Source: Pantoea sp. Cy-639 | Lineage (GTDB): Bacteria; Pseudomonadota; Gammaproteobacteria; Pseudomonadales; Pseudomonadaceae | Assembly: GCF_011752525.1 (NCBI RefSeq) | Contig: NZ_VWXI01000002.1 | Coordinates: forward strand, 186,001 to 250,000 | Direction of reading: 5' to 3' | Length of the DNA stretch: 64,000 nucleotides | Part shown: one piece after another, positions 1 to 64,000 of the stretch | Layout: the number at the start of each line of letters is the position of its first letter | Position numbering within the stretch: position 1 is the first letter of the stretch | The notes under the pieces: generated by a model | Seen by the model: the letters and a program-made list of their open reading frames with translations, nothing else | The model's database searches: none | Told to the model about the DNA's origin: nothing | Program-made: the position numbers and the translations under genes

Positions 1-887
1 ATATCGCGGGGATTGGTGATCAGCACGTTGTGGTTGCCGGTGACCATCATGCACATGCAGTTCGCGGTGAAGGCATAGATGTGGTACAGCGGCAGCGGCG
101 CGATCATCACCTCCTGGCCTTCCTTGATCAGTGGCTGGCCATCGGGGCCATGCTGGCCGAAGCAGGCCAGTACCTGGAGCATGTTGGCGACGAGGTTGCC
201 GTGACTGAGCATCGCCCCCTTGGCCAACCCGGTGGTACCGCCGGTGTACTGCAGCACCGCGACGTCATCCAGGGCCTGTGGCACCGGGGTATGGACCAGC
301 TCGCGGCCCTGGCGCAGCACCTGCTTGAACGACACCGCACGGGGCAGATCATAGGCCGGCACCATCTTCTTGAACCTGTCGACCACGGTATTGACCAGCC
401 AGCCCTTGAGGCTGGGCAGCATGTCGCCCATCTTCGCCTCGATCAGGTACTCGATGCCGGTGTCGGGCAGCACCTCCTGTACCCGGCTGCCGAACATGTT
501 CAGGTACACCAGCGCGCGGGCCCCGGAGTCCTTGAACTGATGGCGCATCTCCCGCGGGGTGTACAGCGGGTTGGTATTGACCACGACCAGGCCGGCACGT
601 AGGGCCCCGAACACGACGATGGGATACTGCAGGACGTTGGGCATCTGCACCGCGATGCGGTCGCCCGGCACCAGGTCGGTATGCCGTTGCAGCCAGGCGG
701 CGAAGGCCGCGCAATGACGATCGAGCTCGGCATAACTGAGGGTGACGCCCAGGTTGCTGAACGCCGGGCGGTCGGCGAAGCGCTTGCAGGAGCGCTCGAA
801 CACTTCGACGACAGACTTGTAAGCAGTCAAATCAATGGTGGAAGGCACGCCCGCCGGGCGTTTGTCGTTCCAGAAATCGGCTTGCAT
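1..887 (-). CDS. fadD2: Long-chain-fatty-acid--CoA ligase FadD2, N-terminal part, runs off left edge
   Basis: Activates long-chain fatty acids to acyl-CoA at the inner membrane for beta-oxidation. About 295 residues are present, opening MQADFWNDKRPAGVPSTIDL. The AMP-binding P-loop of the adenylate-forming family, YTGGTTGLAKGAMLSH, lies at about residues 212-227. The C-terminal half lies outside the window. The start is the ATG at 887, matching the family N-terminus. It is divergent from an alpha/beta hydrolase and phaJ1; as I recall this is the fadD1-fadD2 neighbourhood of P. putida and P. aeruginosa, where fadD2 is the copy next to these genes. FadD2 rather than FadD1 is therefore inferred from context. 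Confidence 0.9.
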   Translation of the reverse strand, partial: MQADFWNDKRPAGVPSTIDLTAYKSVVEVFERSCKRFADRPAFSNLGVTLSYAELDRHCAAFAAWLQRHTDLVPGDRIAVQMPNVLQYPIVVFGALRAGLVVVNTNPLYTPREMRHQFKDSGARALVYLNMFGSRVQEVLPDTGIEYLIEAKMGDMLPSLKGWLVNTVVDRFKKMVPAYDLPRAVSFKQVLRQGRELVHTPVPQALDDVAVLQYTGGTTGLAKGAMLSHGNLVANMLQVLACFGQHGPDGQPLIKEGQEVMIAPLPLYHIYAFTANCMCMMVTGNHNVLITNPRD

Positions 888-1092
888 TTATTGTTGTTCC
901 TCTGCCGGGACCGTCCCTTGACCTGATCGCCTGATGGCAAAAAGGCGTTCTGCCGACGTTAGCAGCTAACCCCGAGGTGGCAAACACGCCAAGTGCCGCC
1001 ATTAACATTGTGAATCTCTTTTTCTGCCTTTCCTGCAATTGCCCGCTTTGCGCATACACTGTCTGACGAACTTCAGCGCGCAAGGACCCGCC

Positions 1093-2037
1093 ATGCCCCA
1101 CGACGCCTTCTGGCTACCCGCCAGCGAGCATTGCCGTCTGTACCTGCACCAATGGCTGCCGGCCACGCCGGTCAAGGCCGTGGTGCTGCTGGCCCATGGC
1201 ATGGCCGAGCATGCCGGGCGCTACCAGCGCCTGGGGCAGGCACTCAATGCCGCCGGATATGCCCTGCTGGCCCACGACCAGCGCGGTCACGGCCGTACCG
1301 CCGAACAGGGCGAGCTGGGCCTGTTCGCCCGCAGCAATGGCTGGAATGCCGTGGTCAACGACCTTGGCCTGCTGGCCCAGCACATCGGCCAGCAGTTCCC
1401 GGGCACGCCACTGTTCCTGTTCGGCCACAGCATGGGCAGCTACATCGCCCAGGCCTACCTGCTGCATCACAGCGCCAGCCTGCAGGGGGCGATCCTCAGC
1501 GGTTCGAATTTCCAGCCGGCGGCGTTGTACCGCGCGGCACGCCTGATTGCCCGCCTGGAAACCTGGCGCCAGGGCCCTGAAGGTAAAAGTGCGCTGATCG
1601 ACTGGCTGTCGTTCGGCTCGTTCAACAAGGCGTTCAAGCCCAACCGCACCGCCTTCGACTGGCTCAGCCGCGATCCTGCGCAAGTCGACGCCTATGTGGC
1701 CGACCCGCTGTGCGGCTTTCGCTGCAGCAACCAGTTGTGGCTCGACCTGCTGCAGGGGCTTGCGCAGATCAGCCAGGCGAAGAACCTGGCGCAGATCGAT
1801 CCGAACCTGCCAATGCTGGTGCTCGGTGGCGAATGTGATCCGGTGAGTGCCGGCAAGCGTCTCACCGATCTGGCCGTCGCCTTGCGCGCGACCGGCAACC
1901 GTCATGTACAGTTGCGCATCTACCCCGGTGCACGACATGAAGTGCTCAACGAAACCCATCGCGACGAGGTCACCGCCGACATCATCGCCTGGCTGGAGCA
2001 GGCCCTGGCCCTTGGTCGCCCTGCCCGCAGCGAATGA
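1093..2037 (+). CDS. Alpha/beta hydrolase, monoacylglycerol lipase / lysophospholipase-like
   Basis: A 314-residue serine hydrolase of the alpha/beta fold, probably cytoplasmic. It has the oxyanion-side LLAHGMAEHAGRY segment near the N-terminus, the nucleophile elbow GHSMGS with Ser at residue 113, and a C-terminal PGARHEVLNE segment carrying the likely catalytic His. An earlier in-frame ATG exists at 1039, but the ATG at 1093 has AAGGA at 1082-1086 six bases ahead and gives the normal family N-terminus. It sits 34 bases upstream of phaJ1 and is divergent from fadD2, which suggests a role in lipid or acyl-ester turnover. The substrate cannot be read from sequence. Confidence 0.88.
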   Translation: MPHDAFWLPASEHCRLYLHQWLPATPVKAVVLLAHGMAEHAGRYQRLGQALNAAGYALLAHDQRGHGRTAEQGELGLFARSNGWNAVVNDLGLLAQHIGQQFPGTPLFLFGHSMGSYIAQAYLLHHSASLQGAILSGSNFQPAALYRAARLIARLETWRQGPEGKSALIDWLSFGSFNKAFKPNRTAFDWLSRDPAQVDAYVADPLCGFRCSNQLWLDLLQGLAQISQAKNLAQIDPNLPMLVLGGECDPVSAGKRLTDLAVALRATGNRHVQLRIYPGARHEVLNETHRDEVTADIIAWLEQALALGRPARSE

Positions 2038-2071
2038 CCGGCCCCCTCGCCCACCCCACAAGGAAGCCCCG

Positions 2072-2542
2072 ATGACCCAGGTCACCAACACGCCTTACGA
2101 AGCCCTCGAAGTCGGCCAGAAAGCTGAGTACCAGAAGTTCGTGGAAGAGCGCGACATCCAGCTGTTCGCCGCCATGTCCGGCGACCACAACCCGGTGCAC
2201 CTGGACGCCGAGTTCGCCGCCAAGAGCATGTTCCGCGAGCGTATTGCCCATGGCATGTTCAGCGGCGCGTTGATCAGCGCCGCCGTGGCCTGCACCCTGC
2301 CTGGCCCAGGCACCATCTACCTGGGCCAGCAGATGAGCTTCCAGAAGCCGGTGAAGATCGGCGACACCCTGACCGTGCGCCTGGAAATCCTCGAGAAACT
2401 GCCCAAGTTCAAGGTGCGCATCGCCACCAACGTGTACAACCAGAACGACGAGCTGGTAGTCGGCGGCGAGGCCGAGATCCTCGCGCCCCGCAAGCAGCAG
2501 ACCGTCGAGCTGGTGAGCCCGCCGAACTTCGTCGCCAGCTGA
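2072..2542 (+). CDS. phaJ1: (R)-specific enoyl-CoA hydratase PhaJ1 (MaoC family)
   Basis: Hydrates trans-2-enoyl-CoA to (R)-3-hydroxyacyl-CoA, feeding beta-oxidation intermediates into polyhydroxyalkanoate synthesis. It has 156 residues, the length I remember for Pseudomonas PhaJ1. The hot-dog-fold active-site segment SGDHNPVHLD carries the expected Asp38 and His43, followed by the conserved RIAHGMFSG. A GGAAGC purine stretch precedes the ATG. Its place behind a lipase-like hydrolase and beside fadD2 fits a fatty-acid-to-PHA role. The choice of PhaJ1 over other Pseudomonas paralogues rests on remembered sequence and context. Confidence 0.88.
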   Translation: MTQVTNTPYEALEVGQKAEYQKFVEERDIQLFAAMSGDHNPVHLDAEFAAKSMFRERIAHGMFSGALISAAVACTLPGPGTIYLGQQMSFQKPVKIGDTLTVRLEILEKLPKFKVRIATNVYNQNDELVVGGEAEILAPRKQQTVELVSPPNFVAS

Positions 2543-2606
2543 TCGGGAAAACCTGGCACAACGTCGTCACGACCGATGCCAGGGTCGCCACCTCTCGCCC
2601 AGGCAC

Positions 2607-3845
2607 TCACTCAAGCTCGCGCAGGCGCCGCTCGATATGACGGCGCTCCGGCCCCTGGCGGGTCAGCGCCAGCGCCTGCTGCCAAGCCGCGCGTGCCTGC
2701 TCGAGGTTGCCCAGTTGCCGATGCAGCTCGGCCCGGGCGGCATGGGCCAGGTGATAATCACCGAGCTCGCCCTGGGCAAGGATCGCCTCGACCGCCTGCA
2801 GCCCAGCGCCGGCGCCATCGCGCCTGGCCAGCGCCGCCGCCCGGTTGAGCGCCACCACCGGCGACGGCCAGTGGCGCAGCAATACGTCGTACAACCCCAC
2901 GATCTCGTCCCAGTCGGTGGCCTCGGCGCTGGGAGCCTCGGCATGCACCGCGGCAATCGCCGCCTGCAGGCTGTACGGTCCGAACTGGCGGCTACGCAGC
3001 GCCTGCTGCACCAACTGGCAGCCCTCGTCGATCTGCGCCCGGTCCCACAGCCGTCGATCCTGCTCGTCGAGCAGCACCAGTTCGCCATTGGCATCGCTGC
3101 GTGCACGCTGCCGCGCGGCCTGCAGCAACATCAACGCCAACAGCCCGAGCACCTCGGCATCGGGCAGCAATTGCGCCAGCAGCCGCCCCAGGCGGATGGC
3201 CTCGTCCATCAGCGCGCACGTCGTCACATCCTCGCCCGATGAGGCTGAATAACCTTCGTTGAACACCAGGTAGATGACCCGCAGCACACTTTCCAGACGC
3301 TCGGGCAACTCGGCCAGCACCGGCACCTGATACGGGATCCTGGCGTCACGGATCTTCGCCTTGGCCCGCACGATACGCTGGGCGATGGTCGCCGGGCTCT
3401 GCAGGAAGGCCCGGGCGATCTGCTCGGTGGTCAGGTCGCAGACTTCGCGCAGGGTCAGCGGCACCTGGGCGTCGGCGGCCAGGGCCGGGTGGCAGCACGT
3501 GAAGATCAGTCGCAGGCGGTCGTCGGCAAGCAGCTCGTCCTCGGCCGGGTCCGGCACCTGGCTTTCCAGCAGCAGGATCAGGTCGGCCTGCGAACGATCG
3601 AAGCGTGCCCGTCGGCGCAGCGCGTCGATGGCCTTGAAGCGGCCAGTGGACACCAGCCAGGCCCTTGGGTTGCCCGGAACGCCGTCGCGCTGCCAGCGTT
3701 CGACGGCGATGAAGAACGCATCGTGCATGGCCTCCTCGGCCAGCTCGAAGTCCCCCAACAGACGGATAAGCGTCGCCAGGATCCGCCGCGAGTCGCGACG
3801 ATAGACCGCCTCGACCTCCTCGCGTACCTGCTGCGCCGTCACCAT
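2607..3845 (-). CDS. ECF sigma factor, ECF42-type with long C-terminal extension
   Basis: An extracytoplasmic-function sigma factor of 412 residues, about twice the usual ECF length. The N-terminal part holds sigma region 2 (about residues 10-85, with FELAEEAMHDAFFIAVERW and the AIDALRRRARF segment) and region 4 (about 120-175, with LRLIFTCCHPAL and LTLREVCDLTTEQIARAFL). The remaining 230 or so residues are helical and TPR-like, including WDEIVGLYDVLLRHWPSPVVALNRA. This architecture plus a DGPF/YCII partner defines group ECF42, which lacks a classical anti-sigma factor. The ATG overlaps the stop of the upstream SRPBCC gene (ATGA), implying translational coupling. It is the last gene of a SnoaL-DGPF-SRPBCC-sigma run. 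Confidence 0.87.
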   Translation of the reverse strand: MVTAQQVREEVEAVYRRDSRRILATLIRLLGDFELAEEAMHDAFFIAVERWQRDGVPGNPRAWLVSTGRFKAIDALRRRARFDRSQADLILLLESQVPDPAEDELLADDRLRLIFTCCHPALAADAQVPLTLREVCDLTTEQIARAFLQSPATIAQRIVRAKAKIRDARIPYQVPVLAELPERLESVLRVIYLVFNEGYSASSGEDVTTCALMDEAIRLGRLLAQLLPDAEVLGLLALMLLQAARQRARSDANGELVLLDEQDRRLWDRAQIDEGCQLVQQALRSRQFGPYSLQAAIAAVHAEAPSAEATDWDEIVGLYDVLLRHWPSPVVALNRAAALARRDGAGAGLQAVEAILAQGELGDYHLAHAARAELHRQLGNLEQARAAWQQALALTRQGPERRHIERRLRELE

Positions 3846-4330
3846 CAGTCCGGCATCCGCTGGGTCACTACCTCCACCAGTCGCTCCAGGCTCTCCCCCC
3901 AGCCCTGGTGGAAACCCATTTCCTCATGGGCCCGACAGTCGCTGGCAGTCCAGTGCCAGGCACGGGCGGTGTAGCGGGTCTTGCCGTGCTCCTCGTCGAA
4001 ACTGATCACGGCGGTCATGAAGGCCTTGTCCGAGGGTACCCAGCCGGGCCGGAACGCATCGGTGAACACCAGCCGGCGCGGCGCCTGGATCTCCAGGAAC
4101 AGCCCCTGGTGCGGATACTCGGCGCCATCCGGCGCCCGCATCAGGGTGCGGAACACCCCACCGGGCCACAGTTGCATCTCGCACTCGGGCGTGGTCATGC
4201 CGTGCGGCCCCCACCATTGCATCAACCACTCAGGCTCGGTCCAGGCGCGGAACACCTTGGCCGGTGGCGCGTCGATCAGGCGACTGATGGACAGTTCGTG
4301 CTGCGGTTGCGCCGATGGATTCAGCGTCAT
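3845..4330 (-). CDS. SRPBCC (AHSA1-like) domain protein
   Basis: A 161-residue START/Bet v1-like protein of the AHSA1 subgroup. It opens with the typical ISRLIDAPPAKVFRAWTEPEWLMQWWGP and carries the GGVFRTLMRAPDG and RYTARAWHWTASD segments, ending in a long C-terminal helix (GWGESLERLVEVV). Such domains bind hydrophobic ligands in a cavity; no ligand is predictable here. It lies 21 bases after the DGPF gene and overlaps the sigma-factor start by four bases. AHSA1-like and YCII/DGPF proteins commonly accompany long ECF sigma factors, so it is probably part of the same regulon. Confidence 0.85.
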   Translation of the reverse strand: MTLNPSAQPQHELSISRLIDAPPAKVFRAWTEPEWLMQWWGPHGMTTPECEMQLWPGGVFRTLMRAPDGAEYPHQGLFLEIQAPRRLVFTDAFRPGWVPSDKAFMTAVISFDEEHGKTRYTARAWHWTASDCRAHEEMGFHQGWGESLERLVEVVTQRMPD

Positions 4331-4351
4331 TGTTGGCGTACTCCGTCAGGT

Positions 4352-4696
4352 TCAGGGTTGCAGTTCGCGCACCGGCCGCACTTCGACGCTGCCGACCCGC
4401 GCCGCCGGAATGCCCTTGGCGATGTTCAGCGCCTCGTTCAGGTCGCGGGCATCGACCAGGTAGAAACCGGCCAGTTGCTCCTTGGTCTCGGCGAACGGGC
4501 CATCGGTCAGGCTCATCCGGCCACCGCGCACGCGCACCGTGGTGGCTGTCTGCACGGGCTTGAGCGCCTCGGCTGCCAGCATGCGCCCCGAACCTTGCAC
4601 GGATTCGGCGTAGGCCATGCATTCGGCGTCTTCGGGGCTGTCGGGCAGGCTGTGCAGCAGCCCTTCGTCACAGTAGACCAGGCACAGGTATTTCAT
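4352..4696 (-). CDS. YCII-related DGPF-domain protein
   Basis: A 114-residue protein opening MKYLCLVYCDE and carrying the diagnostic SLTDGPFAETKEQLAGFYL at about residues 62-80, the motif that names the DGPF family. The fold is ferredoxin-like (YCII); members have no proven activity, although a conserved Asp/His site has suggested an enzyme. The start ATG has GGAGA six bases ahead; a longer open frame upstream lacks support and overlaps the SnoaL-like gene. DGPF proteins are the hallmark neighbours of ECF42 sigma factors, which is what this gene is next to. Confidence 0.88.
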   Translation of the reverse strand: MKYLCLVYCDEGLLHSLPDSPEDAECMAYAESVQGSGRMLAAEALKPVQTATTVRVRGGRMSLTDGPFAETKEQLAGFYLVDARDLNEALNIAKGIPAARVGSVEVRPVRELQP

Positions 4697-4742
4697 GATC
4701 GTCTCCAACGGTTCATGGCGGTGTGGGCGGCGATGGACGGTA

Positions 4743-5168
4743 TCAGGGCTTGAGATTGAACAGCGCCTTTTGCGTTTCCATGTCGAATGGCGCCGACCAG
4801 TGCTCGTGGATGACCTGCCACTGGCCAGCGCGACGCCGGTAGCCCACGGTGGCCCGCATGAAGACGCACTGGCTGTCGTCGTCGGCCGGCCCGCAGCGGT
4901 TGAGCCAGTGGGCCAGGCCCAGGTCGCCATCGGCCTGCACGCTCAACTGTTGCATTTCGAAGACCATGGGGCCGGTGCAAAACCCCATGCACATCTCCCA
5001 ATGCGCGCGGTAGGCCGCCTTGCCTTTGAATTGCAGGGACTGGATGGCATCGAAGGCAAGCATGTCATCGGCGTAGGGGGCAACGATGCGCGCCAGGTCA
5101 CGGTCGCGCACGGCCTGCATCCACTGCTCGATCAACTCACGGATTTCGCTTTCGGCTGCGCTGTTCAT
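4743..5168 (-). CDS. SnoaL-like / NTF2-fold protein (YybH type)
   Basis: A 141-residue protein of the cone-shaped alpha+beta NTF2/SnoaL fold, opening with two helices (ESEIRELIEQWMQAVRDRDLARI) and the typical YADDMLAFDAI and VGYRRRAGQWQVIHEHWSAPF segments. Members bind small hydrophobic molecules or act as small isomerases or hydrolases; the substrate is unknown. I start it at the ATG at 5168, which has GGAGG eight bases ahead, rather than the TTG five codons earlier that overlaps this ribosome site. It heads the SnoaL-DGPF-SRPBCC-sigma run and sits just downstream of the candidate ECF42 promoter. Confidence 0.85.
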   Translation of the reverse strand: MNSAAESEIRELIEQWMQAVRDRDLARIVAPYADDMLAFDAIQSLQFKGKAAYRAHWEMCMGFCTGPMVFEMQQLSVQADGDLGLAHWLNRCGPADDDSQCVFMRATVGYRRRAGQWQVIHEHWSAPFDMETQKALFNLKP

Positions 5169-5230
5169 CGGTACGTCCTCCAAGGCTTCATCAGTGGCAG
5201 GCGGCGATCACTCCACCGCCTTCAACACTG

Positions 5231-5257
5231 GTCGAACGGAAAAACGAAAAATCGACA
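5231..5257 (-). promoter_or_regulatory. Candidate ECF42-type promoter
   Basis: Reading the minus strand, TGTCGA (5257-5252) is followed after 17 bases by CGAC (5234-5231), 62 bases before the SnoaL-like start. From memory, the promoter signature reported for ECF42 in Streptomyces is TGTCGA at -35 and CGA(T/C) at -10, which this matches. It would make the four-gene operon autoregulated by its own sigma factor. Inference only; the spacer is T-rich. Confidence 0.5.
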
Positions 5258-5272
5258 ACGGCTCGAAAACTT

Positions 5273-5725
5273 TCAGGCGAGGGGCGCGACCGGCTTGAGG
5301 AAGTACACGACCCGCTCGGTCTCGGCAAAGCCCAGGGCCGCGTGCATCCGCTGGCTACCGAGATTGTCCAGCGCGGCGTCCGAGGCCAGCTCGCGACAGC
5401 CTTGGGCCGCAGCCCACTGCTCGATGGCCGCGATCAGGCGCCGGGCGATACCTTGGCCACGCCAGGCGGGGTCGACGAAGATGCCTTCGAGATACGCTAC
5501 CGGCGAGGTATTGCTGCCGTTGACGTAGTCATGACGCACCGACGCCTCGGCCAGCCCTTGCGCCCTGCCCTGCTCGTCGTACGCCAACAGGGCCACGAAG
5601 GTGTCGGGCCGGCGGGCGATGGCAGCCATTTCCGCCAGGTGCCTGGCCGGAACGCTGCCGGGCCAGAGCGCGCTACGCAGTTGCAGCCAGGCGGTGCTGG
5701 TCGGATCGGCGCAGGAATGGATCAT
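5273..5725 (-). CDS. Aminoglycoside 6'-N-acetyltransferase-like GNAT protein
   Basis: A 150-residue GNAT acetyltransferase. It resembles the chromosomal AAC(6')-I group as I remember AAC(6')-Iy of Salmonella and the Acinetobacter enzymes: the segment RHDYVNG (64-70), LEGIFVDP (79-86), the acetyl-CoA loop RGQGIA (89-94), ASDAALDN (114-121) and the C-terminal ALGFAETERVVYF all match that group. The family acetylates the 6'-amino group of aminoglycosides with acetyl-CoA. Chromosomal copies are often weakly expressed and may have another natural substrate. Its ATG overlaps the stop of the GyrI-like gene by four bases. Actual drug modification is not shown by the sequence. Confidence 0.8.
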   Translation of the reverse strand: MIHSCADPTSTAWLQLRSALWPGSVPARHLAEMAAIARRPDTFVALLAYDEQGRAQGLAEASVRHDYVNGSNTSPVAYLEGIFVDPAWRGQGIARRLIAAIEQWAAAQGCRELASDAALDNLGSQRMHAALGFAETERVVYFLKPVAPLA

Positions 5726-6195
5726 GGGCGCTCCAGGGGAATCCAGATTTCCATCAGTGCCTGCGGGGCCGCCGGGTCGTAGCCGGCCGGGTAGCGCTCA
5801 AGGACGGCGGCCTCGGCCTGGCGCCAGTCCGAGGCCGGCAGCCACTGGGTGAAGATGGCGTCGAAGGTTGCCTTGATGCCCTCCAGGCTGCCCCGGTGTT
5901 CGAACACCGCATAGTGCTGGGGTGCCAGGACGAGGGTGGTGAAGCCTTCGGGAAGCGTGGTCGTGCCGGTCACCTCGACACCCGCCAGGTAGTCGAACGC
6001 GCCTTGCTCGTCGGGGTTGTAGCACACGCCGTAGCTGTCGTGGCCGTGCTGGCCAGGGACATGCCCGAGCCATGGGCCGAAACGCTGCCAGAGCAGCTTG
6101 AGCTCGGTCAGCCGGGAGAGGTCATAACGGTTGGACAAGCCGGCCAGGTGCAGCGTGCGGCCGTCCTCGAAGCGGGAGGGGGTTGGCAGGGTCAT
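5722..6195 (-). CDS. GyrI-like / effector-binding domain protein
   Basis: A stand-alone small-molecule-binding domain of 157 residues, of the type found at the C-terminus of AraC/BmrR regulators and in GyrI (SbmC). It shows the usual pattern: an N-terminal TLHLAGLSNRYDLS strand, an LWQRFGPWLG helix, YGVCYNPDEQGAFDYLAGVEV, the LVLAPQHYAVFEHRGSLEGI strand-loop and a final ALMEIWIPLE strand. There is no DNA-binding domain. It is translationally coupled (ATGA) to the acetyltransferase gene, so the two probably act on related compounds or conditions. Confidence 0.82.
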   Translation of the reverse strand: MTLPTPSRFEDGRTLHLAGLSNRYDLSRLTELKLLWQRFGPWLGHVPGQHGHDSYGVCYNPDEQGAFDYLAGVEVTGTTTLPEGFTTLVLAPQHYAVFEHRGSLEGIKATFDAIFTQWLPASDWRQAEAAVLERYPAGYDPAAPQALMEIWIPLERP

Positions 6196-6469
6196 GGGGA
6201 CGGGTCTCGGTGGGCGCGTTCCAGGGAGCCTTTCGCACGGGGCTGCGCGTGGCCTCGTGGCTTGAAGGCACGGTAGTGGCAGCTTGCGTTTGCGTCAATC
6301 CGGGGGATTAGGGCTATAAGCCCGAGGAGCCAACACGAGGTACTGGGTGCAATAGTCGCGCATGGGTAGGTGGTGGGGCCGAGCTGGAAGCGATAGCCAT
6401 CTCACCCACACGAAAGTGCAAGTACGTGACGCACCATTCAAGTTCAGCCAATACCGCGACGGCCAACAC

Positions 6470-7111
6470 TCAACCAGATGCAGCCAGGATGAACTCACGA
6501 TAACCAGAGAGGATCACGTACCCCGCGAAGTAGCAGAAGATCGCCGCCGACAGCAGGTATGACCACGTCAGCAGCCGGTCACCGAGCAGACGCCCGCCAT
6601 GGCTGGCGATGCCACACAGCGACAGGCACCAGACCAGCCCGGCGACGAAGAAGCCTCCCAGGAACAACCCCGCGTCGAGCAAGCTGCCGCCACCGGACCT
6701 GGAGATCAGCACCCCACCCACCGCCGCGAACCAGAGGATCGCACTGGGCGAAGACATGGCCAGAAAGATCCCGCGCAGGAACTCGCGCCAGCCCGACTCC
6801 ACCACCACCTCGCCCCGCGACGCCAGGTGCCCGCCGCGCCAGGCCGCCAGCAGCATCTTCAGGGCGAACCACACCAGCAGCACCGAGCCGCCCAGCCACA
6901 GGGTCCAGCGCACGCTTTCGAACTGCAGCAGCACGGTCATCCCGGCCAGCGCAGCGATGGCGTAGATCAGGTCGCCGACACAGGTCCCCAGGCCCAGCCA
7001 GAACCCCTGGAGAAAGCCACGCTGCATGGCCAGGGTGATCATGGCGATATTGGCAATGCCGATATCCAGGCAAAGGGACAGGCTGAGCAGGAAACCGTTG
7101 GAGAAAGGCAT
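6470..7111 (-). CDS. LysE-family amino acid exporter
   Basis: An inner-membrane transporter of 213 residues with about six hydrophobic segments, opening MPFSNGFLLSLSLCLDIGIA. The N-terminal half has the family pattern of a first membrane helix followed by GFLQGFWLGLGTCVGDLIYA; a charged loop (GEVVVESGWREFLRGIF) separates the halves, followed by the SSPSAILWFAAVGG segment typical of LysE/RhtB proteins. An in-frame ATG six codons earlier (7129) would add MRPECA; neither start has a strong ribosome site, and I chose 7111 because it gives the usual family N-terminus. The substrate is not predictable. Confidence 0.82.
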   Translation of the reverse strand: MPFSNGFLLSLSLCLDIGIANIAMITLAMQRGFLQGFWLGLGTCVGDLIYAIAALAGMTVLLQFESVRWTLWLGGSVLLVWFALKMLLAAWRGGHLASRGEVVVESGWREFLRGIFLAMSSPSAILWFAAVGGVLISRSGGGSLLDAGLFLGGFFVAGLVWCLSLCGIASHGGRLLGDRLLTWSYLLSAAIFCYFAGYVILSGYREFILAASG

Positions 7112-7191
7112 GGCACACTCTGGGCGCATTCAGGGGTGCCCATTGAACCCGAGGGCAGGCTCATCGTACAGCCGCAACAGCGCCCAGCCCT

Positions 7192-8157
7192 TCAGACGCC
7201 CTGCCCAGCCGACAGCACCTGCGCATACCGTGCGCGGTCCACATTCGCGCCGCTCAATATCACCGCGACACGCTTGCCGGCCTGCTGCCCGCGCTCCTGC
7301 ATCAATGCCGCCAGTGCCGCGGCGCCCGCCCCTTCGGCGGTGTTATGGGTAGCCTCGTGGTACAAGCGCATGGCTGTCGCGATCTCATGATCGTCCACCC
7401 GCACGATGCGCGCGGCATTTTCGCGTACCAGGGCAAAGGCATCAGGATGCGGCACGCGGCAGGCCATGCCGTCGGCGAAGGTGTCGGCGCTTTGCGTGGT
7501 GACGATGCGTCCCTGTTCGAAACTGCGCGCATAGGCGTCCGCAGCATGGGATACCACGCCGACGATTTCGGTCCGCAGGCCCAGCAGGTTGCGCGCCTGG
7601 ATCAGGCCGCAGATCCCCGAGCCCATGCCGATCGGCACATACACACAGTCCAGGTGGGCCACCGCCTCGAACAGTTCCAGGGCATAGGTGGCCACGCCAC
7701 GTACCAGTTCCGGGTGGAACGACGGCACCATCGCATAGCCGCGAGCCTCGGCCAGCCGCGCCGCCTCCTCGCGGGCCACGTCGAAATCGACGCCGTACTC
7801 GACCAGCTCGGCGCCCAGGGCGCGCATGGCGGCGTTCTTCTCCCGCGAGTTGCCTTCGGGCACCACGATCACCAGCGGTATGCCGGCCTGGCGCGCCGCC
7901 AGGGCCATGCTCTGGCCATGGTTGCCGCGGGTGGCGGTGACCAGCCCGCGTGGCATCTGCCCCGCTGCCAGCAGCGAGCGCACATAGACCAGCCCGCCAC
8001 GCACCTTGAAGGCACCAGTCGGGGCATGGTTCTCGTGCTTGACCCAGACCTGGCAGCCCAACCGCTCGGCCAGCAGGGGCCAGGCGTGCTGTGGGGTCGG
8101 GGGAACGTGCTGGTGTACGAATGCGGCGGCTTCGCGCAGGGCTGGCAAGTCGAACAT
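7192..8157 (-). CDS. PLP-dependent threonine/serine dehydratase family protein
   Basis: A fold-type II PLP enzyme of 321 residues. The PLP lysine is Lys51 in KHENHAPTGAFKVRGG; TRGNHGQSMALAARQAG is the substrate loop; PIGMGSGICGL is the phosphate-binding glycine loop. It lacks the C-terminal regulatory domain of biosynthetic IlvA, so it is a short catabolic-type dehydratase or racemase-like enzyme for a hydroxyamino acid. The ATG at 8157 is preferred because AAGGA stands eight bases before it, whereas the ATG at 8166 overlaps that site. It is divergent from a MocR regulator, which probably controls it. Confidence 0.86.
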   Translation of the reverse strand: MFDLPALREAAAFVHQHVPPTPQHAWPLLAERLGCQVWVKHENHAPTGAFKVRGGLVYVRSLLAAGQMPRGLVTATRGNHGQSMALAARQAGIPLVIVVPEGNSREKNAAMRALGAELVEYGVDFDVAREEAARLAEARGYAMVPSFHPELVRGVATYALELFEAVAHLDCVYVPIGMGSGICGLIQARNLLGLRTEIVGVVSHAADAYARSFEQGRIVTTQSADTFADGMACRVPHPDAFALVRENAARIVRVDDHEIATAMRLYHEATHNTAEGAGAAALAALMQERGQQAGKRVAVILSGANVDRARYAQVLSAGQGV

Positions 8158-8208
8158 GGCGATCATCCTTCATCGGTGCAGGGTTGAACCGATGCTAAGC
8201 GCCGGGCA

Positions 8209-8244
8209 TTGTATGGGGCTAACTCTATATTGCATGGGCTGCAA
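8209..8244. promoter_or_regulatory. Candidate MocR operator: two direct repeats
   Basis: TTGTATGGGGCTAA (8209-8222) and TTGCATGGGCTGCAA (8230-8244) are direct repeats whose starts lie 21 bases apart, two turns of DNA. The second copy is also a palindrome, TTGCA-N5-TGCAA. MocR/PdxR-type dimers are known to bind spaced direct repeats in divergent promoter regions. A TATATT hexamer (8226-8231) lies between the copies. Confidence 0.45.
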
Positions 8245-9601
8245 TTTCGTGTGGACCCCTACCCTCCCGGACAATGACCGTCCCCGCTACCTGGCACTGG
8301 TCGACGCCATCGCCAGCGCCATCGAACGCGGCGAGCTCAAGGTCGGTGAGCGCCTGCCACCGCAGCGGCGCCTGGCCTGGAACCTGGGCCTGAACCCCAG
8401 TACCACGCAGCAGGCCTATCGCGAGGCAGCGGCACGGCACCTGGTTTCCGGCGAGGTGGGCCGGGGCACCTATGTACTGGCGGGCAGCCAGGAGGCAACG
8501 CTGTTCCGCCTCAAGCAACCCCCTCACCAACCGGCGCTGATCGACCTGTCGACCAACGTGCCAGTGATGGACCCACACAACAGCGACCTGGCAAGCAGCC
8601 TGCACCAATTGCTCGCCCAAGGCGACAGCACCCTGCTCGATCACTACCTGGACCCTGAGCAACTGCTGCTCGGCCGTATCCAGTGCAGCCGCTGGCTGGC
8701 CGGCCGAGGCCTGACGCTGACAGCGGACGACCTGGCGCCCTGCGCGAGCGCCCAGCAGGCGCTGGGGGTCGTGTTGCAGTCGTTGTGTCAGGCGGGGGAA
8801 GCGGTCATGGTGGAAGCACTGACCGCCCCCGGCATCAAGGCAGCCTGCCGCCAGTTGCGCCTGCCGGTTCACGGCGTGGCCCTGGACCGGGAAGGCTTGC
8901 GCCCCGACGAGCTGGACCGCGTCGCCCGGGCCAGTGGCGCACGGGTACTGGTGACCACCCCGACCCTGCACAACCCCACCGGCGCCTGCATGAGCGAAGC
9001 CCGGCGGCAGGCCCTGGCCGAGGTGATCCGGCGTCGCGGGCTGCTGGTCATCGAAGACGACGTGTATGGCGCGCTGACCGACCAGCCGCCCCTCTACCCG
9101 TTGCTCGAAGGCCAGGGGGTGCTGATCGGCAGCCTGTCCAAGACCGTGGCCGCCGGCCTGCGTCTGGGCTGGATCGTCGCCCGCCCGGCACTGCTGGCGC
9201 AGATCGACCCGCATACCCAGGCGCCACACTGGCCACTGTCGCCACTGGACCTGCGCATCGCCTGTCAGTGGCTCGCCGACGGTACCGCGGCACGGCGCCT
9301 GGCCTGGCAGCGCCAGGAGATCGGCGAGCGCTGGCGACTGGCACGTGTCCTGTTCGGCAATGCGCTGGTCAAGGGTGGCACGGCATCGCCGCATGCCTGG
9401 CTGAACACGCCAGGAGATGCCGCGACGCTGGTCAGTCAATGTCGCGCACAGGGTGTGGAGATCGTGCCGGCCAGCGCTTTCGCCGTCGGCACGGAAATCC
9501 CGCAGGCGGTGCGCATCAGCTTGTCGGCGGCCAGCAGCCGGGCCTGCCTGAAGCAAGGCCTGGAGATCGTCCGCGACCTGATGCGCTCACCTGCCCTCTA
9601 G
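8234..9601 (+). CDS. MocR-family regulator (GntR HTH fused to aminotransferase-like domain)
   Basis: A transcription factor of about 455 residues: an N-terminal GntR winged helix (about residues 8-80, with AIERGELKVGERLPPQRRLAWNLGLN and the recognition segment PSTTQQAYREA) joined to a fold-type I aminotransferase-like domain that binds PLP. In that domain TTPTLHNPTGACMSE, VIEDDVYG and the PLP-lysine segment GSLSKTVAAGLRLGW are clear. It probably senses an amino acid or PLP derivative and controls the divergent dehydratase. The start is uncertain: ATG 8213, ATG 8234 or GTG 8249 are all possible and none has a good ribosome site; GTG 8249 would give a typical compact N-terminus (WTPTLPDNDRPRYLAL). 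Confidence 0.86.
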   Translation: MGCNFVWTPTLPDNDRPRYLALVDAIASAIERGELKVGERLPPQRRLAWNLGLNPSTTQQAYREAAARHLVSGEVGRGTYVLAGSQEATLFRLKQPPHQPALIDLSTNVPVMDPHNSDLASSLHQLLAQGDSTLLDHYLDPEQLLLGRIQCSRWLAGRGLTLTADDLAPCASAQQALGVVLQSLCQAGEAVMVEALTAPGIKAACRQLRLPVHGVALDREGLRPDELDRVARASGARVLVTTPTLHNPTGACMSEARRQALAEVIRRRGLLVIEDDVYGALTDQPPLYPLLEGQGVLIGSLSKTVAAGLRLGWIVARPALLAQIDPHTQAPHWPLSPLDLRIACQWLADGTAARRLAWQRQEIGERWRLARVLFGNALVKGGTASPHAWLNTPGDAATLVSQCRAQGVEIVPASAFAVGTEIPQAVRISLSAASSRACLKQGLEIVRDLMRSPAL

Positions 9602-9630
9602 GCTTTTCGTACAGAACCTCGCCCCCGGCC

Positions 9631-9888
9631 TCAGTTCTGCCGGCAGCCGTCGCCCATGGCACGGTACTGGATGGTGTGCACCTGGCCGTGGTGGTCTTCG
9701 TAAGTCATGGTGGCCGGCACCACTTCGCAGACGTTGGGGATGGTCGACAGGTTGATGACGCGTTTGATGTCCAGGTTGGTGGAGTAGTCGTACTGCTCGA
9801 CTGCTGGCTGGAAAGAGGCGGTCTTGAGCTGGTCCGCGAGGGCGAACGAGGACATGCCGACCAGTGCAAGAATCAGTAGGGCTTTCAT
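9631..9888 (-). CDS. DUF2790 periplasmic protein
   Basis: A small exported protein of 85 residues. A signal peptide (MKALLILALVGMSSFALA) is followed by a mature domain with YDYSTNLDIKRVINLSTIPNVCEVVPATMTYEDH and a C-terminal YRAMGDGCRQN. The two cysteines could form a disulfide. This is the Pseudomonas DUF2790 pattern, usually present in several copies per genome and of unknown function. A perfect inverted repeat lies 69-91 bases upstream of the start and may be a regulatory site. Confidence 0.85.
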   Translation of the reverse strand: MKALLILALVGMSSFALADQLKTASFQPAVEQYDYSTNLDIKRVINLSTIPNVCEVVPATMTYEDHHGQVHTIQYRAMGDGCRQN

Positions 9889-9956
9889 GGGTTTCGACCT
9901 TGATGGCTATCAAGCTGATCGAGTGACTTCTGATGCCGTCAGTGGCGCGGAGAAGT

Positions 9957-9979
9957 TGTCATCGACTGCGAAGATGACA
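9957..9979. promoter_or_regulatory. Inverted repeat upstream of the DUF2790 gene
   Basis: TGTCATC (9957-9963) and GATGACA (9973-9979) are perfect inverted repeats separated by nine bases, in the non-coding stretch before the DUF2790 gene. The size and symmetry suit a response-regulator or other dimer operator. The regulator is unknown. Confidence 0.4.
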
Positions 9980-10153
9980 CGAAGTACCGGATCCCGCCGT
10001 GTCGTACTGCAGGGGGAGTGAGAAAAATTCTACTCCCCAGCGGTAATAGTTGAACCCCAAACTCGGACAATCACTCTTGCCGTAAATGCAACAATCTGCG
10101 ACAAAGATCCGCCCTCGAAACCCGCCTGCACCTGCCGCCTCATCCTGAAGACC

Positions 10154-10603
10154 ATGCCCCCACTGACCTGCACCCGACTTCCCGAGCTACAGCGCCGATT
10201 GCTGGCGCACTTCTACCGCCAGCACGGTTCGCACATGCGCGTTGCCGGTGAGGGGCAGCAATGGGTGGCGCGCGCAGGCGATATCGTCGCCGGGCTGAAC
10301 CTGACCCCAGTACATGGCGGCCAGTGGCTCACGGGCCTGTTCGTGGCACCGCAGTGGCGCGGCAGGCAGGTCGCCTCGCAACTGGTCGACGCCGCGCTGG
10401 CCGAACAGCCCGGCGCGACCTGGCTGTTCTGCCATCCCGACCTCGTACCCTTCTACCAGCGCCTGGCGTTCACCTGCGCGATGCAACTGCCCGAGGCACT
10501 GGCCACGCGACTGGCTCGCTACCAACGCAGCAAGCCGTTGGTGGCGCTGGTACACGGTCAATCGTCGGCGACCTCGAGCCCGGGAAACAGCACCTCGGTA
10601 TAG
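10154..10603 (+). CDS. GNAT-family N-acetyltransferase
   Basis: A 149-residue GNAT acetyltransferase, cytoplasmic. The central strand and acetyl-CoA loop read [27 protein letters not shown], with RGRQVA as the pyrophosphate-binding motif, followed by [19 protein letters not shown], the usual C-terminal part of the fold. The substrate is unknown. The 3' end overlaps the convergent def gene by 46 bases; the last residues ([15 protein letters not shown]) are therefore encoded antisense to def and are probably a dispensable tail. Confidence 0.78.
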
Positions 10604-11094
10604 CCGAACTTGGCGAAATCCTGGATCCGCGAGGGGTACAACCGGCCGATCAGATGATCGCACTCGTGCTGCACCACCCGGGCATGGAAGCCATCGGCGA
10701 AGCGCTCGATCGGATTGCCCTGCGGGTCAATGCCTGAATAGCGGATGTGCTTGAAGCGCGGCACCACGCCGCGTAGCCCGGGCACCGAAAGACAGCCCTC
10801 CCAGCCTTCCTCGATTTCACTGGCCAACGGCGTGATCACCGGATTGAGCAGGATGGTCCGTGGCACCGCCTCGGCATCCGGGTAGCGCTCGCTGCGCTCG
10901 AAACCGAAGATCACCAGTTGCAGGTCGATACCGATCTGCGGCGCGGCCAGACCCACGCCACCGACATGGGCCATGGTCTCGAACATGTCATCGATCAGTT
11001 GCTGCAATTGCGGGCTGCCGAGCATGTGCTCGGGCACTGGCGGGGCGATGCGCAGCAGGCGCTCATCGCCCATCTTGAGGATGTCACGGATCAT
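10558..11094 (-). CDS. def: Peptide deformylase
   Basis: Removes the formyl group from the initiator methionine of new proteins. All three deformylase motifs are present in 178 residues: [10 protein letters not shown] (46-55), EGCLSVPG with metal ligand Cys101, and QHECDHL with ligands His143 and His147 and catalytic Glu144. It is not beside fmt, so it is probably the second deformylase of a Pseudomonas genome. Its start overlaps the stop of the upstream yihY-like gene (ATGA), making a two-gene unit. The 3' end overlaps the convergent GNAT gene. Confidence 0.95.
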
Positions 11095-12050
11095 CAGCTA
11101 TTCGACTCGCGGGGCTGGGGTTCGACGGTGGGCGGGTGCTCATGGCCGAGCACGGTGATGGTTTCCTGCGGGTTGTCGTGGGTGAATTCCTTCTCGCCGG
11201 GATTCTTGCCCTCGGCCGACATATGTTCGATCACCGCGTTCATTTCCGCCCCAAGCAGCAGCACGGCGGCAGAAATATAGAAGTACAGCAGCAGCACGAT
11301 GATCGCACCGATACTGCCATACATGGCGTTGTAGTCGGCGAAGGTCTTCACGTAGTAGGCAAAGCCCAGCGAGGCGACGATCCACACCACCACCGCCAGC
11401 ACCGAGCCCGGGGTGATGAAGCGAAACTTCTGCTTCACGTCGGGCATCACGTAGTACATCAACGCCACCGCCACCATCATCAGAATGATGATCGCCGGCC
11501 AGCGCAGGATGGTCCAGACCACCACCACAGCTTCCTCCAGCCCGACCTGGGAGGCGATCCACTCCATCACCTGGGGCCCGAGCACCATCAGCGCGGCGGC
11601 GGCCAGCAGCATGCCGGCGATGCCCACGGTGTAGATGATCGACAGCGGAATGCGCTTCCACACCGGGCGCCCCTCGGGCACATCGTAGGCGGCGTTCATC
11701 GCGCTCATCATCAGGCGCACACCGGCCGAGGCGGTCCACAGGGCGATCACGATACCCACCGACAGCAACCCGCCCTTGGATTGCTGCAACTGGTCGATCA
11801 CTGGATTGACCTGGTCCAGCGCCTGGGGCGGCAGCACCAGTTCGGTCTGCAGGCGCAGCCAGGTGAAGAAGTCCGGCAGGTGCAGGAAACCGATCAGGGC
11901 GATCAGGAACAGCAGGAAGGGGAACAGCGAAAACAGCATCTGGTAGGCCAGCGCGGACGCGTAGGTGGACATCTCGTCATCGAGGAACTCCTTGACGGTG
12001 CGCACCAGCACGCGGTGCAGGGGCAGGCCGCGCAGGTCGGGGAAAATCAT
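11094..12050 (-). CDS. YihY-family inner-membrane protein
   Basis: A 318-residue membrane protein with about six helices, of the YihY/UPF0761 family once misnamed ribonuclease BN. Typical features are the N-terminal [63 protein letters not shown], and the late [31 protein letters not shown]. The C-terminal 40 residues are hydrophilic and probably cytoplasmic. Function is unproven. It is translationally coupled to def. Confidence 0.88.
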
Positions 12051-12197
12051 AGCGTCTCCTTTCGCCGCTTGATCATCGAGTGGTTGGCCAGGGCCATCAG
12101 ACGGCCTGGCGATGCAGACAAGTCTAATAGACCGTGCCGCAACTGTGACGGCTCAATGGCCAAAGCAGGAAAACGGCTACCCCGGAGCATGATGAAA

Positions 12198-12227
12198 CCG
12201 TAGGCGCCAGCGTGCTGGCGCCTACGG
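12198..12227. terminator. Perfect 13-bp hairpin between yihY-like and csbD-like genes
   Basis: The arms CCGTAGGCGCCAG (12198-12210) and CTGGCGCCTACGG (12215-12227) enclose a CGTG loop. It lies 15 bases past the csbD-like stop, in position to end that minus-strand transcript, but has no clear T-run. It also resembles the GTAGGAGCC-type palindromes repeated elsewhere in the window. Confidence 0.5.
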
Positions 12228-12242
12228 CCAGTCAGGCGTGGC

Positions 12243-12422
12243 TCACGGCTTCTTGACGGCGTCCTTGACCTTGCCTACGGCCTGCTGCGCCTCGCCCTTG
12301 AGCTCCTGGACCTTGCCTTCGGCACGCAGCTTGTCGTCGCCAGTGGCCTTGCCGATGCCTTGCTTGATGTTGCCCACGGCCTCGTTGACCAGCCCTTTCG
12401 CTTTATCCTTGGTGCCACTCAT
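12243..12422 (-). CDS. CsbD-family stress protein
   Basis: A 59-residue hydrophilic, lysine-rich protein: [20 protein letters not shown], then [20 protein letters not shown] and a tail of KDAVKKP. This is the CsbD pattern of short amphipathic repeats, induced by general stress in many bacteria and without known biochemical function. The ATG at 12422 has AGGAGA seven bases upstream; a longer open frame on this strand has no support. A strong hairpin follows the stop. Confidence 0.9.
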
Positions 12423-12654
12423 GGGATGTCTCCTAACAGGAAAGACACGGGAAGTCGTGTCGACACCTGATCGACCCATGTCCTGCGGCCAGAGTTTCAA
12501 TCGAATCGTGACCTTCCAGCCAAACGGCCAGCTCGAGCGCTGGGCACGCCTGCCAGCAGAGGATTTTCTGACATCCCGAGGGTACGGGCTTGCCCCGCGA
12601 TCAGGCCACCCGCACAATATCGGGCCTTTATGGCGTCAACCCGCAGGAACCTGC

Positions 12655-13035
12655 ATGAAACTCGACAAACCCACCGCCATCGCCCGCCGCAACGAAGCGC
12701 TGGAGCGACCGGTGCTCACCCGCGACAACACCCTGTTCGCCATCCTCGACAAGAAGCGCAACCTGTGGTGGTTCGAAGTACCGGTGGCACTGCTGCGCAA
12801 GGGCCAGCCCGACTGGATCAACCTGCTGCTGCACACCCCGGAGACCGACGAGCTGCAACACCTGAAGGTGCCGACCAATTTCCTGCGCGCTCACCAGGAG
12901 CAGATGGAAGTGCGCCACCCGGGCAAGCGTCGCTCGACCATCAGCCTGGCGCTGAGCGCCGACCGCGACTCGCGGCTGCGCGACACCCGTCCGGGTGGCG
13001 AGCAGCTGAACTTCAGCACCTTCGTGCAGGCCTGA
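12655..13035 (+). CDS. Conserved hypothetical protein
   Basis: A 126-residue soluble protein with no signal peptide or membrane segment. It opens MKLDKPTAIARRNEALERPV and contains FAILDKKRNLWWFEVPVALL and WINLLLHTPETDELQHLKVP. I do not recognise a family; it looks like a small alpha/beta protein conserved in pseudomonads. The ATG at 12655 has AGGA seven bases upstream; the frame is open further left, but that part is antisense to csbD and not coding. Its stop abuts the convergent cvfB gene with no gap. Confidence 0.7.
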   Translation: MKLDKPTAIARRNEALERPVLTRDNTLFAILDKKRNLWWFEVPVALLRKGQPDWINLLLHTPETDELQHLKVPTNFLRAHQEQMEVRHPGKRRSTISLALSADRDSRLRDTRPGGEQLNFSTFVQA

Positions 13036-13872
13036 TCAGGCCCGCTCGATCCGGTCGTCATGGATGACGATCCGGCCCTGCTTGAACAACGCGCCGATGG
13101 CTTTCTTGAAGTTGCCCTTGCTGACGTTGAACATCTGGCTGATCACCGCCGGATCGCTCTTGTCGCACACCGGCAGCACGCCACCGGCTGCGTCCAGGCG
13201 CTGCATGATCTGCTCGTGCAGGCCGTCGGCCAGGGCCTGGCCCACCGGCTGCAGGCTCAGGGCGATCTTGCCGTCGTGGCGCACTTCCTTGATGAAGCCC
13301 TTCTCGTGCATGCCCGAACGCAGGAACTTGAATACCTCGTTCTTGTGGATCAGGCCCCAGTGGCGGTTGTTGATGATCGCCTTGAAGCCCATCGGCGTCT
13401 CGCCGGCCACCAGCAGCTCGACCGGCTGGCCGGGCTTGTAGTCCACCGGGGTGCGGTCCAGGTAGCGGTCCAGCTTGGCCGTGGCGGTGATGCGCCGGGT
13501 GCGCTTGTCCAGATAGGCGTGGACCACGCAGTAATCGCCGATCTTCAGCGGCCGCGACTCTTCCGAGTACGGCATCAGCAGGTCCTTGGACAGCCCCCAG
13601 TCGAGGAAGATACCGGCACCGTTGATGTCCTTGACCTTGAGGCTGGCGAACTCGCCGACCTGCATCTTCGGTTTCTCGGTGGTGGCGATCAGCTGGTCTT
13701 CGCTGTCCAGGTAGATGAACACGTTGAGCCAGTCATCGAGTTCCAGCTCCGCATCCTTGGGGAAGTAACGCCGTGGCAGGAGAATCTCCCCGTCGGCGCC
13801 GCCATCCAGGTACAGGCCGAATTCCACGTGCTTCACGATTTGCAAACTGTTGTAGCGCCCAAGCAGAGCCAT
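13036..13872 (-). CDS. CvfB-family S1-domain RNA-binding protein
   Basis: A 278-residue protein of the CvfB (YitL) family: tandem S1-like beta-barrels followed by a winged helix. It opens MALLGRYNSLQIVKHVEFG with DGEILLPRRYFP, then GAGIFLDWGLSKDLLMPY (an S1 repeat), the GLIHKNEVFKFLRSGMHEKG repeat, and the C-terminal SQMFNVSKGNFKKAIGALF winged helix. CvfB proteins bind RNA and influence virulence-gene expression in Staphylococcus; the role in pseudomonads is not established. Confidence 0.88.
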   Translation of the reverse strand: MALLGRYNSLQIVKHVEFGLYLDGGADGEILLPRRYFPKDAELELDDWLNVFIYLDSEDQLIATTEKPKMQVGEFASLKVKDINGAGIFLDWGLSKDLLMPYSEESRPLKIGDYCVVHAYLDKRTRRITATAKLDRYLDRTPVDYKPGQPVELLVAGETPMGFKAIINNRHWGLIHKNEVFKFLRSGMHEKGFIKEVRHDGKIALSLQPVGQALADGLHEQIMQRLDAAGGVLPVCDKSDPAVISQMFNVSKGNFKKAIGALFKQGRIVIHDDRIERA

Positions 13873-14002
13873 TTCCGAAGATCCTCAAGACAAGGCGGCT
13901 ATTCTAACACCTGCGCAGCCGGGTCGCCCGATGGCACATGCTGCACAACCGTCACGCCCACCTTGCGCCTACCGCCTGGCCAGCCCCAGCAAGGATTCGC
14001 CC

Positions 14003-14737
14003 ATGCCCGTTCGTCGGACCGCAACGCTGCTCGCCCTTCTCGCCACCTGTCTGGTGCACCTGGCCTGGCACTGCCAGACCCAGTTGCCCGGTTACCTCGA
14101 CTGGCTCGACCAGGTGCGCCTGATGGTGGCCAATGATGCAGTCACCGACCAGGCCCTGCGCCAACGCACCGCCGAAGCGCGCCAGGCCATCGGCCGGGTC
14201 GCCGAGGCGATCACCCCGTCCGCCAGCGAGCTGTTGCGTGGCATGAGCGACGCGCAGGTGGCCACGATGCGCAGGGCCTTCCACGACGACATCGCCAAGC
14301 GCCAGCAGGACTATGTCGACACACCGCTGGCCGAGCAGATCGACGAGCGCGCCAGGCGCATGCAGAAGCGCCTGCGCCCCTGGTTCGGCGAACTCAGCGC
14401 CAGCCAGCGCCTGCGGGTGGTGAACTGGTCCCAGGCGCTGGGCGACCAGAACCGTCAGTGGATCGCCAACCGCGCCCACTGGCAGCAGCAACTGGCATTG
14501 GCGATGGACCAGCGCGACACCCCGGGCTTCGAGCCCCGCCTGGCGCAGTTGCTGCAACACAAGGAGAGCCTGTGGACGCCCGAGTACCGCCAGGCGTTCC
14601 AGAACACCGAGCAGCAGGCCCGCAGCCTGCTGGTGGACCTGGTCAGGCAGAGCAGCCCGGCGCAGCGGGCGTTCCTGCAACAGCGGCTGGGCAAGGTGCG
14701 GGCGGACTTCAGCGGGCTCAAGTGCCTCCAAGGCTGA
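14003..14737 (+). CDS. DUF6279-like exported protein
   Basis: A 244-residue protein starting with a hydrophobic leader (RRTATLLALLATCLVHLAWHCQ) that looks like a signal peptide or anchor; the Cys after WH is not a convincing lipobox. The rest is highly helical and charged, with KRLRPWFGELSASQRLRVVN and LVRQSSPAQRAFLQQRLGKV, the spacing seen in DUF6279 proteins of pseudomonads. The ATG at 14003 has AAGGA at 13991-13995; an earlier in-frame ATG at 13931 has none. Function is unknown and the family assignment is tentative. Confidence 0.65.
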   Translation: MPVRRTATLLALLATCLVHLAWHCQTQLPGYLDWLDQVRLMVANDAVTDQALRQRTAEARQAIGRVAEAITPSASELLRGMSDAQVATMRRAFHDDIAKRQQDYVDTPLAEQIDERARRMQKRLRPWFGELSASQRLRVVNWSQALGDQNRQWIANRAHWQQQLALAMDQRDTPGFEPRLAQLLQHKESLWTPEYRQAFQNTEQQARSLLVDLVRQSSPAQRAFLQQRLGKVRADFSGLKCLQG

Positions 14738-14863
14738 GATTGGACGAGGCGATCACCTTGGATTTCGCCTGGCGAAACGAACCTCGCTGGGCATGGCGCC
14801 GGTGCTCGCCGGCAAGGCCGGCTCCTGCAACGTCGTTGCCAGTGGTTTCTTGCCCTGGCCTTG

Positions 14864-16579
14864 TCAGCGTCCCTTGCGCCGATACGGGAACACATCGATC
14901 ACCTTCCCCGCCCGGATCGCCTCCTGCAGCCCCTTCCAGTAGTCGGCATCGTACAGCTCGCCGTGCAGGCGACTGAACAGCTGGCGCTGGCCGATATCGG
15001 CGAACAGGAACGGCGGGAACTCCTCGGGGAACACGTCGTGCGGGCCGATCGAATACCACGGCTCGCCCGACATTTCGTCCTCCGGATAGCGCGGCGGCGG
15101 GATATGGCGGAAGTTGACCTCGGTGAGGAAACTGATTTCGTCGTAGTCATAGAACACCACCCGGCCATGACGAGTGACGCCGAAATTCTTCAAAAGCATG
15201 TCGCCGGGAAAGATGTTCGCCGCCGCCAGTTGCTTGATCGCCAGCCCGTAGTCCTCCAGCGCCTCGAGCACCTGGCCCTCGCTGGCATGCTCCAGGTACA
15301 GGTTCAGCGGGGTCATGCGCCGCTCGGTCCAGCAGTGACGGATCAGCACCGTATCGCCCTCCAGGCTTACGGTCGACGGCGCCACCTCGAGCAGCTCGGC
15401 CAGGCAGTCGGGCTCGAACTTGTCCCGAGGAAAGCGAAAATCGGCGAACTCCTGGGTATCGGCCATGCGCCCGACGCGGTCGACGCTCTTCACCAGGCGG
15501 TACTTCTCGATCACCGTGGCGCGATCGACGGTCTTCGACGGCGAGAAGCGGTCCTTGATGATCTTGAACACGGTATTGAAACCCGGCAGCGTGAACACGC
15601 TCATGACCATGCCGCGCACCCCAGGCGCCATCACGAAACGGTCGTCGCTGCCGGCCAGGTGGTTGATCAGCGCGCGGTAGAACTCCGACTTGCCCTGCTT
15701 GTAGAAACCGATCGAGGTGTACAGCTCGGCAATATGCTTGCCCGGCAGGATGCGCTTGAGGAAGTTGACGAACTCCGCCGGCACCGGCACATCGGCCATG
15801 AAGTACGAGCGGGTGAACGAGAAGATGATCGATACCTCGGCCTCGTCGGTGATCAGCGCATCGACCTCGATGCCGTGCCCTTCGCGGTTCAGCAGGGCGA
15901 TGACCAGCGGCCACTGCTCGTCGCGGTTGTACAGGCGCCCGACCAGGTAGGCGCCCTTGTTGCGGTACAGGACCGGCGTGAACAGCTCCACGGTCAACGC
16001 CGGGTCCTTGCACACCCAGTCAGGCAGGCAATCGCGCAATTGCTCTTCGAGCCGCGCCAGGTCGCCCTCGAGGTCGCCATAGGGCACGGCGAACGCATAG
16101 TCGGCCAGGATGCTGCGCAGCAGCGCCCTGAGCCCGCCGTCAGGACGATAGCTGCGGATCTGCGTCGCTCGCTCGTGGCTGCGCAGGGAGGGCCGGGTGG
16201 TGTGGATGAACATGCAGCCATCGCTGATCAGGTCGTGACTGAACAGGCTGCAGAACAACGAGTTGTACCAGGTCTCGGACAACTCGTCGTCCAGGCGCGG
16301 GTCGATCAGGCGGATATAGGCGTTCTTCACCAGCGGCCACTGCTCGACGTCCAGCAGCACCGGGGCACTGAAGCGCTGGTGCAGCCAGCCGTTGACCTCG
16401 GCGACCTTCGCCTCGTACAGGCTGATGCGCGCTGCCGCCGCGAGCTGGATGTCCTGCCAGCGCGCCTGCTCGAAACGTTCGCGGGCGCCAAGTGTGATCC
16501 GGCGAAAATGCTCGCGGTAGTCGTCGAAGCCGTCGAGGATCAGCCGGGCGATTTCAGCCGCGGGCCAGGATGAGGTCAT
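14864..16579 (-). CDS. aceK: Isocitrate dehydrogenase kinase/phosphatase AceK
   Basis: Bifunctional enzyme that phosphorylates and dephosphorylates isocitrate dehydrogenase, switching carbon between the TCA cycle and the glyoxylate shunt. It has 571 residues, the expected length for Pseudomonas. The AceK-specific nucleotide loop [19 protein letters not shown], the FKIIKDRF segment and the catalytic region [14 protein letters not shown] with downstream [10 protein letters not shown] are intact. The start at 16579 ([20 protein letters not shown]) matches the family; the frame is open for another 134 codons but that sequence overlaps the divergent EamA gene and is not protein-like. Confidence 0.95.
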
Positions 16580-16751
16580 GCGCGAGGTCTCGCTGTGGGG
16601 GGTGAGTAGAGAGCTTAGTCGTCTACCGGCGCTGCACTGGCAAATGCCGAACAAGCCTCGCCTGGCTGCGCTGCACACAGCAAGAAAGCACAAGAATACC
16701 CATCCGCCCTGACGTACACTCGCGCCCCTGCCCCACCGCCGGAGACCTCCC

Positions 16752-17630
16752 GTGAGCCCCATCGCCCTCGCCCGCCTGCTGATCCTTGCTGCAGTGTGGG
16801 GCGCCAGCTTCCTGTTCATGCGCATCATCGCCCCGGAAATCGGCACCGTGCCCACGGCATTCTTCCGCGTGTCGATCTCCTGCCTGGGGCTGATCGCGAT
16901 TCTCGCCGCCGCGCGGGTGCGCTGGAACTTCCAGGGCAAGCTGGGCGCCTGCCTGGTGCTGGGCATGATCAACTCCGGCATTCCTGCGACCTTCTATTCG
17001 GTGGCGGCGCAGGTGCTGCCGGCAGGCTACTCGGCGATCTTCAACGCCACCACGCCGCTGATGGGCGTACTGATCGGCACGCTGTTCTTCCGCGAGACGA
17101 TGACCCTGCCCAAGCTGTGCGGTATCTTCCTCGGCCTGTTCGGCGTCGGCATCCTCAGCGGCGCCGGCCCGGTGGCGCTGGACATGGCCCTGGTACAAGG
17201 CGCCCTGGCCTGCCTGGCGGCTACCACCTGCTATGGCTTCGCCGGCTTCCTCGCCCGCCGCTGGGTCGGCACCCTGGACAGCCGCCTGTCGGCGCTGGGC
17301 AGCATGCTCGGTGCCACCCTGCTGCTCAGCCCGCTGTTCGCCTGGAGCGCACTGACCCAGCCGCCGGCCAGCTGGGGTGGCTGGCAGGTGTGGCTGTCGC
17401 TGCTGGGCCTGGGGCTGTTGTGCACCGCGTTCGCCTACATCCTGTACTTCCGCCTGCTCAACGAGATCGGGCCGATCAAGGCCAGTACCGTGACCTTCCT
17501 GATTCCGGTGTTCGGGGTGTTGTGGGGAGCATGGCTGCTGGGCGAGCCACTGTCGATGGCGCACCTGTATGGCGGGGTATTGATCGGCGCGGCGCTGTGG
17601 CTGGTACTGCGCCCGGCACGATCGACGTAG
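16752..17630 (+). CDS. EamA/DMT-family transporter
   Basis: An inner-membrane protein of 292 residues with ten predicted helices in two EamA repeats; the first begins [20 protein letters not shown] and the second about residue 150. The conserved end of repeat two is seen in [27 protein letters not shown]. It starts with GTG at 16752, with GGAG at 16741-16744. EamA proteins export amino acids, metabolites or drugs; the substrate is unknown. It is divergent from aceK, and its stop overlaps a GTAGGAGCC-type palindrome. Confidence 0.88.
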
Positions 17631-17671
17631 GAGCCGGCCCTGCCGGCGAACACCGGCAAGGCTGGCTCCTG
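17627..17671. repeat. GTAGGAGCC-type intergenic palindrome (probable bidirectional terminator)
   Basis: GTAGGAGCCGGCC at the left and GGCTGGCTCCTGC at the right form a long imperfect hairpin around CCGGCGAACACCGG. A closely matching copy lies at 41794-41840. It sits between two convergent EamA genes and overlaps the TAG stop of the first, so it probably terminates both. Confidence 0.7.
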
Positions 17672-17697
17672 CGCAACGACGACGTCAGTCCTGCGCC

Positions 17698-18585
17698 TTA
17701 CGTCCTGGCCTGTGCCGCACGTAGCGCTGGCTTGCGGAAGACGAACAGCAGGCCGACCACGATCAGCCCCATCCCCAACAGGCTCAGCGGCGCCAGGCGA
17801 TTGCCGAAGATGATGAAGTCCATCACCGCGGTCACTGCCGGGACCAGGTAGAACAGGCTGGTGACATTGACCAGGTTGCCCTTGGCGATCAACCGATACA
17901 GCAGCAACGTGGCCAGCAACGACACCACCAGCCCCATCCACAGCAGGGCGCCGATGAAACTGGCGTTCCACTGCACGTGCAACGGCTGCAGCGGCGCGAA
18001 CAGCGCGCACAAGGCGAAGCCGGCGATGTACTGCAGCGGCAGGGTGCCCATGGGATTGTCGGTGATGCGTTTCTGCAGGATCGAACCGGCGGTCATGCTG
18101 GCCAGTGCCAGCAAGGCGAACAGCATCCCGGCCAGGGAAACCCCACCCAGGTTGATGCCCTGGTAGACCACCATCACCAGGCCTGTCAGGCCCAGCCCCA
18201 GGCCGAACAGGCGGCTCCAGGAACGCTGACGCTCCATCAGTGCCACGGTGAGGATCGGCTGCACGCCCATGACCGTGGCCATGACGCCGGGGGTGACGTG
18301 GGTGTTCAACGCCAGCAGGTAGAAGATCTGGTAGGCGCCGAGCAGCACGCAACCGGTGCCCAGCGCACGCAGCACCGCGCCACGACTGCGCGGCCAGCGC
18401 AGCCCCAGCAACGGGCCGATCAGCAGCAGACCGGCAAGCGCCAGTGCCGAGCGCAGCAGCAGGAACGCGAAGGGGCTGGCTTGGGCCAGGCCGAGTTTGG
18501 AGACGATCGCCCCGCTGCTCCACAGCAGGACGAACAGGCTGGTGGTGGCCGCCGAGGCCACGGAGGTTTTGCTAAGCAAAGACAT
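17698..18585 (-). CDS. EamA/DMT-family transporter
   Basis: A 295-residue ten-helix transporter of the drug/metabolite superfamily. Repeat one starts ATTSLFVLLWSSGAIVSKLGL, with FLLLRSALALAGLLLIGPL; repeat two ends in LFYLVPAVTAVMDFIIFGNRL. Only about half of it resembles the convergent EamA neighbour at 16752, so the pair are distant paralogues rather than a recent duplication. The substrate is unknown. The 417 bases upstream of its start hold no confident gene. Confidence 0.87.
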   Translation of the reverse strand: MSLLSKTSVASAATTSLFVLLWSSGAIVSKLGLAQASPFAFLLLRSALALAGLLLIGPLLGLRWPRSRGAVLRALGTGCVLLGAYQIFYLLALNTHVTPGVMATVMGVQPILTVALMERQRSWSRLFGLGLGLTGLVMVVYQGINLGGVSLAGMLFALLALASMTAGSILQKRITDNPMGTLPLQYIAGFALCALFAPLQPLHVQWNASFIGALLWMGLVVSLLATLLLYRLIAKGNLVNVTSLFYLVPAVTAVMDFIIFGNRLAPLSLLGMGLIVVGLLFVFRKPALRAAQART

Positions 18586-18916
18586 GTATTGCCACCTGTA
18601 TAGGCAGGAAAGCCGTACGGGCGGATCTATCGCGTATCGAGGAGATAGCCGACCGTGTTCAGTAGGTTGCGCGTGCGGTGGGGATGCGGCCAGCGGCCGA
18701 TCAGCCCAGCACCACGACTGCGCGAGGAGGCGGAGCTACGCCGCCTACCACGCCACTGACAGGTGGTGGATAGTGACTGATCATGGCCGGTTGCTGGCTG
18801 CCACGCACGACAACGCCCGCGACAGGCGCGAGAACGTCAGCAGTGGTGGAAGGGATGGCAGGCATGAACAGGTCTTCTGAGAAGAAAGTGTTTCGGAATA
18901 TAGCGGGGGATTCAGC
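18586..18916. other. Intergenic stretch with one doubtful small open frame
   Basis: No confident gene. On the minus strand an ATG at 18865 opens 54 codons to 18701, MPAIPSTTADVLAPVAGVVV then proline/valine-rich sequence; it has no ribosome site, no recognisable family and unusual composition, so I do not call it. The region probably carries the promoter of the EamA gene. Confidence 0.4.
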
Positions 18917-18994
18917 GCGGGGCAAGCCCGCTCCCACTCATCATCCCACCTGACATGCTCAGGGCGGACTTGTGGAAGCAGGCTTGCCCTGCGG
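18917..18994. repeat. REPIN: two REP sequences in inverted orientation
   Basis: The left copy (18917-18937) is the reverse complement of a GTGGGAGCGGGCTTGCCCCG-type REP; the right copy (18972-18994) is a degenerate direct copy. The paired arrangement is a REPIN, the unit mobilised by RAYT transposases in Pseudomonas. It lies just past the lpxO stop. Confidence 0.7.
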
Positions 18995-19002
18995 CCGAAG
19001 GC

Positions 19003-19938
19003 TCAGAACAGCCAGCGATACAGCGCGTACGCGACCAACACCGCCAGCACCGGCCGCAGGATGCGGTAGGCCTTGGGATTGGCGCGCTTGAACTGCTTCA
19101 CACGGGTGCTGATCTTGTTGCTGAAGCGCTTGCTCCAGGCATAGGCCTGGTTGATCCCGCCGACACGCTCGTCATCAGTGTTCTGCGGCGCGGTGGCACG
19201 GCCGAGGAAGGCGCTGACCTTGCGGTTGATGCGGGTCATCAGCGGACTGTTGAGCGGGCGTTCGACGTCGCAGAACAGGATCACCCGGGTGACCTCGGTC
19301 TCGTTCTTGACCCAGTGCACGAAGGTCTCGTCGAACATCACGTCCTCACCGTCGCGCCAGGCGTAGGGCTGGCCGTCGACATAGATGCGGCAGTTGTCCG
19401 AGTTCGGCGTGGACAGGCCCAGGTGATAACGCAGCGAACCGGCGAACGGGTCGCGGTGCGGGTTCAGGTGGCTGCCGCCGGGCAGCAGGGCGAACATCGC
19501 GCCCTTGACGTTGGGGATGCCGCTGACCAGCTCGACGGTCTTCGGGCAAAGCATTTCGGCGGACGGCAGGGGCTTGTCGTACCACTTCAGGTAGAAGCGC
19601 TTCCAGCCCTTCTTGAAGAACGAGCCGAAACCGGCATCGTTGTCTTTTTCCGCGGCGCGGATGTAGCCCTCGTCGAACAGGCGCATGGCCTCTTCGCGGA
19701 TCACTTCCCAGTTATCCTTGAGCACGTCCAGCTCAGGGAAACGCTGGCGGTCCAGGTACGGCTTGGAGGGAACGCCGGAGAACAGGTACATCAAGCTGTT
19801 GTAGGGGGCGAACAGCGCCGAGTGGTTGACGAACTGGCGCAGTACCGGCAGGCGTGCCTTGCCGCGCAGGTGCACGAACAGCACGCTGCCGAAGAACACC
19901 AGCAGGACACCCGCCTTGGCGACAAAGGAAAAGGTCAT
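19003..19938 (-). CDS. lpxO: LpxO-like lipid A 2-hydroxylase (aspartyl/asparaginyl beta-hydroxylase family)
   Basis: An Fe(II)/2-oxoglutarate oxygenase of 311 residues, anchored by an N-terminal membrane helix (AKAGVLLVFFGSVLFVHLRG) with another hydrophobic segment at the C-terminus (VLAVLVAYALYRWLF). The iron site is seen as His161-Arg-Asp163 in NPHRDPFAGSLRYHLGL and distal His208 in FVHWVKNETEVTRVILFCD. In Salmonella and Pseudomonas LpxO hydroxylates a secondary acyl chain of lipid A. AAGGAG stands seven bases before the ATG at 19938. Other membrane members of the beta-hydroxylase family are possible, but length and topology favour LpxO. Confidence 0.82.
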   Translation of the reverse strand: MTFSFVAKAGVLLVFFGSVLFVHLRGKARLPVLRQFVNHSALFAPYNSLMYLFSGVPSKPYLDRQRFPELDVLKDNWEVIREEAMRLFDEGYIRAAEKDNDAGFGSFFKKGWKRFYLKWYDKPLPSAEMLCPKTVELVSGIPNVKGAMFALLPGGSHLNPHRDPFAGSLRYHLGLSTPNSDNCRIYVDGQPYAWRDGEDVMFDETFVHWVKNETEVTRVILFCDVERPLNSPLMTRINRKVSAFLGRATAPQNTDDERVGGINQAYAWSKRFSNKISTRVKQFKRANPKAYRILRPVLAVLVAYALYRWLF

Positions 19939-20004
19939 GCAACACTCCTTGGAGGGGAAATCAGGCCATCCCCGGATAGCCGGACATGATAAACCCCTGA
20001 GGAG

Positions 20005-20090
20005 CAGCCGCAAGCTTCAAGCTGCAGGCGGTAAGCTGATCTGCATCAACGACACCCGCCTTGCCTTGCAGCCTGAAGCATGCAGCCCGA
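20005..20090. repeat. AAGCTTCAAGCTGCA-type inverted repeat between cysK and lpxO
   Basis: AGCCGCAAGCTTCAAGCTGCAG (shortened: starts AGCCGCAAGC at 20006) faces a degenerate reverse copy, GCAGCCTGAAGCATGCAGCC, ending near 20088. Such pairs recur between Pseudomonas genes. It lies immediately past the cysK stop and may end its transcript. Confidence 0.5.
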
Positions 20091-20093
20091 CGC

Positions 20094-21068
<975 letters not shown>

Positions 21069-21366
21069 GGCAGGGTCCTTGAACAGTCGAATAACAGAAG
21101 AAAACCCTGAGGGTAAGCCCGCTCGCAGGGGGCGTAAAGCCTGCTCTGGGCACGCCTGCGCAACCTGTGCGATGACAGCCATGGGCACCACTGACCGAGC
21201 CCGCCCCGAATCCGACCGGGCTCGGGGTGACGGGCCATTCAGGGACTGAATACCCGGTCTGCGTTTGCAGGCGCCGGGCGCGGCGTTATAGTCGCGGACA
21301 CATCAATAGACAGGTGTTGGCTGGACTGGCGCGTTGGCCGGTACATCCACGCCAGAGGATCGGTTC

Positions 21367-22212
21367 ATGAAGTTCGAAGGCACCCGCGACTACGTCGCCA
21401 CAGACGACCTGAAGCTGGCGGTCAACGCGGCCATCACCCTGGAGCGCCCATTGCTGGTCAAGGGCGAACCGGGCACCGGCAAGACCATGCTCGCCGAACA
21501 GCTGGCCGCCTCCTTTGGCGCGCGCCTGATCACCTGGCACATCAAGTCCACCACCAAGGCCCACCAGGGGCTCTACGAGTACGACGCGGTCAGCCGCCTG
21601 CGCGACTCGCAACTGGGCGTGGACAAGGTCCACGACGTACGCAACTACTTGAAGAAGGGCAAGCTGTGGGAGGCCTTCGAGGCCGACGAGCGGGTGATCC
21701 TGCTGATCGACGAGATCGACAAGGCCGACATCGAGTTTCCCAACGACCTGTTGCAGGAACTCGACAAGATGGAGTTCTACGTCTACGAGATCGACGAGAC
21801 CATCAAGGCCAAGCAGCGCCCGATCATCATCATCACCTCCAACAACGAGAAAGAGCTGCCCGACGCCTTCCTGCGCCGCTGCTTCTTCCACTACATCGCC
21901 TTCCCCGACCGTAGCACCCTGCAGCAGATCGTCGACGTGCACTACCCGAACATCAGCCAGGCGCTGGTCAGCGAGGCATTGGACGTGTTCTTCGATGTGC
22001 GCAAGGTGCCGGGGCTGAAGAAAAAACCGTCCACCTCCGAACTGGTCGACTGGCTCAAGCTGCTGATGGCCGACAACATCGGCGAGGCGGTGCTGCGCGA
22101 GCGCGACCCGACCAAGGCGATCCCGCCGCTGGCCGGTGCTCTGGTGAAGAACGAACAGGACGTGCAGTTGCTCGAGCGCCTGGCCTTCATGAGCCGGCGC
22201 GGCAACCGCTGA
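21367..22212 (+). CDS. MoxR-family AAA+ ATPase
   Basis: A 281-residue MoxR ATPase, a chaperone-like enzyme that usually works with a VWA-domain partner to mature or load a metal centre or complex. Walker A is GEPGTGKT (33-40), Walker B is LLIDEIDKAD with Asp115-Glu116, sensor 1 is IIIITSNNEKELPDAFLRR. AGAGGA precedes the ATG at 21367. The VWA gene follows after 13 bases, so the two are co-transcribed. The assembly clients are not encoded beside them in this window. Confidence 0.93.
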   Translation: MKFEGTRDYVATDDLKLAVNAAITLERPLLVKGEPGTGKTMLAEQLAASFGARLITWHIKSTTKAHQGLYEYDAVSRLRDSQLGVDKVHDVRNYLKKGKLWEAFEADERVILLIDEIDKADIEFPNDLLQELDKMEFYVYEIDETIKAKQRPIIIITSNNEKELPDAFLRRCFFHYIAFPDRSTLQQIVDVHYPNISQALVSEALDVFFDVRKVPGLKKKPSTSELVDWLKLLMADNIGEAVLRERDPTKAIPPLAGALVKNEQDVQLLERLAFMSRRGNR

Positions 22213-22225
22213 CAGGAGCCGGGCC

Positions 22226-23404
22226 ATGCTGCTCAACCTGTTCAATGAAATGCGCGCGGCCAAGGTGCCGGTTTCGGTGCGCGAGCTGCTCGACTTGCAC
22301 CACGCTCTGCAAAAAGGCGTGGTGTTCGCCGACATGGACGCCTTCTACTACCTCGCCCGCGCCATCCTGGTGAAGGACGAGCGCCACTTCGACAAGTTCG
22401 ACCGCGCCTTCGCCGCCTACTTCAAGGGCCTTGAAAACCTCGACCGGCACATCGAGGCGCTGATCCCCGATGAATGGCTGCGCAAGGAATTCGAACGCTC
22501 GCTCACTGACGAGGAACGCGCGCAGATCCAGTCGCTGGGTGGCCTGGACAAACTCATCGAGGAGTTCAAGAAGCGCCTCGAAGAGCAGAAGGAACGCCAC
22601 GCCGGTGGCAACAAGTGGATCGGCACCGGCGGTACCAGCCCGTTCGGCTCGGGCGGTTTCAACCCCGAGGGAATCCGCGTCGGCGAGGCCGGCAAGCGCC
22701 AGGGCAAGGCGGTAAAAGTCTGGGACCAGCGCGAATACAAGAACCTCGACGACCAGGTCGAGCTGGGCACGCGCAACATCAAGCTGGCGTTGCGCCGGCT
22801 GCGCAAGTTCGCCCGCGAAGGCGCCGCCGAGGAGCTGGACATCGACGGCACCATCGACCACACCGCCCGTGACGCCGGGCTGCTGAACATCCAGATGCGC
22901 CCGGAACGGCGCAACACCGTGAAGTTGCTGTTGCTGTTCGACATCGGCGGCTCGATGGATGCCCACATCAAGGTCTGCGAAGAGCTGTTCTCGGCGTGCA
23001 AGACCGAGTTCAAGCACCTGGAGTACTACTACTTCCACAACTTCGTGTACGAATCGGTGTGGAAGAACAACCTGCGCCGCACTTCGGAGCGCTTCTCCAC
23101 CTTCGACCTGCTGCACAAGTACGGCGACGACTACAAGGTGGTGTTCGTCGGCGATGCGGCCATGGCGCCGTACGAGATCACCCAGCCGGGAGGCAGTGTC
23201 GAGCACTGGAACGAAGAGGCCGGGTATGTGTGGATGCAGCGCTTCATGGAGAAGTTCAGGAAGATCATCTGGATCAACCCGTATCCGAAGCAAGCCTGGG
23301 ACTACACGGCGTCGACCCATCTGGTGCGCGACCTGATCGAGGACAAGATGTACCCGCTGACCTTGCAGGGGCTGGAGGAAGGGATGCGCTACCTGTCCAA
23401 GTGA
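22226..23404 (+). CDS. VWA-domain protein (CoxE-like), MoxR partner
   Basis: A 392-residue protein whose C-terminal half is a von Willebrand A domain. The metal-ion-dependent adhesion site begins LLLLFDIGGSMDAH, with Asp239, Gly, Gly and Ser243, a DxGxS version of the usual DxSxS, as in CoxE-type proteins. The N-terminal half is helical and charged (EEFKKRLEEQKERHAGGNKW) with a glycine-rich linker GTGGTSPFGSGGF. No signal peptide or membrane segment is present. It forms an operon with the MoxR ATPase; such pairs act as metallo-chaperones or remodel enzymes, but their target here is unknown. Confidence 0.9.
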   Translation: MLLNLFNEMRAAKVPVSVRELLDLHHALQKGVVFADMDAFYYLARAILVKDERHFDKFDRAFAAYFKGLENLDRHIEALIPDEWLRKEFERSLTDEERAQIQSLGGLDKLIEEFKKRLEEQKERHAGGNKWIGTGGTSPFGSGGFNPEGIRVGEAGKRQGKAVKVWDQREYKNLDDQVELGTRNIKLALRRLRKFAREGAAEELDIDGTIDHTARDAGLLNIQMRPERRNTVKLLLLFDIGGSMDAHIKVCEELFSACKTEFKHLEYYYFHNFVYESVWKNNLRRTSERFSTFDLLHKYGDDYKVVFVGDAAMAPYEITQPGGSVEHWNEEAGYVWMQRFMEKFRKIIWINPYPKQAWDYTASTHLVRDLIEDKMYPLTLQGLEEGMRYLSK

Positions 23405-23423
23405 TCCTGCCTGTACCGGTCCT

Positions 23424-23499
23424 TTCGCAGGACAAGCCCGCTTCCACGCCAGCCGCCCAATGGATGGAGACCTGCGCGGGAGCGGGCTTGCCCCGCGAA
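23424..23499. repeat. REPIN between the VWA gene and pxpC
   Basis: A degenerate reverse REP (CGCAGGACAAGCCCGCTTCC at about 23426-23445) faces a consensus copy, CGGGAGCGGGCTTGCCCCGC (23477-23496). It fills the gap between convergent genes and may also end transcription. Confidence 0.7.
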
Positions 23500-23512
23500 C
23501 AGACCGGAACGC

Positions 23513-24436
23513 TTACGCCCAGCGGGCCAGGTAATCCTGCTGCTCCCGCCAGGCCTCCTCCTGCAACACCGCCCTGAACCGTACCAGCGTTCCCGGCATG
23601 CACTGCGCCAGCTGCGCCAGTGCCAGCGGCGTCAACGCCCCCAACCGTGGATAACCGCCAATGGTCTGGCGATCATTGAGCAGCACGATCGGCTGCCCAT
23701 CGGGTGGTACTTGCACCGCGCCCAGCGAAATCCCCTCGGAGATCATCGGCGCGCCCTGATAGACCAGTTGTGGCCCGAGCAGACGAATGCCCATGCGGTC
23801 GGCACGACTGTCCAGCGTCCAGTCGCGGTTGAACGCCTCGAACAGGCTCGTCCCACTGAAGTCGCCAATCTGCGCGCCCATCACCAGGTCCAACACCGGT
23901 TTCTCGGCATGCACCGGCCGCAACGCTTCCGGCACGTGGGAGCGGGCTTGCCTCGCGATGGTTCCACCAGCATGCAGTACCTCCCCTTTCGCCAACGCCC
24001 GGCCTTGGCCGTCCACCCCTCCCAGCCCTTCCCTTGCCACCGTGGCGCAACTGCCCAGCACCGCCGCACCCATGAACCCGCCAGGCGCCGCCAGATAAGC
24101 GCGTACGCCCTGCCGTGGCTGGCGCAGCGTCAGGCGCTGGCCACGGCCCAGGTGAACGCTGCTCCAGGCTGCCAGCGGTTGCCCATCGACCTGCGCCTCC
24201 AGATCCGCCCCGGTCAGCGCCAGCATGCAATCCTCTTCGGCCACCACGCTGAAACCGCCCAGCGCGACCTCGACCACGGCGCTGTCCAGGGCATTGCCCA
24301 GCAGCCAGTTGGCCCAGCGCATCGCCACCCAGTCCAGCGCACCACCCTGGGTCACACCCAGGTGGCGCACGCCAAAGCGCCCAGCGTCCTGCAACTGGCA
24401 CAGCGCGGTGCTGGCTTCGATCCTCAAGCGGCTCAT
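23513..24436 (-). CDS. pxpC: 5-oxoprolinase subunit C (biotin-dependent carboxyltransferase / KipA family)
   Basis: Component of the ATP-dependent PxpABC 5-oxoprolinase that opens pyroglutamate to glutamate. It has 307 residues with the family opening STALCQLQDAGRFGVRHLGVTQGGALDW and the late DRMGIRLLGPQLVY, EGISLGAVQVPPDGQPIVLLNDRQT and IGGYPRLGALT segments. Its ATG overlaps the pxpB stop by four bases. Odd point: codons near residues 159-167 (TIARQARSHVP) are made of a REP palindrome sequence (23935-23961) read in frame, which probably reflects a nine-codon insertion into a surface loop. Confidence 0.9.
   Translation of the reverse strand: MSRLRIEASTALCQLQDAGRFGVRHLGVTQGGALDWVAMRWANWLLGNALDSAVVEVALGGFSVVAEEDCMLALTGADLEAQVDGQPLAAWSSVHLGRGQRLTLRQPRQGVRAYLAAPGGFMGAAVLGSCATVAREGLGGVDGQGRALAKGEVLHAGGTIARQARSHVPEALRPVHAEKPVLDLVMGAQIGDFSGTSLFEAFNRDWTLDSRADRMGIRLLGPQLVYQGAPMISEGISLGAVQVPPDGQPIVLLNDRQTIGGYPRLGALTPLALAQLAQCMPGTLVRFRAVLQEEAWREQQDYLARWA
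23935..23961. repeat. REP sequence inside the pxpC reading frame
   Basis: Twenty-seven bases beginning CGTGGGAGCGGGCTTGCC match the intergenic REP at 36688-36711 with one difference in the shared 24. Length is exactly nine codons, so the pxpC frame is kept. Confidence 0.75.
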
Positions 24437-25128
24437 GCCTGGCCCTCCAGCGGGCTGTCGTCACCGCCCAGGTTGATGAACTCGGCGCGCTCGACCGCCA
24501 CGAAGCGCACCCGGTCCCCCGGATGCAGCAGGCTGTAGCCGTCACGCTCACGGTCGAACAGGTGTACCGGCGTACGCCCGATCAGGTTCCAGCCCCCCGG
24601 CGACACGGCCGGGTAAGCGGCAGTCTGGCGCTCGGCAATCCCCACGCTGCCCGCCGCCACGCGCTTGCGCGGGGTGCTCAGGCGCGGCGTGGCCAGGCGC
24701 TCGTCGACCAGCCCCATGAAACCGAAGCCGGGCGCGAAGCCAAGGGCGAATACCGGGTAGTCACGGCCGCTGTGCAAGGCGATCACCTCGGCCTCGCTCA
24801 ACCCACTGCGGGCAGCCAGCACGGGCAACTCGGGGCCGACACTGGCGTGGTACCACACCGGGATTTCGTGATGACGTCCAGCGCCGCCGGCATCCGGGCG
24901 CAGGCCGTCGAGGGCCTTGAGGATGCGCTGGCGTGCTTCACCAGGCGCCAGGTCGAACTGCACCAGCAGCGTGGTGTAGGACGGCACCAGGTCGACCAAG
25001 CGCTCGCCGAACACGGCTCGCAGACGCTGGTCGGCGGCCAGGATCCACGGCATGTTGGCTTCGTCGATGTGCTCGAACAGACGCACCATGAAGCTGTCGA
25101 TGGCCACCACCTCGATGCGTGGCGTCAT
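24433..25128 (-). CDS. pxpB: 5-oxoprolinase subunit B (KipI/allophanate hydrolase subunit 1 family)
   Basis: Partner of PxpC in the 5-oxoprolinase complex, cytoplasmic. The 231 residues have the cyclophilin-like AHS1 fold: [20 protein letters not shown], the substrate-site [20 protein letters not shown] and the highly conserved [22 protein letters not shown], followed by [20 protein letters not shown] and [15 protein letters not shown]. Overlaps pxpA and pxpC by four bases each, so the three subunits are translationally coupled. Confidence 0.92.
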
Positions 25129-25904
25129 GCTCGCTCCAGGGTATCGAGGGCCTGGCGGATCTGCCGCACCGCGGCCACCGAACTGTCGTTGTCACCGTGC
25201 ACGCAGAGTGTCGTGGCGTTCAGGCGTACGGCGCTGCCGTCATCGGCGACCAAGGCTTCGCCCTTGGCCAGGCGCACAGCCTGCTCGACCACCACCGTCG
25301 GATCATGATGCACCGCGCCTGGCAGGCGTCGTGACAGCAAGTGGCCGCTGGCGGTGTAGGCCCGGTCGGCGAAGGCTTCGAACCACAGTTGCACGCCGAT
25401 CTCGTCGCCCAGGGCCTGGGCCGCGCGGTCGTCGGCGGTGGCCATGAGCATCAGCGGCAGACTGCTGTCGTATGCCGCCACTGCCTCGAGCACGCCACGC
25501 AGGATGGCCGGGTTGGCCATCATGTCGTTGTACAGCGCGCCATGGGGCTTGACGTAGGCCAGCCGCGCGCCGAGCACCTTGCAGATGCCATCCAGCGCGC
25601 CGATCTGGTAGTGCAGCAGGTCACGGATCTCATCGCTGCTGCAAGCCATGGTGCGGCGGCCAAAACCGACCAGGTCCGGGTAGGCCGGGTGCGCGCCGAT
25701 GGTCACCCCGTGCTCCAGCGCCAGCGCCACGGTACGGCGCATGGTGCCCGGGTCGCCGGCGTGATAGCCGCAGGCGATGTTGGCGCAGTCGATGTGGGGC
25801 ATCACCTCGGCATCCCGGCCCATGCGCCAGTTGCCGAAACTTTCGCCCATGTCGCAGTTGAGTAGCAGGCGTTTCACCTGGCGGACTCCCGTGTCGATGT
25901 TCAT
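25125..25904 (-). CDS. pxpA: 5-oxoprolinase subunit A (LamB/YcsF family)
   Basis: LamB/YcsF-family subunit of 259 residues in the PxpABC 5-oxoprolinase. It has the family opening [14 protein letters not shown], then [35 protein letters not shown] and [12 protein letters not shown], all invariant in LamB/YcsF proteins. A GAT-to-end segment [18 protein letters not shown] closes the protein. The ATG at 25904 has AAGG eight bases ahead; a longer frame upstream reads into the MFS gene end. Eleven bases separate it from the transporter gene. Confidence 0.92.
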
Positions 25905-25914
25905 GTCGTCTACC

Positions 25915-27201
25915 TTATCGCGCCTGCAACTGCTTGCCACAGGTTTCCGGCAGGCTCAGCGCCGCCAGGATCACCACGCCATAGGACACGGCAGCGAATG
26001 CGCCGATGCCCAGTCCCAGCGGTATCTTTTCGCCAAGCAGGCCGATCAGCAACGGGAACATCGCCGCGATGACCTTGCCGATGTTGTAGCAGAAGCCCTG
26101 CCCCGAACCGCGTACACGGGTGGGGAACAGCTCGGTGAGGAACGCTCCCATGCCGCTGAAGATGCCCGAGGCGAAGAAGCCCAGCGGGAAACCCAGCCAC
26201 AGCATCACGTGATCGCTGACCGGCAACTGGGTGTAGAGCAGCACGATGACGAACGAACCCACGGCGAACAGGATGAAGTTCTTCTTGCGCCCCAGCAGGT
26301 CGCACAGGTAGGCGCTGACCACATAGCCGATGTAGGAACCGACGATGACCATGGCCAGGTAGCCGCCGGTACCCAGCACGCTCAGGCCGCGCTCGTTCTT
26401 GAGGAAAGTCGGCAGCCACGAGGTGATCGCGTAGTAGCCTCCCAGGGCGCCAGTGGTCAGCAGCGAGGCTCGGATGGTGGTCCAGAGCATGCCGGGGGCG
26501 AAGATCTCGTAGAAATGCGAGGGGGCCTCGGCATTTTCCACGGCCTTGGCCTGGCGATAGATCTCCGGGTCCTTGACCAGGCGCCGGACGAAGATCACGA
26601 ACAGCGCCGGCAGCAACCCCAGCAGGAACAGCGCGCGCCAGGCCTGCTCGGCCGGCAGCCAGGAGAACAGCAGCGCGTAGAGGACCGCGGTCAGGCCCCA
26701 GCCGATGGCCCAGCCCGACTGCACCATGCCCACTGCCTTGCCACGGTCCTGGGCGCGAATCACCTCGCCGATCAGCACCGCGCCGGCGGTCCACTCGCCA
26801 CCGAAGCCAAAGCCCATCAGCGTGCGGGCGATCAGCAACTGCTCGTAGTTCTGGGCGAAGCCGCAGAGGAAGGTGAAGAAGGCGAACCACAGCACCGTCA
26901 GTTGCAAGGTGCGCACCCGGCCGATGCGGTCGGAAAGAATGCCGGCGATCCAGCCCCCCAAGGCCGAGGCGATCAGGGTACTGGTATGAATCAGCCCGGC
27001 CTCGGCGGTGGTGATGCCCCACAGCATGATCAGGGTGGGGATCACGAAACTGAGCATCTGGGTGTCCATGCCATCCAGGCCGTAGCCGATCTTGCAGCTC
27101 CAGAAGGTGCGTCGTTGCTGGGAGTCGATGTCGCGGTACCAGGCGAAGGGGCCGCCCGAGGATTGGGCGGGGGCCTGCTGCTGCACGCCGGTCGGGTTCA
27201 T
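25915..27201 (-). CDS. MFS transporter, probable 5-oxoproline or organic-acid importer
   Basis: A 428-residue major facilitator with 12 helices, of the aromatic-acid/sugar-acid group. Motif A is seen as [20 protein letters not shown], repeated in the second half as [35 protein letters not shown] is typical of the AAHS/SHS subgroup. A start at 27201 ([11 protein letters not shown]) gives a normal hydrophilic N-terminus; the frame is open for 30 more codons without support. It is the first gene of the pxpABC operon and divergent from a LysR regulator, which makes pyroglutamate or a related amide the likely substrate (inference). Confidence 0.85.
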
Positions 27202-27329
27202 GATTGCCTCGGCTTGTTGGTATTGTTCTACGGGCGACGTCGAGGTCGCGGCCTGGGCGTCATGTTCGAAGGCCACCGCCCGCGCGTCCAACGAGAAAAA
27301 CCGTCGGTCTGGAACAAGAAAAACTGATC

Positions 27330-28241
27330 ATGAACCTCCGTTTCCTCGAAACCTTCGTCTGGGTCGCCCGGCTCAAGAGCTTTCGCCTCACCGCCGAGAA
27401 GCTGTTCACCACCCAGGCCTCGGTGTCCAGCCGCATCGCCGCGCTGGAGGCCGACCTGGGGGTGAAGCTGCTGCTGCGCGACTCGCGCGGGGTCAGCCTG
27501 ACCCCGGAAGGCAGCAAGGTGCTCGAATATGCCGAGCGCATGCTGGACACCGCCAAGGCCATGAAGCAGTCGCTGGACAGCGACCGCAGCAAGACCGGGC
27601 GCATCCGCCTGGGGGTGATGGACACCGTCATCCACACCTGGATGAGCGCGCTGGTGGCCGAGCTCGGCGAGCGCTATCCGCAGGTGGAGATCGAGCTGGT
27701 GGCCGACACCGCGCTGAACCTGCGCGAGCAGTTGCACAAGGGTTTTCTCGACGTGATCCTGCAGACCGACCTGCTGCGCGAGCCGTCGATCCGCAGCCAG
27801 GACCTGGCGCGCTATCCCATGGGCTGGATCGCCGCCGCCGGCTCGCCGCAACACCGTGACTACGCGTCCCTGGCAGAACTGGGACGCGAACGGATCATCA
27901 CCTTCTCGAAAAATTCCCGGCCACATCAGGAAGTGCTCAGCTTGCTGCAAGGTGCCGGGGCCGAGACGCCACGGTTGAACTGCGTGAACTCGGTGGCGGC
28001 GATCACCCGCCTGCTGCGCGATGGGTTCGGCATCGGCGCGTTGCCGCCGGCGCTGGTGGACGGCGAACTGGGCCGGGGTGAACTGGTGCTGCTGCAGGGC
28101 CTGCAACCACCGCCAAGCCTGGAGCTGGTGGTGGCCTGGCAGACCGGGGTGGCACTGGTGGACGAGGTGGTGGAAGTTTGCCGGCAGGTGCTGGGGCGCT
28201 ATGCGCGGGATGTGGGTGGGCAGCGGATCGTGCTGGTCTGA
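27330..28241 (+). CDS. LysR-family regulator, probable controller of the 5-oxoproline operon
   Basis: A 303-residue LysR transcription factor: N-terminal winged helix (MNLRFLETFVWVARLKSFRL with TTQASVSSRIAALEADLGVKLLLRD) and a C-terminal periplasmic-binding-protein-like effector domain starting about residue 90 (GRIRLGVMDTVIHTWM). It is divergent from the MFS-pxpABC operon with 128 bases between starts, the usual arrangement for a LysR regulator and its target. The effector is unknown; pyroglutamate is a reasonable guess. The ATG at 27330 begins the HTH directly. Confidence 0.9.
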   Translation: MNLRFLETFVWVARLKSFRLTAEKLFTTQASVSSRIAALEADLGVKLLLRDSRGVSLTPEGSKVLEYAERMLDTAKAMKQSLDSDRSKTGRIRLGVMDTVIHTWMSALVAELGERYPQVEIELVADTALNLREQLHKGFLDVILQTDLLREPSIRSQDLARYPMGWIAAAGSPQHRDYASLAELGRERIITFSKNSRPHQEVLSLLQGAGAETPRLNCVNSVAAITRLLRDGFGIGALPPALVDGELGRGELVLLQGLQPPPSLELVVAWQTGVALVDEVVEVCRQVLGRYARDVGGQRIVLV

Positions 28242-28277
28242 ACGCCATCCGGCGTCTGTACCGCCCCGCGGCAAGCG

Positions 28278-28799
28278 CTAGCGCCAGCTCTCTTTGACAG
28301 CCTTGCGCCGCCCGCCAAGGATTACCCAACCCATCAGCAGCAGCAGGCTCTCGACCACCAGCGCCAGCACGAACCCGGCGCCGATGCCCCAGCCAACCGC
28401 CTCGGGCACCAGCAGGATCTGGTAGCTGTAGCCCTTGAGCGTCTCTTCGCGCAAGGCCGGTTCCGGTTGCACCAGCACATGCCAGGCGCGGCTCAGCCAC
28501 GAACCTTGCAACGCCTGCCACTCCTGCTCCAGCGCCTGGTTGCGGAGCAACAGGCTGTCGATGCTGTTGGCATCGCTGTTGAACACCGGGTCGTCGCTGC
28601 TGCGGTAATGCCGCACCAGCGCCTGCAGGTCGCCGCTGAAGAAACGCTGCGCAGTCTGGCGGAAGCCATCGAGGGCCTGCCGCGACTCGAGCAGGTGCGC
28701 CTCGACCCGCTGGCTGTAGTCCTTGACCAGCCCCGGTACCTGGATACCGGCCAGCAGGCCGAAGGTGAACAACAGCAGGCGCAGGTAGCTTCTGAACAT
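28278..28799 (-). CDS. DUF2937 membrane protein
   Basis: A 173-residue inner-membrane protein with a helix at each end: LRLLLFTFGLLAGIQVPGL at the N-terminus and WGIGAGFVLALVVESLLLLM near residue 150. The central part, about 110 residues, is helical and faces the periplasm if the N-terminus is inside (SQRVEAHLLESRQALDGFRQ). This is the DUF2937 layout; function unknown. It lies 10 bases after the glutamine amidotransferase gene on the same strand, and may be in one operon with it and the membrane protein at 29600. Confidence 0.8.
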   Translation of the reverse strand: MFRSYLRLLLFTFGLLAGIQVPGLVKDYSQRVEAHLLESRQALDGFRQTAQRFFSGDLQALVRHYRSSDDPVFNSDANSIDSLLLRNQALEQEWQALQGSWLSRAWHVLVQPEPALREETLKGYSYQILLVPEAVGWGIGAGFVLALVVESLLLLMGWVILGGRRKAVKESWR

Positions 28800-28809
28800 G
28801 CGGGCGTCC

Positions 28810-29583
28810 TCAGCTCTGCCCGTGGGCGACGCACTCGCCGTGACGCCACAGGGCCCATTGACCCGGCGCGTAGCGATTCCAGGTCTCGTTCTCGGTCAGG
28901 GCCTCGGTGGCGATCACCGTGACCACGTCGTTGGGTGTGGTTTGCGTGTGGAAATCGACGATCAGGTCGACATCCTTCAGGCGTGCCGCGCCAAACGGCG
29001 CACGCCGGGTGATGTGCACCAGCTTGGTCGAGCAGAAGCAGAACAGCCAGTCGCCGTTGCTGAGCAGGCAGTTGAACACGCCCTTGCCACGGTATTCGGC
29101 GCACGCCTCGACCAGCACCGGCAGCAGTTGCTCGGCTTCGACAGGTTCTGGGAACGCCTCGCGGACCCGGTTGAGCAGGTCGCAGAAAGCCGCCTCGCTG
29201 TCGGTGTCGCCCACGGGCCGGTAGAAAGTGCGCAGGCCGCTGAAATCGCCCAGTTGACCGTTATGCGCGAAGCACCAGTTGCGCCCCCACAGCTCGCGCA
29301 CGAACGGGTGGGTGTTGGACAGGCAGACCTTGCCGACGTTGGCCTGGCGGATATGGCCGATGACCACTTCGCTCTTGATCGGATAGCGCTGCACCAGGTT
29401 GGCCACTTCCGACTCGCTGCTCGCCGCCGGGTCCTGGAACAGGCGCAGGCCACGCCCTTCGTAGAAGCCGATGCCCCAGCCATCGCGATGCGGGCCGGTG
29501 CGCCCGCCGCGCTGCATCAGGCCGGTGAAGCTGAAGACGATGTCGGTGGGGACGTTGGCGCTCATGCCCAGCAGTTCGCACAT
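28810..29583 (-). CDS. Class II glutamine amidotransferase (YafJ-like)
   Basis: A 257-residue Ntn-type glutamine amidotransferase. The N-terminal Cys2 ([15 protein letters not shown]) is the catalytic nucleophile after methionine removal, and the substrate-side motifs [22 protein letters not shown] and [12 protein letters not shown] fit class II amidotransferases of the YafJ/EgtC type. No synthetase domain is attached, so a separate acceptor enzyme or simple amidase role is likely. Not EgtC by context, as no ergothioneine genes are near. The start at 29583 exposes the Cys, which decides it. Confidence 0.88.
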
Positions 29584-29599
29584 GCTAGCGGCTCCTGGC

Positions 29600-30109
29600 T
29601 TACAGACGTGGCTCGACGCGTCCCGTCCCAGGGCCGGGGCGGCGCGCCGGGGCGACGGGCGGATCATCGCGGTAACGGTCCTTGCGCTCGGCGGCCAGCG
29701 AGGTCTCGACCCGCACTTCGTCCTCTTCCTTGGCCTGGCGCTGGGCCGCGGCCTCGCGCTGGGCGCGGCGCTCGCGGGCACGGCGCTCCAGGGGCCAGCG
29801 GATCAGCACGAAGACCAGGTACAGGACAAAGGCGATCATGCCGTACATGGCCAGGTCGGACACTGCGCGCCAGGCGTTGTTGCCGACCTTGAACGCCATG
29901 TCCAGGGCGGTGATGGCGATGGCCGGGGCGAAGCTTTCCTTGACCGGGTCGACGATGGTCGGCGAGAGCAGCAGCACGGCAACGATCAGGCACAGCGGCT
30001 CGCGCAGCCAGCGCCACATCCAGCCAGTGAGCTTGAAGGCCACCAGCAGACAGCCCAGGGCGGCGACGGCGTAAAGGCCCCAGGCCAACATATAGTCGTG
30101 TTCGGTCAT
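29600..30109 (-). CDS. Small membrane protein with basic C-terminal tail
   Basis: A 169-residue protein with about three or four hydrophobic segments: [39 protein letters not shown] and [20 protein letters not shown]. These are followed by a very basic and acidic helical tail ([20 protein letters not shown]) and a proline-rich end. I recognise it only as a conserved Pseudomonas membrane protein. It is on the same strand and 16 bases upstream of the amidotransferase gene, suggesting a three-gene unit. Its start faces the divergent oligopeptidase gene. Confidence 0.75.
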
Positions 30110-30200
30110 GGTGTTCGTGCATGCCAGGCAAAGAGGCGCCTATGATAAACATTTTTCCCGGCGCAGGCTGCCCCCGCGCCACCACCGCATAGAGATCGCC

Positions 30201-32249
30201 ATGCCTGCCACCCCTTCCCCGCTTCCGCCGATCGCCCGCCAGGCCGAAGGCAACGACCCCTACGCCTGGCTGCAGGAGCGCGACGCGCCCGAGGTGCTGG
30301 ACTACCTGAACGCCGAGAACGCCTACCAGGAAGCCTGCCTGGCCGGCCAGGCGCCGCTGCGCGAGCAACTGTTCGAAGAGATCAAGGGCCGTATCCTCGA
30401 GACCGACCTGTCGCTGCCTTCGCCCTGGGGCCCCTACCTGTACTACACCCGCACCACCGCCGGTGACGAGTACCCGCGCCACTACCGCTGCCCGCGCCCG
30501 GCCAACGACGACAACACGGTCGACGAGCGCCGCGAGGAACTGCTGCTCGATCCCAACGCCCTGGCCAACGGCGGCTTCCTTGCCCTCGGCACGTTCAACG
30601 TCAGCCCCGACCACCGCCTGCTGGCCTACAGCCTCGACACCAGCGGCGACGAGATCTACACCCTGTACATCAAGGACCTGGCCAGCGGCACGTTGACCAC
30701 CCTGCCGTTCGACGACTGCGATGGCAGCATGACCTGGGCCAACGACAGCCAGACCCTGTTCTTCGCCGAACTGGACGACACCCACCGGCCCTGGCGCCTG
30801 CGCCGTCACCGCCTGGGCGAAAGCGGCGCCAGCACGGTGTTCGAAGAGCCCGACGGGCGTTTCTTCCTGCACTGCTACCGCGCCAGCTCCGAGCGCCAGT
30901 TGGTGCTGCTGCTCAACAGCAAGACCACCAGCGAAGCCTGGGTCCTCGACGCCAGCACCCCGCAGGCCGACTTCACCTGCCTGGCGCCACGGGTCGAGGG
31001 GCACGAGTACTTCCCCGACCATGGCCAGCTCGATGGCCAGTGGCGCTGGTTCATCCGCAGCAACCAGGACGGCATCAACTTCGCCCTGTACCAGGCCGCC
31101 GCAGAGCAGGTGCCGACCCGTGACCAATGGCAAGTGCTGGTGGCGCACCGCGACACGGTGATGCTCGAAGGCGTCAGCCTGAATGCCACGGCCCTGTCGT
31201 TGAGCCTGCGCGAAGGCGGCCTGCCGGTCATCGAAGTCCATCCCCGGGGCCTGCCGGCCTACCGCGTGGAACTGCCGGATGCGGCCTACAGCCTCTACGT
31301 GCAGGACAGCCTGGAGTTCGCCAGCCCTCGTATCCGCCTGCGCTACGAGGCCCTCAACCGCCCGGCCCAGGTCCGCCAGCTGGAACTGGCCAGCGGTGCC
31401 CAGCAGGTGCTCAAGCAGACCCCGGTACTGGGCACGTTCGACGCCGACGACTATGTCAGCGAACGCCTGTGGGCACAGGCCAAGGACGGCACCCAGGTAC
31501 CGATCAGCCTGGTCCGCCGCCGATCCGATCAAGACCAGACCGTGCCGCTCTACCTCTACGGCTATGGTGCCTATGGCGAAAGCCTCGACCCGTGGTTCTC
31601 GCATGCCCGCCTGAGCCTGCTGGAGCGCGGCGTGGCCTTCGCCATCGCCCACGTGCGCGGCGGCGGCGAACTGGGCGAGGCCTGGTACCGCGCCGGCAAG
31701 CAGGAGCACAAGCACAACAGTTTCGACGACTTCATCGCCTGTGCCGAACACCTGATCAGCACTGGCGTCACCCGCCGCGAGCAACTGGCTATCAGTGGTG
31801 GCAGTGCCGGAGGCCTGCTGATGGGCGCGGTGCTCAACCTGCGTCCGGACCTGTTCCGCTGCGCCATCGCCGAAGTGCCATTCGTCGACGTGCTCAACAC
31901 CATGCTCGACCCGGAGTTGCCGCTGACCGTCACCGAATACGACGAATGGGGCAACCCCGAGGAGCCGGAGGTCCATGCGCGGATCAAGGCCTACGCCCCC
32001 TATGAGAACGTCGCCGCCCAGGACTATCCGGCCATGCTGGTGATCGCCGGCTACAACGACAGTCGCGTGCAGTACTGGGAAGCGGCCAAATGGGTGGCAC
32101 GCCTGCGCACGCGCAAGACCGACCACAACCTGCTGCTGCTCAAGACCGAGATGGGCGCCGGCCACGGCGGCATGAGCGGCCGTTACCAAGGCTTGCGCGA
32201 CGTGGCGCTGGAGTATGCGTTCGTCTTCAATGAACTGGGCGTGGTGTAA
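30201..32249 (+). CDS. ptrB: Oligopeptidase B (prolyl oligopeptidase family)
   Basis: A 682-residue serine oligopeptidase of family S9A that cuts short peptides after basic residues, cytoplasmic. The N-terminal two-thirds form a beta-propeller (typical DEIYTLYIKDLASG and EIYTL repeats); the C-terminal third is the catalytic alpha/beta-hydrolase domain. The triad is Ser535 in SGGSAGGLLMG, Asp620 in GYNDSRVQYWE and His655 in GAGHGGMSGR. YGYGAYGESLDPWFS and VRGGGELGEAWYRAGK are typical of this clan. The ATG at 30201 gives the standard N-terminus. Confidence 0.93.
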   Translation: MPATPSPLPPIARQAEGNDPYAWLQERDAPEVLDYLNAENAYQEACLAGQAPLREQLFEEIKGRILETDLSLPSPWGPYLYYTRTTAGDEYPRHYRCPRPANDDNTVDERREELLLDPNALANGGFLALGTFNVSPDHRLLAYSLDTSGDEIYTLYIKDLASGTLTTLPFDDCDGSMTWANDSQTLFFAELDDTHRPWRLRRHRLGESGASTVFEEPDGRFFLHCYRASSERQLVLLLNSKTTSEAWVLDASTPQADFTCLAPRVEGHEYFPDHGQLDGQWRWFIRSNQDGINFALYQAAAEQVPTRDQWQVLVAHRDTVMLEGVSLNATALSLSLREGGLPVIEVHPRGLPAYRVELPDAAYSLYVQDSLEFASPRIRLRYEALNRPAQVRQLELASGAQQVLKQTPVLGTFDADDYVSERLWAQAKDGTQVPISLVRRRSDQDQTVPLYLYGYGAYGESLDPWFSHARLSLLERGVAFAIAHVRGGGELGEAWYRAGKQEHKHNSFDDFIACAEHLISTGVTRREQLAISGGSAGGLLMGAVLNLRPDLFRCAIAEVPFVDVLNTMLDPELPLTVTEYDEWGNPEEPEVHARIKAYAPYENVAAQDYPAMLVIAGYNDSRVQYWEAAKWVARLRTRKTDHNLLLLKTEMGAGHGGMSGRYQGLRDVALEYAFVFNELGVV

Positions 32250-32283
32250 AACGCGTTTTTCGTTGTCATAGCGTCCAGCGGGA

Positions 32284-32320
32284 CTGTGGGAATCGGCATT
32301 GTGCAAGCCTGCTCCCACAG
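32284..32320. terminator. Hairpin with CTGTGGGA/TCCCACAG arms
   Basis: CTGTGGGA (32284-32291) pairs with TCCCACAG (32313-32320). It follows the oligopeptidase gene by 34 bases and probably ends its transcript. It resembles a degenerate REP pair. Confidence 0.5.
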
Positions 32321-32368
32321 CGACGCCACATTTGCGGCGCTTTTCAGACACTCGAAGAAGAACAATCC

Positions 32369-32842
32369 ATGCCCGACACCCAGCACCTGAACGCCGAAAT
32401 CCGCGACATGCTCATGGACTGCGGCCTGTTCGACACCCTGCAACCTGGTGATTTCCAAAGCGCCGCCGGTTATTTCAGCCTTACCGCCATCGACGCCGGC
32501 CAGACCATCTTCAGCGAAGGCGACGCCGGCACCTTCATGTGCATCCTCCACCACGGCGTGGTCTCGGTGCGCAAGACCGACGGCAACGGCGCCCTGGTGG
32601 AAATCGCCACCCTGCGCAAGGGCCGCGCCTTCGGCGAAATGGCCGTGCTCGACGGCGAGCGACGCTCGGCCACCTGCGTGGCCGCCAGTGACTGCCAGTT
32701 GCTCACCCTGGGCAAGGATTCGCTGGACAAGATGCTCAATGACGCCCCGCGCATCGCCGCACGGATCATCCGCGCCCTCGCCGTGGCGCTATCCAGGCGT
32801 CTGCGCATGCAGGATGGCCAGCGCCTGGCGCAGCAAGTCTAG
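32369..32842 (+). CDS. Cyclic nucleotide-binding domain protein
   Basis: A 157-residue single-domain protein of the cyclic-nucleotide-binding (CRP N-domain) fold. Visible are the first strands FSLTAIDAGQTIFSEGDAGT, the MCILHHGVVSVRK strand, and the phosphate-binding cassette GRAFGEMAVLDGERRSATCV, where Gly-Glu and Arg fit cNMP binding. There is no helix-turn-helix or enzyme domain, so it must act through a partner. A C-terminal helix (ARIIRALAVALSRRLRMQD) could mediate dimerisation. It has no operon partner; the proline-rich gene after it is on the other strand. Confidence 0.85.
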   Translation: MPDTQHLNAEIRDMLMDCGLFDTLQPGDFQSAAGYFSLTAIDAGQTIFSEGDAGTFMCILHHGVVSVRKTDGNGALVEIATLRKGRAFGEMAVLDGERRSATCVAASDCQLLTLGKDSLDKMLNDAPRIAARIIRALAVALSRRLRMQDGQRLAQQV

Positions 32843-32857
32843 CGTGGCATTTCAGCG

Positions 32858-33148
32858 CTAGTCCTGTCCCTGGTCGCGGGCCGGCGGCGCTGCCGGGGGA
32901 TCTGCCTGCAGCCCCGGCAGCGGTTGGTCCTTGGGCGGCCCTGGTACCGGCATCGGTGGCAGCAACGGTCCGCCTGTCTGGCTGTCGCCGGCCCGCGGCG
33001 GCGTGCTCGGGGTGATCTGCGGATACGGTGTGGGCGTCGGTGTGCCGGGCGCACCGGGCACCGGCGTCAACGGTCGTGGCTGCTGCGGGCCGGCGGCGTC
33101 GGCCAGGGGCGTCAGCGTCAGCAGCGCGGCGAAGATCGCATGGAGCAT
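32858..33148 (-). CDS. Proline-rich secreted protein, unknown
   Basis: A 96-residue protein with a signal peptide (MLHAIFAALLTLTPLADAAG) and a mature part that is almost entirely low-complexity: about a third proline with Gly, Ala, Thr and Gln (PVPGAPGTPTPTPYPQITPS). No domain is recognisable. The ATG at 33148 has AGGAGG seven bases ahead; the earlier in-frame start lacks this. It may be a periplasmic linker or cell-wall-associated peptide; function cannot be inferred. Confidence 0.7.
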   Translation of the reverse strand: MLHAIFAALLTLTPLADAAGPQQPRPLTPVPGAPGTPTPTPYPQITPSTPPRAGDSQTGGPLLPPMPVPGPPKDQPLPGLQADPPAAPPARDQGQD

Positions 33149-33280
33149 CGGCAACCTCCTGTCGGGAACCTTCCTACAGGCTATGCCCATCCTGAGTTTT
33201 TTGCCTGTCCGCCAACGCTACAGGCGCGCTAGACTCGACGGCATAACCGTCATCCGCCTGATCAGAAAAAAGGTAACACC

Positions 33281-33646
33281 ATGAGCTCCACCTCCGCCGC
33301 CACTGCCCGCCTCGACCGCATCCTCGCCGACGCCAAGCGCGACAAGGAAATGGGCTACCGCGACAAGGCGCTGAAGATGTATCCCCACGTATGCGGCCGC
33401 TGCACCCGCGAGTTCTCCGGCAAACGCCTGTCGGAACTGACCGTGCATCACCGCGACCACAACCACGACAACAATCCCCAGGACGGTTCGAACTGGGAGT
33501 TGCTGTGCCTGTACTGCCACGACAACGAACACTCGCGCTACACCGACCAGCAATACTTCGGCGAAGGTTCGCTGAGCTCGCCGAAGACCGCCGTGGCCAC
33601 CCACAACCCGTTCGCCGGCCTGGCCGCGCTGATGAAGAAGGACTGA
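33281..33646 (+). CDS. HNH nuclease family protein (YajD-like)
   Basis: A 121-residue protein with one HNH fold. Zinc-site cysteines are in VCGRCTREF and LCLYCHDNEH, and the catalytic region reads LTVHHRDHNHDNNPQDGSNW, with the paired histidines and Asn of the HNH motif. It matches the YajD family of E. coli, whose physiological role is unclear. It stands alone; no phage or restriction genes surround it. Confidence 0.85.
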   Translation: MSSTSAATARLDRILADAKRDKEMGYRDKALKMYPHVCGRCTREFSGKRLSELTVHHRDHNHDNNPQDGSNWELLCLYCHDNEHSRYTDQQYFGEGSLSSPKTAVATHNPFAGLAALMKKD

Positions 33647-33681
33647 TCGTCGATTGCCCCCCCAGCGGGTCGGCAAGCCCG

Positions 33682-33687
33682 TATAAT
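33682..33687 (+). promoter_or_regulatory. -10 promoter hexamer TATAAT before the SPOUT methyltransferase gene
   Basis: A perfect TATAAT lies 32 bases ahead of the GTG start at 33719. No good -35 hexamer stands at 16-18 bases upstream; TTGCCC at 33654-33659 is 22 bases away. The following T-run (33694-33701) lies in the leader. Confidence 0.45.
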
Positions 33688-33718
33688 CGCGCTCTTTTTT
33701 TGCGAAGGGCCCCGACTC

Positions 33719-34189
33719 GTGGCGAACAAACGGTACAGCTGCATCGGCCTGTTCAACCCCAAATCCGCCGAGAACGTCGGTTCGGTGATGCGCGCGGCAG
33801 GCTGTTATGGCGTCAACTCGGTGTTCTACACCGGCAAGCGCTATGAGCGCGCGCGCGATTTCGTCACCGACACCAAGCGCGTGCACTACGATATCCCGCT
33901 GATCGGTATCGACGACCTGCAACGCATCATCCCGCTGGGCTGCACGCCGGTGGCGGTCGAACTGGTGGACGGCGCCCGGCCCCTGCCGGAATACACCCAC
34001 CCCGACCGCGCCCTCTACATCTTCGGCCCCGAGGATGGCAGCCTCGACGACAGCGTGCGCGCCTGGTGCGAAGAGACCATCTACATCCCCACCAACGGTT
34101 GCATGAATCTCGCGGCCACGGTCAACGTGGTGCTCTACGACCGCATGGCCAAGGGTCTGAACACCCGCTCCGGGCCGAAGTTCAAGTAA
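33719..34189 (+). CDS. SPOUT-family RNA 2'-O-methyltransferase (TrmH-like)
   Basis: A 156-residue SpoU/TrmH methyltransferase that transfers a methyl group from SAM to an RNA ribose. Motif 1 is FNPKSAENVGSVMRAAGCYG, motif 2 is ALYIFGPEDGSLDDSV and motif 3 is IYIPTNGCMNLAATVNVVLYDR, together forming the trefoil knot. No N-terminal RNA-binding extension, so it is a minimal form. Starts with GTG at 33719 after AAGGG. The RNA target (tRNA or rRNA) cannot be told from sequence. Confidence 0.88.
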   Translation: MANKRYSCIGLFNPKSAENVGSVMRAAGCYGVNSVFYTGKRYERARDFVTDTKRVHYDIPLIGIDDLQRIIPLGCTPVAVELVDGARPLPEYTHPDRALYIFGPEDGSLDDSVRAWCEETIYIPTNGCMNLAATVNVVLYDRMAKGLNTRSGPKFK

Positions 34190-34214
34190 CCCACGCCCAC
34201 AGCGGGTCCGGCGC

Positions 34215-35423
34215 CTAACGCAGTACCTTGCTCTGCAGCACCTCGGACTGGCGCCCGAGCACGTTCTCGCTGATCTGCACGAACTCCGCGGTGCTGACAC
34301 TGGAAAGCCGCATCAGCGCCCGGGCGACGTCGTCCAGCGAACGCTTGTCCTGGCTGTGCAGGCGAATCTCGCGATCCAGCGACTGCAGTAGCAACACGCC
34401 ACGTGCCACCTGCGCCGAGTCGGCCTTGGCGCCCCTGAGATGGGCGACCTTGGCGCCGAGCTTGTGCAGACGCGCCTGCAAGGCGGCATAGCGGTCATCG
34501 CTCATGCCGCCGGCCCGGCGCAACAGCTCGGTGGCGTAATAGTCGGCAAGGCTCTCCTTGAGCCAGTCACTGTCGTCACGGGCGTTGATCTGCGCAAACA
34601 GCTGCACCAGCTCGCGCAGCACCGGGCTGGTCCCCCGCTCGCTCACCAACGGCTGGCCACTGTTCAGGTACAGCGAGTTGTACCCGCCCAGGGTCCCGCG
34701 CCACATCTGGTCACGGGCACCGACCACCAGCAGCTTGGCGGGATTGCGCGGGAATACCGCCTGCAACTGCGGCCAGACGAAGGTCAGCAACGTCAGCGTG
34801 TCCATGCGCCGCATGCCCTGCCCCTGCGGCGCCACCACGCTGACCTCGGTTTCGCCGAGGCGCGCCCGGCGGCTGCCAAGGTTGCCGGCGAGCATCCAGC
34901 CGGTGGGGCGGTCGAACAGCCGCGACACATCGTCGATGCGAAACTTCTGCCGGCCAATACGTGGCCAGGCGGTTTCCACGCTCTTCCAGCCGTCGGGCAA
35001 ATCGAAGCTCAGGCGCGACACCAGCTCGGTGCCATCCTGCTGGTCGAGGCGAGCCGCCGGCACCAGTTGATCCCCCCGAAACAATGCCCACTGCGGCGTG
35101 ATCCGGGTTTCGTGGGCAGTACCGCGGCGTGGCTGCTCCAGCAGCACCCGGTAGCTCAGGCTGGTCTTGCCCGGTGCCGGGCGCCAGACGCCACGCCCCT
35201 CGTGTACCTGCCACTGGCCATCGGCGAGAAAATCGCTGTAGGCCCCCTCGCTGCCCAGGTCGAAATCGAGGCTGCGCACCACGCTGCCGTCGGCCAGGGT
35301 CAGGCGCACCTCGGCCTGGCCGCTCTGCGGCAGCAGGCGAACCCGGTAGTCGAGGTCGACTTTCTTGGCCAGGACGGGCGAGCTGGCAAGCAGGCCTAGC
35401 AACAGCAACAGCGGGCGACGCAT
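34215..35423 (-). CDS. M61-like secreted protein lacking the zinc-peptidase motif
   Basis: A 402-residue exported protein with signal peptide (MRRPLLLLLGLLASSPVLAK). The layout follows M1/M61 metallopeptidases: an N-terminal beta domain (DLDYRVRLLPQSGQAEVRLT), a YNSLYLNSGQPL segment and a helical C-terminal domain. Where such enzymes carry HExxH it reads VLRELVQLFAQI, and the downstream site usually W-x-x-E-G is DSDWLKESLADYYA. The two zinc histidines are therefore missing. It is probably a non-catalytic relative acting by binding; the family call is tentative. AAGGAG precedes the ATG by eight bases. Confidence 0.7.
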   Translation of the reverse strand: MRRPLLLLLGLLASSPVLAKKVDLDYRVRLLPQSGQAEVRLTLADGSVVRSLDFDLGSEGAYSDFLADGQWQVHEGRGVWRPAPGKTSLSYRVLLEQPRRGTAHETRITPQWALFRGDQLVPAARLDQQDGTELVSRLSFDLPDGWKSVETAWPRIGRQKFRIDDVSRLFDRPTGWMLAGNLGSRRARLGETEVSVVAPQGQGMRRMDTLTLLTFVWPQLQAVFPRNPAKLLVVGARDQMWRGTLGGYNSLYLNSGQPLVSERGTSPVLRELVQLFAQINARDDSDWLKESLADYYATELLRRAGGMSDDRYAALQARLHKLGAKVAHLRGAKADSAQVARGVLLLQSLDREIRLHSQDKRSLDDVARALMRLSSVSTAEFVQISENVLGRQSEVLQSKVLR

Positions 35424-35472
35424 ACAGAAACTCCTTGTTCCCCAGAGGCGGAAAGCGCCGGCTCGTTCGGAC

Positions 35473-35922
35473 TCAACCGGCGCGGAAAATCAGGTGGTCT
35501 TCCCAGTCGTCCTCATCCACAGCGTTCTCGCTGAGCATGCGCCCGGACCGGGAAATACGCTGCTCGTGCACTTGCTCGCGGTCACCGCTGACCAGATGGT
35601 GCCAGGCCGGCAGGTCCTTGCCTTCGCTGACCAGGCGATAACCGCAGGTCGGCGGCAGCCATTTGAACTGGTCGGCCTTGCCCGGGGTGAGCTGGATGCA
35701 GTCGGGGACGTGGGCGAAGCGATTGGGATAGTCGCTGCACTGGCAGCTCTGCAGGTCGAGCAGCTTGCAGGCGATGCTGGTGTAGTAGACGCTGTTGTCG
35801 TCTTCATCCTCGAGCTTCTGCAGGCAGCACAGGCCGCAGCCGTCACAGAGCGACTCCCATTCCTGGCGATCGAGCTGGTCGAGGGTCTTGCGCCGCCAGA
35901 AGGGCGCGGTATCGGCGATCAT
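35473..35922 (-). CDS. YcgN-family cysteine cluster protein
   Basis: A 149-residue member of the YkgJ/YcgN (UPF0260) family. Cysteines probably binding a metal or Fe-S centre are arranged as [15 protein letters not shown], with more in [23 protein letters not shown] and TCGYRL. The N-terminal [19 protein letters not shown] is typical of the family. The ATG at 35922 has AGGA nine bases ahead and is preferred over an earlier one. Function unknown; in many gammaproteobacteria ycgN lies near ycgL and rnd, and both are about 2 kb away here. Confidence 0.88.
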
Positions 35923-36066
35923 CACACGTGTTCCTGCAGTCAACTTGAGTCCGCGGCGCGCGGCGGCGCCAGTCTAGAGGCTGTCCGGCGGCAAAGCCAG
36001 ACCGCTTGTCAGTGCTCGCCGGAGGCAGTAGCGTGCGCTCTTCGCCCACCCCGTGCCGGAGCCCCC

Positions 36067-36660
36067 ATGAGCGCCACGCCTCGCATCGCCGACTACGCCA
36101 TCAACGAGCAGTTCATCAACCGCTGGTCCCCCCGCGCCTTCACTGCCGAGCCGATCAGTCAGGAAACCCTGCTGAGCTTCCTTGAAGCCGCGCGCTGGGC
36201 ACCGTCAGCCTACAACTCGCAGCCCTGGCGTTTCCTGTATGCCCGCCGCGACACGCCGAGCTGGGCGCGCTACCTGAACATCCTCAACGAGTTCAACCGC
36301 AGTTGGGCGCAGCACGCCTCGGCGCTGGTGCTGGTGATCTCCAAGACCACCTTCGCCGCCCCTGGTTCGGACGAGGAGAAACCTGCCCTGTGGCACACCT
36401 TCGACACCGGTTCCGCCTGGGGTCACCTGGCACTGCAGGCCAGCATCAGCGGCTGGCACACCCACGGCATGGCCGGTTTCGACCAGGACCTGGCCCGCCA
36501 CGAGTTGAAGATCCCCGAGGGCTATGCCCTGCACGCGATGGTGGCGATCGGCAAGCTGGGCGACAAGGCCTCGCTGGCCGAGGCCCTGCAAGCTCGCGAA
36601 ATGCCCAGCCCGCGTCGCCCGCTGAGCGAGCTGGCGGCCGAAGGCGAGTTCAGCCTGTAA
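36067..36660 (+). CDS. Nitroreductase-family flavoprotein
   Basis: A 197-residue FMN-dependent oxidoreductase of the nitroreductase fold, cytoplasmic. The FMN phosphate-site arginine segment is RWSPRAFTAEPIS; EAARWAPSAYNSQPWRFLYA is the family's second flavin-binding segment, and TGSAWGHLALQASISGWHTH fits the dimer-interface helix. Subgroup and substrate are not evident. The ATG at 36067 follows a weak GGAGCC. A REP sequence follows the stop. Confidence 0.85.
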   Translation: MSATPRIADYAINEQFINRWSPRAFTAEPISQETLLSFLEAARWAPSAYNSQPWRFLYARRDTPSWARYLNILNEFNRSWAQHASALVLVISKTTFAAPGSDEEKPALWHTFDTGSAWGHLALQASISGWHTHGMAGFDQDLARHELKIPEGYALHAMVAIGKLGDKASLAEALQAREMPSPRRPLSELAAEGEFSL

Positions 36661-36661
36661 A

Positions 36662-36712
36662 GCGCGCGCCCGCTCTCACGCAATCCGCGTGGGAGCGGGC
36701 TTGCCCCGCGAA
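36662..36712. repeat. REPIN between nitroreductase and hydroxyacid dehydrogenase genes
   Basis: A consensus REP, CGTGGGAGCGGGCTTGCCCC and on (36688-36712), faces a shortened inverse copy (GCGCGCCCGCTCTCACGC, 36664-36681). It occupies the gap between two convergent genes. Confidence 0.7.
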
Positions 36713-36723
36713 AACGCCCTCGC

Positions 36724-37656
36724 TCAATAGCCCCGGGCGAACGCCACTTCCCCACGCAATGCCTGGCCCGCTGCGTAGGCTCGCGCATTCTCGACGAACA
36801 ACCGCACCATCGCCGCTGGCGAAGTGGGCGCCGAGCTGTGCCCGGTCAGCAGCAGCCCCCAGGCGGTCCAGAACGGATGACGCTGGGGCAGCGGTTCCTG
36901 GCGGCAGACATCGATCACCGCGCCCGCCAGGTGCCCTTGCTTGAGCGCCTCTACCAGGTCGGCGTCGACCACCGCAACGCCGCGCCCGGCATTGATGAAC
37001 AATGCGCTGGGCTGGAAGCACTTGAACAGCGTGGCGTCGTACAGGTCCTGGGTCGACGGTGTGTCGGGCAGCAGGTTGAGGACGTAGTCGGCCTGGCCGA
37101 CCATCCGCGGCAGTTGATCGAGCCCGGCCACCTCGACGAACGGCGCCTGCTCGCGGGCGCTGCTGGCGATGCCGTACAGCGTGACGCCGAACGGGGCGAG
37201 AAACTCGGCGACCCGCTGGCCGATATCACCGGTACCGACGATCAGCGCCCGACGCCCTTCCAGGGTGCGCCCCGGACGGTCATCCCAGCGCCGCTCGACC
37301 TGGCTGACCAGGCGCGACAGCACTTCGCGCTCGTGCACCAGCATGTAGGTGAGCATGTACTCGGCCATCACCTGGCCGAAGATCCCCACCGCCCGAGTCA
37401 GGCGGTAGTCGCGCGGCAGGCCCTTGGCCAGCAATGGCGTGACGCCGGCCCAGGTCGATTGCATCCAGTCCGGCTTGTGGCCTTGACGCAACAGGCTGGC
37501 CAGCAGGTCCGGCTGCCCCAGCCAGACCGGACAATCAGGGGCGAAGCGCGCCAGTTCGGCGGAGTCGCCACTGGTCAGGACCTCCAGGTCCGGTGCCGTC
37601 TCGCCCAGCAGGCGAGCGTAGTTGGCATGATCCTGTTCAGCGATCAGAACGCGCAT
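36724..37656 (-). CDS. D-2-hydroxyacid dehydrogenase (NAD-binding)
   Basis: A 310-residue NAD(P)-dependent oxidoreductase that reduces 2-oxoacids such as glyoxylate or hydroxypyruvate to D-hydroxyacids. The Rossmann motif reads IVGTGDIGQRVAEFLAPFG, followed by NLLPDTPSTQDLYD, the catalytic arginine segment FINAGRGVAVVD and the C-terminal catalytic-His segment LLTGHSSAPT. A start at 37656 (MRVLIAEQDHANYARLLGET) fits the family; an earlier frame has no ribosome site. Substrate specificity cannot be read. It stands alone between nitroreductase and ycgL. Confidence 0.87.
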   Translation of the reverse strand: MRVLIAEQDHANYARLLGETAPDLEVLTSGDSAELARFAPDCPVWLGQPDLLASLLRQGHKPDWMQSTWAGVTPLLAKGLPRDYRLTRAVGIFGQVMAEYMLTYMLVHEREVLSRLVSQVERRWDDRPGRTLEGRRALIVGTGDIGQRVAEFLAPFGVTLYGIASSAREQAPFVEVAGLDQLPRMVGQADYVLNLLPDTPSTQDLYDATLFKCFQPSALFINAGRGVAVVDADLVEALKQGHLAGAVIDVCRQEPLPQRHPFWTAWGLLLTGHSSAPTSPAAMVRLFVENARAYAAGQALRGEVAFARGY

Positions 37657-37730
37657 GTGAAACACAACCTTGGCAGACAACGAAAGCGGCCCGCCAGGCG
37701 GGCCACGCAATGAGGGAGACCGCGCCCGGA

Positions 37731-38024
37731 TCAGGCGGGGTCGTTGCGGCGCAGCAGCTCTTCGGGCAGGTGTTCGATGTAGTCGTCTTCCGGCGGCGGC
37801 ATCTGCAGGTGGTAACCCTGGTTGTCGAGGTTCTCCAGGACCTTGGCGATGTCCTCGCGGGCCAGCTTGCGCTCGGGACTGAGCACCAGGTCGAAGGCAT
37901 GCACCGGCGTGCCGAAGAACGGCAGCAAGGCTTCAGGCACGCGCTCCAGGCCTTCGGCCTTGAGCACGTAGAGGTACATCTCGTTCTTGCGAGGGCTCTT
38001 GTAGATCGAGCAAATGCGTTTCAT
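37731..38024 (-). CDS. YcgL-domain protein
   Basis: A 97-residue protein of the YcgL family (UPF0745/DUF709-type): [20 protein letters not shown], then [20 protein letters not shown] and a C-terminal [20 protein letters not shown]. The function is unknown, with a fold related to a small nucleic-acid-binding domain. Its ATG overlaps the rnd stop by four bases, so rnd and ycgL are one transcription unit, the same pairing seen across gammaproteobacteria. Confidence 0.9.
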
Positions 38025-39154
38025 CGGGAATCTCCGGCGCCCGCCAGGTCGTCCAGCAGGGCCTGGCCCATGCGTTCGCGGCGCCAGCCGCGCAACGTCT
38101 CGGGCAGTTGATAGGGGCCGTCGGGATAGCCGCTCTTGAGCAGGGCCTCGAGGGCTTTCTTGCGCAGCATCAGCTCCGGAGCGATGCCCAGCCGTTCGCC
38201 TTCGGCCTGGCCGATGGCACGCAGGCGCTTGAGGATGCCGGCGGCCTCGATCGGCAGTGGCTCGGGCAGCGGCTCGGGCCATTGTTCCTGGGGCAGGCTG
38301 GCGGCGCGCTTGATCAGTTGGATCAGGGTCTCGCCGTCCTGGCGGATGGTGCGCGGATGCATCTCGTCGATTTTCCCCAGGGCCGACGGCGAGTCGGGCT
38401 GGCTCTTGGCCATGGGCCACAACGAGTGTTCTTTCAGGATACGGTTGCGCGGCACGTCGCGGCTGCGGGCTTCACGTTCGCGCCAGACGCACAGCTCACG
38501 CAGCACCGCCAACTGCTGGCGACCGAGTTTCCAGGCCAGCTTGACGTCGCGGTAGAGGGTCTCGGGCTCGACTTCGCGACGCAGCGCGGCGACCAGCTCG
38601 GCACCGTCCTCCAGCACCCAGGCGTACTTGTCGTCCGACAGCCGCGGGCGCAGGCCGGTGAACAGCTCGGCCAGGTGCACGGCGTCTTCGGCGGCGTAGC
38701 TGACCTGGGTGTCCGACAGCGGGCGCTGCAGCCAATCGGAGCGAGTCTCGCCCTTCGGCAGGTCGATGCCCAGCACCTCATGGACCAGACGCGAATAGCC
38801 CATCGAGAAACCGATGTTCAGGTAGCCGGCGGCCAGTTGGGTGTCGAACAGCGGTTGCGGCAACTTGCCGGTCAGGCGCAGCAGCACTTCGAGGTCTTCG
38901 CTGCAGGCATGCAGCACCTTGACCACGCCGCTGTCTTCCAGCAGCCCGGCCAGCGGTTTCCAGTCACGGATCAACAAGGGGTCGATGAGGTAGGCGCGTT
39001 GCCCGTCGCCCACCTGGATCAGGCCGGCTTTCGGATAGAAGGTGTCGACCCGCATGAATTCGGTATCGAGCGCTACGAAGGGCAGTTCGTGCCAGCTTTG
39101 GCAGTGCTCGGCCAGGGTCTGGTCGTCACGGATCCAGTGAATTTCGATGGCCAC
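38021..39154 (-). CDS. rnd: Ribonuclease D
   Basis: 3'-5' exoribonuclease that trims tRNA and other stable RNA 3' ends. The 377 residues hold a DEDDy exonuclease domain followed by an HRDC domain. Exo I is [20 protein letters not shown] with Asp30 and Glu32; Exo II is [14 protein letters not shown]; Exo III is [14 protein letters not shown] with the Tyr. The HRDC domain starts about residue 210 ([20 protein letters not shown]). It overlaps ycgL by four bases. The start at 39154 gives the usual N-terminus. Confidence 0.93.
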
Positions 39155-39239
39155 GAGGCTCTCCCACTAACATTGGCGCGCAGTATATACGGCGCGGGCC
39201 CTACGGGTGAAACCTCGCGCCATCCATGGTGCTGTACGG

Positions 39240-40877
39240 TCAGCGTCCGGCGGTCAACCAAGGCCGGCAACTGGCGAACATGTCCAGCGATTGCTGGTAG
39301 ACCTCGGTGCGGACCTGCAACAGGCCGAGCATCGAGTGGAACAGGTTGTCCTGGGACAGCGGCGCGTCGCGCAGCCTGGCCAGGCAGTCGGTGTCCAGAC
39401 CGAAGTCCTGCTTGTAGCTGTCGGAGAACCAGGTCAGCAACGGCACGTGCTTCTGCTGGTCCGGGGCAATGGCATAGGGCGTGCCATGCAGGAACAGGTT
39501 GTACTCGCCCAGCGACTCGCCATGGTCGGACAGATAGATCATCGCCGTGTCGACCTTGTCCTGCTTGCTGCGCAGCGTGTCGATCAGCGACGACAGCACC
39601 TTGTCGGTATAGGCCAGGGTGTTGTCGTAGCCGTTGACGATCTCCTCGTCGCTGCACTGGTTCAGGGCATTGCTGCGGCAGACCGGGGTGAACGGCTCGG
39701 CGCCCTGCGGATAACGCTTGAAGTACTCGGGGCCGTGGCTGCCCATCTGGTGCAGCACCAGCACGGTGTCCTTGTCGAGATTGTCGATCAGCTCGCCCAG
39801 GCCCTGCAGGAGGATCTCGTCGTGGCATTCGCCGTCGCCGCACAGGGTCGGATCCTTGAGGTTGCTGAGGTCGATGAACTGCACGCGGTCGCAGGTGCCC
39901 TTGCACCCGGACTGGTTATCGCGCCACTGCACGGCCAGGCCGGCGCGCTGGAGGATATCGAGCAAGCCTTCACGGTTCTTCGCCACGCTGGCGACATAGT
40001 CCTTGCGGCCCATGCCGGAGAACATGCACGGCACCGACACGGCGGTCTCGGTGCCGCAGGAATGCACGTCGGTAAAGCTCAGCAGGCCATTTTCCTGCGC
40101 CAGCTTCGGCGTGGTGTCGCGCTCATAGCCCAGCAGGCCGAAGTTCTGCGCCCGGGCACTCTCGCCCACCACCAGCACGGTCAGCGACTTGCGCTCATGA
40201 CGCTGCCAGGCGGCATCCCGATGGGCATCCTCGCCATAGCTCTGGAACGGCTGCGCGGCACTGCCGATCTGTTCACGGACATAACCGATGGAGGCGCCGA
40301 CGACGTTGCTCGGCGTCAGCATCAGGCGCAGCTCATGATGATTGCGCAGCAACGACGACAACCCCTGGTAGTTGACCAGCGCCACCGAGGCCAACGCCGC
40401 CAGGCAGGCGCCGCTGACCACCAGCTTGCCCAGCAGGTCGCGCTGCCAGGGACGATAGTCGATCTTCACTTTCCACAGCACCAGCGAAGGCACTACCCCC
40501 AGCAGCAGGATATAGAGCGCAAACTTGATCGACAGCAGGTCCCGGACTTCCGCGGCATTGGTTTCGGCGACATTGCGAAACATGCCGGCATCAATAAGCA
40601 CGCCATATTGATTCATGAAGTAGGCAACACCGGCACCGCTCATGAACAGCAGCACAAGTACCGGTTTCAAAACATACCGGAAGGCCAGCAGGGTGAGCAC
40701 CAGGTTGAACGCGAACAGCATCAGCACGGCAAACGCCAGCCCCAGCCACAGCCCTACCATGCCTGGCGGCACGATGGATTCGAGGTGTTCCCAGAGAAAC
40801 GTGTTGAGGCCAATCAGCAGGTAAAGACTGGCCAGCAGCGTGACCCATTCAGTCCGCAGGGATTTGAATTTCAGCAT
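39240..40877 (-). CDS. eptA: Lipid A phosphoethanolamine transferase EptA-like
   Basis: A 545-residue inner-membrane enzyme that adds phosphoethanolamine to lipid A, lowering affinity for polymyxins. Five N-terminal membrane helices (about residues 10-175) precede a periplasmic sulfatase-fold domain. Zinc-site and catalytic motifs are VLVVGESARAQNFGLLGYER, SCGTETAVSVPCMFS with the catalytic threonine region at 276-278, QMGSHGPEYF and YLSDHGESLGEYNLFLHGTP. Cysteine pairs for disulfides are present (SGCKGTCD, LCGDGECHDE). No two-component regulator is adjacent, unlike some eptA loci. Confidence 0.9.
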   Translation of the reverse strand: MLKFKSLRTEWVTLLASLYLLIGLNTFLWEHLESIVPPGMVGLWLGLAFAVLMLFAFNLVLTLLAFRYVLKPVLVLLFMSGAGVAYFMNQYGVLIDAGMFRNVAETNAAEVRDLLSIKFALYILLLGVVPSLVLWKVKIDYRPWQRDLLGKLVVSGACLAALASVALVNYQGLSSLLRNHHELRLMLTPSNVVGASIGYVREQIGSAAQPFQSYGEDAHRDAAWQRHERKSLTVLVVGESARAQNFGLLGYERDTTPKLAQENGLLSFTDVHSCGTETAVSVPCMFSGMGRKDYVASVAKNREGLLDILQRAGLAVQWRDNQSGCKGTCDRVQFIDLSNLKDPTLCGDGECHDEILLQGLGELIDNLDKDTVLVLHQMGSHGPEYFKRYPQGAEPFTPVCRSNALNQCSDEEIVNGYDNTLAYTDKVLSSLIDTLRSKQDKVDTAMIYLSDHGESLGEYNLFLHGTPYAIAPDQQKHVPLLTWFSDSYKQDFGLDTDCLARLRDAPLSQDNLFHSMLGLLQVRTEVYQQSLDMFASCRPWLTAGR

Positions 40878-40976
40878 GGCATTCGCAGGTGGAGTTCATC
40901 GACAACCAACGCGCCCGCGCGGGCACGTGGGAAAACTGGCGGAACTCTAGGAAGCGCTGCATCAATTTTTTGTGAA

Positions 40977-41010
40977 AAAGACGCCAACAAATTGCCGCGC
41001 CGGCGTCTTT
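40977..41010 (-). terminator. Intrinsic terminator after the CHMI gene
   Basis: AAAGACGCC (40977-40985) pairs with GGCGTCTTT (41002-41010), giving a nine-base stem. On the minus strand the stem is followed by TTTTTCACAAAAAATT. It lies 44 bases beyond the CHMI stop. A second small hairpin, ACGCTT-CATT-AAGCGT, stands at 41034-41049. Confidence 0.65.
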
Positions 41011-41053
41011 CATCAAATTTAATGATTAAAGATACGCTTCATTAAGCGTGTAT

Positions 41054-41419
41054 TCAGCCAGGCAGGTGCTGTTTTGCGTAGGCGTCGCGGTCGATATCCA
41101 GCACTTCCACGCACAACTGGATATCCAGTCCGTCCTGCGCGGGAATGGCGCCCTGCAGCACCTTGAGCAACGCGCCGGAGAGCTGTTTCTTCACCTCCGG
41201 CGAGCGGCCGCTGAGGATCGCCAGGCGCACGTGGGCGAACGCGCGGTCACCGTCAGCGGTACCGATGCGGTAGCGGGAGAACCTCTGCGCGCGGCTCTTG
41301 ATGTCCAGCTCATCGGCGAATTGGCCACTGGCGACCAGGGCATGGTTCAGGCGCATGAGCAGCACATCGACATCCAGGTCGCCAAGGCTGTCGCTGTATT
41401 CGAGGTTCAGGTGAGGCAT
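41054..41419 (-). CDS. 5-carboxymethyl-2-hydroxymuconate isomerase family protein
   Basis: A 121-residue tautomerase-superfamily protein of the CHMI (HpaF) family. It begins MPHLNLEYSDSLGDL, exposing the catalytic N-terminal Pro once Met is removed, and carries the typical RYRIGTADGDRAFAHVRLAI and SPEVKKQLSGALLKVL segments. CHMI isomerises a homoprotocatechuate breakdown intermediate, but no other hpa genes are here, so this orphan copy may have another keto-enol substrate. It is followed by a terminator. Confidence 0.85.
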   Translation of the reverse strand: MPHLNLEYSDSLGDLDVDVLLMRLNHALVASGQFADELDIKSRAQRFSRYRIGTADGDRAFAHVRLAILSGRSPEVKKQLSGALLKVLQGAIPAQDGLDIQLCVEVLDIDRDAYAKQHLPG

Positions 41420-41536
41420 GGTGCGGGTTCCGGTGACGGGAGAGATGCCAGAAGCCTACCTGCAGTCCCGCAATCACGCAAAGGCGGCTATCCTCATGGT
41501 TCAGGCCCGATCGCCAACCCTGACAGAGGTGAAGAA

Positions 41537-41773
41537 ATGCCAGTCCCGCACGATCTGCTCGCTGACCTGCACATTACCGCTGAGAAGTTCCAGGCACTTA
41601 TCGACAAGGACCACGACCTGCACAAGCTGCACAAGGAATACAACGCCAAGGACAAGGAAGTGGAAGCCGCCGAAGGCAACAGCAGCACCGACGACACCAT
41701 CAACCGGTTGCGCAAGGAGCGGTTGCTGATCAAGGACAAGATCGAACGGATCGTCCACCCGCCCAAATCCTGA
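41537..41773 (+). CDS. YdcH-family protein (DUF465)
   Basis: A 78-residue helical hairpin protein of the DUF465/YdcH family: HDLLADLHITAEKFQALIDK, DHDLHKLHKEYNAKDKEVE and the conserved C-terminal INRLRKERLLIKDKIERIV. The two heptad-rich helices form an antiparallel coiled coil. Function is unknown. The ATG at 41537 follows GAGGTG; the longer upstream frame is not protein-like. A palindromic repeat follows the stop. Confidence 0.88.
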   Translation: MPVPHDLLADLHITAEKFQALIDKDHDLHKLHKEYNAKDKEVEAAEGNSSTDDTINRLRKERLLIKDKIERIVHPPKS

Positions 41774-41793
41774 ATTCCCGCCTGCAAACGTCC

Positions 41794-41840
41794 TGTAGGA
41801 GCCGGCCTTGCCGGCGAACACCGGCAAGGCTGGCCCCTAC
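41794..41840. repeat. GTAGGAGCC-type palindrome, probable bidirectional terminator
   Basis: GTAGGAGCCGGCCTTGCCGG pairs almost perfectly with CCGGCAAGGCTGGCCCCTAC around CGAACA. It is the second copy of the element at 17627 and sits between the convergent ydcH and trans-sulfuration genes. Confidence 0.8.
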
Positions 41841-41859
41841 GGTACGCAATACCAGTCGG

Positions 41860-43029
41860 TCAAGACTGGGCCGAGGCATTCAAGGCTGCGTCCAGATCCT
41901 CGATCAGGTCACGATAGTCCTCGATGCCCACCGACAGTCGCAGCAGGTTCTCGCTGATCCCCATCACCCCCTTCTGCTCCGGGCTGAGAGAGTTGTGCGA
42001 CATGCTCCAGGAGTGGTTGATCATGCTCTCCACCCCACCCAGCGAGTCGGCCAGGACGAAAATCTGCAACGCCTCGACCAGGCGATTGACCGCCGCCCGA
42101 TCCCCCTTGATACGCAATGCCACCACCGCGCCGCCGGTGCGCATCTGGCGCTGGCACAGCGCATGCTGCGGGTGGCTCTCCAATCCTGGGTAGTACACCT
42201 GCTCGACCTGCGGGTGCTGCTCGAGGAACCGCGCCACACGCAGGGCGTTGGCACTCTGGCGCTCCATGCGCACATCCAGGGTCTTCAGCCCGCGCAGAGC
42301 CAGGTAGCAATCGAACGGTCCCTGGATCGCCCCCACCGCCATGCTGATCCTGCGCAGCCGCGCCAGCAGTGCGTGGTTGCCCGCCACCACCACGCCGCCG
42401 GTCAGGTCGGAGTGGCCACCGATGTACTTGCTCGCCGAATGCATCACCAGGTCGACACCAAGGGTGATCGGCTGCTGGTTCCACGGCGAGCAGAAGGTGT
42501 TGTCGATGCAGGTCATGATGCCGCGTTCGCGGGCCAGGCCGCACAGTGCCTTGATGTCCACCAGGTGCAGCAGCGGGTTGGTCGGTGACTCGATCCAGAT
42601 CAGCTGGGTCTCGGGGCGGATCGCGGCGGCCACCGCCGCCAGGTCGTTGAGGTCGACATAGGTGGTGGTCAGGCCCGAGGTACGCCCACGGTAGTCTTCC
42701 AGTAGACGGAAAGTGCCGCCGTAGACACCGTTCATCACCACCACATGGGCATCCTTGGACAGCAGCTCGAGCACCGTGGCGGTGGCGCTGACGCCCGACG
42801 CGCAAGCAACTGCACCCACCCCTTCCTCCAACGCCGCGACGCAGGTCTCGTAGGCGTGCCGGGTAGGGTTGCTGACGCGGCTGTAGGCATATTCAGGGTT
42901 GTCGTCCAAGCCACGCTTGATGAACGAACTGGAAGTGACGATGGCCGGGAAGATGGCATTGTCGGCGACGCTGGATTGCTCGCCGGCGTGAATGGTGCGG
43001 GTGGCGAAATTGCGCGGCTTTTCGGACAT
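41860..43029 (-). CDS. Trans-sulfuration PLP enzyme (cystathionine gamma-synthase / methionine gamma-lyase family)
   Basis: A 389-residue Cys/Met-metabolism PLP enzyme. Residues binding PLP and substrate are in AYSRVSNPTRHAYETCVAAL, ASGVSATATVLELL, and the PLP lysine Lys201 in MHSASKYIGGHSDLTGG; SLGGVESMINHSWSMSH is the C-terminal specificity loop. This could be cystathionine gamma-synthase, a lyase or O-acetylhomoserine sulfhydrylase, and sequence alone does not decide. It is divergent from an Lrp-family gene, a link found with amino-acid-degrading lyases. The start at 43029 is uncertain (43041 is in frame); neither has a strong ribosome site. Confidence 0.88.
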   Translation of the reverse strand: MSEKPRNFATRTIHAGEQSSVADNAIFPAIVTSSSFIKRGLDDNPEYAYSRVSNPTRHAYETCVAALEEGVGAVACASGVSATATVLELLSKDAHVVVMNGVYGGTFRLLEDYRGRTSGLTTTYVDLNDLAAVAAAIRPETQLIWIESPTNPLLHLVDIKALCGLARERGIMTCIDNTFCSPWNQQPITLGVDLVMHSASKYIGGHSDLTGGVVVAGNHALLARLRRISMAVGAIQGPFDCYLALRGLKTLDVRMERQSANALRVARFLEQHPQVEQVYYPGLESHPQHALCQRQMRTGGAVVALRIKGDRAAVNRLVEALQIFVLADSLGGVESMINHSWSMSHNSLSPEQKGVMGISENLLRLSVGIEDYRDLIEDLDAALNASAQS

Positions 43030-43194
43030 GGTCGGGCCCATAGGCTGAGGGTGGGGAGCCGCCACTATCTCATATCCGCCAGCGCTCGACGCCTGCGCAA
43101 TCAACGTGCTGCCCCGCCACCGAAAAAAGGTTTCAAACAGTACTTCACGCCGCTAATCTCGGAAAATCTTCCCTTTTCAGAGCCAAGCGACGAC

Positions 43195-43653
43195 ATGGAC
43201 AGTTTCGACCAGCACATCCTTACCCTGCTCCAGCGTGACGCGTCGATTTCCCTCAAGGACCTGGCCGAGGCGGTCAACCTCTCGACCACCCCGTGCTGGA
43301 AACGGGTCAAGCGCCTGGAAGAAGAAGGCTACATCCGCAGCCGCGTCGCCCTGCTCGACCCCGAACGCCTGGGCCTGGGCCTCACCGTGTTCGTCCAGCT
43401 CAAGACCCAGCGCCACGACAGCGCCTGGCTGGCCCAGTTCGCCGCCACGGTGACGGCGTTCGAGGAGGTGATGGAGGTGTACCGCATGTCCGGCGACTGG
43501 GACTACATGCTGCGTGTAGTGGTCGGCGACATCGCCACCTACGACCGTTTCTACAAGAAGCTGATCACCAGTACCGACGGGCTGTCGAACATCACCTCGA
43601 GCTTCGCCATGGAGCAGATGAAGTACACCACGGCCTATCCGGTGAATCGCTGA
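43195..43653 (+). CDS. Lrp/AsnC-family transcription regulator
   Basis: A 152-residue regulator: N-terminal winged helix (DQHILTLLQRDASISLKDLA with the recognition segment NLSTTPCWKRVKRLEEEGYI) and a C-terminal RAM domain for amino-acid binding (VMEVYRMSGDWDYMLRVVVG). The start at 43195 begins the HTH directly. The divergent trans-sulfuration gene is the obvious target, 165 bases away; the inferred effector is a sulfur or branched-chain amino acid. It resembles the BkdR/Lrp subgroup but is too short to tell. Confidence 0.92.
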   Translation: MDSFDQHILTLLQRDASISLKDLAEAVNLSTTPCWKRVKRLEEEGYIRSRVALLDPERLGLGLTVFVQLKTQRHDSAWLAQFAATVTAFEEVMEVYRMSGDWDYMLRVVVGDIATYDRFYKKLITSTDGLSNITSSFAMEQMKYTTAYPVNR

Positions 43654-43693
43654 GCGACCCTCGGGGTGATGCGCGAGCAGACTCCCGTACGAC

Positions 43694-46024
43694 TCATTCC
43701 CCGCTGTTGATCGTCTCGATCCGATTACTGGCGCGGGCCTTCTCCAGCCTGATCGCCACGAACTTCGAAGTTGGCGTGTAGGTGCCCTCGCCGTAGCTTT
43801 CCAACGGCACCAGCGGGTTGGTCTCCGGATAGTAGGCCGCCGCCTGGCCGGGCGGCAGGTCGTAGGACACCAGGCGGAAGCCCGACACCCGTCGCTCGCG
43901 GCCATCCTCCCACAACGACACCATGTCCACCTGCTCGCCCGGCTCGAAGCCCAGGCGACGAATATCGGCCTCGTTGACGAACACCACTTCGCGCAGGCCG
44001 AACACCCCGCGATAACGGTCGTCCAGGCCGTACAGGGTAGTGTTGTACTGATCATGCGAACGCAGGGTCTGCAGGATCAGGTCCGGCTTGTCGCCACGGG
44101 CCAGCACCTTGGCATTGACCAGTTGCTCGGGCAGTTGGCTCGGGGTGAAGCGCGCCTTGCCCGTGGCGGTGCGGAAATTGCGCTCGGCGGCATTGTTGCC
44201 CAGGTGGAAACCGCCCGGGTGCTGCAGACGCTCGTTGAAGTCGCTGAAGCCGGGGATGACATCGGCGATCAGTTCACGAATGCGCCCGTAGTCGGCGATG
44301 ACATGCTCCCAGTCGATCGGTCGATCGCCCAAGGTGGCCTTGGCCATACCGGCGACAATCGCCGGCTCCGAGCGCAACAGCGGCGAGCGCGGTTTCAGTT
44401 GGCCGTGGGAGATGTGCACCATGCTGAAGGTGTCCTCCACGGTCACGCCCTGTGGCCCCTCGGCCTGCAGGTCGATCTCGGTACGGCCCAGACACGGCAG
44501 GATCAGCGCGTCGCGGCCGGTGACCAGGTGCGAGCGGTTGAGCTTGGTCGAGATCTGCACGGTCAGCGCGCAATTGCGCAGCGCCGCGTGGGTGCGCGGG
44601 GTGTCCGGGGTGGCCTGGGCAAAATTGCCGCCCAGTCCGATGAACACCTTGGCACGCTGCTCCTCCATGGCCTTGATCGCCAGCACGGCGTTATGACCAT
44701 GCTCGCGCGGCACCTTGAACTGGAAGCGCTTTTCGATGGCATCGAGCAACTGTGCCTTGGGCTTCTCGTCGATGCCCATGGTGCGGTCGCCCTGCACGTT
44801 GCTGTGGCCACGCACCGGCGACAGACCGGCGCCCGGCTTGCCGACATTGCCGCGCAACAACTGCAGGTTGACGATCTCCTGCACGGTCGGCACCGAATGA
44901 CGGTGCTGGGTCACGCCCATCGCCCAGCACATGATCACCCGCTCGGCCTTGCGGTACATGCGCGCGGCCAGTTCGATCTCGGCCTTGCTCAGGCCGGACT
45001 GCTCGATGATATGTGCCCAGGGCGTGGCATCCACGACGTCGAGGTAGGCGTCGACGCCGCTGGTATGTTCGGCGATGAAGGCATGGTCGAACACCGCCGG
45101 CAGGCCATTGGCCTTGGCCTCGCGCTCCCACTGCAGGAGAAACTTGGCGATACCGCGCATCGCCGCCATGTCCCCGCCCAGGGCCGGGCGGAAGTAGGCG
45201 GTGTTGGTCGGCTCGGAGCCGTTGCTGAGCATCTCGAACGGGTGCTGTGGATGCTGGAAGCGCTCCAGGCCACGCTCCTTGAGCGGATTGAAACAGACTA
45301 CCTGGGCCCCGCGCTTGACCGCTTCGCGCAGCGGTTCGAGCATGCGCGGGTGGTTGGTCCCGGGGTTCTGGCCAATGACGAAGATCGCATCGGCCAGCTC
45401 CAGGTCATGGAACACCACGGTGCCCTTGCCGACGCCGAGGGTGTCGCTCATGCCCACGCCGCTGGCCTCGTGGCACATGTTCGAGCAGTCGGGGAAGTTG
45501 TTGGTGCCATAGGCGCGGACGAACAACTGATAGAGGAACGCTGCCTCGTTGCTGGCCCGGCCCGAGGTGTAGAACTCGGCCTGGTCGGGCGACTCGAGAG
45601 CGTTGAGGTGCTGGGCGATCAGCGCGAAGGCCTGTTCCCAACTGGTCTCGACATAGTGGTCGGTGGTCGCGTCGTAGCGCATCGGGTGAGTCAGGCGCCC
45701 CTGGTACTCGAGCCAGTAGTCGGTCTGCTCGAGCAGCGCGCTGACACTGTAGCGGGCGAAGAAATCCGGGTCCACCGAGCGGCCGGTGGCCTCCCAGTTG
45801 ACCGCCTTGGCGCCGTTCTCGCAGAACTTGACCATGTCGCTTTCCGGCGACTCGCCCCAGGCGCAGCCCGGGCAGTCGAAGCCGCCGTTCTGGTTGGTCT
45901 TGAGCATGGCCCGCAGGTTCTTGAAGGCGTTCTCGCTGCCCAGCCAGCTCTTGGTCACGCTCTTGAGCGCGCCCCAGCCGGCCGCTGGCCCCTTGTAGTC
46001 CCTGATGTGTTCGTCCTGGCTCAT
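43694..46024 (-). CDS. FdhF/YdeP-family molybdopterin oxidoreductase
   Basis: A 776-residue molybdopterin enzyme related to formate dehydrogenase H. Molybdopterin motifs are plain: EFYTSGRASNEAAFLYQLFV, NFPDCSNMCHEASGVGMSD near the metal-ligand position, FVIGQNPGTNHPRML, VGKPGAGLSPVRGHSNVQGD and VFIGLGGNFAQATPDTPRTH; the C-terminal beta-barrel begins about residue 640 (LILQTLRSHDQYNTTLYGLD). The N-terminal CPGCAW pair is the YdeP-type remnant, without the four-Cys Fe-S motif. The natural substrate is uncertain; members have been linked to acid resistance. No fdhD is in the window. It is divergent from moaA. Confidence 0.9.
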   Translation of the reverse strand: MSQDEHIRDYKGPAAGWGALKSVTKSWLGSENAFKNLRAMLKTNQNGGFDCPGCAWGESPESDMVKFCENGAKAVNWEATGRSVDPDFFARYSVSALLEQTDYWLEYQGRLTHPMRYDATTDHYVETSWEQAFALIAQHLNALESPDQAEFYTSGRASNEAAFLYQLFVRAYGTNNFPDCSNMCHEASGVGMSDTLGVGKGTVVFHDLELADAIFVIGQNPGTNHPRMLEPLREAVKRGAQVVCFNPLKERGLERFQHPQHPFEMLSNGSEPTNTAYFRPALGGDMAAMRGIAKFLLQWEREAKANGLPAVFDHAFIAEHTSGVDAYLDVVDATPWAHIIEQSGLSKAEIELAARMYRKAERVIMCWAMGVTQHRHSVPTVQEIVNLQLLRGNVGKPGAGLSPVRGHSNVQGDRTMGIDEKPKAQLLDAIEKRFQFKVPREHGHNAVLAIKAMEEQRAKVFIGLGGNFAQATPDTPRTHAALRNCALTVQISTKLNRSHLVTGRDALILPCLGRTEIDLQAEGPQGVTVEDTFSMVHISHGQLKPRSPLLRSEPAIVAGMAKATLGDRPIDWEHVIADYGRIRELIADVIPGFSDFNERLQHPGGFHLGNNAAERNFRTATGKARFTPSQLPEQLVNAKVLARGDKPDLILQTLRSHDQYNTTLYGLDDRYRGVFGLREVVFVNEADIRRLGFEPGEQVDMVSLWEDGRERRVSGFRLVSYDLPPGQAAAYYPETNPLVPLESYGEGTYTPTSKFVAIRLEKARASNRIETINSGE

Positions 46025-46196
46025 GCTCTCTAGATTCCCGCGCGGTGTTTTCTAAAGCCTAAGAAGCCCCCCGGACAGCGTCCAATCGAAATAAGTGAAG
46101 GCGTGATAAACGGTTTCGATCACGGCATGCAGGCCTCGCCATTCGTGGCGTGCAGCCGTGATAGAGGAGACTGATCGAACAGTCGGGGAAAGCAAT

Positions 46197-46223
46197 TTGA
46201 CGGCACTGGACGCAGGTTATAGC
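46197..46223 (+). promoter_or_regulatory. Possible sigma-70 promoter of moaA
   Basis: TTGACG (46197-46202) and TATAGC (46218-46223) are separated by 15 bases, a short spacer, about 42 bases before the moaA start. The intergenic region from 46025 to 46265 otherwise holds no gene; no convincing molybdenum-cofactor riboswitch could be traced by eye. Confidence 0.35.
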
Positions 46224-46265
46224 TTGAACCTTGTCTGCGGCACTGCGCCGCCTCACCCCTTGCCT

Positions 46266-47285
46266 ATGTCGAGCGCGAACGTGGAAAACAACCCCCAGGC
46301 CCTGATCGACGGTTTCAACCGCAAAGTCGACTACCTGCGGATGTCGGTGACCGACCGCTGCGATTTTCGCTGCGTCTACTGCATGGCCGAGGACATGCAG
46401 TTCCTGCCGCGCCAGCAGATCCTCAGCCTCGAGGAGCTGTACCAGGTCGCCGAACGCTTCGTCGCCCTCGGCACCCGCAAGATCCGCCTGACCGGCGGCG
46501 AGCCGCTGGTGCGCCAGGGCATCGTCGAGCTCTGCGGGCGCATCGCAGCCTTGCCCGGCCTGCGCGAACTGTGCCTGACCAGCAACGGCTCGCAGCTCGG
46601 CCGCCTGGCCCGGCCGCTGTTCGACGCCGGCGTGTCGCGCCTGAACATCAGCCTCGACAGCCTCGACCCCGAGCGTTTCCGCGCCCTCACCCGCACCGGC
46701 GACCTGGCCCAGGTGATCGCCGGCATCGACGCCGCGCGCGCCGCCGGCTTTCGCCGCACCAAACTCAACGCCGTGGTGCTCAAGGGCCGCAACGACCACG
46801 AGATCGTCGACCTGGTGCGCTTCGCCATCGATCGCGAACTGGACATTTCCTTCATCGAGGAAATGCCCCTGGGGGTCATCAGCGAACACGAGCGGGGCGA
46901 ATCGTTCTGCTCCAGCGATGATGTCCGCGCCCGCCTGGCCGAGCACTTCACCCTGATCGAGTCGGCCGAGTCGTCCCAGGGGCCGGCGCGCTACTGGCGC
47001 CTGGCCGAGGCACCAGGCACCCGCGTTGGCTTCATTTCACCGCACAGCCATAATTTCTGCGCCACCTGCAACCGCGTGCGGCTCACCGTCGAGGGCCGCC
47101 TGTTGCTGTGCCTGGGCAACGAGCACTCGGTGGACCTCAAGCAGGTCCTGCGCCAGCACCCCGGCGACAGCGCCCGCCTGGAAACCGCCATTCGCGACGC
47201 TATGCAGCTCAAGCCCTACCGCCATCACTTCGAAGTCGGCGGCGAGGTGCAGATCCTGCGTTTCATGAACATGACCGGTGGCTGA
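46266..47285 (+). CDS. moaA: GTP 3',8-cyclase MoaA
   Basis: Radical SAM enzyme for the first step of molybdenum-cofactor synthesis, GTP to (8S)-cyclo-GTP. The 339 residues carry the radical SAM cluster cysteines Cys32, Cys36 and Cys39 in [11 protein letters not shown], the second cluster in [19 protein letters not shown], and end in the conserved Gly-Gly (NMTGG). The start is taken at 46266, after a poor ribosome site; the frame is open upstream to 46158. Pseudomonads often have two moaA copies; this one sits among molybdenum-enzyme genes and may serve the FdhF/YdeP oxidoreductase. Confidence 0.93.
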
Positions 47286-47306
47286 TCGGCCGCCTCTGGA
47301 ACCGCC

Positions 47307-48206
47307 TTGATCGTCCACCCACGTCCCGACATGCTGCGCGTGCTGTTCACCCTCAAGGGCTCGATCATCCAGCGTATTGCCCTGCGCTGCCTGGGGGTGA
47401 CCCTGCTGGCAGCGCTGATCGTGCTGGTCGAACGGCACTATCCGGCGTTGTTCTACCCGGTCAGCGCCACGCCGTTCACCCTGCTCGGCCTGTCGCTGTC
47501 GATCTTCATGAGCTTTCGCAACAACGCCTGCTACGACCGCTGGTGGGAAGGCCGCAAGGCCTGGGGGCAAATGATCATCGAGGTACGCTCGTTCGTGCGC
47601 GAAAGCGTGGCGATCGACGATGCGCACCTGCGCGCGCAACTGCTGCGCAGCCTGTGCGGCTTCGCCCATGCGCTCAATGCCCGGCTGCGTAACGAAGATG
47701 AACTGGCCGCCGCCCAGGCGTGGTTGCCGACACCGACACCGGTGTTCAGCCACAACGTGTGCGACGGCATCCTGCGCGAGGTCGGCGCGCATTGTTCACG
47801 GTTGGCCAAGGAGCAGGCGATCAGCGAGTTTCGCTACACCGTCCTGGAGCAGCGCCTGACCGGGCTTTCGCAGGTGCAAGCCACCTGCGAACGGATCAAG
47901 GGCACGCCGCTGCCCTTCCCCTATACCCTGCTGCTGCACCGCACCATCTACATCTTCTGCCTGCTGCTACCGTTCGCCCTGGCCGAGCCATTGGGCTGGC
48001 TGGCGCCGTTGTTCACCACCATCGTCAGCTACACCTTCTTCGGCCTGGATGCGATCGGCAACGAACTGGAGGATCCCTTCGGACGGGACGAGAACGACCT
48101 GCCGACCGACGCCATGGTGCGCACCCTCGAGCGCGACGTGCTGTCGGCACTGGGACACACGCCGCTGCCGCCGCCACTGGTGCCGGTGGATCATGTGCTG
48201 CGCTAG
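47307..48206 (+). CDS. Bestrophin-family ion channel (UPF0187)
   Basis: A 299-residue bestrophin homologue, a pentameric anion or cation channel of the inner membrane. Recognisable are MIVHPRPDMLRVLFTLKGSI at the start, LLGLSLSIFMSFRNNACYDRWWEGRKAWGQ (the neck and first helices) and YTFFGLDAIGNELEDPFGRDENDLPTDAM near the end. It starts with TTG at 47307 after TCTGGA, which gives the family's own N-terminus; the ATG at 47331 would cut into it. It is 21 bases behind moaA, so co-transcribed, and precedes the convergent moaB, an odd neighbourhood for a channel. Confidence 0.9.
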   Translation: MIVHPRPDMLRVLFTLKGSIIQRIALRCLGVTLLAALIVLVERHYPALFYPVSATPFTLLGLSLSIFMSFRNNACYDRWWEGRKAWGQMIIEVRSFVRESVAIDDAHLRAQLLRSLCGFAHALNARLRNEDELAAAQAWLPTPTPVFSHNVCDGILREVGAHCSRLAKEQAISEFRYTVLEQRLTGLSQVQATCERIKGTPLPFPYTLLLHRTIYIFCLLLPFALAEPLGWLAPLFTTIVSYTFFGLDAIGNELEDPFGRDENDLPTDAMVRTLERDVLSALGHTPLPPPLVPVDHVLR

Positions 48207-48238
48207 AAGATGCAGCGCGGCCCCGCGATAAGCCGCCG

Positions 48239-48778
48239 TCAGCCGCGGCTCTCGCAGGCGCCGATCGGCTTGAGGTGGGCCACGAAGTTGCACGGCCGGT
48301 GGCGGGCGTCGAGCTGCTCGGCCAGGATCCCTTCCCACGCCGTGCGACAGGCGCCGGTCGAGCCCGGCAGGCAGCACACCAGGGTACCGTTGGCCAGCCC
48401 GGCCAGGGCCCGGCTCTGTACCGTCGAGGTACCGATATCGAGAATCGACAGCGCGCGGAACAGCTCGCCAAAGCCGTCGATACGCTTGTCCAGCAGACAC
48501 TCCACCGCTTCCGGCGTGCTGTCGCGCCCGGTGAAACCAGTACCGCCGGTGATCAGCACCACCTGCACCTGCTCATCGGCGATCCAGGTCGCGACCTGGG
48601 CACGGATGCGGTACAGGTCATCCTTGAGCAACTCGCGCGCCACCAGGCGGTGGCCGATCTCCACCGCGCGGCTGGCCAGCAGCTCGCCGGAAGTATCGTT
48701 GTCGTAGGTGCGGGTGTCGCTGACGGTCAGCACGGCGATGTTCAACGGCACGAATACCGCATCCGGTTTCACACTCAT
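48239..48778 (-). CDS. moaB: Molybdenum cofactor biosynthesis protein B
   Basis: A 179-residue MoaB/Mog-fold protein that binds molybdopterin and contributes to cofactor adenylation. The family motifs are NIAVLTVSDTRTYDNDTSGEL, QVVLITGGTGFTGRDSTPEA and VCCLPGSTGACRTAWEGIL. It is convergent to the bestrophin gene and divergent from a LysR gene. As I recall, Pseudomonas genomes carry more than one moaB; this copy groups with fdhF-moaA. Confidence 0.92.
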   Translation of the reverse strand: MSVKPDAVFVPLNIAVLTVSDTRTYDNDTSGELLASRAVEIGHRLVARELLKDDLYRIRAQVATWIADEQVQVVLITGGTGFTGRDSTPEAVECLLDKRIDGFGELFRALSILDIGTSTVQSRALAGLANGTLVCCLPGSTGACRTAWEGILAEQLDARHRPCNFVAHLKPIGACESRG

Positions 48779-48982
48779 GGCTCTGCTCCTGAATTGGCCC
48801 TGGCGCCACGTTAGAACCCTGTCCGCCCAGCGTCCAATCGATAGCGCGAACCGACCGATCAAGGGCGTCTATCACCCCATCATCAAGCGCCTCTATCAAC
48901 TGGTCATCATTAAAGATTGGCCAGCCTGGGTCGCTTTGGTTAAGGTCGCAGGACCCGCCCACCCCGCTCGCCAGGCCGCCTC

Positions 48983-49870
48983 ATGGACATCAAGCAGCTC
49001 AAGTTCCTCATTGCCCTCGACCAGACCCGCCATTTCGGCCAGGCCGCGGCGCTGTGCCACATCACCCAACCCACGTTGTCCATGCGTCTGCGCAATCTCG
49101 AGGACGAGCTGGACCTGGTGCTGGTCAAGCGCGGCCAGCGCTTCGAGGGCTTCACCGAGGCCGGCGAGCGCATCCTCGCCTGGGCCCGTACCCTGCTCGC
49201 GGCCCATGACGGCTTGCAGGCCGAGGCCGCCAGTTGCCGTGGCCAGGTGGTCGGCAGCCTGCGCCTGGGCACCGTGCCGCTGGCCAGCTTCAACCCCATG
49301 CAACTGCTGATGCCGCTGCGCGAGAAGTATCCGGAACTGACCTTCCAGCTGTCCTCGCTGAGTTCCGAGCAGGTCATCGACGGCCTCAGCCGCAACCAAC
49401 TCGACCTCGGCATCTGCTACCTCGACCAGGTCAATGCCAGCTTCTTCGAGGTGATCGAGCTGAGCATCACCACCATGGGCCTGCTGCACGACACCCGGCA
49501 CTTTCGCTTCGAGGCCGACAGCCTGCGTTGGGACGACCTCGGCGAACTGCCGCTCGGCCTGCTGAGCAAGGGCATGCACTATCGCCAGTCCCTGGACCTG
49601 AGCTTGCGCAGCCGCGGCCTGGAGCCCAACGCGGTGCTGGAAAGCGACTCGACCTTCCAACTGATCCAGGCGATCAACACCGGCGTGTGCTGCGCGGTCA
49701 TGCCGCTGGACTGCGGCCTGGAGGAGCTCAGCGCGCACATGCGCATCATCCCCGTGCAGGACGCCAGCATCCACAGCCCGGTCGGCCTGCTGCTACGCCG
49801 TAGCGAACCACGCTCGGCGATCGCCGAACAGTGCTTCGACGAGGCCAAGGCGCTGTTTCAACCCTCCTGA
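48983..49870 (+). CDS. LysR-family regulator
   Basis: A 295-residue LysR protein with an N-terminal HTH (MDIKQLKFLIALDQTRHFGQ, ITQPTLSMRLRNLEDELDLV) and an effector domain from about residue 90 (GSLRLGTVPLASFNPMQLLM). It is divergent from moaB with 204 bases between starts, so control of moaB or the molybdenum-enzyme block is a fair guess. The 3' end overlaps the convergent AraC gene by 13 bases. Confidence 0.9.
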   Translation: MDIKQLKFLIALDQTRHFGQAAALCHITQPTLSMRLRNLEDELDLVLVKRGQRFEGFTEAGERILAWARTLLAAHDGLQAEAASCRGQVVGSLRLGTVPLASFNPMQLLMPLREKYPELTFQLSSLSSEQVIDGLSRNQLDLGICYLDQVNASFFEVIELSITTMGLLHDTRHFRFEADSLRWDDLGELPLGLLSKGMHYRQSLDLSLRSRGLEPNAVLESDSTFQLIQAINTGVCCAVMPLDCGLEELSAHMRIIPVQDASIHSPVGLLLRRSEPRSAIAEQCFDEAKALFQPS

Positions 49871-50637
49871 GTCGTCGCCTGCCGATACTGCCGCGGACTG
49901 AAGCCGGTCAGTTGCCTGAACTGCCGGCTGAACGCGCTGTGGTCGGTGTAGCCGCAGCGCAGCGCGACCTCGGTGATCGGCAGGTCGGTATGCAGCAAAC
50001 GGTGGGCATGCTCCAGCCGCGCCTTGTGGATCATCTGCCGCGGCGTGAGGTGGAAGACCTTCTTGCAGTAGCGTTCCAGTTGCGCCACCGAGATCCCGGC
50101 GATACGGGTCAGCTCGCCCATGCTGATCGGCTGGTGGAAATGCTCGCGGATATGACCGTCCACGGCGGCCAGGCGCTGGTAGGCCGGGTGGCTGTCGGTG
50201 GCTGACTGCAAGTCGATCGAGATGCCCACCAGGCCGATGATCTTCCCGGCCGGGTCGTACAGCGGACGCTTGTGCGTCAGGCACCAGCCCGGCTCGCGAC
50301 TGCCATACAGGTGCAACTCCAACTGATCTTCCAGCACCAGCCCCTCCTCCAGCACCCGCCGGTCCTGCTCGGTGTAGCCAGGGCCCAGGCGTGCCGGAAA
50401 CACCTGCGCGCTGGTCTTGCCCAGCAGCGGCTGCAACTGCTTCAGGCCACAACGCTGCACCAGGGTGCGGTTGGCCAGCACGTAGCGGGCCTGGTCGTCC
50501 TTGATGAAGATCGCCGCGTTGGCGATCACATCGAGCATGGGTAACAACCAGACCACACCCGTGAGCAAAGCCTCGAGAGACTCGGGGCGGTGCTGGTCGA
50601 GGTGCTGGTAAAGCGCAGTCAGCGATTGCTGGGGCAT
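49858..50637 (-). CDS. AraC-family regulator with N-terminal PAS domain, hydroxyproline cluster
   Basis: A 259-residue regulator: an N-terminal PAS-like sensor (about residues 30-145, with NAAIFIKDDQARYVLANRTLVQRCGL and PLYDPAGKIIGLVGISIDLQ) and a C-terminal AraC double HTH (IREHFHQPISMGELTRIAGI and LPITEVALRCGYTDHSAFSRQFR). It is divergent from the hydroxyproline permease gene, and so is its likely activator. The PAS domain suggests direct binding of the inducer. GAGA eight bases before the ATG at 50637 supports the start. Ends by overlapping the LysR gene. Confidence 0.9.
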   Translation of the reverse strand: MPQQSLTALYQHLDQHRPESLEALLTGVVWLLPMLDVIANAAIFIKDDQARYVLANRTLVQRCGLKQLQPLLGKTSAQVFPARLGPGYTEQDRRVLEEGLVLEDQLELHLYGSREPGWCLTHKRPLYDPAGKIIGLVGISIDLQSATDSHPAYQRLAAVDGHIREHFHQPISMGELTRIAGISVAQLERYCKKVFHLTPRQMIHKARLEHAHRLLHTDLPITEVALRCGYTDHSAFSRQFRQLTGFSPRQYRQATTQEG

Positions 50638-50685
50638 GCGAATCTCTCGTCGGTTCAGCACCCTGATCGCGGCACCGTTCGGCGC

Positions 50686-50712
50686 CGTGGGAGCGTGCCT
50701 GCCCCGCGATGG
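50686..50712. repeat. REP sequence upstream of the AraC gene
   Basis: A single copy, CGTGGGAGCGTGCCTGCCCC and on, 49-75 bases before the AraC start and within the divergent promoter region. It differs from consensus at two bases. Confidence 0.65.
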
Positions 50713-50936
50713 ACCGGCCCTGCAAGCCTAGCCAGGAGCATGGCCGGGGCACCAGCAGTTTTCTCCGACTGTGCCGATTTCGTCACCTCCCCTGCAGAAA
50801 ACCATCAAGAACCCTCGCCCCGACCGGTTCACTCTATGCCCCACGCAAGCCGCACCGAGACCAACAAGAACGCGGCCCACGAAGCCGCACCGTGACAGCA
50901 GACCTGCCTATCCAAAACCTACAAAAAGGCGACCCC

Positions 50937-52553
50937 ATGTCAGGCAAATTCAAGAAACAGCTCTCCCTGCTGGACCTCACCTTCATCGGCCTGGGCGCCA
51001 TATTCGGCTCCGGCTGGCTGTTCGCCGCCAGCCACGTCTCGGCCATCGCCGGCCCGGCCGGCATCCTCTCCTGGTTCCTCGGCGGCTTCGCCGTGCTGTT
51101 GCTGGGCATCGTCTACTGCGAGCTCGGCGCCGCCCTGCCCCGCGCCGGTGGCGTGGTGCGCTACCCGGTGTACTCCCACGGCCCGCTGCTGGGCTACCTG
51201 ATGGGCTTCATCACCCTGATCGCGTTCTCCAGCCTGATCGCCATCGAAGTGGTCGCCTCGCGCCAGTACGCCGCGGCCTGGTTTCCCACGCTGACCAAGA
51301 CCGGCTCCAGCGACCCGACCGTGTTCGGCTGGCTGGTACAGTTCGCCCTGCTGGGGTTGTTCTTCTTCCTCAACTACCGCAGCGTCAAGACCTTCGCCAA
51401 GGCCAACAACCTGATCAGCGTGTTCAAGTTCATCGTGCCGCTGCTGGTGATCGGCGTGCTGTTCACCTTCTTCAAGCCAGAGAACTTCGAGGTCCAGGGC
51501 TTCGCCCCGTTCGGCCTGTCCGGTGTGGAGATGGCCGTGTCGGCCGGTGGCATCATCTTCGCCTACCTGGGCCTGACCCCGATCATCTCGGTGGCCAGCG
51601 AGGTGAAGAATCCGCAGCGCACCATCCCAATCGCGCTGATTCTCTCGGTGTTGTTGTCCACCGCCATCTATGCCCTGCTGCAACTGGCCTTCCTCGGCAG
51701 CGTGCCGACCGAAATGCTGGCCAACGGCTGGGCCAGCGTGACCAAGCAACTGGCCCTGCCCTACCGTGACATCGCCCTGGCTCTGGGCGTGGGCTGGCTG
51801 GCCTACCTGGTGGTGGCCGACGCGGTGATCTCGCCCAGCGGCTGCGGCAACATCTACATGAACGCCACTCCGCGGGTGATCTATGGCTGGGCGCAGACCG
51901 GCACGTTCTTCCGCTACTTCACCCGCATCGACGAACAGTCCGGCATCCCGCGTCCGGCACTGTGGCTGACCTTCGCCCTGGCGGTGTTCTGGACCTTGCC
52001 GTTCCCGTCCTGGGAGGCACTGATCAATGTGGTCTCCGCCGCCCTGGTGCTGAGCTACGCCGTGGCCCCGGTATCGGTCGCCGCCCTGCGGCGCAGCGCC
52101 CCGGACATGCCCCGGCCGTTCCGGGTCAAGGGCATGGGCGTGCTCGGCCCGCTGTCGTTCATCATCGCGGCGCTGATCGTCTACTGGTCCGGCTGGAACA
52201 CCGTGTCCTGGCTGCTGGCGCTGCAGATCGCGATGTTCGTGCTGTACCTGCTGTGCCGCCGCTTCGTGCCCACCGAGCACCTGTCGCTGGGCCAGCAAGT
52301 ACGCTCCTCGGCCTGGCTGATCGGTTTCTACGCCGTGACCATCCTGCTGTCCTGGCTCGGCAGCTTCGGCGGCCTGGGGCTGATCGGTCACCCGCTTGAC
52401 ACCCTCGCCGTCGCCGCCAGCGCCCTGGGCATCTACTACTGGGGCGCAGCCACCGGTGTGCCGGCGCAGCTGGTACGGCTGGAAGGTGACGACGAGAGCG
52501 AAGGGGATGCTGCGGCCCACCCTGGGCGCGAACCGGCAGCGCTGGCCTCCTGA
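50937..52553 (+). CDS. APC-family amino acid permease, probable hydroxyproline transporter
   Basis: A 538-residue permease with about 12-13 membrane helices. The APC opening [22 protein letters not shown] is the helix-1 unwound region that contacts substrate; [20 protein letters not shown] and [20 protein letters not shown] follow. The C-terminal tail is acidic. The ATG at 50937 has AAGG upstream; the frame is open further left without signal. First gene of the trans-4-hydroxy-L-proline cluster and divergent from its AraC regulator, hence the substrate inference. Confidence 0.87.
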
Positions 52554-52605
52554 GCATTGCCAGCGCGCGTCCCAAAAACTTCCCAAACCTGCAACGGACT
52601 ACGCC

Positions 52606-53532
52606 ATGAAACACGTCCATGTCATCGACTCCCACACCGGCGGCGAACCTACCCGCCTGGTCATGGAAGGCTTCCCGTCACTCACCGGTCGCAGCATGGC
52701 CGAGCAACGCGACGAACTGCGCGAGCTGCACGACCACTGGCGTCGCGCCTGCCTGCTGGAGCCGCGCGGCAACGATGTGCTGGTGGGGGCGCTGTATTGC
52801 CCTGCGGTATCGACGGATGCCACTTGCGGGGTGATCTTCTTCAACAACGCCGGCTACCTGAACATGTGCGGCCACGGCACCATCGGCCTGGTCGCCTCGC
52901 TGCACCACCTGGGCCTGATCGCACCAGGCCTGCACCGGATCGACACGCCGGTAGGCCAGGTCAGTGCCACCCTGCATGAGGATGGCCGCGTCACCGTCGG
53001 CAACGTGCCGGCCTATCGCTACCGCCAGCAGGTGGCCGTCGACGTACCAGGCCTTGGCCTGGTACGCGGCGACATCGCCTGGGGCGGCAACTGGTTCTTC
53101 CTGGTCAGCGAGCACGGCCAGCGTATCGCGCTGGACAACGTCGAGACGCTCACCGACTACACCTGGGCCCTGCTCAAGGCCCTCGAAAGCCAAGGCATCA
53201 CCGGCGAGCACGGCGCGCCCATCGACCATGTCGAGCTGTTCGCCGACGACGCCGAAGCCGACAGCCGCAACTTCGTGATGTGTCCCGGCAAGGCCTACGA
53301 CCGCTCGCCCTGCGGTACCGGCACCAGCGCCAAGCTGGCCTGCCTGGCCGCCGACGGCAAGCTCGCCGAAGGCCAGACCTGGACCCAGGCCAGCATCACC
53401 GGCAGCCAGTTCCAAGGCCGCTTCGAGCACGACGGCCAGCGCATCCGCCCGTTCATTACCGGCCGCGCCTACATGACCGCCGACAGCACCCTGCTGATCG
53501 ACGAGCAAGACCCCTTCGCCTGGGGCATCTGA
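52606..53532 (+). CDS. 4-hydroxyproline 2-epimerase
   Basis: Converts trans-4-hydroxy-L-proline to cis-4-hydroxy-D-proline, the first catabolic step. A 308-residue proline-racemase-family enzyme with both catalytic cysteines: Cys88 in [11 protein letters not shown] and Cys236 in [16 protein letters not shown]. The pair of cysteines separates it from hydroxyproline dehydratases, which have Thr at the second site. Length equals that recalled for the P. putida enzyme. It lies 52 bases behind the permease and 39 before the deaminase gene, in one operon. Confidence 0.93.
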
Positions 53533-53571
53533 CCCCGATTTTCCCGACTGGACACAGCAAGGAGTGACACC

Positions 53572-54519
53572 ATGACCGACAACATCTTCACCGGCTGCAT
53601 GCCCGCCCTGATGACCCCCTGCACCGCCTCGCGCAAGCCGGACTTCGACGCCCTGGTGCGCAAGGGCCGCGAGCTGATCGAAACCGGCATGAGCGCCGTG
53701 GTGTACTGCGGCTCGATGGGCGACTGGCCGCTACTGACCGAGGCCGAGCGCCAGGAAGGCGTGGCGCGCCTGGTGGCCGCCGGCATCCCGACCATCGTCG
53801 GTACCGGCGCGGTGAACACCCGCGAAGCCGTGTCCCACGCCGCCCACGCTGCCAAGGTCGGCGCCGCCGGCCTGATGGTCATTCCCCGGGTACTGTCCCG
53901 CGGCGCCTCGCCGATCGCCCAGAAGCATCACTTCTCGGCCATTCTCGCCGCCGCGCCGACACTGCCGGCCGTGATCTACAACAGCCCCTACTACGGTTTC
54001 GCCACCCGCGCCGACCTGTTCTTCGAGCTGCGCCGTGAGTTTCCGAACCTGATCGGTTTCAAGGAGTTCGGTGGCGGCGCCGACCTGCGCTACGCCGCCG
54101 AACACATCACCTCCAAGGATGACGACGTGACCCTGATGGTCGGCGTCGATACCCAGGTGGTGCACGGTTTCGTCAACTGCAATGCCACCGGCGCCATCAC
54201 CGGCATCGGCAACGCCCTGCCACGGGAGGTGCTGCAACTGGTGAGCCTGAGCAAGCAGGCCGCCAAGGGCGACGCCCGGGCCCGTCGCCAGGCGCGCGAG
54301 CTGGAGTCGGCGCTGGCGGTGCTGTCGTCGTTCGATGAAGGCTGCGACCTGGTGCTGTACTACAAGCACCTGATGGTCCTCAACGGCGACCGCGAGTACA
54401 GCCTGCACTTCAACGACACCGACGTGCTCACCGATGCCCAGCGCAACTATGCCGAGCAACAGTACGCGCTGTTCCGCACCTGGTACGCCAACTGGTCGGC
54501 CGAGCAGAACATCGCCTGA
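53572..54519 (+). CDS. 1-pyrroline-4-hydroxy-2-carboxylate deaminase (DHDPS family)
   Basis: A 315-residue class I aldolase-type enzyme of the dihydrodipicolinate-synthase family. It deaminates pyrroline-4-hydroxy-2-carboxylate, made from D-hydroxyproline, to 2-oxoglutarate semialdehyde. The Schiff-base lysine is Lys164 in LIGFKEFGGG; YNSPYYGFATRADL carries the conserved Tyr, and YCGSMGDWPLLTEAER the substrate loop. The assignment depends on context: it stands between the epimerase and semialdehyde dehydrogenase genes of this pathway. Confidence 0.9.
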   Translation: MTDNIFTGCMPALMTPCTASRKPDFDALVRKGRELIETGMSAVVYCGSMGDWPLLTEAERQEGVARLVAAGIPTIVGTGAVNTREAVSHAAHAAKVGAAGLMVIPRVLSRGASPIAQKHHFSAILAAAPTLPAVIYNSPYYGFATRADLFFELRREFPNLIGFKEFGGGADLRYAAEHITSKDDDVTLMVGVDTQVVHGFVNCNATGAITGIGNALPREVLQLVSLSKQAAKGDARARRQARELESALAVLSSFDEGCDLVLYYKHLMVLNGDREYSLHFNDTDVLTDAQRNYAEQQYALFRTWYANWSAEQNIA

Positions 54520-54540
54520 CGGCCCTGCCCGCCAGCGACA

Positions 54541-54579
54541 CCGCCTCCTGCACGGGGTCCAGACGCCTGCAGGAGGCGG
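54541..54579. terminator. Hairpin inside the hydroxyproline operon
   Basis: CCGCCTCCTGC (54541-54551) and GCAGGAGGCGG (54569-54579) form a perfect 11-base stem with a 17-base loop, between the deaminase and dehydrogenase genes. No T-run follows, so it may set relative expression or stabilise RNA rather than terminate. Confidence 0.5.
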
Positions 54580-54627
54580 CCACGCCGGCGCCTCGCGCCA
54601 CTCCCCTCGCTGCCCAAGGACATCCCC

Positions 54628-56205
54628 ATGACTCTCACTGGCAAACTGTTGCTCGGCCAACGCCTCGTGACCGGTACCGAAGCCCCGATCCATGCCATCG
54701 ACCCGGCGCGCAACCAGGCGCTCGAACCGGCCTATGCCGGCGCCAGTGCCGAGCAGGTGGCCCAGGCCTGCGCCCTGGCCTGGGCGGCGTTCGATGACTA
54801 CCGCGAAACCACCCTCGAACAGCGTGCCCGCTTTCTCGAAACCATCGCCGAGCAGATCGAGGCCCTGGGCGATCCCCTGGTCGACCGCGCCACGGCCGAG
54901 ACCGGCTTGCCCAAGGCCCGTATCCAGGGTGAGCGCGGCCGCACCTGCGCTCAGTTGCGCAGCTTTGCCCGCGTGGTGCGCCACGGCGAATGGCTCGATG
55001 CACGGATCGACCACGCCCAGCCGAACCGTCAACCTCTGCCCCGGCCCGACCTGCGTCAGCGCCGGATCGCCCTGGGGCCGGTGGCCGTGTTCGGCGCCAG
55101 CAACTTTCCGCTGGCCTTCTCGGTGGCCGGCGGCGACACCGCCTCGGCCCTCGCCGCCGGCTGCCCGGTGGTGGTCAAGGCCCACGGTGCCCACCCCGGC
55201 ACCAGCGAACTGATCGGCCAAGCCGTGGCCCGGGCAGTGGCGCTGTGCGAGCTGCCAGAGGGCGTGTTCTCGCTGCTGTACGGCGCCGGGCGCGAGATCG
55301 GCACCGCACTGGTCAGCGATCCACGGATCAAGGCCGTTGGCTTCACTGGCTCGCGCAGTGGCGGCGTCGCCTTGTGCCGGGTCGCCCAGGCACGCCCCGA
55401 ACCCATCGCGGTCTATGCCGAAATGAGTTCGATCAACCCGGTGTTTCTCTTCGACGCGGCATTGAGCAACCGAAGCGACGCCCTCGCCCAGGACTTCGTC
55501 GCCTCGCTGACCCAGGGTGCCGGCCAGTTCTGCACCAATCCCGGCCTGTTGATCGCCCGCCAGGGGCCGCTGCTCGAGCAGTTCATCGACGCCGCCGCCG
55601 GCCATGTCCGGGAGGTCTCGGCCCAGACCATGCTCACCCCGGGCATTGCCGGCGCCTATGCCGAAGGCGTGGCACGACTGAACCAGAACCGCCAGACCCG
55701 CCTGGTCGCCCATGGCCTGCCCGCCCAAGGTCCCAACGCGTGCCAGGCGCACCTGTTCGTGACCACTGCCCAGGCGTTCCTGGCCGAGCCTGTACTGCAG
55801 GCCGAAGTGTTCGGTGCCTCTTCTGTGGTGGTGGCCTGCGCCAGCGACGAGGAAGTCCGTCAGGTGGCCGAACATCTGGAGGGCCAGCTCACAGCCACCC
55901 TGCACCTGGACGACGCCGACCTGGACAGCGTCCGGGCCTTGCTGCCGACCCTGGAACGCAAGGCGGGGCGGATCCTGGTCAATGGCTGGCCGACGGGGGT
56001 CGAAGTGTGCGACGCGATGGTCCATGGCGGCCCGTTCCCCGCGACCTCCGACACGCGCAGCACCTCGGTGGGCACCGCGGCGATCGAGCGCTTCCTGCGC
56101 CCAGTGTGCTACCAGGACTTCCCCGACGCGCTGCTGCCCGCAGCCTTGGCACATGCCAATCCCTTGCAGTTGCGCCGGCTGCTCGATGGCCAGCGGGAAG
56201 ACTGA
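54628..56205 (+). CDS. Alpha-ketoglutaric semialdehyde dehydrogenase
   Basis: NAD(P)-dependent aldehyde dehydrogenase of 525 residues converting 2-oxoglutarate semialdehyde to 2-oxoglutarate, the last step of hydroxyproline breakdown. The catalytic Cys302 is in [12 protein letters not shown] and Glu265 in [10 protein letters not shown]; the Rossmann segment is [20 protein letters not shown] with [12 protein letters not shown]. It fits the long KGSADH type III group. The stop is three bases ahead of the next ATG, so coupled expression is likely. Confidence 0.92.
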
Positions 56206-56208
56206 GCC

Positions 56209-57441
56209 ATGGACCAGCCCGATATCGCCGTGGTCGGCGCCGGCATCATCGGCGTCTCCTGCGCCCTGCAACTGGCCCGCCAGGGGCAACGCGTGCTGCT
56301 GATCGACCGCCAGGCGCCAGGTCTGGGCGCATCGTTCGGCAATGCCGGGCACCTGGCCACCGAGCAGGTGTTCCCAATCGCCGACCTGTCGATACTCAGG
56401 CGCCTGCCGCGCATGCTCATGGACCCGATGGGGCCGCTGCGCCTGGACTGGAAATACCTGCCACGGGCCGTGCCTTGGTTCACCCGGTTGCTGCTCAACC
56501 TGCGTGCAGCGCCCTTCCAGCGCAGCGTGGCCGGTATCCGTACGCTCAATGAAGCCAGCCTGGCGGCCTGGCAGCAACTGCTGGCCAGCATCGGGCGCGG
56601 CGACATGCTCAAGGAGGATGGTTCGCTGCTGATGTTCGAGCACGAGGCCTCGCGTCCGGCGCTCGAAGCCTTGGGCCTGCGCATGCGGCAACAGGGTGTG
56701 GCGGTGGACCACTGGTCGGCGCAGGCCGTGGCCCAGGCCGCGCCACACCTGAGCCCGACGATCAAAGGAGGGCTGTTCTTCCCGCGTACCGGGCACTTCA
56801 TCGACCCTTACCGTGTGCTCGTGGCCCTCTACGAAGCCGCCAGGGGCGCCGGCGTGCAGTTCACCAAGGCGCAGGTTCGCGGCGGTCGACTGGGCAGCGA
56901 GGGCGTCACCTTGCACAGCGAGCTGGGCGAGGTCCGCGCGCGCCGGGTCCTGATCGCCTGCGGCGCCCATTCGGCGCCACTGGTCAAGACCTTGACCGGC
57001 CAGGCGGTGCCCCTGGATACCGAGCGGGGATACCACCTGATGCTGCCTGGCGAACAGCAACGCTTGCCATTCGCCGTCACCTCGCTGGAACGCAGGTTCA
57101 TCATGACGCCAATGAGCGACGGCCTGCGCCTGGCCGGCACGGTGGAGTTCGCCGGACTCGACGCGCCACCGAGCATGCAGCGGGCCTGGCAGTTGCACCG
57201 CTTGAGCAAAGGGCTGTTCAGGCAGGACCTGGATGCCGAAGGGGCCACACCGTGGATGGGCTTCAGGCCCTCGTTGCCGGACTCGCTACCGGTGATCGAT
57301 CGGGTGGGAGATGGCCGGGTGCTGCTGGCGTTCGGGCATCAGCACCTGGGCCTGACCCAGGCGGCGGTAACGGCGCAGTGGGTGGGGGGGTTGGTCATGG
57401 GAGAAAGCGTGAACCCGGCCTACCGGCTGGACCGGTTCTGA
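56209..57441 (+). CDS. D-hydroxyproline dehydrogenase, FAD-dependent (DadA-like)
   Basis: A 410-residue FAD amine oxidoreductase related to DadA, oxidising cis-4-hydroxy-D-proline to pyrroline-4-hydroxy-2-carboxylate. The dinucleotide-binding motif is VVGAGIIGVSCALQLARQG (10-15 is the GxGxxG core), with GASFGNAGHLATEQVFP typical of this branch, and a C-terminal FAD segment MGFRPSLPDSLPVIDR. Single-subunit type; no alpha/gamma partner genes. Ends the operon; a palindrome follows. Confidence 0.9.
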   Translation: MDQPDIAVVGAGIIGVSCALQLARQGQRVLLIDRQAPGLGASFGNAGHLATEQVFPIADLSILRRLPRMLMDPMGPLRLDWKYLPRAVPWFTRLLLNLRAAPFQRSVAGIRTLNEASLAAWQQLLASIGRGDMLKEDGSLLMFEHEASRPALEALGLRMRQQGVAVDHWSAQAVAQAAPHLSPTIKGGLFFPRTGHFIDPYRVLVALYEAARGAGVQFTKAQVRGGRLGSEGVTLHSELGEVRARRVLIACGAHSAPLVKTLTGQAVPLDTERGYHLMLPGEQQRLPFAVTSLERRFIMTPMSDGLRLAGTVEFAGLDAPPSMQRAWQLHRLSKGLFRQDLDAEGATPWMGFRPSLPDSLPVIDRVGDGRVLLAFGHQHLGLTQAAVTAQWVGGLVMGESVNPAYRLDRF

Positions 57442-57487
57442 TTCGAATGGCAGACCCGCTCCCACATGAACGGAAGGATTGGAGGTC

Positions 57488-57562
57488 TCCTGCAGAGGAT
57501 CGCGATCTTCTGCAGGAGCGGCCTTGTGTCGCGCAAGGGTCGCAACGCGGCCCCGCGAACGA
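57488..57562. terminator. Palindrome and repeat after the hydroxyproline operon
   Basis: A 30-base near-perfect palindrome (57488-57517) has arms TCCTGCAGA and TCTGCAGGA around GATCGCGATC. It is followed by AGGAGCGGCCTTGTGTCGCG and a GCAACGCGGCCCCGCG end, another Pseudomonas intergenic repeat. It sits between the convergent dehydrogenase and xenA genes. Confidence 0.6.
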
Positions 57563-58654
57563 TCAGCGATAACGCTCGAGCCAATGCGCGTACGGCGCAG
57601 GCAGGGTCCACGAGGCCTTGTCGACCCCCAGCGCCTTGGCGGCAAAGTACGGCCAGTGCGGATCGGCCAGGTGGGCACGCCCCACCGACACCAGGTCCAG
57701 CTGGTTGGCCTGCAACGCGCCCTCGGCCAGCTCCGGCGTGCCAAAGCCCCAGGCCGAGGTCACCGGCAGTTTCGCCTCACGACGCACGCGCTCGGCGATC
57801 GGCCCCATGAACGCCGGCCCCCAGGGGATGTTGGTCTCGGGAATGGTGAAGCCGACGCTCACGCTCAGCAGATCCAGGCCTGCGGCCTTGAAGCGACGCG
57901 CCAGCTCGATGGACTCCTCGAGCGTCTGCTCGTCGCGCCCGTCGTACTCCAGTACCCCGAAGCGCGCGGTCAGCGGCAGATGCTCCGGCCATACTTCACG
58001 CACCGCGGCCAGGGTTTCCAGGAGGAAACGGCTGCGGTTGTCGAAGCTGCCACCGTAGGTATCGGTGCGCTGGTTGGAGTGTTCGCTGAAGAAGCTCTGC
58101 CCCAGGTAGCCGTGGGCGAAATGCAGCTCGATCCATTCGAAGCCGGCATCGCGTGCGCGGCGTGCAGCATCGACGAAATCCTGCTGGACCCGGGCGATGT
58201 CCTCCAGGGTCATGGCCTTCGGCACTTTCGACAAATGGCCACCAAAGGCGATGGCCGAGGGGGCAAGGGTGTCCCAGCCCCGGGCATCGTCGGCGGCGAT
58301 ATGGTCGTCGCCTTCCCACGGGCGATTGGCGCTGGCCTTGCGCCCTGCGTGTGCAATCTGGATACCCGGCACGGCACCTGCCGCCTTGATCGCCTGCACC
58401 ACCGGCACGAACGCCTGGGCATGGGCGTCGCTCCAGATACCGGCACAACCGGGGGTGATGCGCCCCTCCGGCGACACTGCGGTGGCCTCGACCACCAGCA
58501 GCCCCGCCCCGCCTCGGGCCAGGCCGGCCAGGTGCACATGGTGCCAGTCGTTGATCATGCCGTCCTCGGCCATGTACTGGCACATCGGCGGGATGGCGAT
58601 GCGATTGCGCAGGGTGACGTCCTTGAGGGTGTAGGGTTCGAACAATGCAGGCAT
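57563..58654 (-). CDS. xenA: Xenobiotic reductase A (old yellow enzyme family)
   Basis: FMN-dependent NADPH oxidoreductase of the YqjM-like old yellow enzymes; reduces nitrate esters, nitroaromatics and activated alkenes. The 363 residues match remembered P. putida XenA nearly throughout. Cys25 (IPPMCQYMAEDG) tunes the flavin, ELHFAHGYLGQ holds the substrate-binding His pair, and the C-terminal YAHWLERYR carries Trp358, which reaches the partner active site. It is divergent from an ArsR-family gene with an operator-like palindrome between them. Confidence 0.95.
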   Translation of the reverse strand: MPALFEPYTLKDVTLRNRIAIPPMCQYMAEDGMINDWHHVHLAGLARGGAGLLVVEATAVSPEGRITPGCAGIWSDAHAQAFVPVVQAIKAAGAVPGIQIAHAGRKASANRPWEGDDHIAADDARGWDTLAPSAIAFGGHLSKVPKAMTLEDIARVQQDFVDAARRARDAGFEWIELHFAHGYLGQSFFSEHSNQRTDTYGGSFDNRSRFLLETLAAVREVWPEHLPLTARFGVLEYDGRDEQTLEESIELARRFKAAGLDLLSVSVGFTIPETNIPWGPAFMGPIAERVRREAKLPVTSAWGFGTPELAEGALQANQLDLVSVGRAHLADPHWPYFAAKALGVDKASWTLPAPYAHWLERYR

Positions 58655-58682
58655 GGCAGGACTCCAAGGGATAGTGACTATT

Positions 58683-58700
58683 GTTCGATCATATTCGAAC
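58683..58700. promoter_or_regulatory. Operator-like palindrome between xenA and the ArsR gene
   Basis: GTTCGA (58683-58688) and TCGAAC (58695-58700) are perfect inverted repeats six bases apart. They lie 29 bases before xenA and 29 before the regulator start, where a repressor would block both promoters. It is the best site for the neighbouring ArsR protein. Confidence 0.6.
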
Positions 58701-58728
58701 TTTGGTATTTTAGGAAACCCCGGCTATC

Positions 58729-59037
58729 ATGTCGTCCATGCGAGCCTATACCCATCCCAACCCCGACGATCTGACACTGGAGCGCCTGCTTTACGCCCTG
58801 AGCGACCCGTTGCGCCTGGAAATCGTGCGCTACCTGGCCGGCGTCGCCGAAGCCAGTTGCGGCGAGCTGGACGGTGGCCGGCCCAAGTCGAGCATGTCCC
58901 ATCACTTTCGCGTGTTGCGCGATTCCGGGTTGGTGCAGACCCGCAACGTGGGTACCACGCACATGAACTCCCTGCGCAGCGAAGAACTGGACGGACGCTT
59001 CCCAGGGTTGCTGGCCAAGATCCTCGAGCAGCGCTAA
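58729..59037 (+). CDS. ArsR-family regulator, probable xenA repressor
   Basis: A 102-residue winged-helix repressor: LLYALSDPLRLEIVRYLAGV, the recognition segment KSSMSHHFRVLRDSGLVQTR and a wing with NVGTTHMNSLRSEEL. No metal-binding ELxCxC motif is present, so it is one of the non-metal ArsR proteins and may sense a thiol-reactive or redox-active compound; it has one Cys (Cys44, ASCGEL). It is divergent from xenA. The ATG three codons further on is also possible. Confidence 0.87.
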   Translation: MSSMRAYTHPNPDDLTLERLLYALSDPLRLEIVRYLAGVAEASCGELDGGRPKSSMSHHFRVLRDSGLVQTRNVGTTHMNSLRSEELDGRFPGLLAKILEQR

Positions 59038-59071
59038 GCGCCTGCTGCCTTCACTCACGAACCGCGGGCAC

Positions 59072-59109
59072 AAAAAAACCACGAGGCCGCCAGGGGCGAT
59101 CCTCGTGGT
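59072..59109 (-). terminator. Intrinsic terminator of mqo
   Basis: ACCACGAGG (59078-59086) pairs with CCTCGTGGT (59101-59109) and, on the minus strand, is followed by a seven-base T-run (59078-59072). It lies 37 bases beyond the mqo stop. Confidence 0.85.
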
Positions 59110-59145
59110 CGATGTTGCCGGGCAACCCCGGCAAGCATCCAGGCC

Positions 59146-60783
59146 TTACAGCGCCATGTCGTTCGCAGGCTTGCTCTCGACCGGCGCGGCAGGAGCAACG
59201 CTGGTACCGACGCTCTGGTCGATCACTGGCGGCTTCTCCAGCTGCAGTACTTCGGCGGTGTAGTCCCACTCTTTCTGGGTGGCAGCTGCCGATGCGTTCA
59301 GCTTGGTACCGTAGCTCGGCACGATCTCCTTGATCTTGGCCTGCCACTCAGGGGTAGCGACCTTTTCCTTGAACACGGTTTCCAGCACGTTGAGCATGAT
59401 CGGCGCAGCGGTCGAGGCACCTGGCGAGGCGCCCAGCAGGCCGGCGATGGTGCGGTCCTGGGAGGCAACCACTTCGGTGCCCAGCTTCAGCACGCCGCCC
59501 TTCTCTTCGTCACGCTTGATGATCTGCACGCGCTGACCGGCCTGCCACAGTTTCCAGTCTTCCTTCTTGGCGTTCGGGAAGTAGGTCTGCAGTGCGGCGA
59601 AGCGGTCGTCGTCAGACTGCATCAGCTGACCGGCGAGGTACTCCACCAACGGGTACTGGTCGATACCCACGCGGGCCATCGGCCAGACGTTGTGGGTGGT
59701 GGTGCTGCTCAGCAGGTCCAGGTACGAGCCGTTCTTCAGGAACTTGGTCGAGAAGGTGGCGAATGGCCCGAACAGGATCACGCGCTTGCCATCCAGCACG
59801 CGGGTGTCCAGGTGCGGTACCGACATGGGTGGCGCACCGGTGGAGGCGATGCCGTAGGCCTTGGCCATGTGCTGCATGGCCACGGTCGGGTTCTCGGTCA
59901 CCAGGAACGAGCCACCTACCGGGAAGCCTGCGTATTCCTTGGCTTCCGGGATGCCCGACTTCTGCAGCAGCTTCAGCGCGCCGCCGCCGGCACCGATGAA
60001 CAGGAACTTGGCGTCGGTGGCCGATTCGGTACCGTCCTTCAGGTTCTTGTACTCGACGTGCCAGGAGCCGTCTTCGTTGCGGGTGATGTCCTGCACTTCG
60101 GTGGACAGCTTGAGATCGAAGTTCTCTTTGGTCTGCAGGCTGCCAACGAACTGGCGGGTGATCTCGCCGAAGTTGACGTCGGTGCCGATCGGGGTCCAGG
60201 TGACTGCCAGCTTCTGGTTGGGGTCGCGGCCTTCCATCATCAGCGGAACCCACTTGGCGATCTGCGCGTGGTCCTCGGAGTACTGCATCGGACGGAACAG
60301 CGGGCTGGCCTGCAGGGCGTCGTAACGCTTCTTCAGGAACTTGATGTTGTCATCGCCCCAGACGAAGCTCATGTGCGGGGTGGTGTTGATGAACGAGTGC
60401 GGGTTCTTCAGCACGCCCTGGCGAACCTGCCAGGCCCAGAACTGGCGCGAGATCTGGAACGACTCGTTGATCTCGATGGCCTTGGTGATGTTGACGTTGC
60501 CGTCTTTGTCTTCCGGGGTGTAGTTCAGCTCGGCCAGCGCGGAGTGGCCGGTACCGGCGTTGTTCCAGCCGTTGGAGCTTTCTTCGGCGACGCCATCCAG
60601 GCGCTCGACCATTTCCATCGACCAGGTGGGCTCCAGCTCGTTGAGCCAGACCGCCAGGGTGGAACTCATGATGCCGCCGCCGACCAGCAGCACGTCGACT
60701 TTCTTGGTGTCGGCAGCATGCGCTTGCATGACGCTCGCCGCGACAGCCAGACCCAGCAAGGTCTTGCCAGCTTTCTTGAACAT
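59146..60783 (-). CDS. mqo: Malate:quinone oxidoreductase with signal peptide
   Basis: A 545-residue FAD-dependent malate dehydrogenase passing electrons to quinone. The first 24 residues ([20 protein letters not shown], then AHAADTKK) are a clear Sec-type signal peptide, not found in the classical cytoplasmic-face enzyme. The FAD motif [19 protein letters not shown] follows at about 32-50, then [20 protein letters not shown] and the C-terminal [20 protein letters not shown]. The tail ([16 protein letters not shown]) is disordered. P. putida has several mqo paralogues; this is the one near the hydroxyproline genes, as recalled. Promoter and terminator are both visible. Confidence 0.93.
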
Positions 60784-60944
60784 TGATCGATTCCAGTCAG
60801 TAGAACGGAGGGTGGGCCTGTGGCTGGCCCAGAGGTTCCATGTTCTTCAGCGCAGGCTTGTTGTGATCATTGTTCAGCAGCCAGAGAGACAAGGACGTGC
60901 CAGCCTTTGGTCGGATTGACCGACGTAGCTGAAACGATTGACGG

Positions 60945-60972
60945 ATTGTAACCGAATTGCCAGCACAAACAA
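60945..60972 (-). promoter_or_regulatory. Candidate sigma-70 promoter of mqo
   Basis: On the minus strand TTGTTT (60972-60967) and TACAAT (60950-60945) are 16 bases apart. Transcription would start near 60938, leaving a leader of about 155 bases before mqo, long enough for post-transcriptional control. Confidence 0.5.
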
Positions 60973-61039
60973 ACGCGCCCCCAGGCGTCAAGACGACAGG
61001 TTGCCACGCGACAAGCCACCGCGCCCGGCGCCAAACAAA

Positions 61040-61069
61040 AACCCCCGGCCACTTCCATGGCCGGGGGTT
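61040..61069 (-). terminator. Intrinsic terminator of the DUF4223 lipoprotein gene
   Basis: A perfect 12-base stem: AACCCCCGGCCA (61040-61051) with TGGCCGGGGGTT (61058-61069), followed on the minus strand by TTTTTGTTTGG. It stands 43 bases beyond the lipoprotein stop. Confidence 0.85.
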
Positions 61070-61111
61070 CTGGATCAAGCTGCAATCAGCTCGACCGGGG
61101 TATTTCCAGGA

Positions 61112-61303
61112 TTACTGCTGCTGAGGCAGTTTGTCGATCGGGCCGCAGCCGCCGATGATCTTGGAAATGGAAACCGATGGGTGGAACAGGTAGTCGTACG
61201 AGCAGTTCTTAGGCTGGTTGTAGACCTGGCCGGTGCAGCCGGACAGCAGGGCAACGCCCGAAACGACAGCAACAGCAACAGTAGCTTTGATCAGCTTTTT
61301 CAT
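61112..61303 (-). CDS. Small lipoprotein, DUF4223 (YhfL-like)
   Basis: A 63-residue lipoprotein: signal peptide MKKLIKATVAVAVVSGVALL, lipobox LLSGC with Cys23, then a short mature part (NCSYDYLFHPSVSISKIIGG, CGPIDKLPQQQ). The mature part matches the E. coli YhfL/DUF4223 pattern, whose NCSYDYL and SISKIIGGCGP segments are invariant as I remember them. Function is unknown. AAAGGA precedes the ATG; a strong terminator follows. Confidence 0.87.
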   Translation of the reverse strand: MKKLIKATVAVAVVSGVALLSGCTGQVYNQPKNCSYDYLFHPSVSISKIIGGCGPIDKLPQQQ

Positions 61304-61510
61304 AAAAATCCTTTAGTCCATGATCCACCATCACACTGATGGCGCGCGGATCATACGGGAAAATAGCGGTTGAATGAAAGGCATTAGCACACCTGCACTA
61401 GTTGCAGGCCATGAACTAGCCAGTTTTCGGAGCTGGAACTAAGCCTGCTAAATCGTTACAGGCAGCCTAATTGAGCATGAATCTGTAGGCGATCGATTTG
61501 CAATAGGGTC
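61304..61510. other. Intergenic, start of an accessory stretch
   Basis: No gene visible. It contains the upstream region of the DUF4223 gene. The whole interval 61304-62025 (722 bases) has no protein-like frame; an open frame at 61571-61942 is made of repeat sequence and unlikely residues. Confidence 0.5.
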
Positions 61511-61600
61511 CTCTGTAGGAGCGGCTTTAGCCGCGATGCAGGCAACGCGGTTCTGGCACCCGCTTCGCGGGTGATCGCGGCTAAAGCCGCTCCTACAGAG
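61511..61600. repeat. Perfect REPIN with 27-base inverted arms
   Basis: Arms at 61511-61537 and 61574-61600 are exact reverse complements (starting CTCTGTAGGAGCGGCTTTAG). The 36-base loop holds its own hairpin, CACCCGC-TTC-GCGGGTG (61557-61573). Exact arms suggest recent spread or selection on the folded single strand. Confidence 0.85.
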
Positions 61601-61760
61601 GTCGTGCCAAATCAAAGAAATATGTTGTGCTCCATGAGCGCGCGTTTACCGGCAAAGTATCGAGAGCTGCCAAGGCAGATAAAGCTGACTGCAAAGATCA
61701 ACTTTGCTGGTTATTCCTTCGCCGTCCTACAAGACCATCATCAGACTTTCCTGATTACAT

Positions 61761-61776
61761 GTAGTCCATTTCCGAA
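61761..61776. repeat. Left copy of a 16-base direct repeat
   Basis: GTAGTCCATTTCCGAA, repeated exactly at 62724-62739. The two copies flank the DUF6124/DUF3077 gene pair, 963 bases apart. Confidence 0.55.
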
Positions 61777-62025
61777 GCACACTTCTGCCCCTTTCAAGCC
61801 ATTGCAGCCGCACGTTGCGCGGCCTAGTCTCGACCCGTCGTTGCCAACTCAACGACCGGCTTTGACAGGCCGAATCTCAGAACGCAATGGTTGCTTCATG
61901 GCAGCTGTGCGTGGGGCACATTCGTGTGCGCCGGGATCCTGAGCCTCGGTCTGTCAACCTACGTACAGCTGCCTCCATTGGTTTGACAGCTCGTGGTGGA
62001 CGCCCTAATCGCTCAGGTTCTTACC

Positions 62026-62262
62026 ATGATAAAAATTGTCCCCGACCCACCGCTAAAAACCGCCGACTCTCCTCATACCGTCGAAGATCTGCTCGTGCAG
62101 ATCGCCGAATATCTGGTCTGTGCCCTCACCGCCGCCCAGCACGCCGCGATGATCCATACCAAACCGCCCGGCCAGGTCATGGCATTGACCGCCGTCCACG
62201 AAATCGACAGCGCGCGCACTTTGGTCGAGATGGCCTTGAGCCGTGTACAGGCAAGGCATTGA
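62026..62262 (+). CDS. Small protein, DUF6124-like
   Basis: A 78-residue helical protein, MIKIVPDPPLKTADSPHTVE then DLLVQIAEYLVCALTAAQHA and IDSARTLVEMALSRVQARH. The opening M-x-K-x-x-PDPP and the two-helix layout resemble short DUF6124-type proteins, abundant and of unknown function in Pseudomonas. The ATG at 62026 is preferred over an upstream GTG. It is 31 bases ahead of the DUF3077-like gene, a frequent pairing in this genus. Confidence 0.6.
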   Translation: MIKIVPDPPLKTADSPHTVEDLLVQIAEYLVCALTAAQHAAMIHTKPPGQVMALTAVHEIDSARTLVEMALSRVQARH

Positions 62263-62293
62263 TCGCGCCACCCCGCGAACAAGGAGAATCGGC

Positions 62294-62584
62294 ATGAGCA
62301 ACGAAAGGCCCATTACCACTATCGGCATCGGAAGCTTTGGCGAAAGTGGTGAAATCAACAACGAACAGCCGCTGTTTCGAGTCGTACCCGGTCACGCCTT
62401 GGACTACGCGCTGGAACAATCAACAACATTGATGACCTGCGCCTACACCCTGAGCGATATCGCGCTGACTCAGGACCTGAAGAACGCCCCTACATTGTTA
62501 GCCGCCGCACACTATCTCACCGGCATGGCCAAAGCACTGTCGCAAGATGTCTCCCACGCAGTTACGAACAATCACACTACTTAG
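62294..62584 (+). CDS. DUF3077-family protein
   Basis: A 96-residue protein with the DUF3077 core: LFRVVPGHALDYALEQSTTL (about residues 28-47), then TCAYTLSDIALTQDL and a C-terminal AAAHYLTGMAKALSQDVSHA. The family is restricted mostly to pseudomonads and has no known role. The ATG at 62294 has AAGGAG seven bases upstream. It follows the DUF6124-like gene and ends in a hairpin. Confidence 0.75.
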   Translation: MSNERPITTIGIGSFGESGEINNEQPLFRVVPGHALDYALEQSTTLMTCAYTLSDIALTQDLKNAPTLLAAAHYLTGMAKALSQDVSHAVTNNHTT

Positions 62585-62602
62585 CCCCACTGCAATGCAA
62601 AA

Positions 62603-62628
62603 AGCCCCGTAGCGCGAACGACGGGGCT
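62603..62628. terminator. Hairpin after the DUF3077 gene
   Basis: AGCCCCGT (62603-62610) and ACGGGGCT (62621-62628) form an eight-base stem with a ten-base loop, 18 bases past the stop. The T-run is on the minus-strand side only (AAAA before the stem), so plus-strand termination would be weak. Confidence 0.5.
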
Positions 62629-62723
62629 CTGCGCCAGGATGCAGGAGGGGATTGCTTCAAGGCGCGACACGTACGCTAGCTAACAGTGGCATTTGGCCGT
62701 ATCTACACCTTGCCTAATAGCCG

Positions 62724-62739
62724 GTAGTCCATTTCCGAA
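62724..62739. repeat. Right copy of a 16-base direct repeat
   Basis: GTAGTCCATTTCCGAA, identical to 61761-61776. The 297-base gap from 62585 to 62881 holds this copy and the hairpin at 62603 but no convincing gene. Confidence 0.55.
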
Positions 62740-62881
62740 TCGGGCGTTCAAGCCCGCCAAGGTATTGCCGCTGGCTAGGTACCACTCTAGGCTCTACCCC
62801 GTCGGTGATGCACAAAAGAATCGAAGACCCTAGACGAACAGATTGTGGTGCTTCAGGAGCTATTCGTAGCGGAGGGCGCAG

Positions 62882-63364
62882 ATGGCTAAAAAAGACACAC
62901 CAGGCGGTGGGCCGCGAAAACCTTGGGCCAACCACCTTCAGCGACTTCATGCAGCAGGCATGGGCTTGGGTGGACGTGACAAGCCAGCAGAGTGGGTTGA
63001 TGCTGCAACCATAAATGACCTGACCCGTGAAGAACTCAATGCCAAGTTCGAGACCATCGAGATAAAGATGGACGCTAGGCTGGAAGCCATCGCTTCGAAA
63101 ATCGACGGTTTTCTCAGCGCCCAGACAGAGCGCGACAAGCGTCTGGATGACACGATCGCAGGTGTGCCTCGAGACATTGTTCGACTAGGGAACCTGAAGC
63201 TGAATATCTGGGGCGCCACGCTGACCGCTGTTGCGCTTGGTGTAGCGGTGGCCGCACTGGGCGTGACGCTTTATCAAACAGGTAAAGGCGACATCGCCAT
63301 ACTGCCCCAGTCGTCATCTGCGATACAGGCACCCGCCTTGGACCACGCTGCACTCGACGCATAG
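62882..63364 (+). CDS. Coiled-coil membrane protein, unknown
   Basis: A 160-residue protein. The N-terminus is basic and glycine-rich (KKDTPGGGPRKPWANHLQRL), a helical charged region at about 44-94 (LTREELNAKFETIEIKMDAR) looks coiled-coil, one membrane helix lies at about 106-130 (WGATLTAVALGVAVAALGVT), and a short tail follows. The layout is like phage or plasmid small membrane proteins, but I recognise no family. GGAGG six to ten bases before the ATG at 62882 is strong. Confidence 0.7.
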   Translation: MAKKDTPGGGPRKPWANHLQRLHAAGMGLGGRDKPAEWVDAATINDLTREELNAKFETIEIKMDARLEAIASKIDGFLSAQTERDKRLDDTIAGVPRDIVRLGNLKLNIWGATLTAVALGVAVAALGVTLYQTGKGDIAILPQSSSAIQAPALDHAALDA

Positions 63365-63389
63365 AAACACGTCGCTCACTGATCCCATA

Positions 63390-63661
63390 TCAGAACGCCT
63401 TGATTATTTCCCTTGCCAACCTTGCAGCCTCCTTGTCCATGGAGATAAAGCAGCCTTCGAATGAAGCGCTTGTCAAAACCAGCCTCTGCCCCTTGTACGC
63501 CGTGATGACCAACGTTGAGTATGGCCCTTCCTCACGCTCAGGCTTCCTAGCCCCAAGGTGGTTAGAACAAATTCGACAAACTCGTCGAACCGTTCCTCCT
63601 TATAGCCATTGAAAAAAATAAAATGGCTGTCTTCGGACGTAGATTCAGAAAACCCGCGCAC
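63390..63661 (-). pseudogene. Unknown small protein gene broken by a one-base frameshift
   Basis: Two reading frames on the minus strand join into one protein-like sequence. The upstream frame (from a GTG at 63661, at least to about 63550) reads RGFSESTSEDSHFIFFNGYK then EERFDEFVEFVLTTLGLG; past a GGGG run the other frame continues KPEREEGPYSTLVITAYKGQ and LVLTSASFEGCFISMDKEAA, ending IIKAF at a TGA (63390-63392). The span is 272 bases, one short of 91 codons, so a single base is missing. Each frame reads as non-coding on the other side of the break. Family not recognised. A sequencing error at the G-run is possible. Confidence 0.6.
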
Positions 63662-63695
63662 CCTTTTTGCTCCCCATTTGGCCAGTTGATTACAA

Positions 63696-64000
63696 CTACA
63701 GCTGCCAGAATGTCAGGCAAACCCCATACTCATCGAGAAGATCATCAGCAATCTCAAACTGAAAAACCTTCTCTGGAAAGCAGTCTGACAACGCGCGCTT
63801 CCAATACCTAGCGATCTGCTCGGCAAACAAATGACAAAGACGATAATCCTCCTCCGACAGCCCAACCTTAAATACGGGTCGATTCGGCGAATCCTCCCAC
63901 TTTGAAAAGAACTGATTTATTGAGAAAATGTTTCTGTACCGCTCAACATCTTTACGCGATGTGCTTTGCTCCAACGCACCAGCTTCAGTCTCGACCAGCC
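63696..64000 (-). CDS. Unknown protein, C-terminal part, runs off right edge
   Basis: The frame is open to the window edge and reads VETEAGALEQSTSRKDVERY, RNIFSINQFFSKWEDSPNRP, VFKVGLSEEDYRLCHLFAEQ, then a C-terminal FEIADDLLDEYGVCLTFWQL. About 100 residues are visible. Base composition is clearly lower in GC than the core genes, with AT-rich codons, suggesting acquired DNA. A TTG at 63974 could be a start but the sequence before it is equally protein-like, so the true start is probably beyond the edge. No family recognised. The frameshifted gene follows 34 bases downstream on the same strand. Confidence 0.65.
   Translation of the reverse strand, partial: LVETEAGALEQSTSRKDVERYRNIFSINQFFSKWEDSPNRPVFKVGLSEEDYRLCHLFAEQIARYWKRALSDCFPEKVFQFEIADDLLDEYGVCLTFWQL

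Follow-up and report, generated by a model that had tools for sequence, protein, structure and literature searches.

A conserved, probable promoter element ahead of an ECF42 sigma-factor operon in Pseudomonas and its predicted targets

An operon whose last gene encodes a sigma factor raises the question of which sigma factor directs its own transcription. Four minus-strand genes pose this question in the window, the stretch of 64,000 nucleotides analysed here. According to the analysis, the ECF42 sigma factor encoded in this operon very probably directs the operon's transcription from a TGTCGAT-N16-CGACYA site, in a circuit that would combine positive feedback with unlinked targets. RNA polymerase carrying this sigma factor would recognize the site, in which 17 bases separate TGTCGA from CGAC, and would then transcribe the genes for SnoaL-like, DGPF and SRPBCC proteins along with the sigma gene, which would close the feedback loop. 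Elsewhere in the genome, copies of this promoter would activate a few unlinked genes whose products are small, soluble proteins. Articles cited below are drawn on in the parts available, and statements taken from them hold for those parts.

The operon and its sigma factor

Transcription on the minus strand runs from SnoaL through DGPF/YCII and SRPBCC to the ECF sigma factor, and every gene listed in the original prediction is found in its place. The SnoaL-like gene, of the NTF2 fold, occupies 5168-4743 (Pfam SnoaL_3, 3.1e-18; solved NTF2-like relative 3f7s, E 1.6e-81). Its ATG lies at 5168, and the program-made open reading frame begins at a TTG upstream, at 5183. After 46 bases follows the DGPF/YCII gene at 4696-4352, whose product contains LTDGPFAETKE, matches Pfam YCII at 4.2e-24 and has a solved relative in 1s7i (PA1349; E 2.1e-37). 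A further 21 bases separate it from the SRPBCC (AHSA1) gene at 4330-3845 (Pfam AHSA1, 1.2e-33). The stop codon of this gene and the start codon of the 412-residue sigma factor (3845-2607) share one base in the sequence TGATG, in keeping with the translational coupling first described for the pair. Going by spacing, SnoaL, DGPF and SRPBCC are predicted to be co-transcribed with the sigma gene.

Two further genes lie on the same strand upstream. Directly ahead of the operon is a GNAT gene (5276-5725, minus strand), which scores 168.8 bits against the NCBIfam aminoglycoside 6'-N-acetyltransferase model NF043067 (cut-off 140 bits). Beyond it is a GyrI-like/Cass2 ligand-binding gene (5725-6195, minus strand), whose end overlaps the start of the GNAT gene by four bases.

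The domains of the sigma factor, its extension and its YCII neighbour identify it as a member of ECF42, as had been proposed. Region 2 (Sigma70_r2, residues 15-81) and region 4 (Sigma70_r4_2, residues 114-165) both score above their Pfam cut-offs, and the Pfam match list for the protein holds no match to region 3. Residues 183-412 constitute the TPR-rich C-terminal extension of some 200 residues that is typical of the group; it contains DUF6596 at 183-282 and a TPR_2 match at 366-395 that falls under its Pfam cut-off. The DGPF/YCII gene stands nearby, as a YCII gene does in 73 of 81 ECF42 loci (the window's own counted), and use of a TGTCGA/CGA-type promoter is predicted from sequence conservation. 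The AlphaFold2 model of the protein (pLDDT 85.4, pTM 0.71) presents the extension as helical. TPR superhelices are its best Foldseek matches, with an E of 6.5e-4 but an rmsd of 11.6; a VIA match over model residues 185-411 reaches Z 15.1 with an rmsd of 3.5 over 200 residues. Helical models, however, yield TPR-superhelix matches easily and often score as high as Z 14.

A related arrangement is found in ECF41, where a SnoaL domain is fused to the C-terminus of the sigma factor and a classic anti-sigma factor is lacking. The window likewise ties a SnoaL-type domain to a sigma factor that has no classic anti-sigma factor beside it: none of the seven nearby genes tested encodes one, all belonging to enzyme or ligand-fold families. 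It differs in that SnoaL is a separate gene and that Pfam identifies the extension as DUF6596/TPR, and membership in ECF41 was rejected on these grounds.

The original prediction had the C-terminal extension replacing an anti-sigma factor. This cannot simply be so, because the TPR extension of the ECF42 group is described in a review as completely essential for activity (PMC8999054). The same review proposes that a protein partner controls these sigma factors and names YCII as a candidate (PMC8999054). In the window, the DUF6596/TPR extension may gate activity through such a partner, for which DGPF is the best candidate.

The ECF42 system itself is not new. ECF-10 of Pseudomonas putida (PP4553) has been placed in ECF42 (PMC8999054, PMC6180224), and its loss raised biofilm formation and antibiotic resistance in that organism (PMC4613276). 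A P. putida strain among the relatives compared (L006) has a sigma factor 81% identical to that of the window, the same operon order, and the same MaoC and hydrolase neighbours; the window sigma factor is probably orthologous to PP4553 of strain KT2440. The parts of the literature available yielded no promoter or regulon statement for P. putida ECF-10. PSPTO_1043, considered as another Pseudomonas relative, was rejected, since it is described there as belonging to an RpoE/ChrR-type pair and not to ECF42.

A homologue search finds ECF42 in many phyla. Sven_0747, Sven_7131 and Sven_4377 of Streptomyces venezuelae resemble the window sigma factor in their essential TPR extension and conserved YCII neighbour (PMC8999054), and RpoE10 of Sinorhizobium meliloti likewise has a TPR extension and a YCII neighbour in the published description. 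A Xanthomonas ECF42 sigma factor is reported to have been active in S. meliloti (PMC10880074). Three contigs from a viral collection (L296, L297 and L298) also carry ECF42-like sigma factors, at 47-55% identity.

The element at the operon head

TGTCGA/CGA is the ECF42 promoter consensus in Streptomyces. In the window, TGTCGA-N17-CGAC is present at 5257-5231 on the minus strand, 62 bases ahead of the SnoaL ATG, exactly as first described. Its sequence and its conservation before the first operon gene mark TGTCGA (5252..5257, minus strand) as the −35 element of a predicted ECF42 promoter. Spacing counts and column conservation in relatives define a spacer of 17 bases (5235..5251, minus strand), and the −10 element CGACCA (5229..5234, minus strand) reads CGAC, then C or T, then A in most relatives. 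Column conservation over 47 operon sites shows that the two Ts immediately after TGTCGA are mostly kept, while the middle of the spacer is weakly conserved. The pattern is one of two separated elements at nearly fixed spacing.

The bare motif was rejected as proof of a promoter. TGTCGA-N16-18-CGA has nine matches in the window, where shuffled sequences average 1.82 and none of 100 has nine, and TGTCGA-N16-18-CGAC is common in the genome, with 146 matches against 101 for its reversed control. The longer form TGTCGA-N17-CGACYA has four genome sites and none for the reversed control. One of the four heads the operon and another stands ahead of a RibD_C gene; the other two fall within long open frames and were left out of the target count. 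Because the bare pattern is weak evidence, the case for the promoter rests on conservation.

This conservation is extensive. Among loci with a detectable SnoaL gene, 22 of 24 carry the motif shortly ahead of it, and the two misses (L024 and L054) have another layout, in which the site precedes YCII or the sigma gene and YCII. A sample of 69 Pseudomonas loci, drawn from 133 (the 29 best-scoring after the window's own, 7 without a strict site, 13 divergent and 20 others), comprises 48 of type I, with genes upstream of the sigma gene, and 21 of type II, with another layout. In 47 of the 48 type I loci, no more than 150 bases separate a site from the first gene, against 2 of 48 on the reverse strand; the remaining locus reads TGTCTA-N17-CGAC when inspected by eye. 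At type II loci, the site falls just after the sigma gene in 15 of 21, and 6 of 21 have none in the stretch counted. Identical sigma rows, such as those of L054 and L272, occur in different locus sets, and the sets are not summed because some genomes equal others. Set A1 consists of the window and 57 of the 80 loci considered next. The hexamers are thus conserved in orthologous operons, and the promoter logic of ECF42 holds in Pseudomonas as had been predicted. The comparison across loci supports a real promoter ahead of the operon.

The motif is also strongly oriented. Over 80 loci drawn from many phyla, TGTCGA-N17-CGA[CT] matches the sigma strand 76 times and the opposite strand 3 times, and the N16 form does so 19 and 2 times. 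Other spacers from 12 to 24 bases give small strand differences, the largest being 7 against 2 at N14. Outside the Pseudomonadaceae, an N16-17 site is found on the sigma strand of 49 of 55 ECF42 loci and on the opposite strand of 4 of 55.

The motif and the sigma gene occur together in genomes as well. A set of 199 Pseudomonas genomes divides into 133 with a full ECF42 sigma factor (E below 1e-100) and 66 others. The strict motif TGTCGAWT-N15-CGACYA, tallied anywhere and per genome rather than per operon, is present in 125 of the 133 sigma-positive and 6 of the 66 sigma-negative genomes, with means of 2.07 and 0.09 sites per genome; the Fisher value for this co-occurrence is overstated because related genomes are not independent. 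All genomes together hold 281 strict matches and, by reading, 2 matches of the reversed control. A strict site is lacking from eight sigma-positive genomes, all of which fall within the 69 loci. Five of them (L141, L255, L258, L259 and L261) carry a relaxed site ahead of the operon, L260 has a one-mismatch site, and in L256 and L257 neither side of the sigma gene shows a relaxed site.

Four sites were examined from the six sigma-negative genomes that hold a strict site. At L210 (G052), the site survives ahead of an operon in which the genes for SnoaL, DGPF and the sigma factor seem to be truncated or decayed. The L171 (G138) site stands in a genome where nothing matches the sigma factor; it precedes a DGPF gene and is possibly a relic. 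L194 and L218 have a strict site and no recognized target.

Conservation alone does not name the protein that binds, and the motif could in principle serve an unrelated repressor or activator instead of a sigma factor. The two-element architecture with its near-fixed spacing and weakly conserved middle, the strand bias and the close co-occurrence with the sigma gene all speak against this reading, as does the agreement of the motif with those at RpoE10-dependent starts in S. meliloti (PMC6180224). Together they make it highly improbable, and leave a promoter that the window sigma factor would itself use as the favoured reading.

Autoregulation and the layout of the circuit

Since the sigma gene of the window belongs to the operon served by the putative promoter, autoregulation is predicted in the window's lineage. 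A quick tree of sigma proteins (147 of 149 rows kept, 49 open branches) places this arrangement in a Pseudomonas clade of 69 rows (SH-aLRT 99), in which the site is upstream of the sigma gene in 68; the single row without a site is L260, with its one-mismatch version. The sister clade of 22 rows (SH-aLRT 97) has the site downstream in 14, none in 5, both in 2 and a mislabelled upstream site in 1, L256, which the tree labels upstream only because its site and the beginning of the sigma frame overlap. A cross-phylum set of 78 loci has 36 with the site upstream only, 30 downstream only, 2 with both and 10 with none. Because the layouts of the clades differ, autoregulation is predicted for the 69-row clade and not for the whole ECF42 group. 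The original prediction of an autoregulated operon therefore stands for the window's lineage, and as a general rule it is contradicted by the type II loci with the site after the sigma gene, by the 30 of 78 cross-phylum loci and by S. meliloti. There, RpoE10 raises genes for ligand-binding-domain and glyoxalase-like proteins with ECF42-type motifs (PMC6180224), and when it was overexpressed its own operon, which also has a motif, showed no rise (PMC6180224).

The S. meliloti result and the 15 of 21 type II loci could also be taken to mean that ECF42 uses the sites, with the unlinked genes as its true targets, and that transcription of the sigma operon comes mainly from another promoter or from read-through, without real autoregulation. 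The surroundings of the operon lend this some weight. The GNAT stop codon is only 15 bases ahead of the −35 element, and no terminator-like site was found on the strand that the operon shares with the GNAT and GyrI-like genes, so read-through from these genes could also transcribe it. Such an account must nevertheless explain why 47 of 48 type I loci keep the site at the operon head and why 68 of 69 rows of the window's clade have it upstream of the sigma gene. Moreover, the spacing between site and SnoaL is promoter-like, whereas the S. meliloti motif overlaps the start site of its operon (PMC6180224), and no sigma-70-type promoter was found within 2500-6300. Transcription mainly by another route is thus rather unlikely, and positive feedback through the element at the operon head remains the preferred explanation.

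The predicted regulon and a possible signal

Sites away from the sigma locus indicate what else the sigma factor may control. Among the listed part of the 281 strict matches, 98 sites lie at such positions, four of them in sigma-negative genomes. Among these listed sites, 88 were assigned, and 87 precede a gene for DUF899 (29), a second DGPF (27), DUF1428 (21), RibD_C (9, or 10 with that of the window's genome, which is excluded here) or YCII (1). The 88th, at L210, heads the decayed operon and was left out of the target count. That operon aside, the assigned sites lie 20-96 bases from the estimated start, with one at 250. Four more listed sites precede two GST genes, one VOC-type gene (3-dmu-9_3-mt) and one YCII-like gene under its Pfam cut-off. 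The remaining six (L176, L191, L194, L199, L204 and L218) have no recognized target; at L191, a RibD_C match sits upstream of the strict site and not downstream. An N18 site at C6:129322 (L254) likewise has no recognized target. Pfam confirmed one representative each of RibD_C, DUF899, DUF1428 and DGPF. The column conservation of the scattered sites is partly built in because they were chosen by pattern. The placement of 87 of the 98 listed sites before a few gene families nonetheless leads to the prediction of a dispersed regulon.

Similar genes stand behind sites in other phyla. Of 85 targets, 54 were used (26 from Pseudomonas/Stutzerimonas, 1 from Litchfieldella and 4 with doubtful frames were left out), and they match YCII (35 of 54), Glyoxalase (10), 3-dmu-9_3-mt (4), AHSA1 (3) and DUF1428 (1), in a tally where one protein can match several families.

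In the window's genome, the regulon predicted from sequence consists of the operon, a RibD_C-type reductase gene whose ATG lies 32 bases downstream of an exact N17 site and, in all probability, a DUF899 gene, where reading finds CGTCGA-N17-CGACCA, with one mismatch, 31 bases before the ATG. DUF1428 has no match in this genome, and its second YCII gene adjoins none of the four TGTCGA-N17-CGACYA sites.

The target families, namely VOC, GST, thioredoxin-like DUF899, RibD_C and YCII, suggest by guilt by association the handling of reactive small molecules. DUF899 is listed in the thioredoxin-like clan (PMC3091736). The signal for the sigma factor may itself be a reactive or toxic small molecule, and the small-molecule response originally suggested from the SRPBCC and SnoaL folds stays a putative one. 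The parts of the literature available name no ECF42 signal. Nor do they describe an ECF42 regulon of Pseudomonas that contains these genes, though one may be reported in the primary ECF42/ECF-10 papers.

The proteins of the operon could stand at either end of such a response. As a sensor, SnoaL, DGPF and SRPBCC would bind a ligand and act on the TPR extension, with sensing as their first role and output as their second. The frequency of YCII at ECF42 loci (73 of 81) and the predicted co-transcription of the three genes with the sigma gene favour this, as does a YCII-sigma fusion reported in Caulobacter (PMC8999054, PMC7641849). The 27 listed DGPF sites away from the sigma locus fit an output instead, and the YCII member TftG is an enzyme, a dehydrochlorinase (PMC7641849). 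A sensor is possible rather than probable; it is compatible with transcription of the operon by its own sigma factor, and both can be true.

A wider picture may be drawn tentatively. In pseudomonads, a dispersed ECF42 regulon of small cytosolic proteins (DGPF, DUF899, DUF1428, RibD_C, VOC, GST, SRPBCC and SnoaL) might deal with reactive or toxic small molecules, a DGPF protein serving the TPR extension as feedback partner. Its loop would be closed in one clade, where the sigma gene lies behind its own promoter, and the sigma gene would stand mostly outside it in the sister clade. If this is true, positive-feedback and open-loop forms of a single circuit occur naturally within the genus. The difference in layout between the clades amounts in any case to a natural experiment on autoregulation. 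The site, the way it tracks the sigma gene and the few predicted target families together provide individually testable promoters for the role of ECF42 in Pseudomonas.
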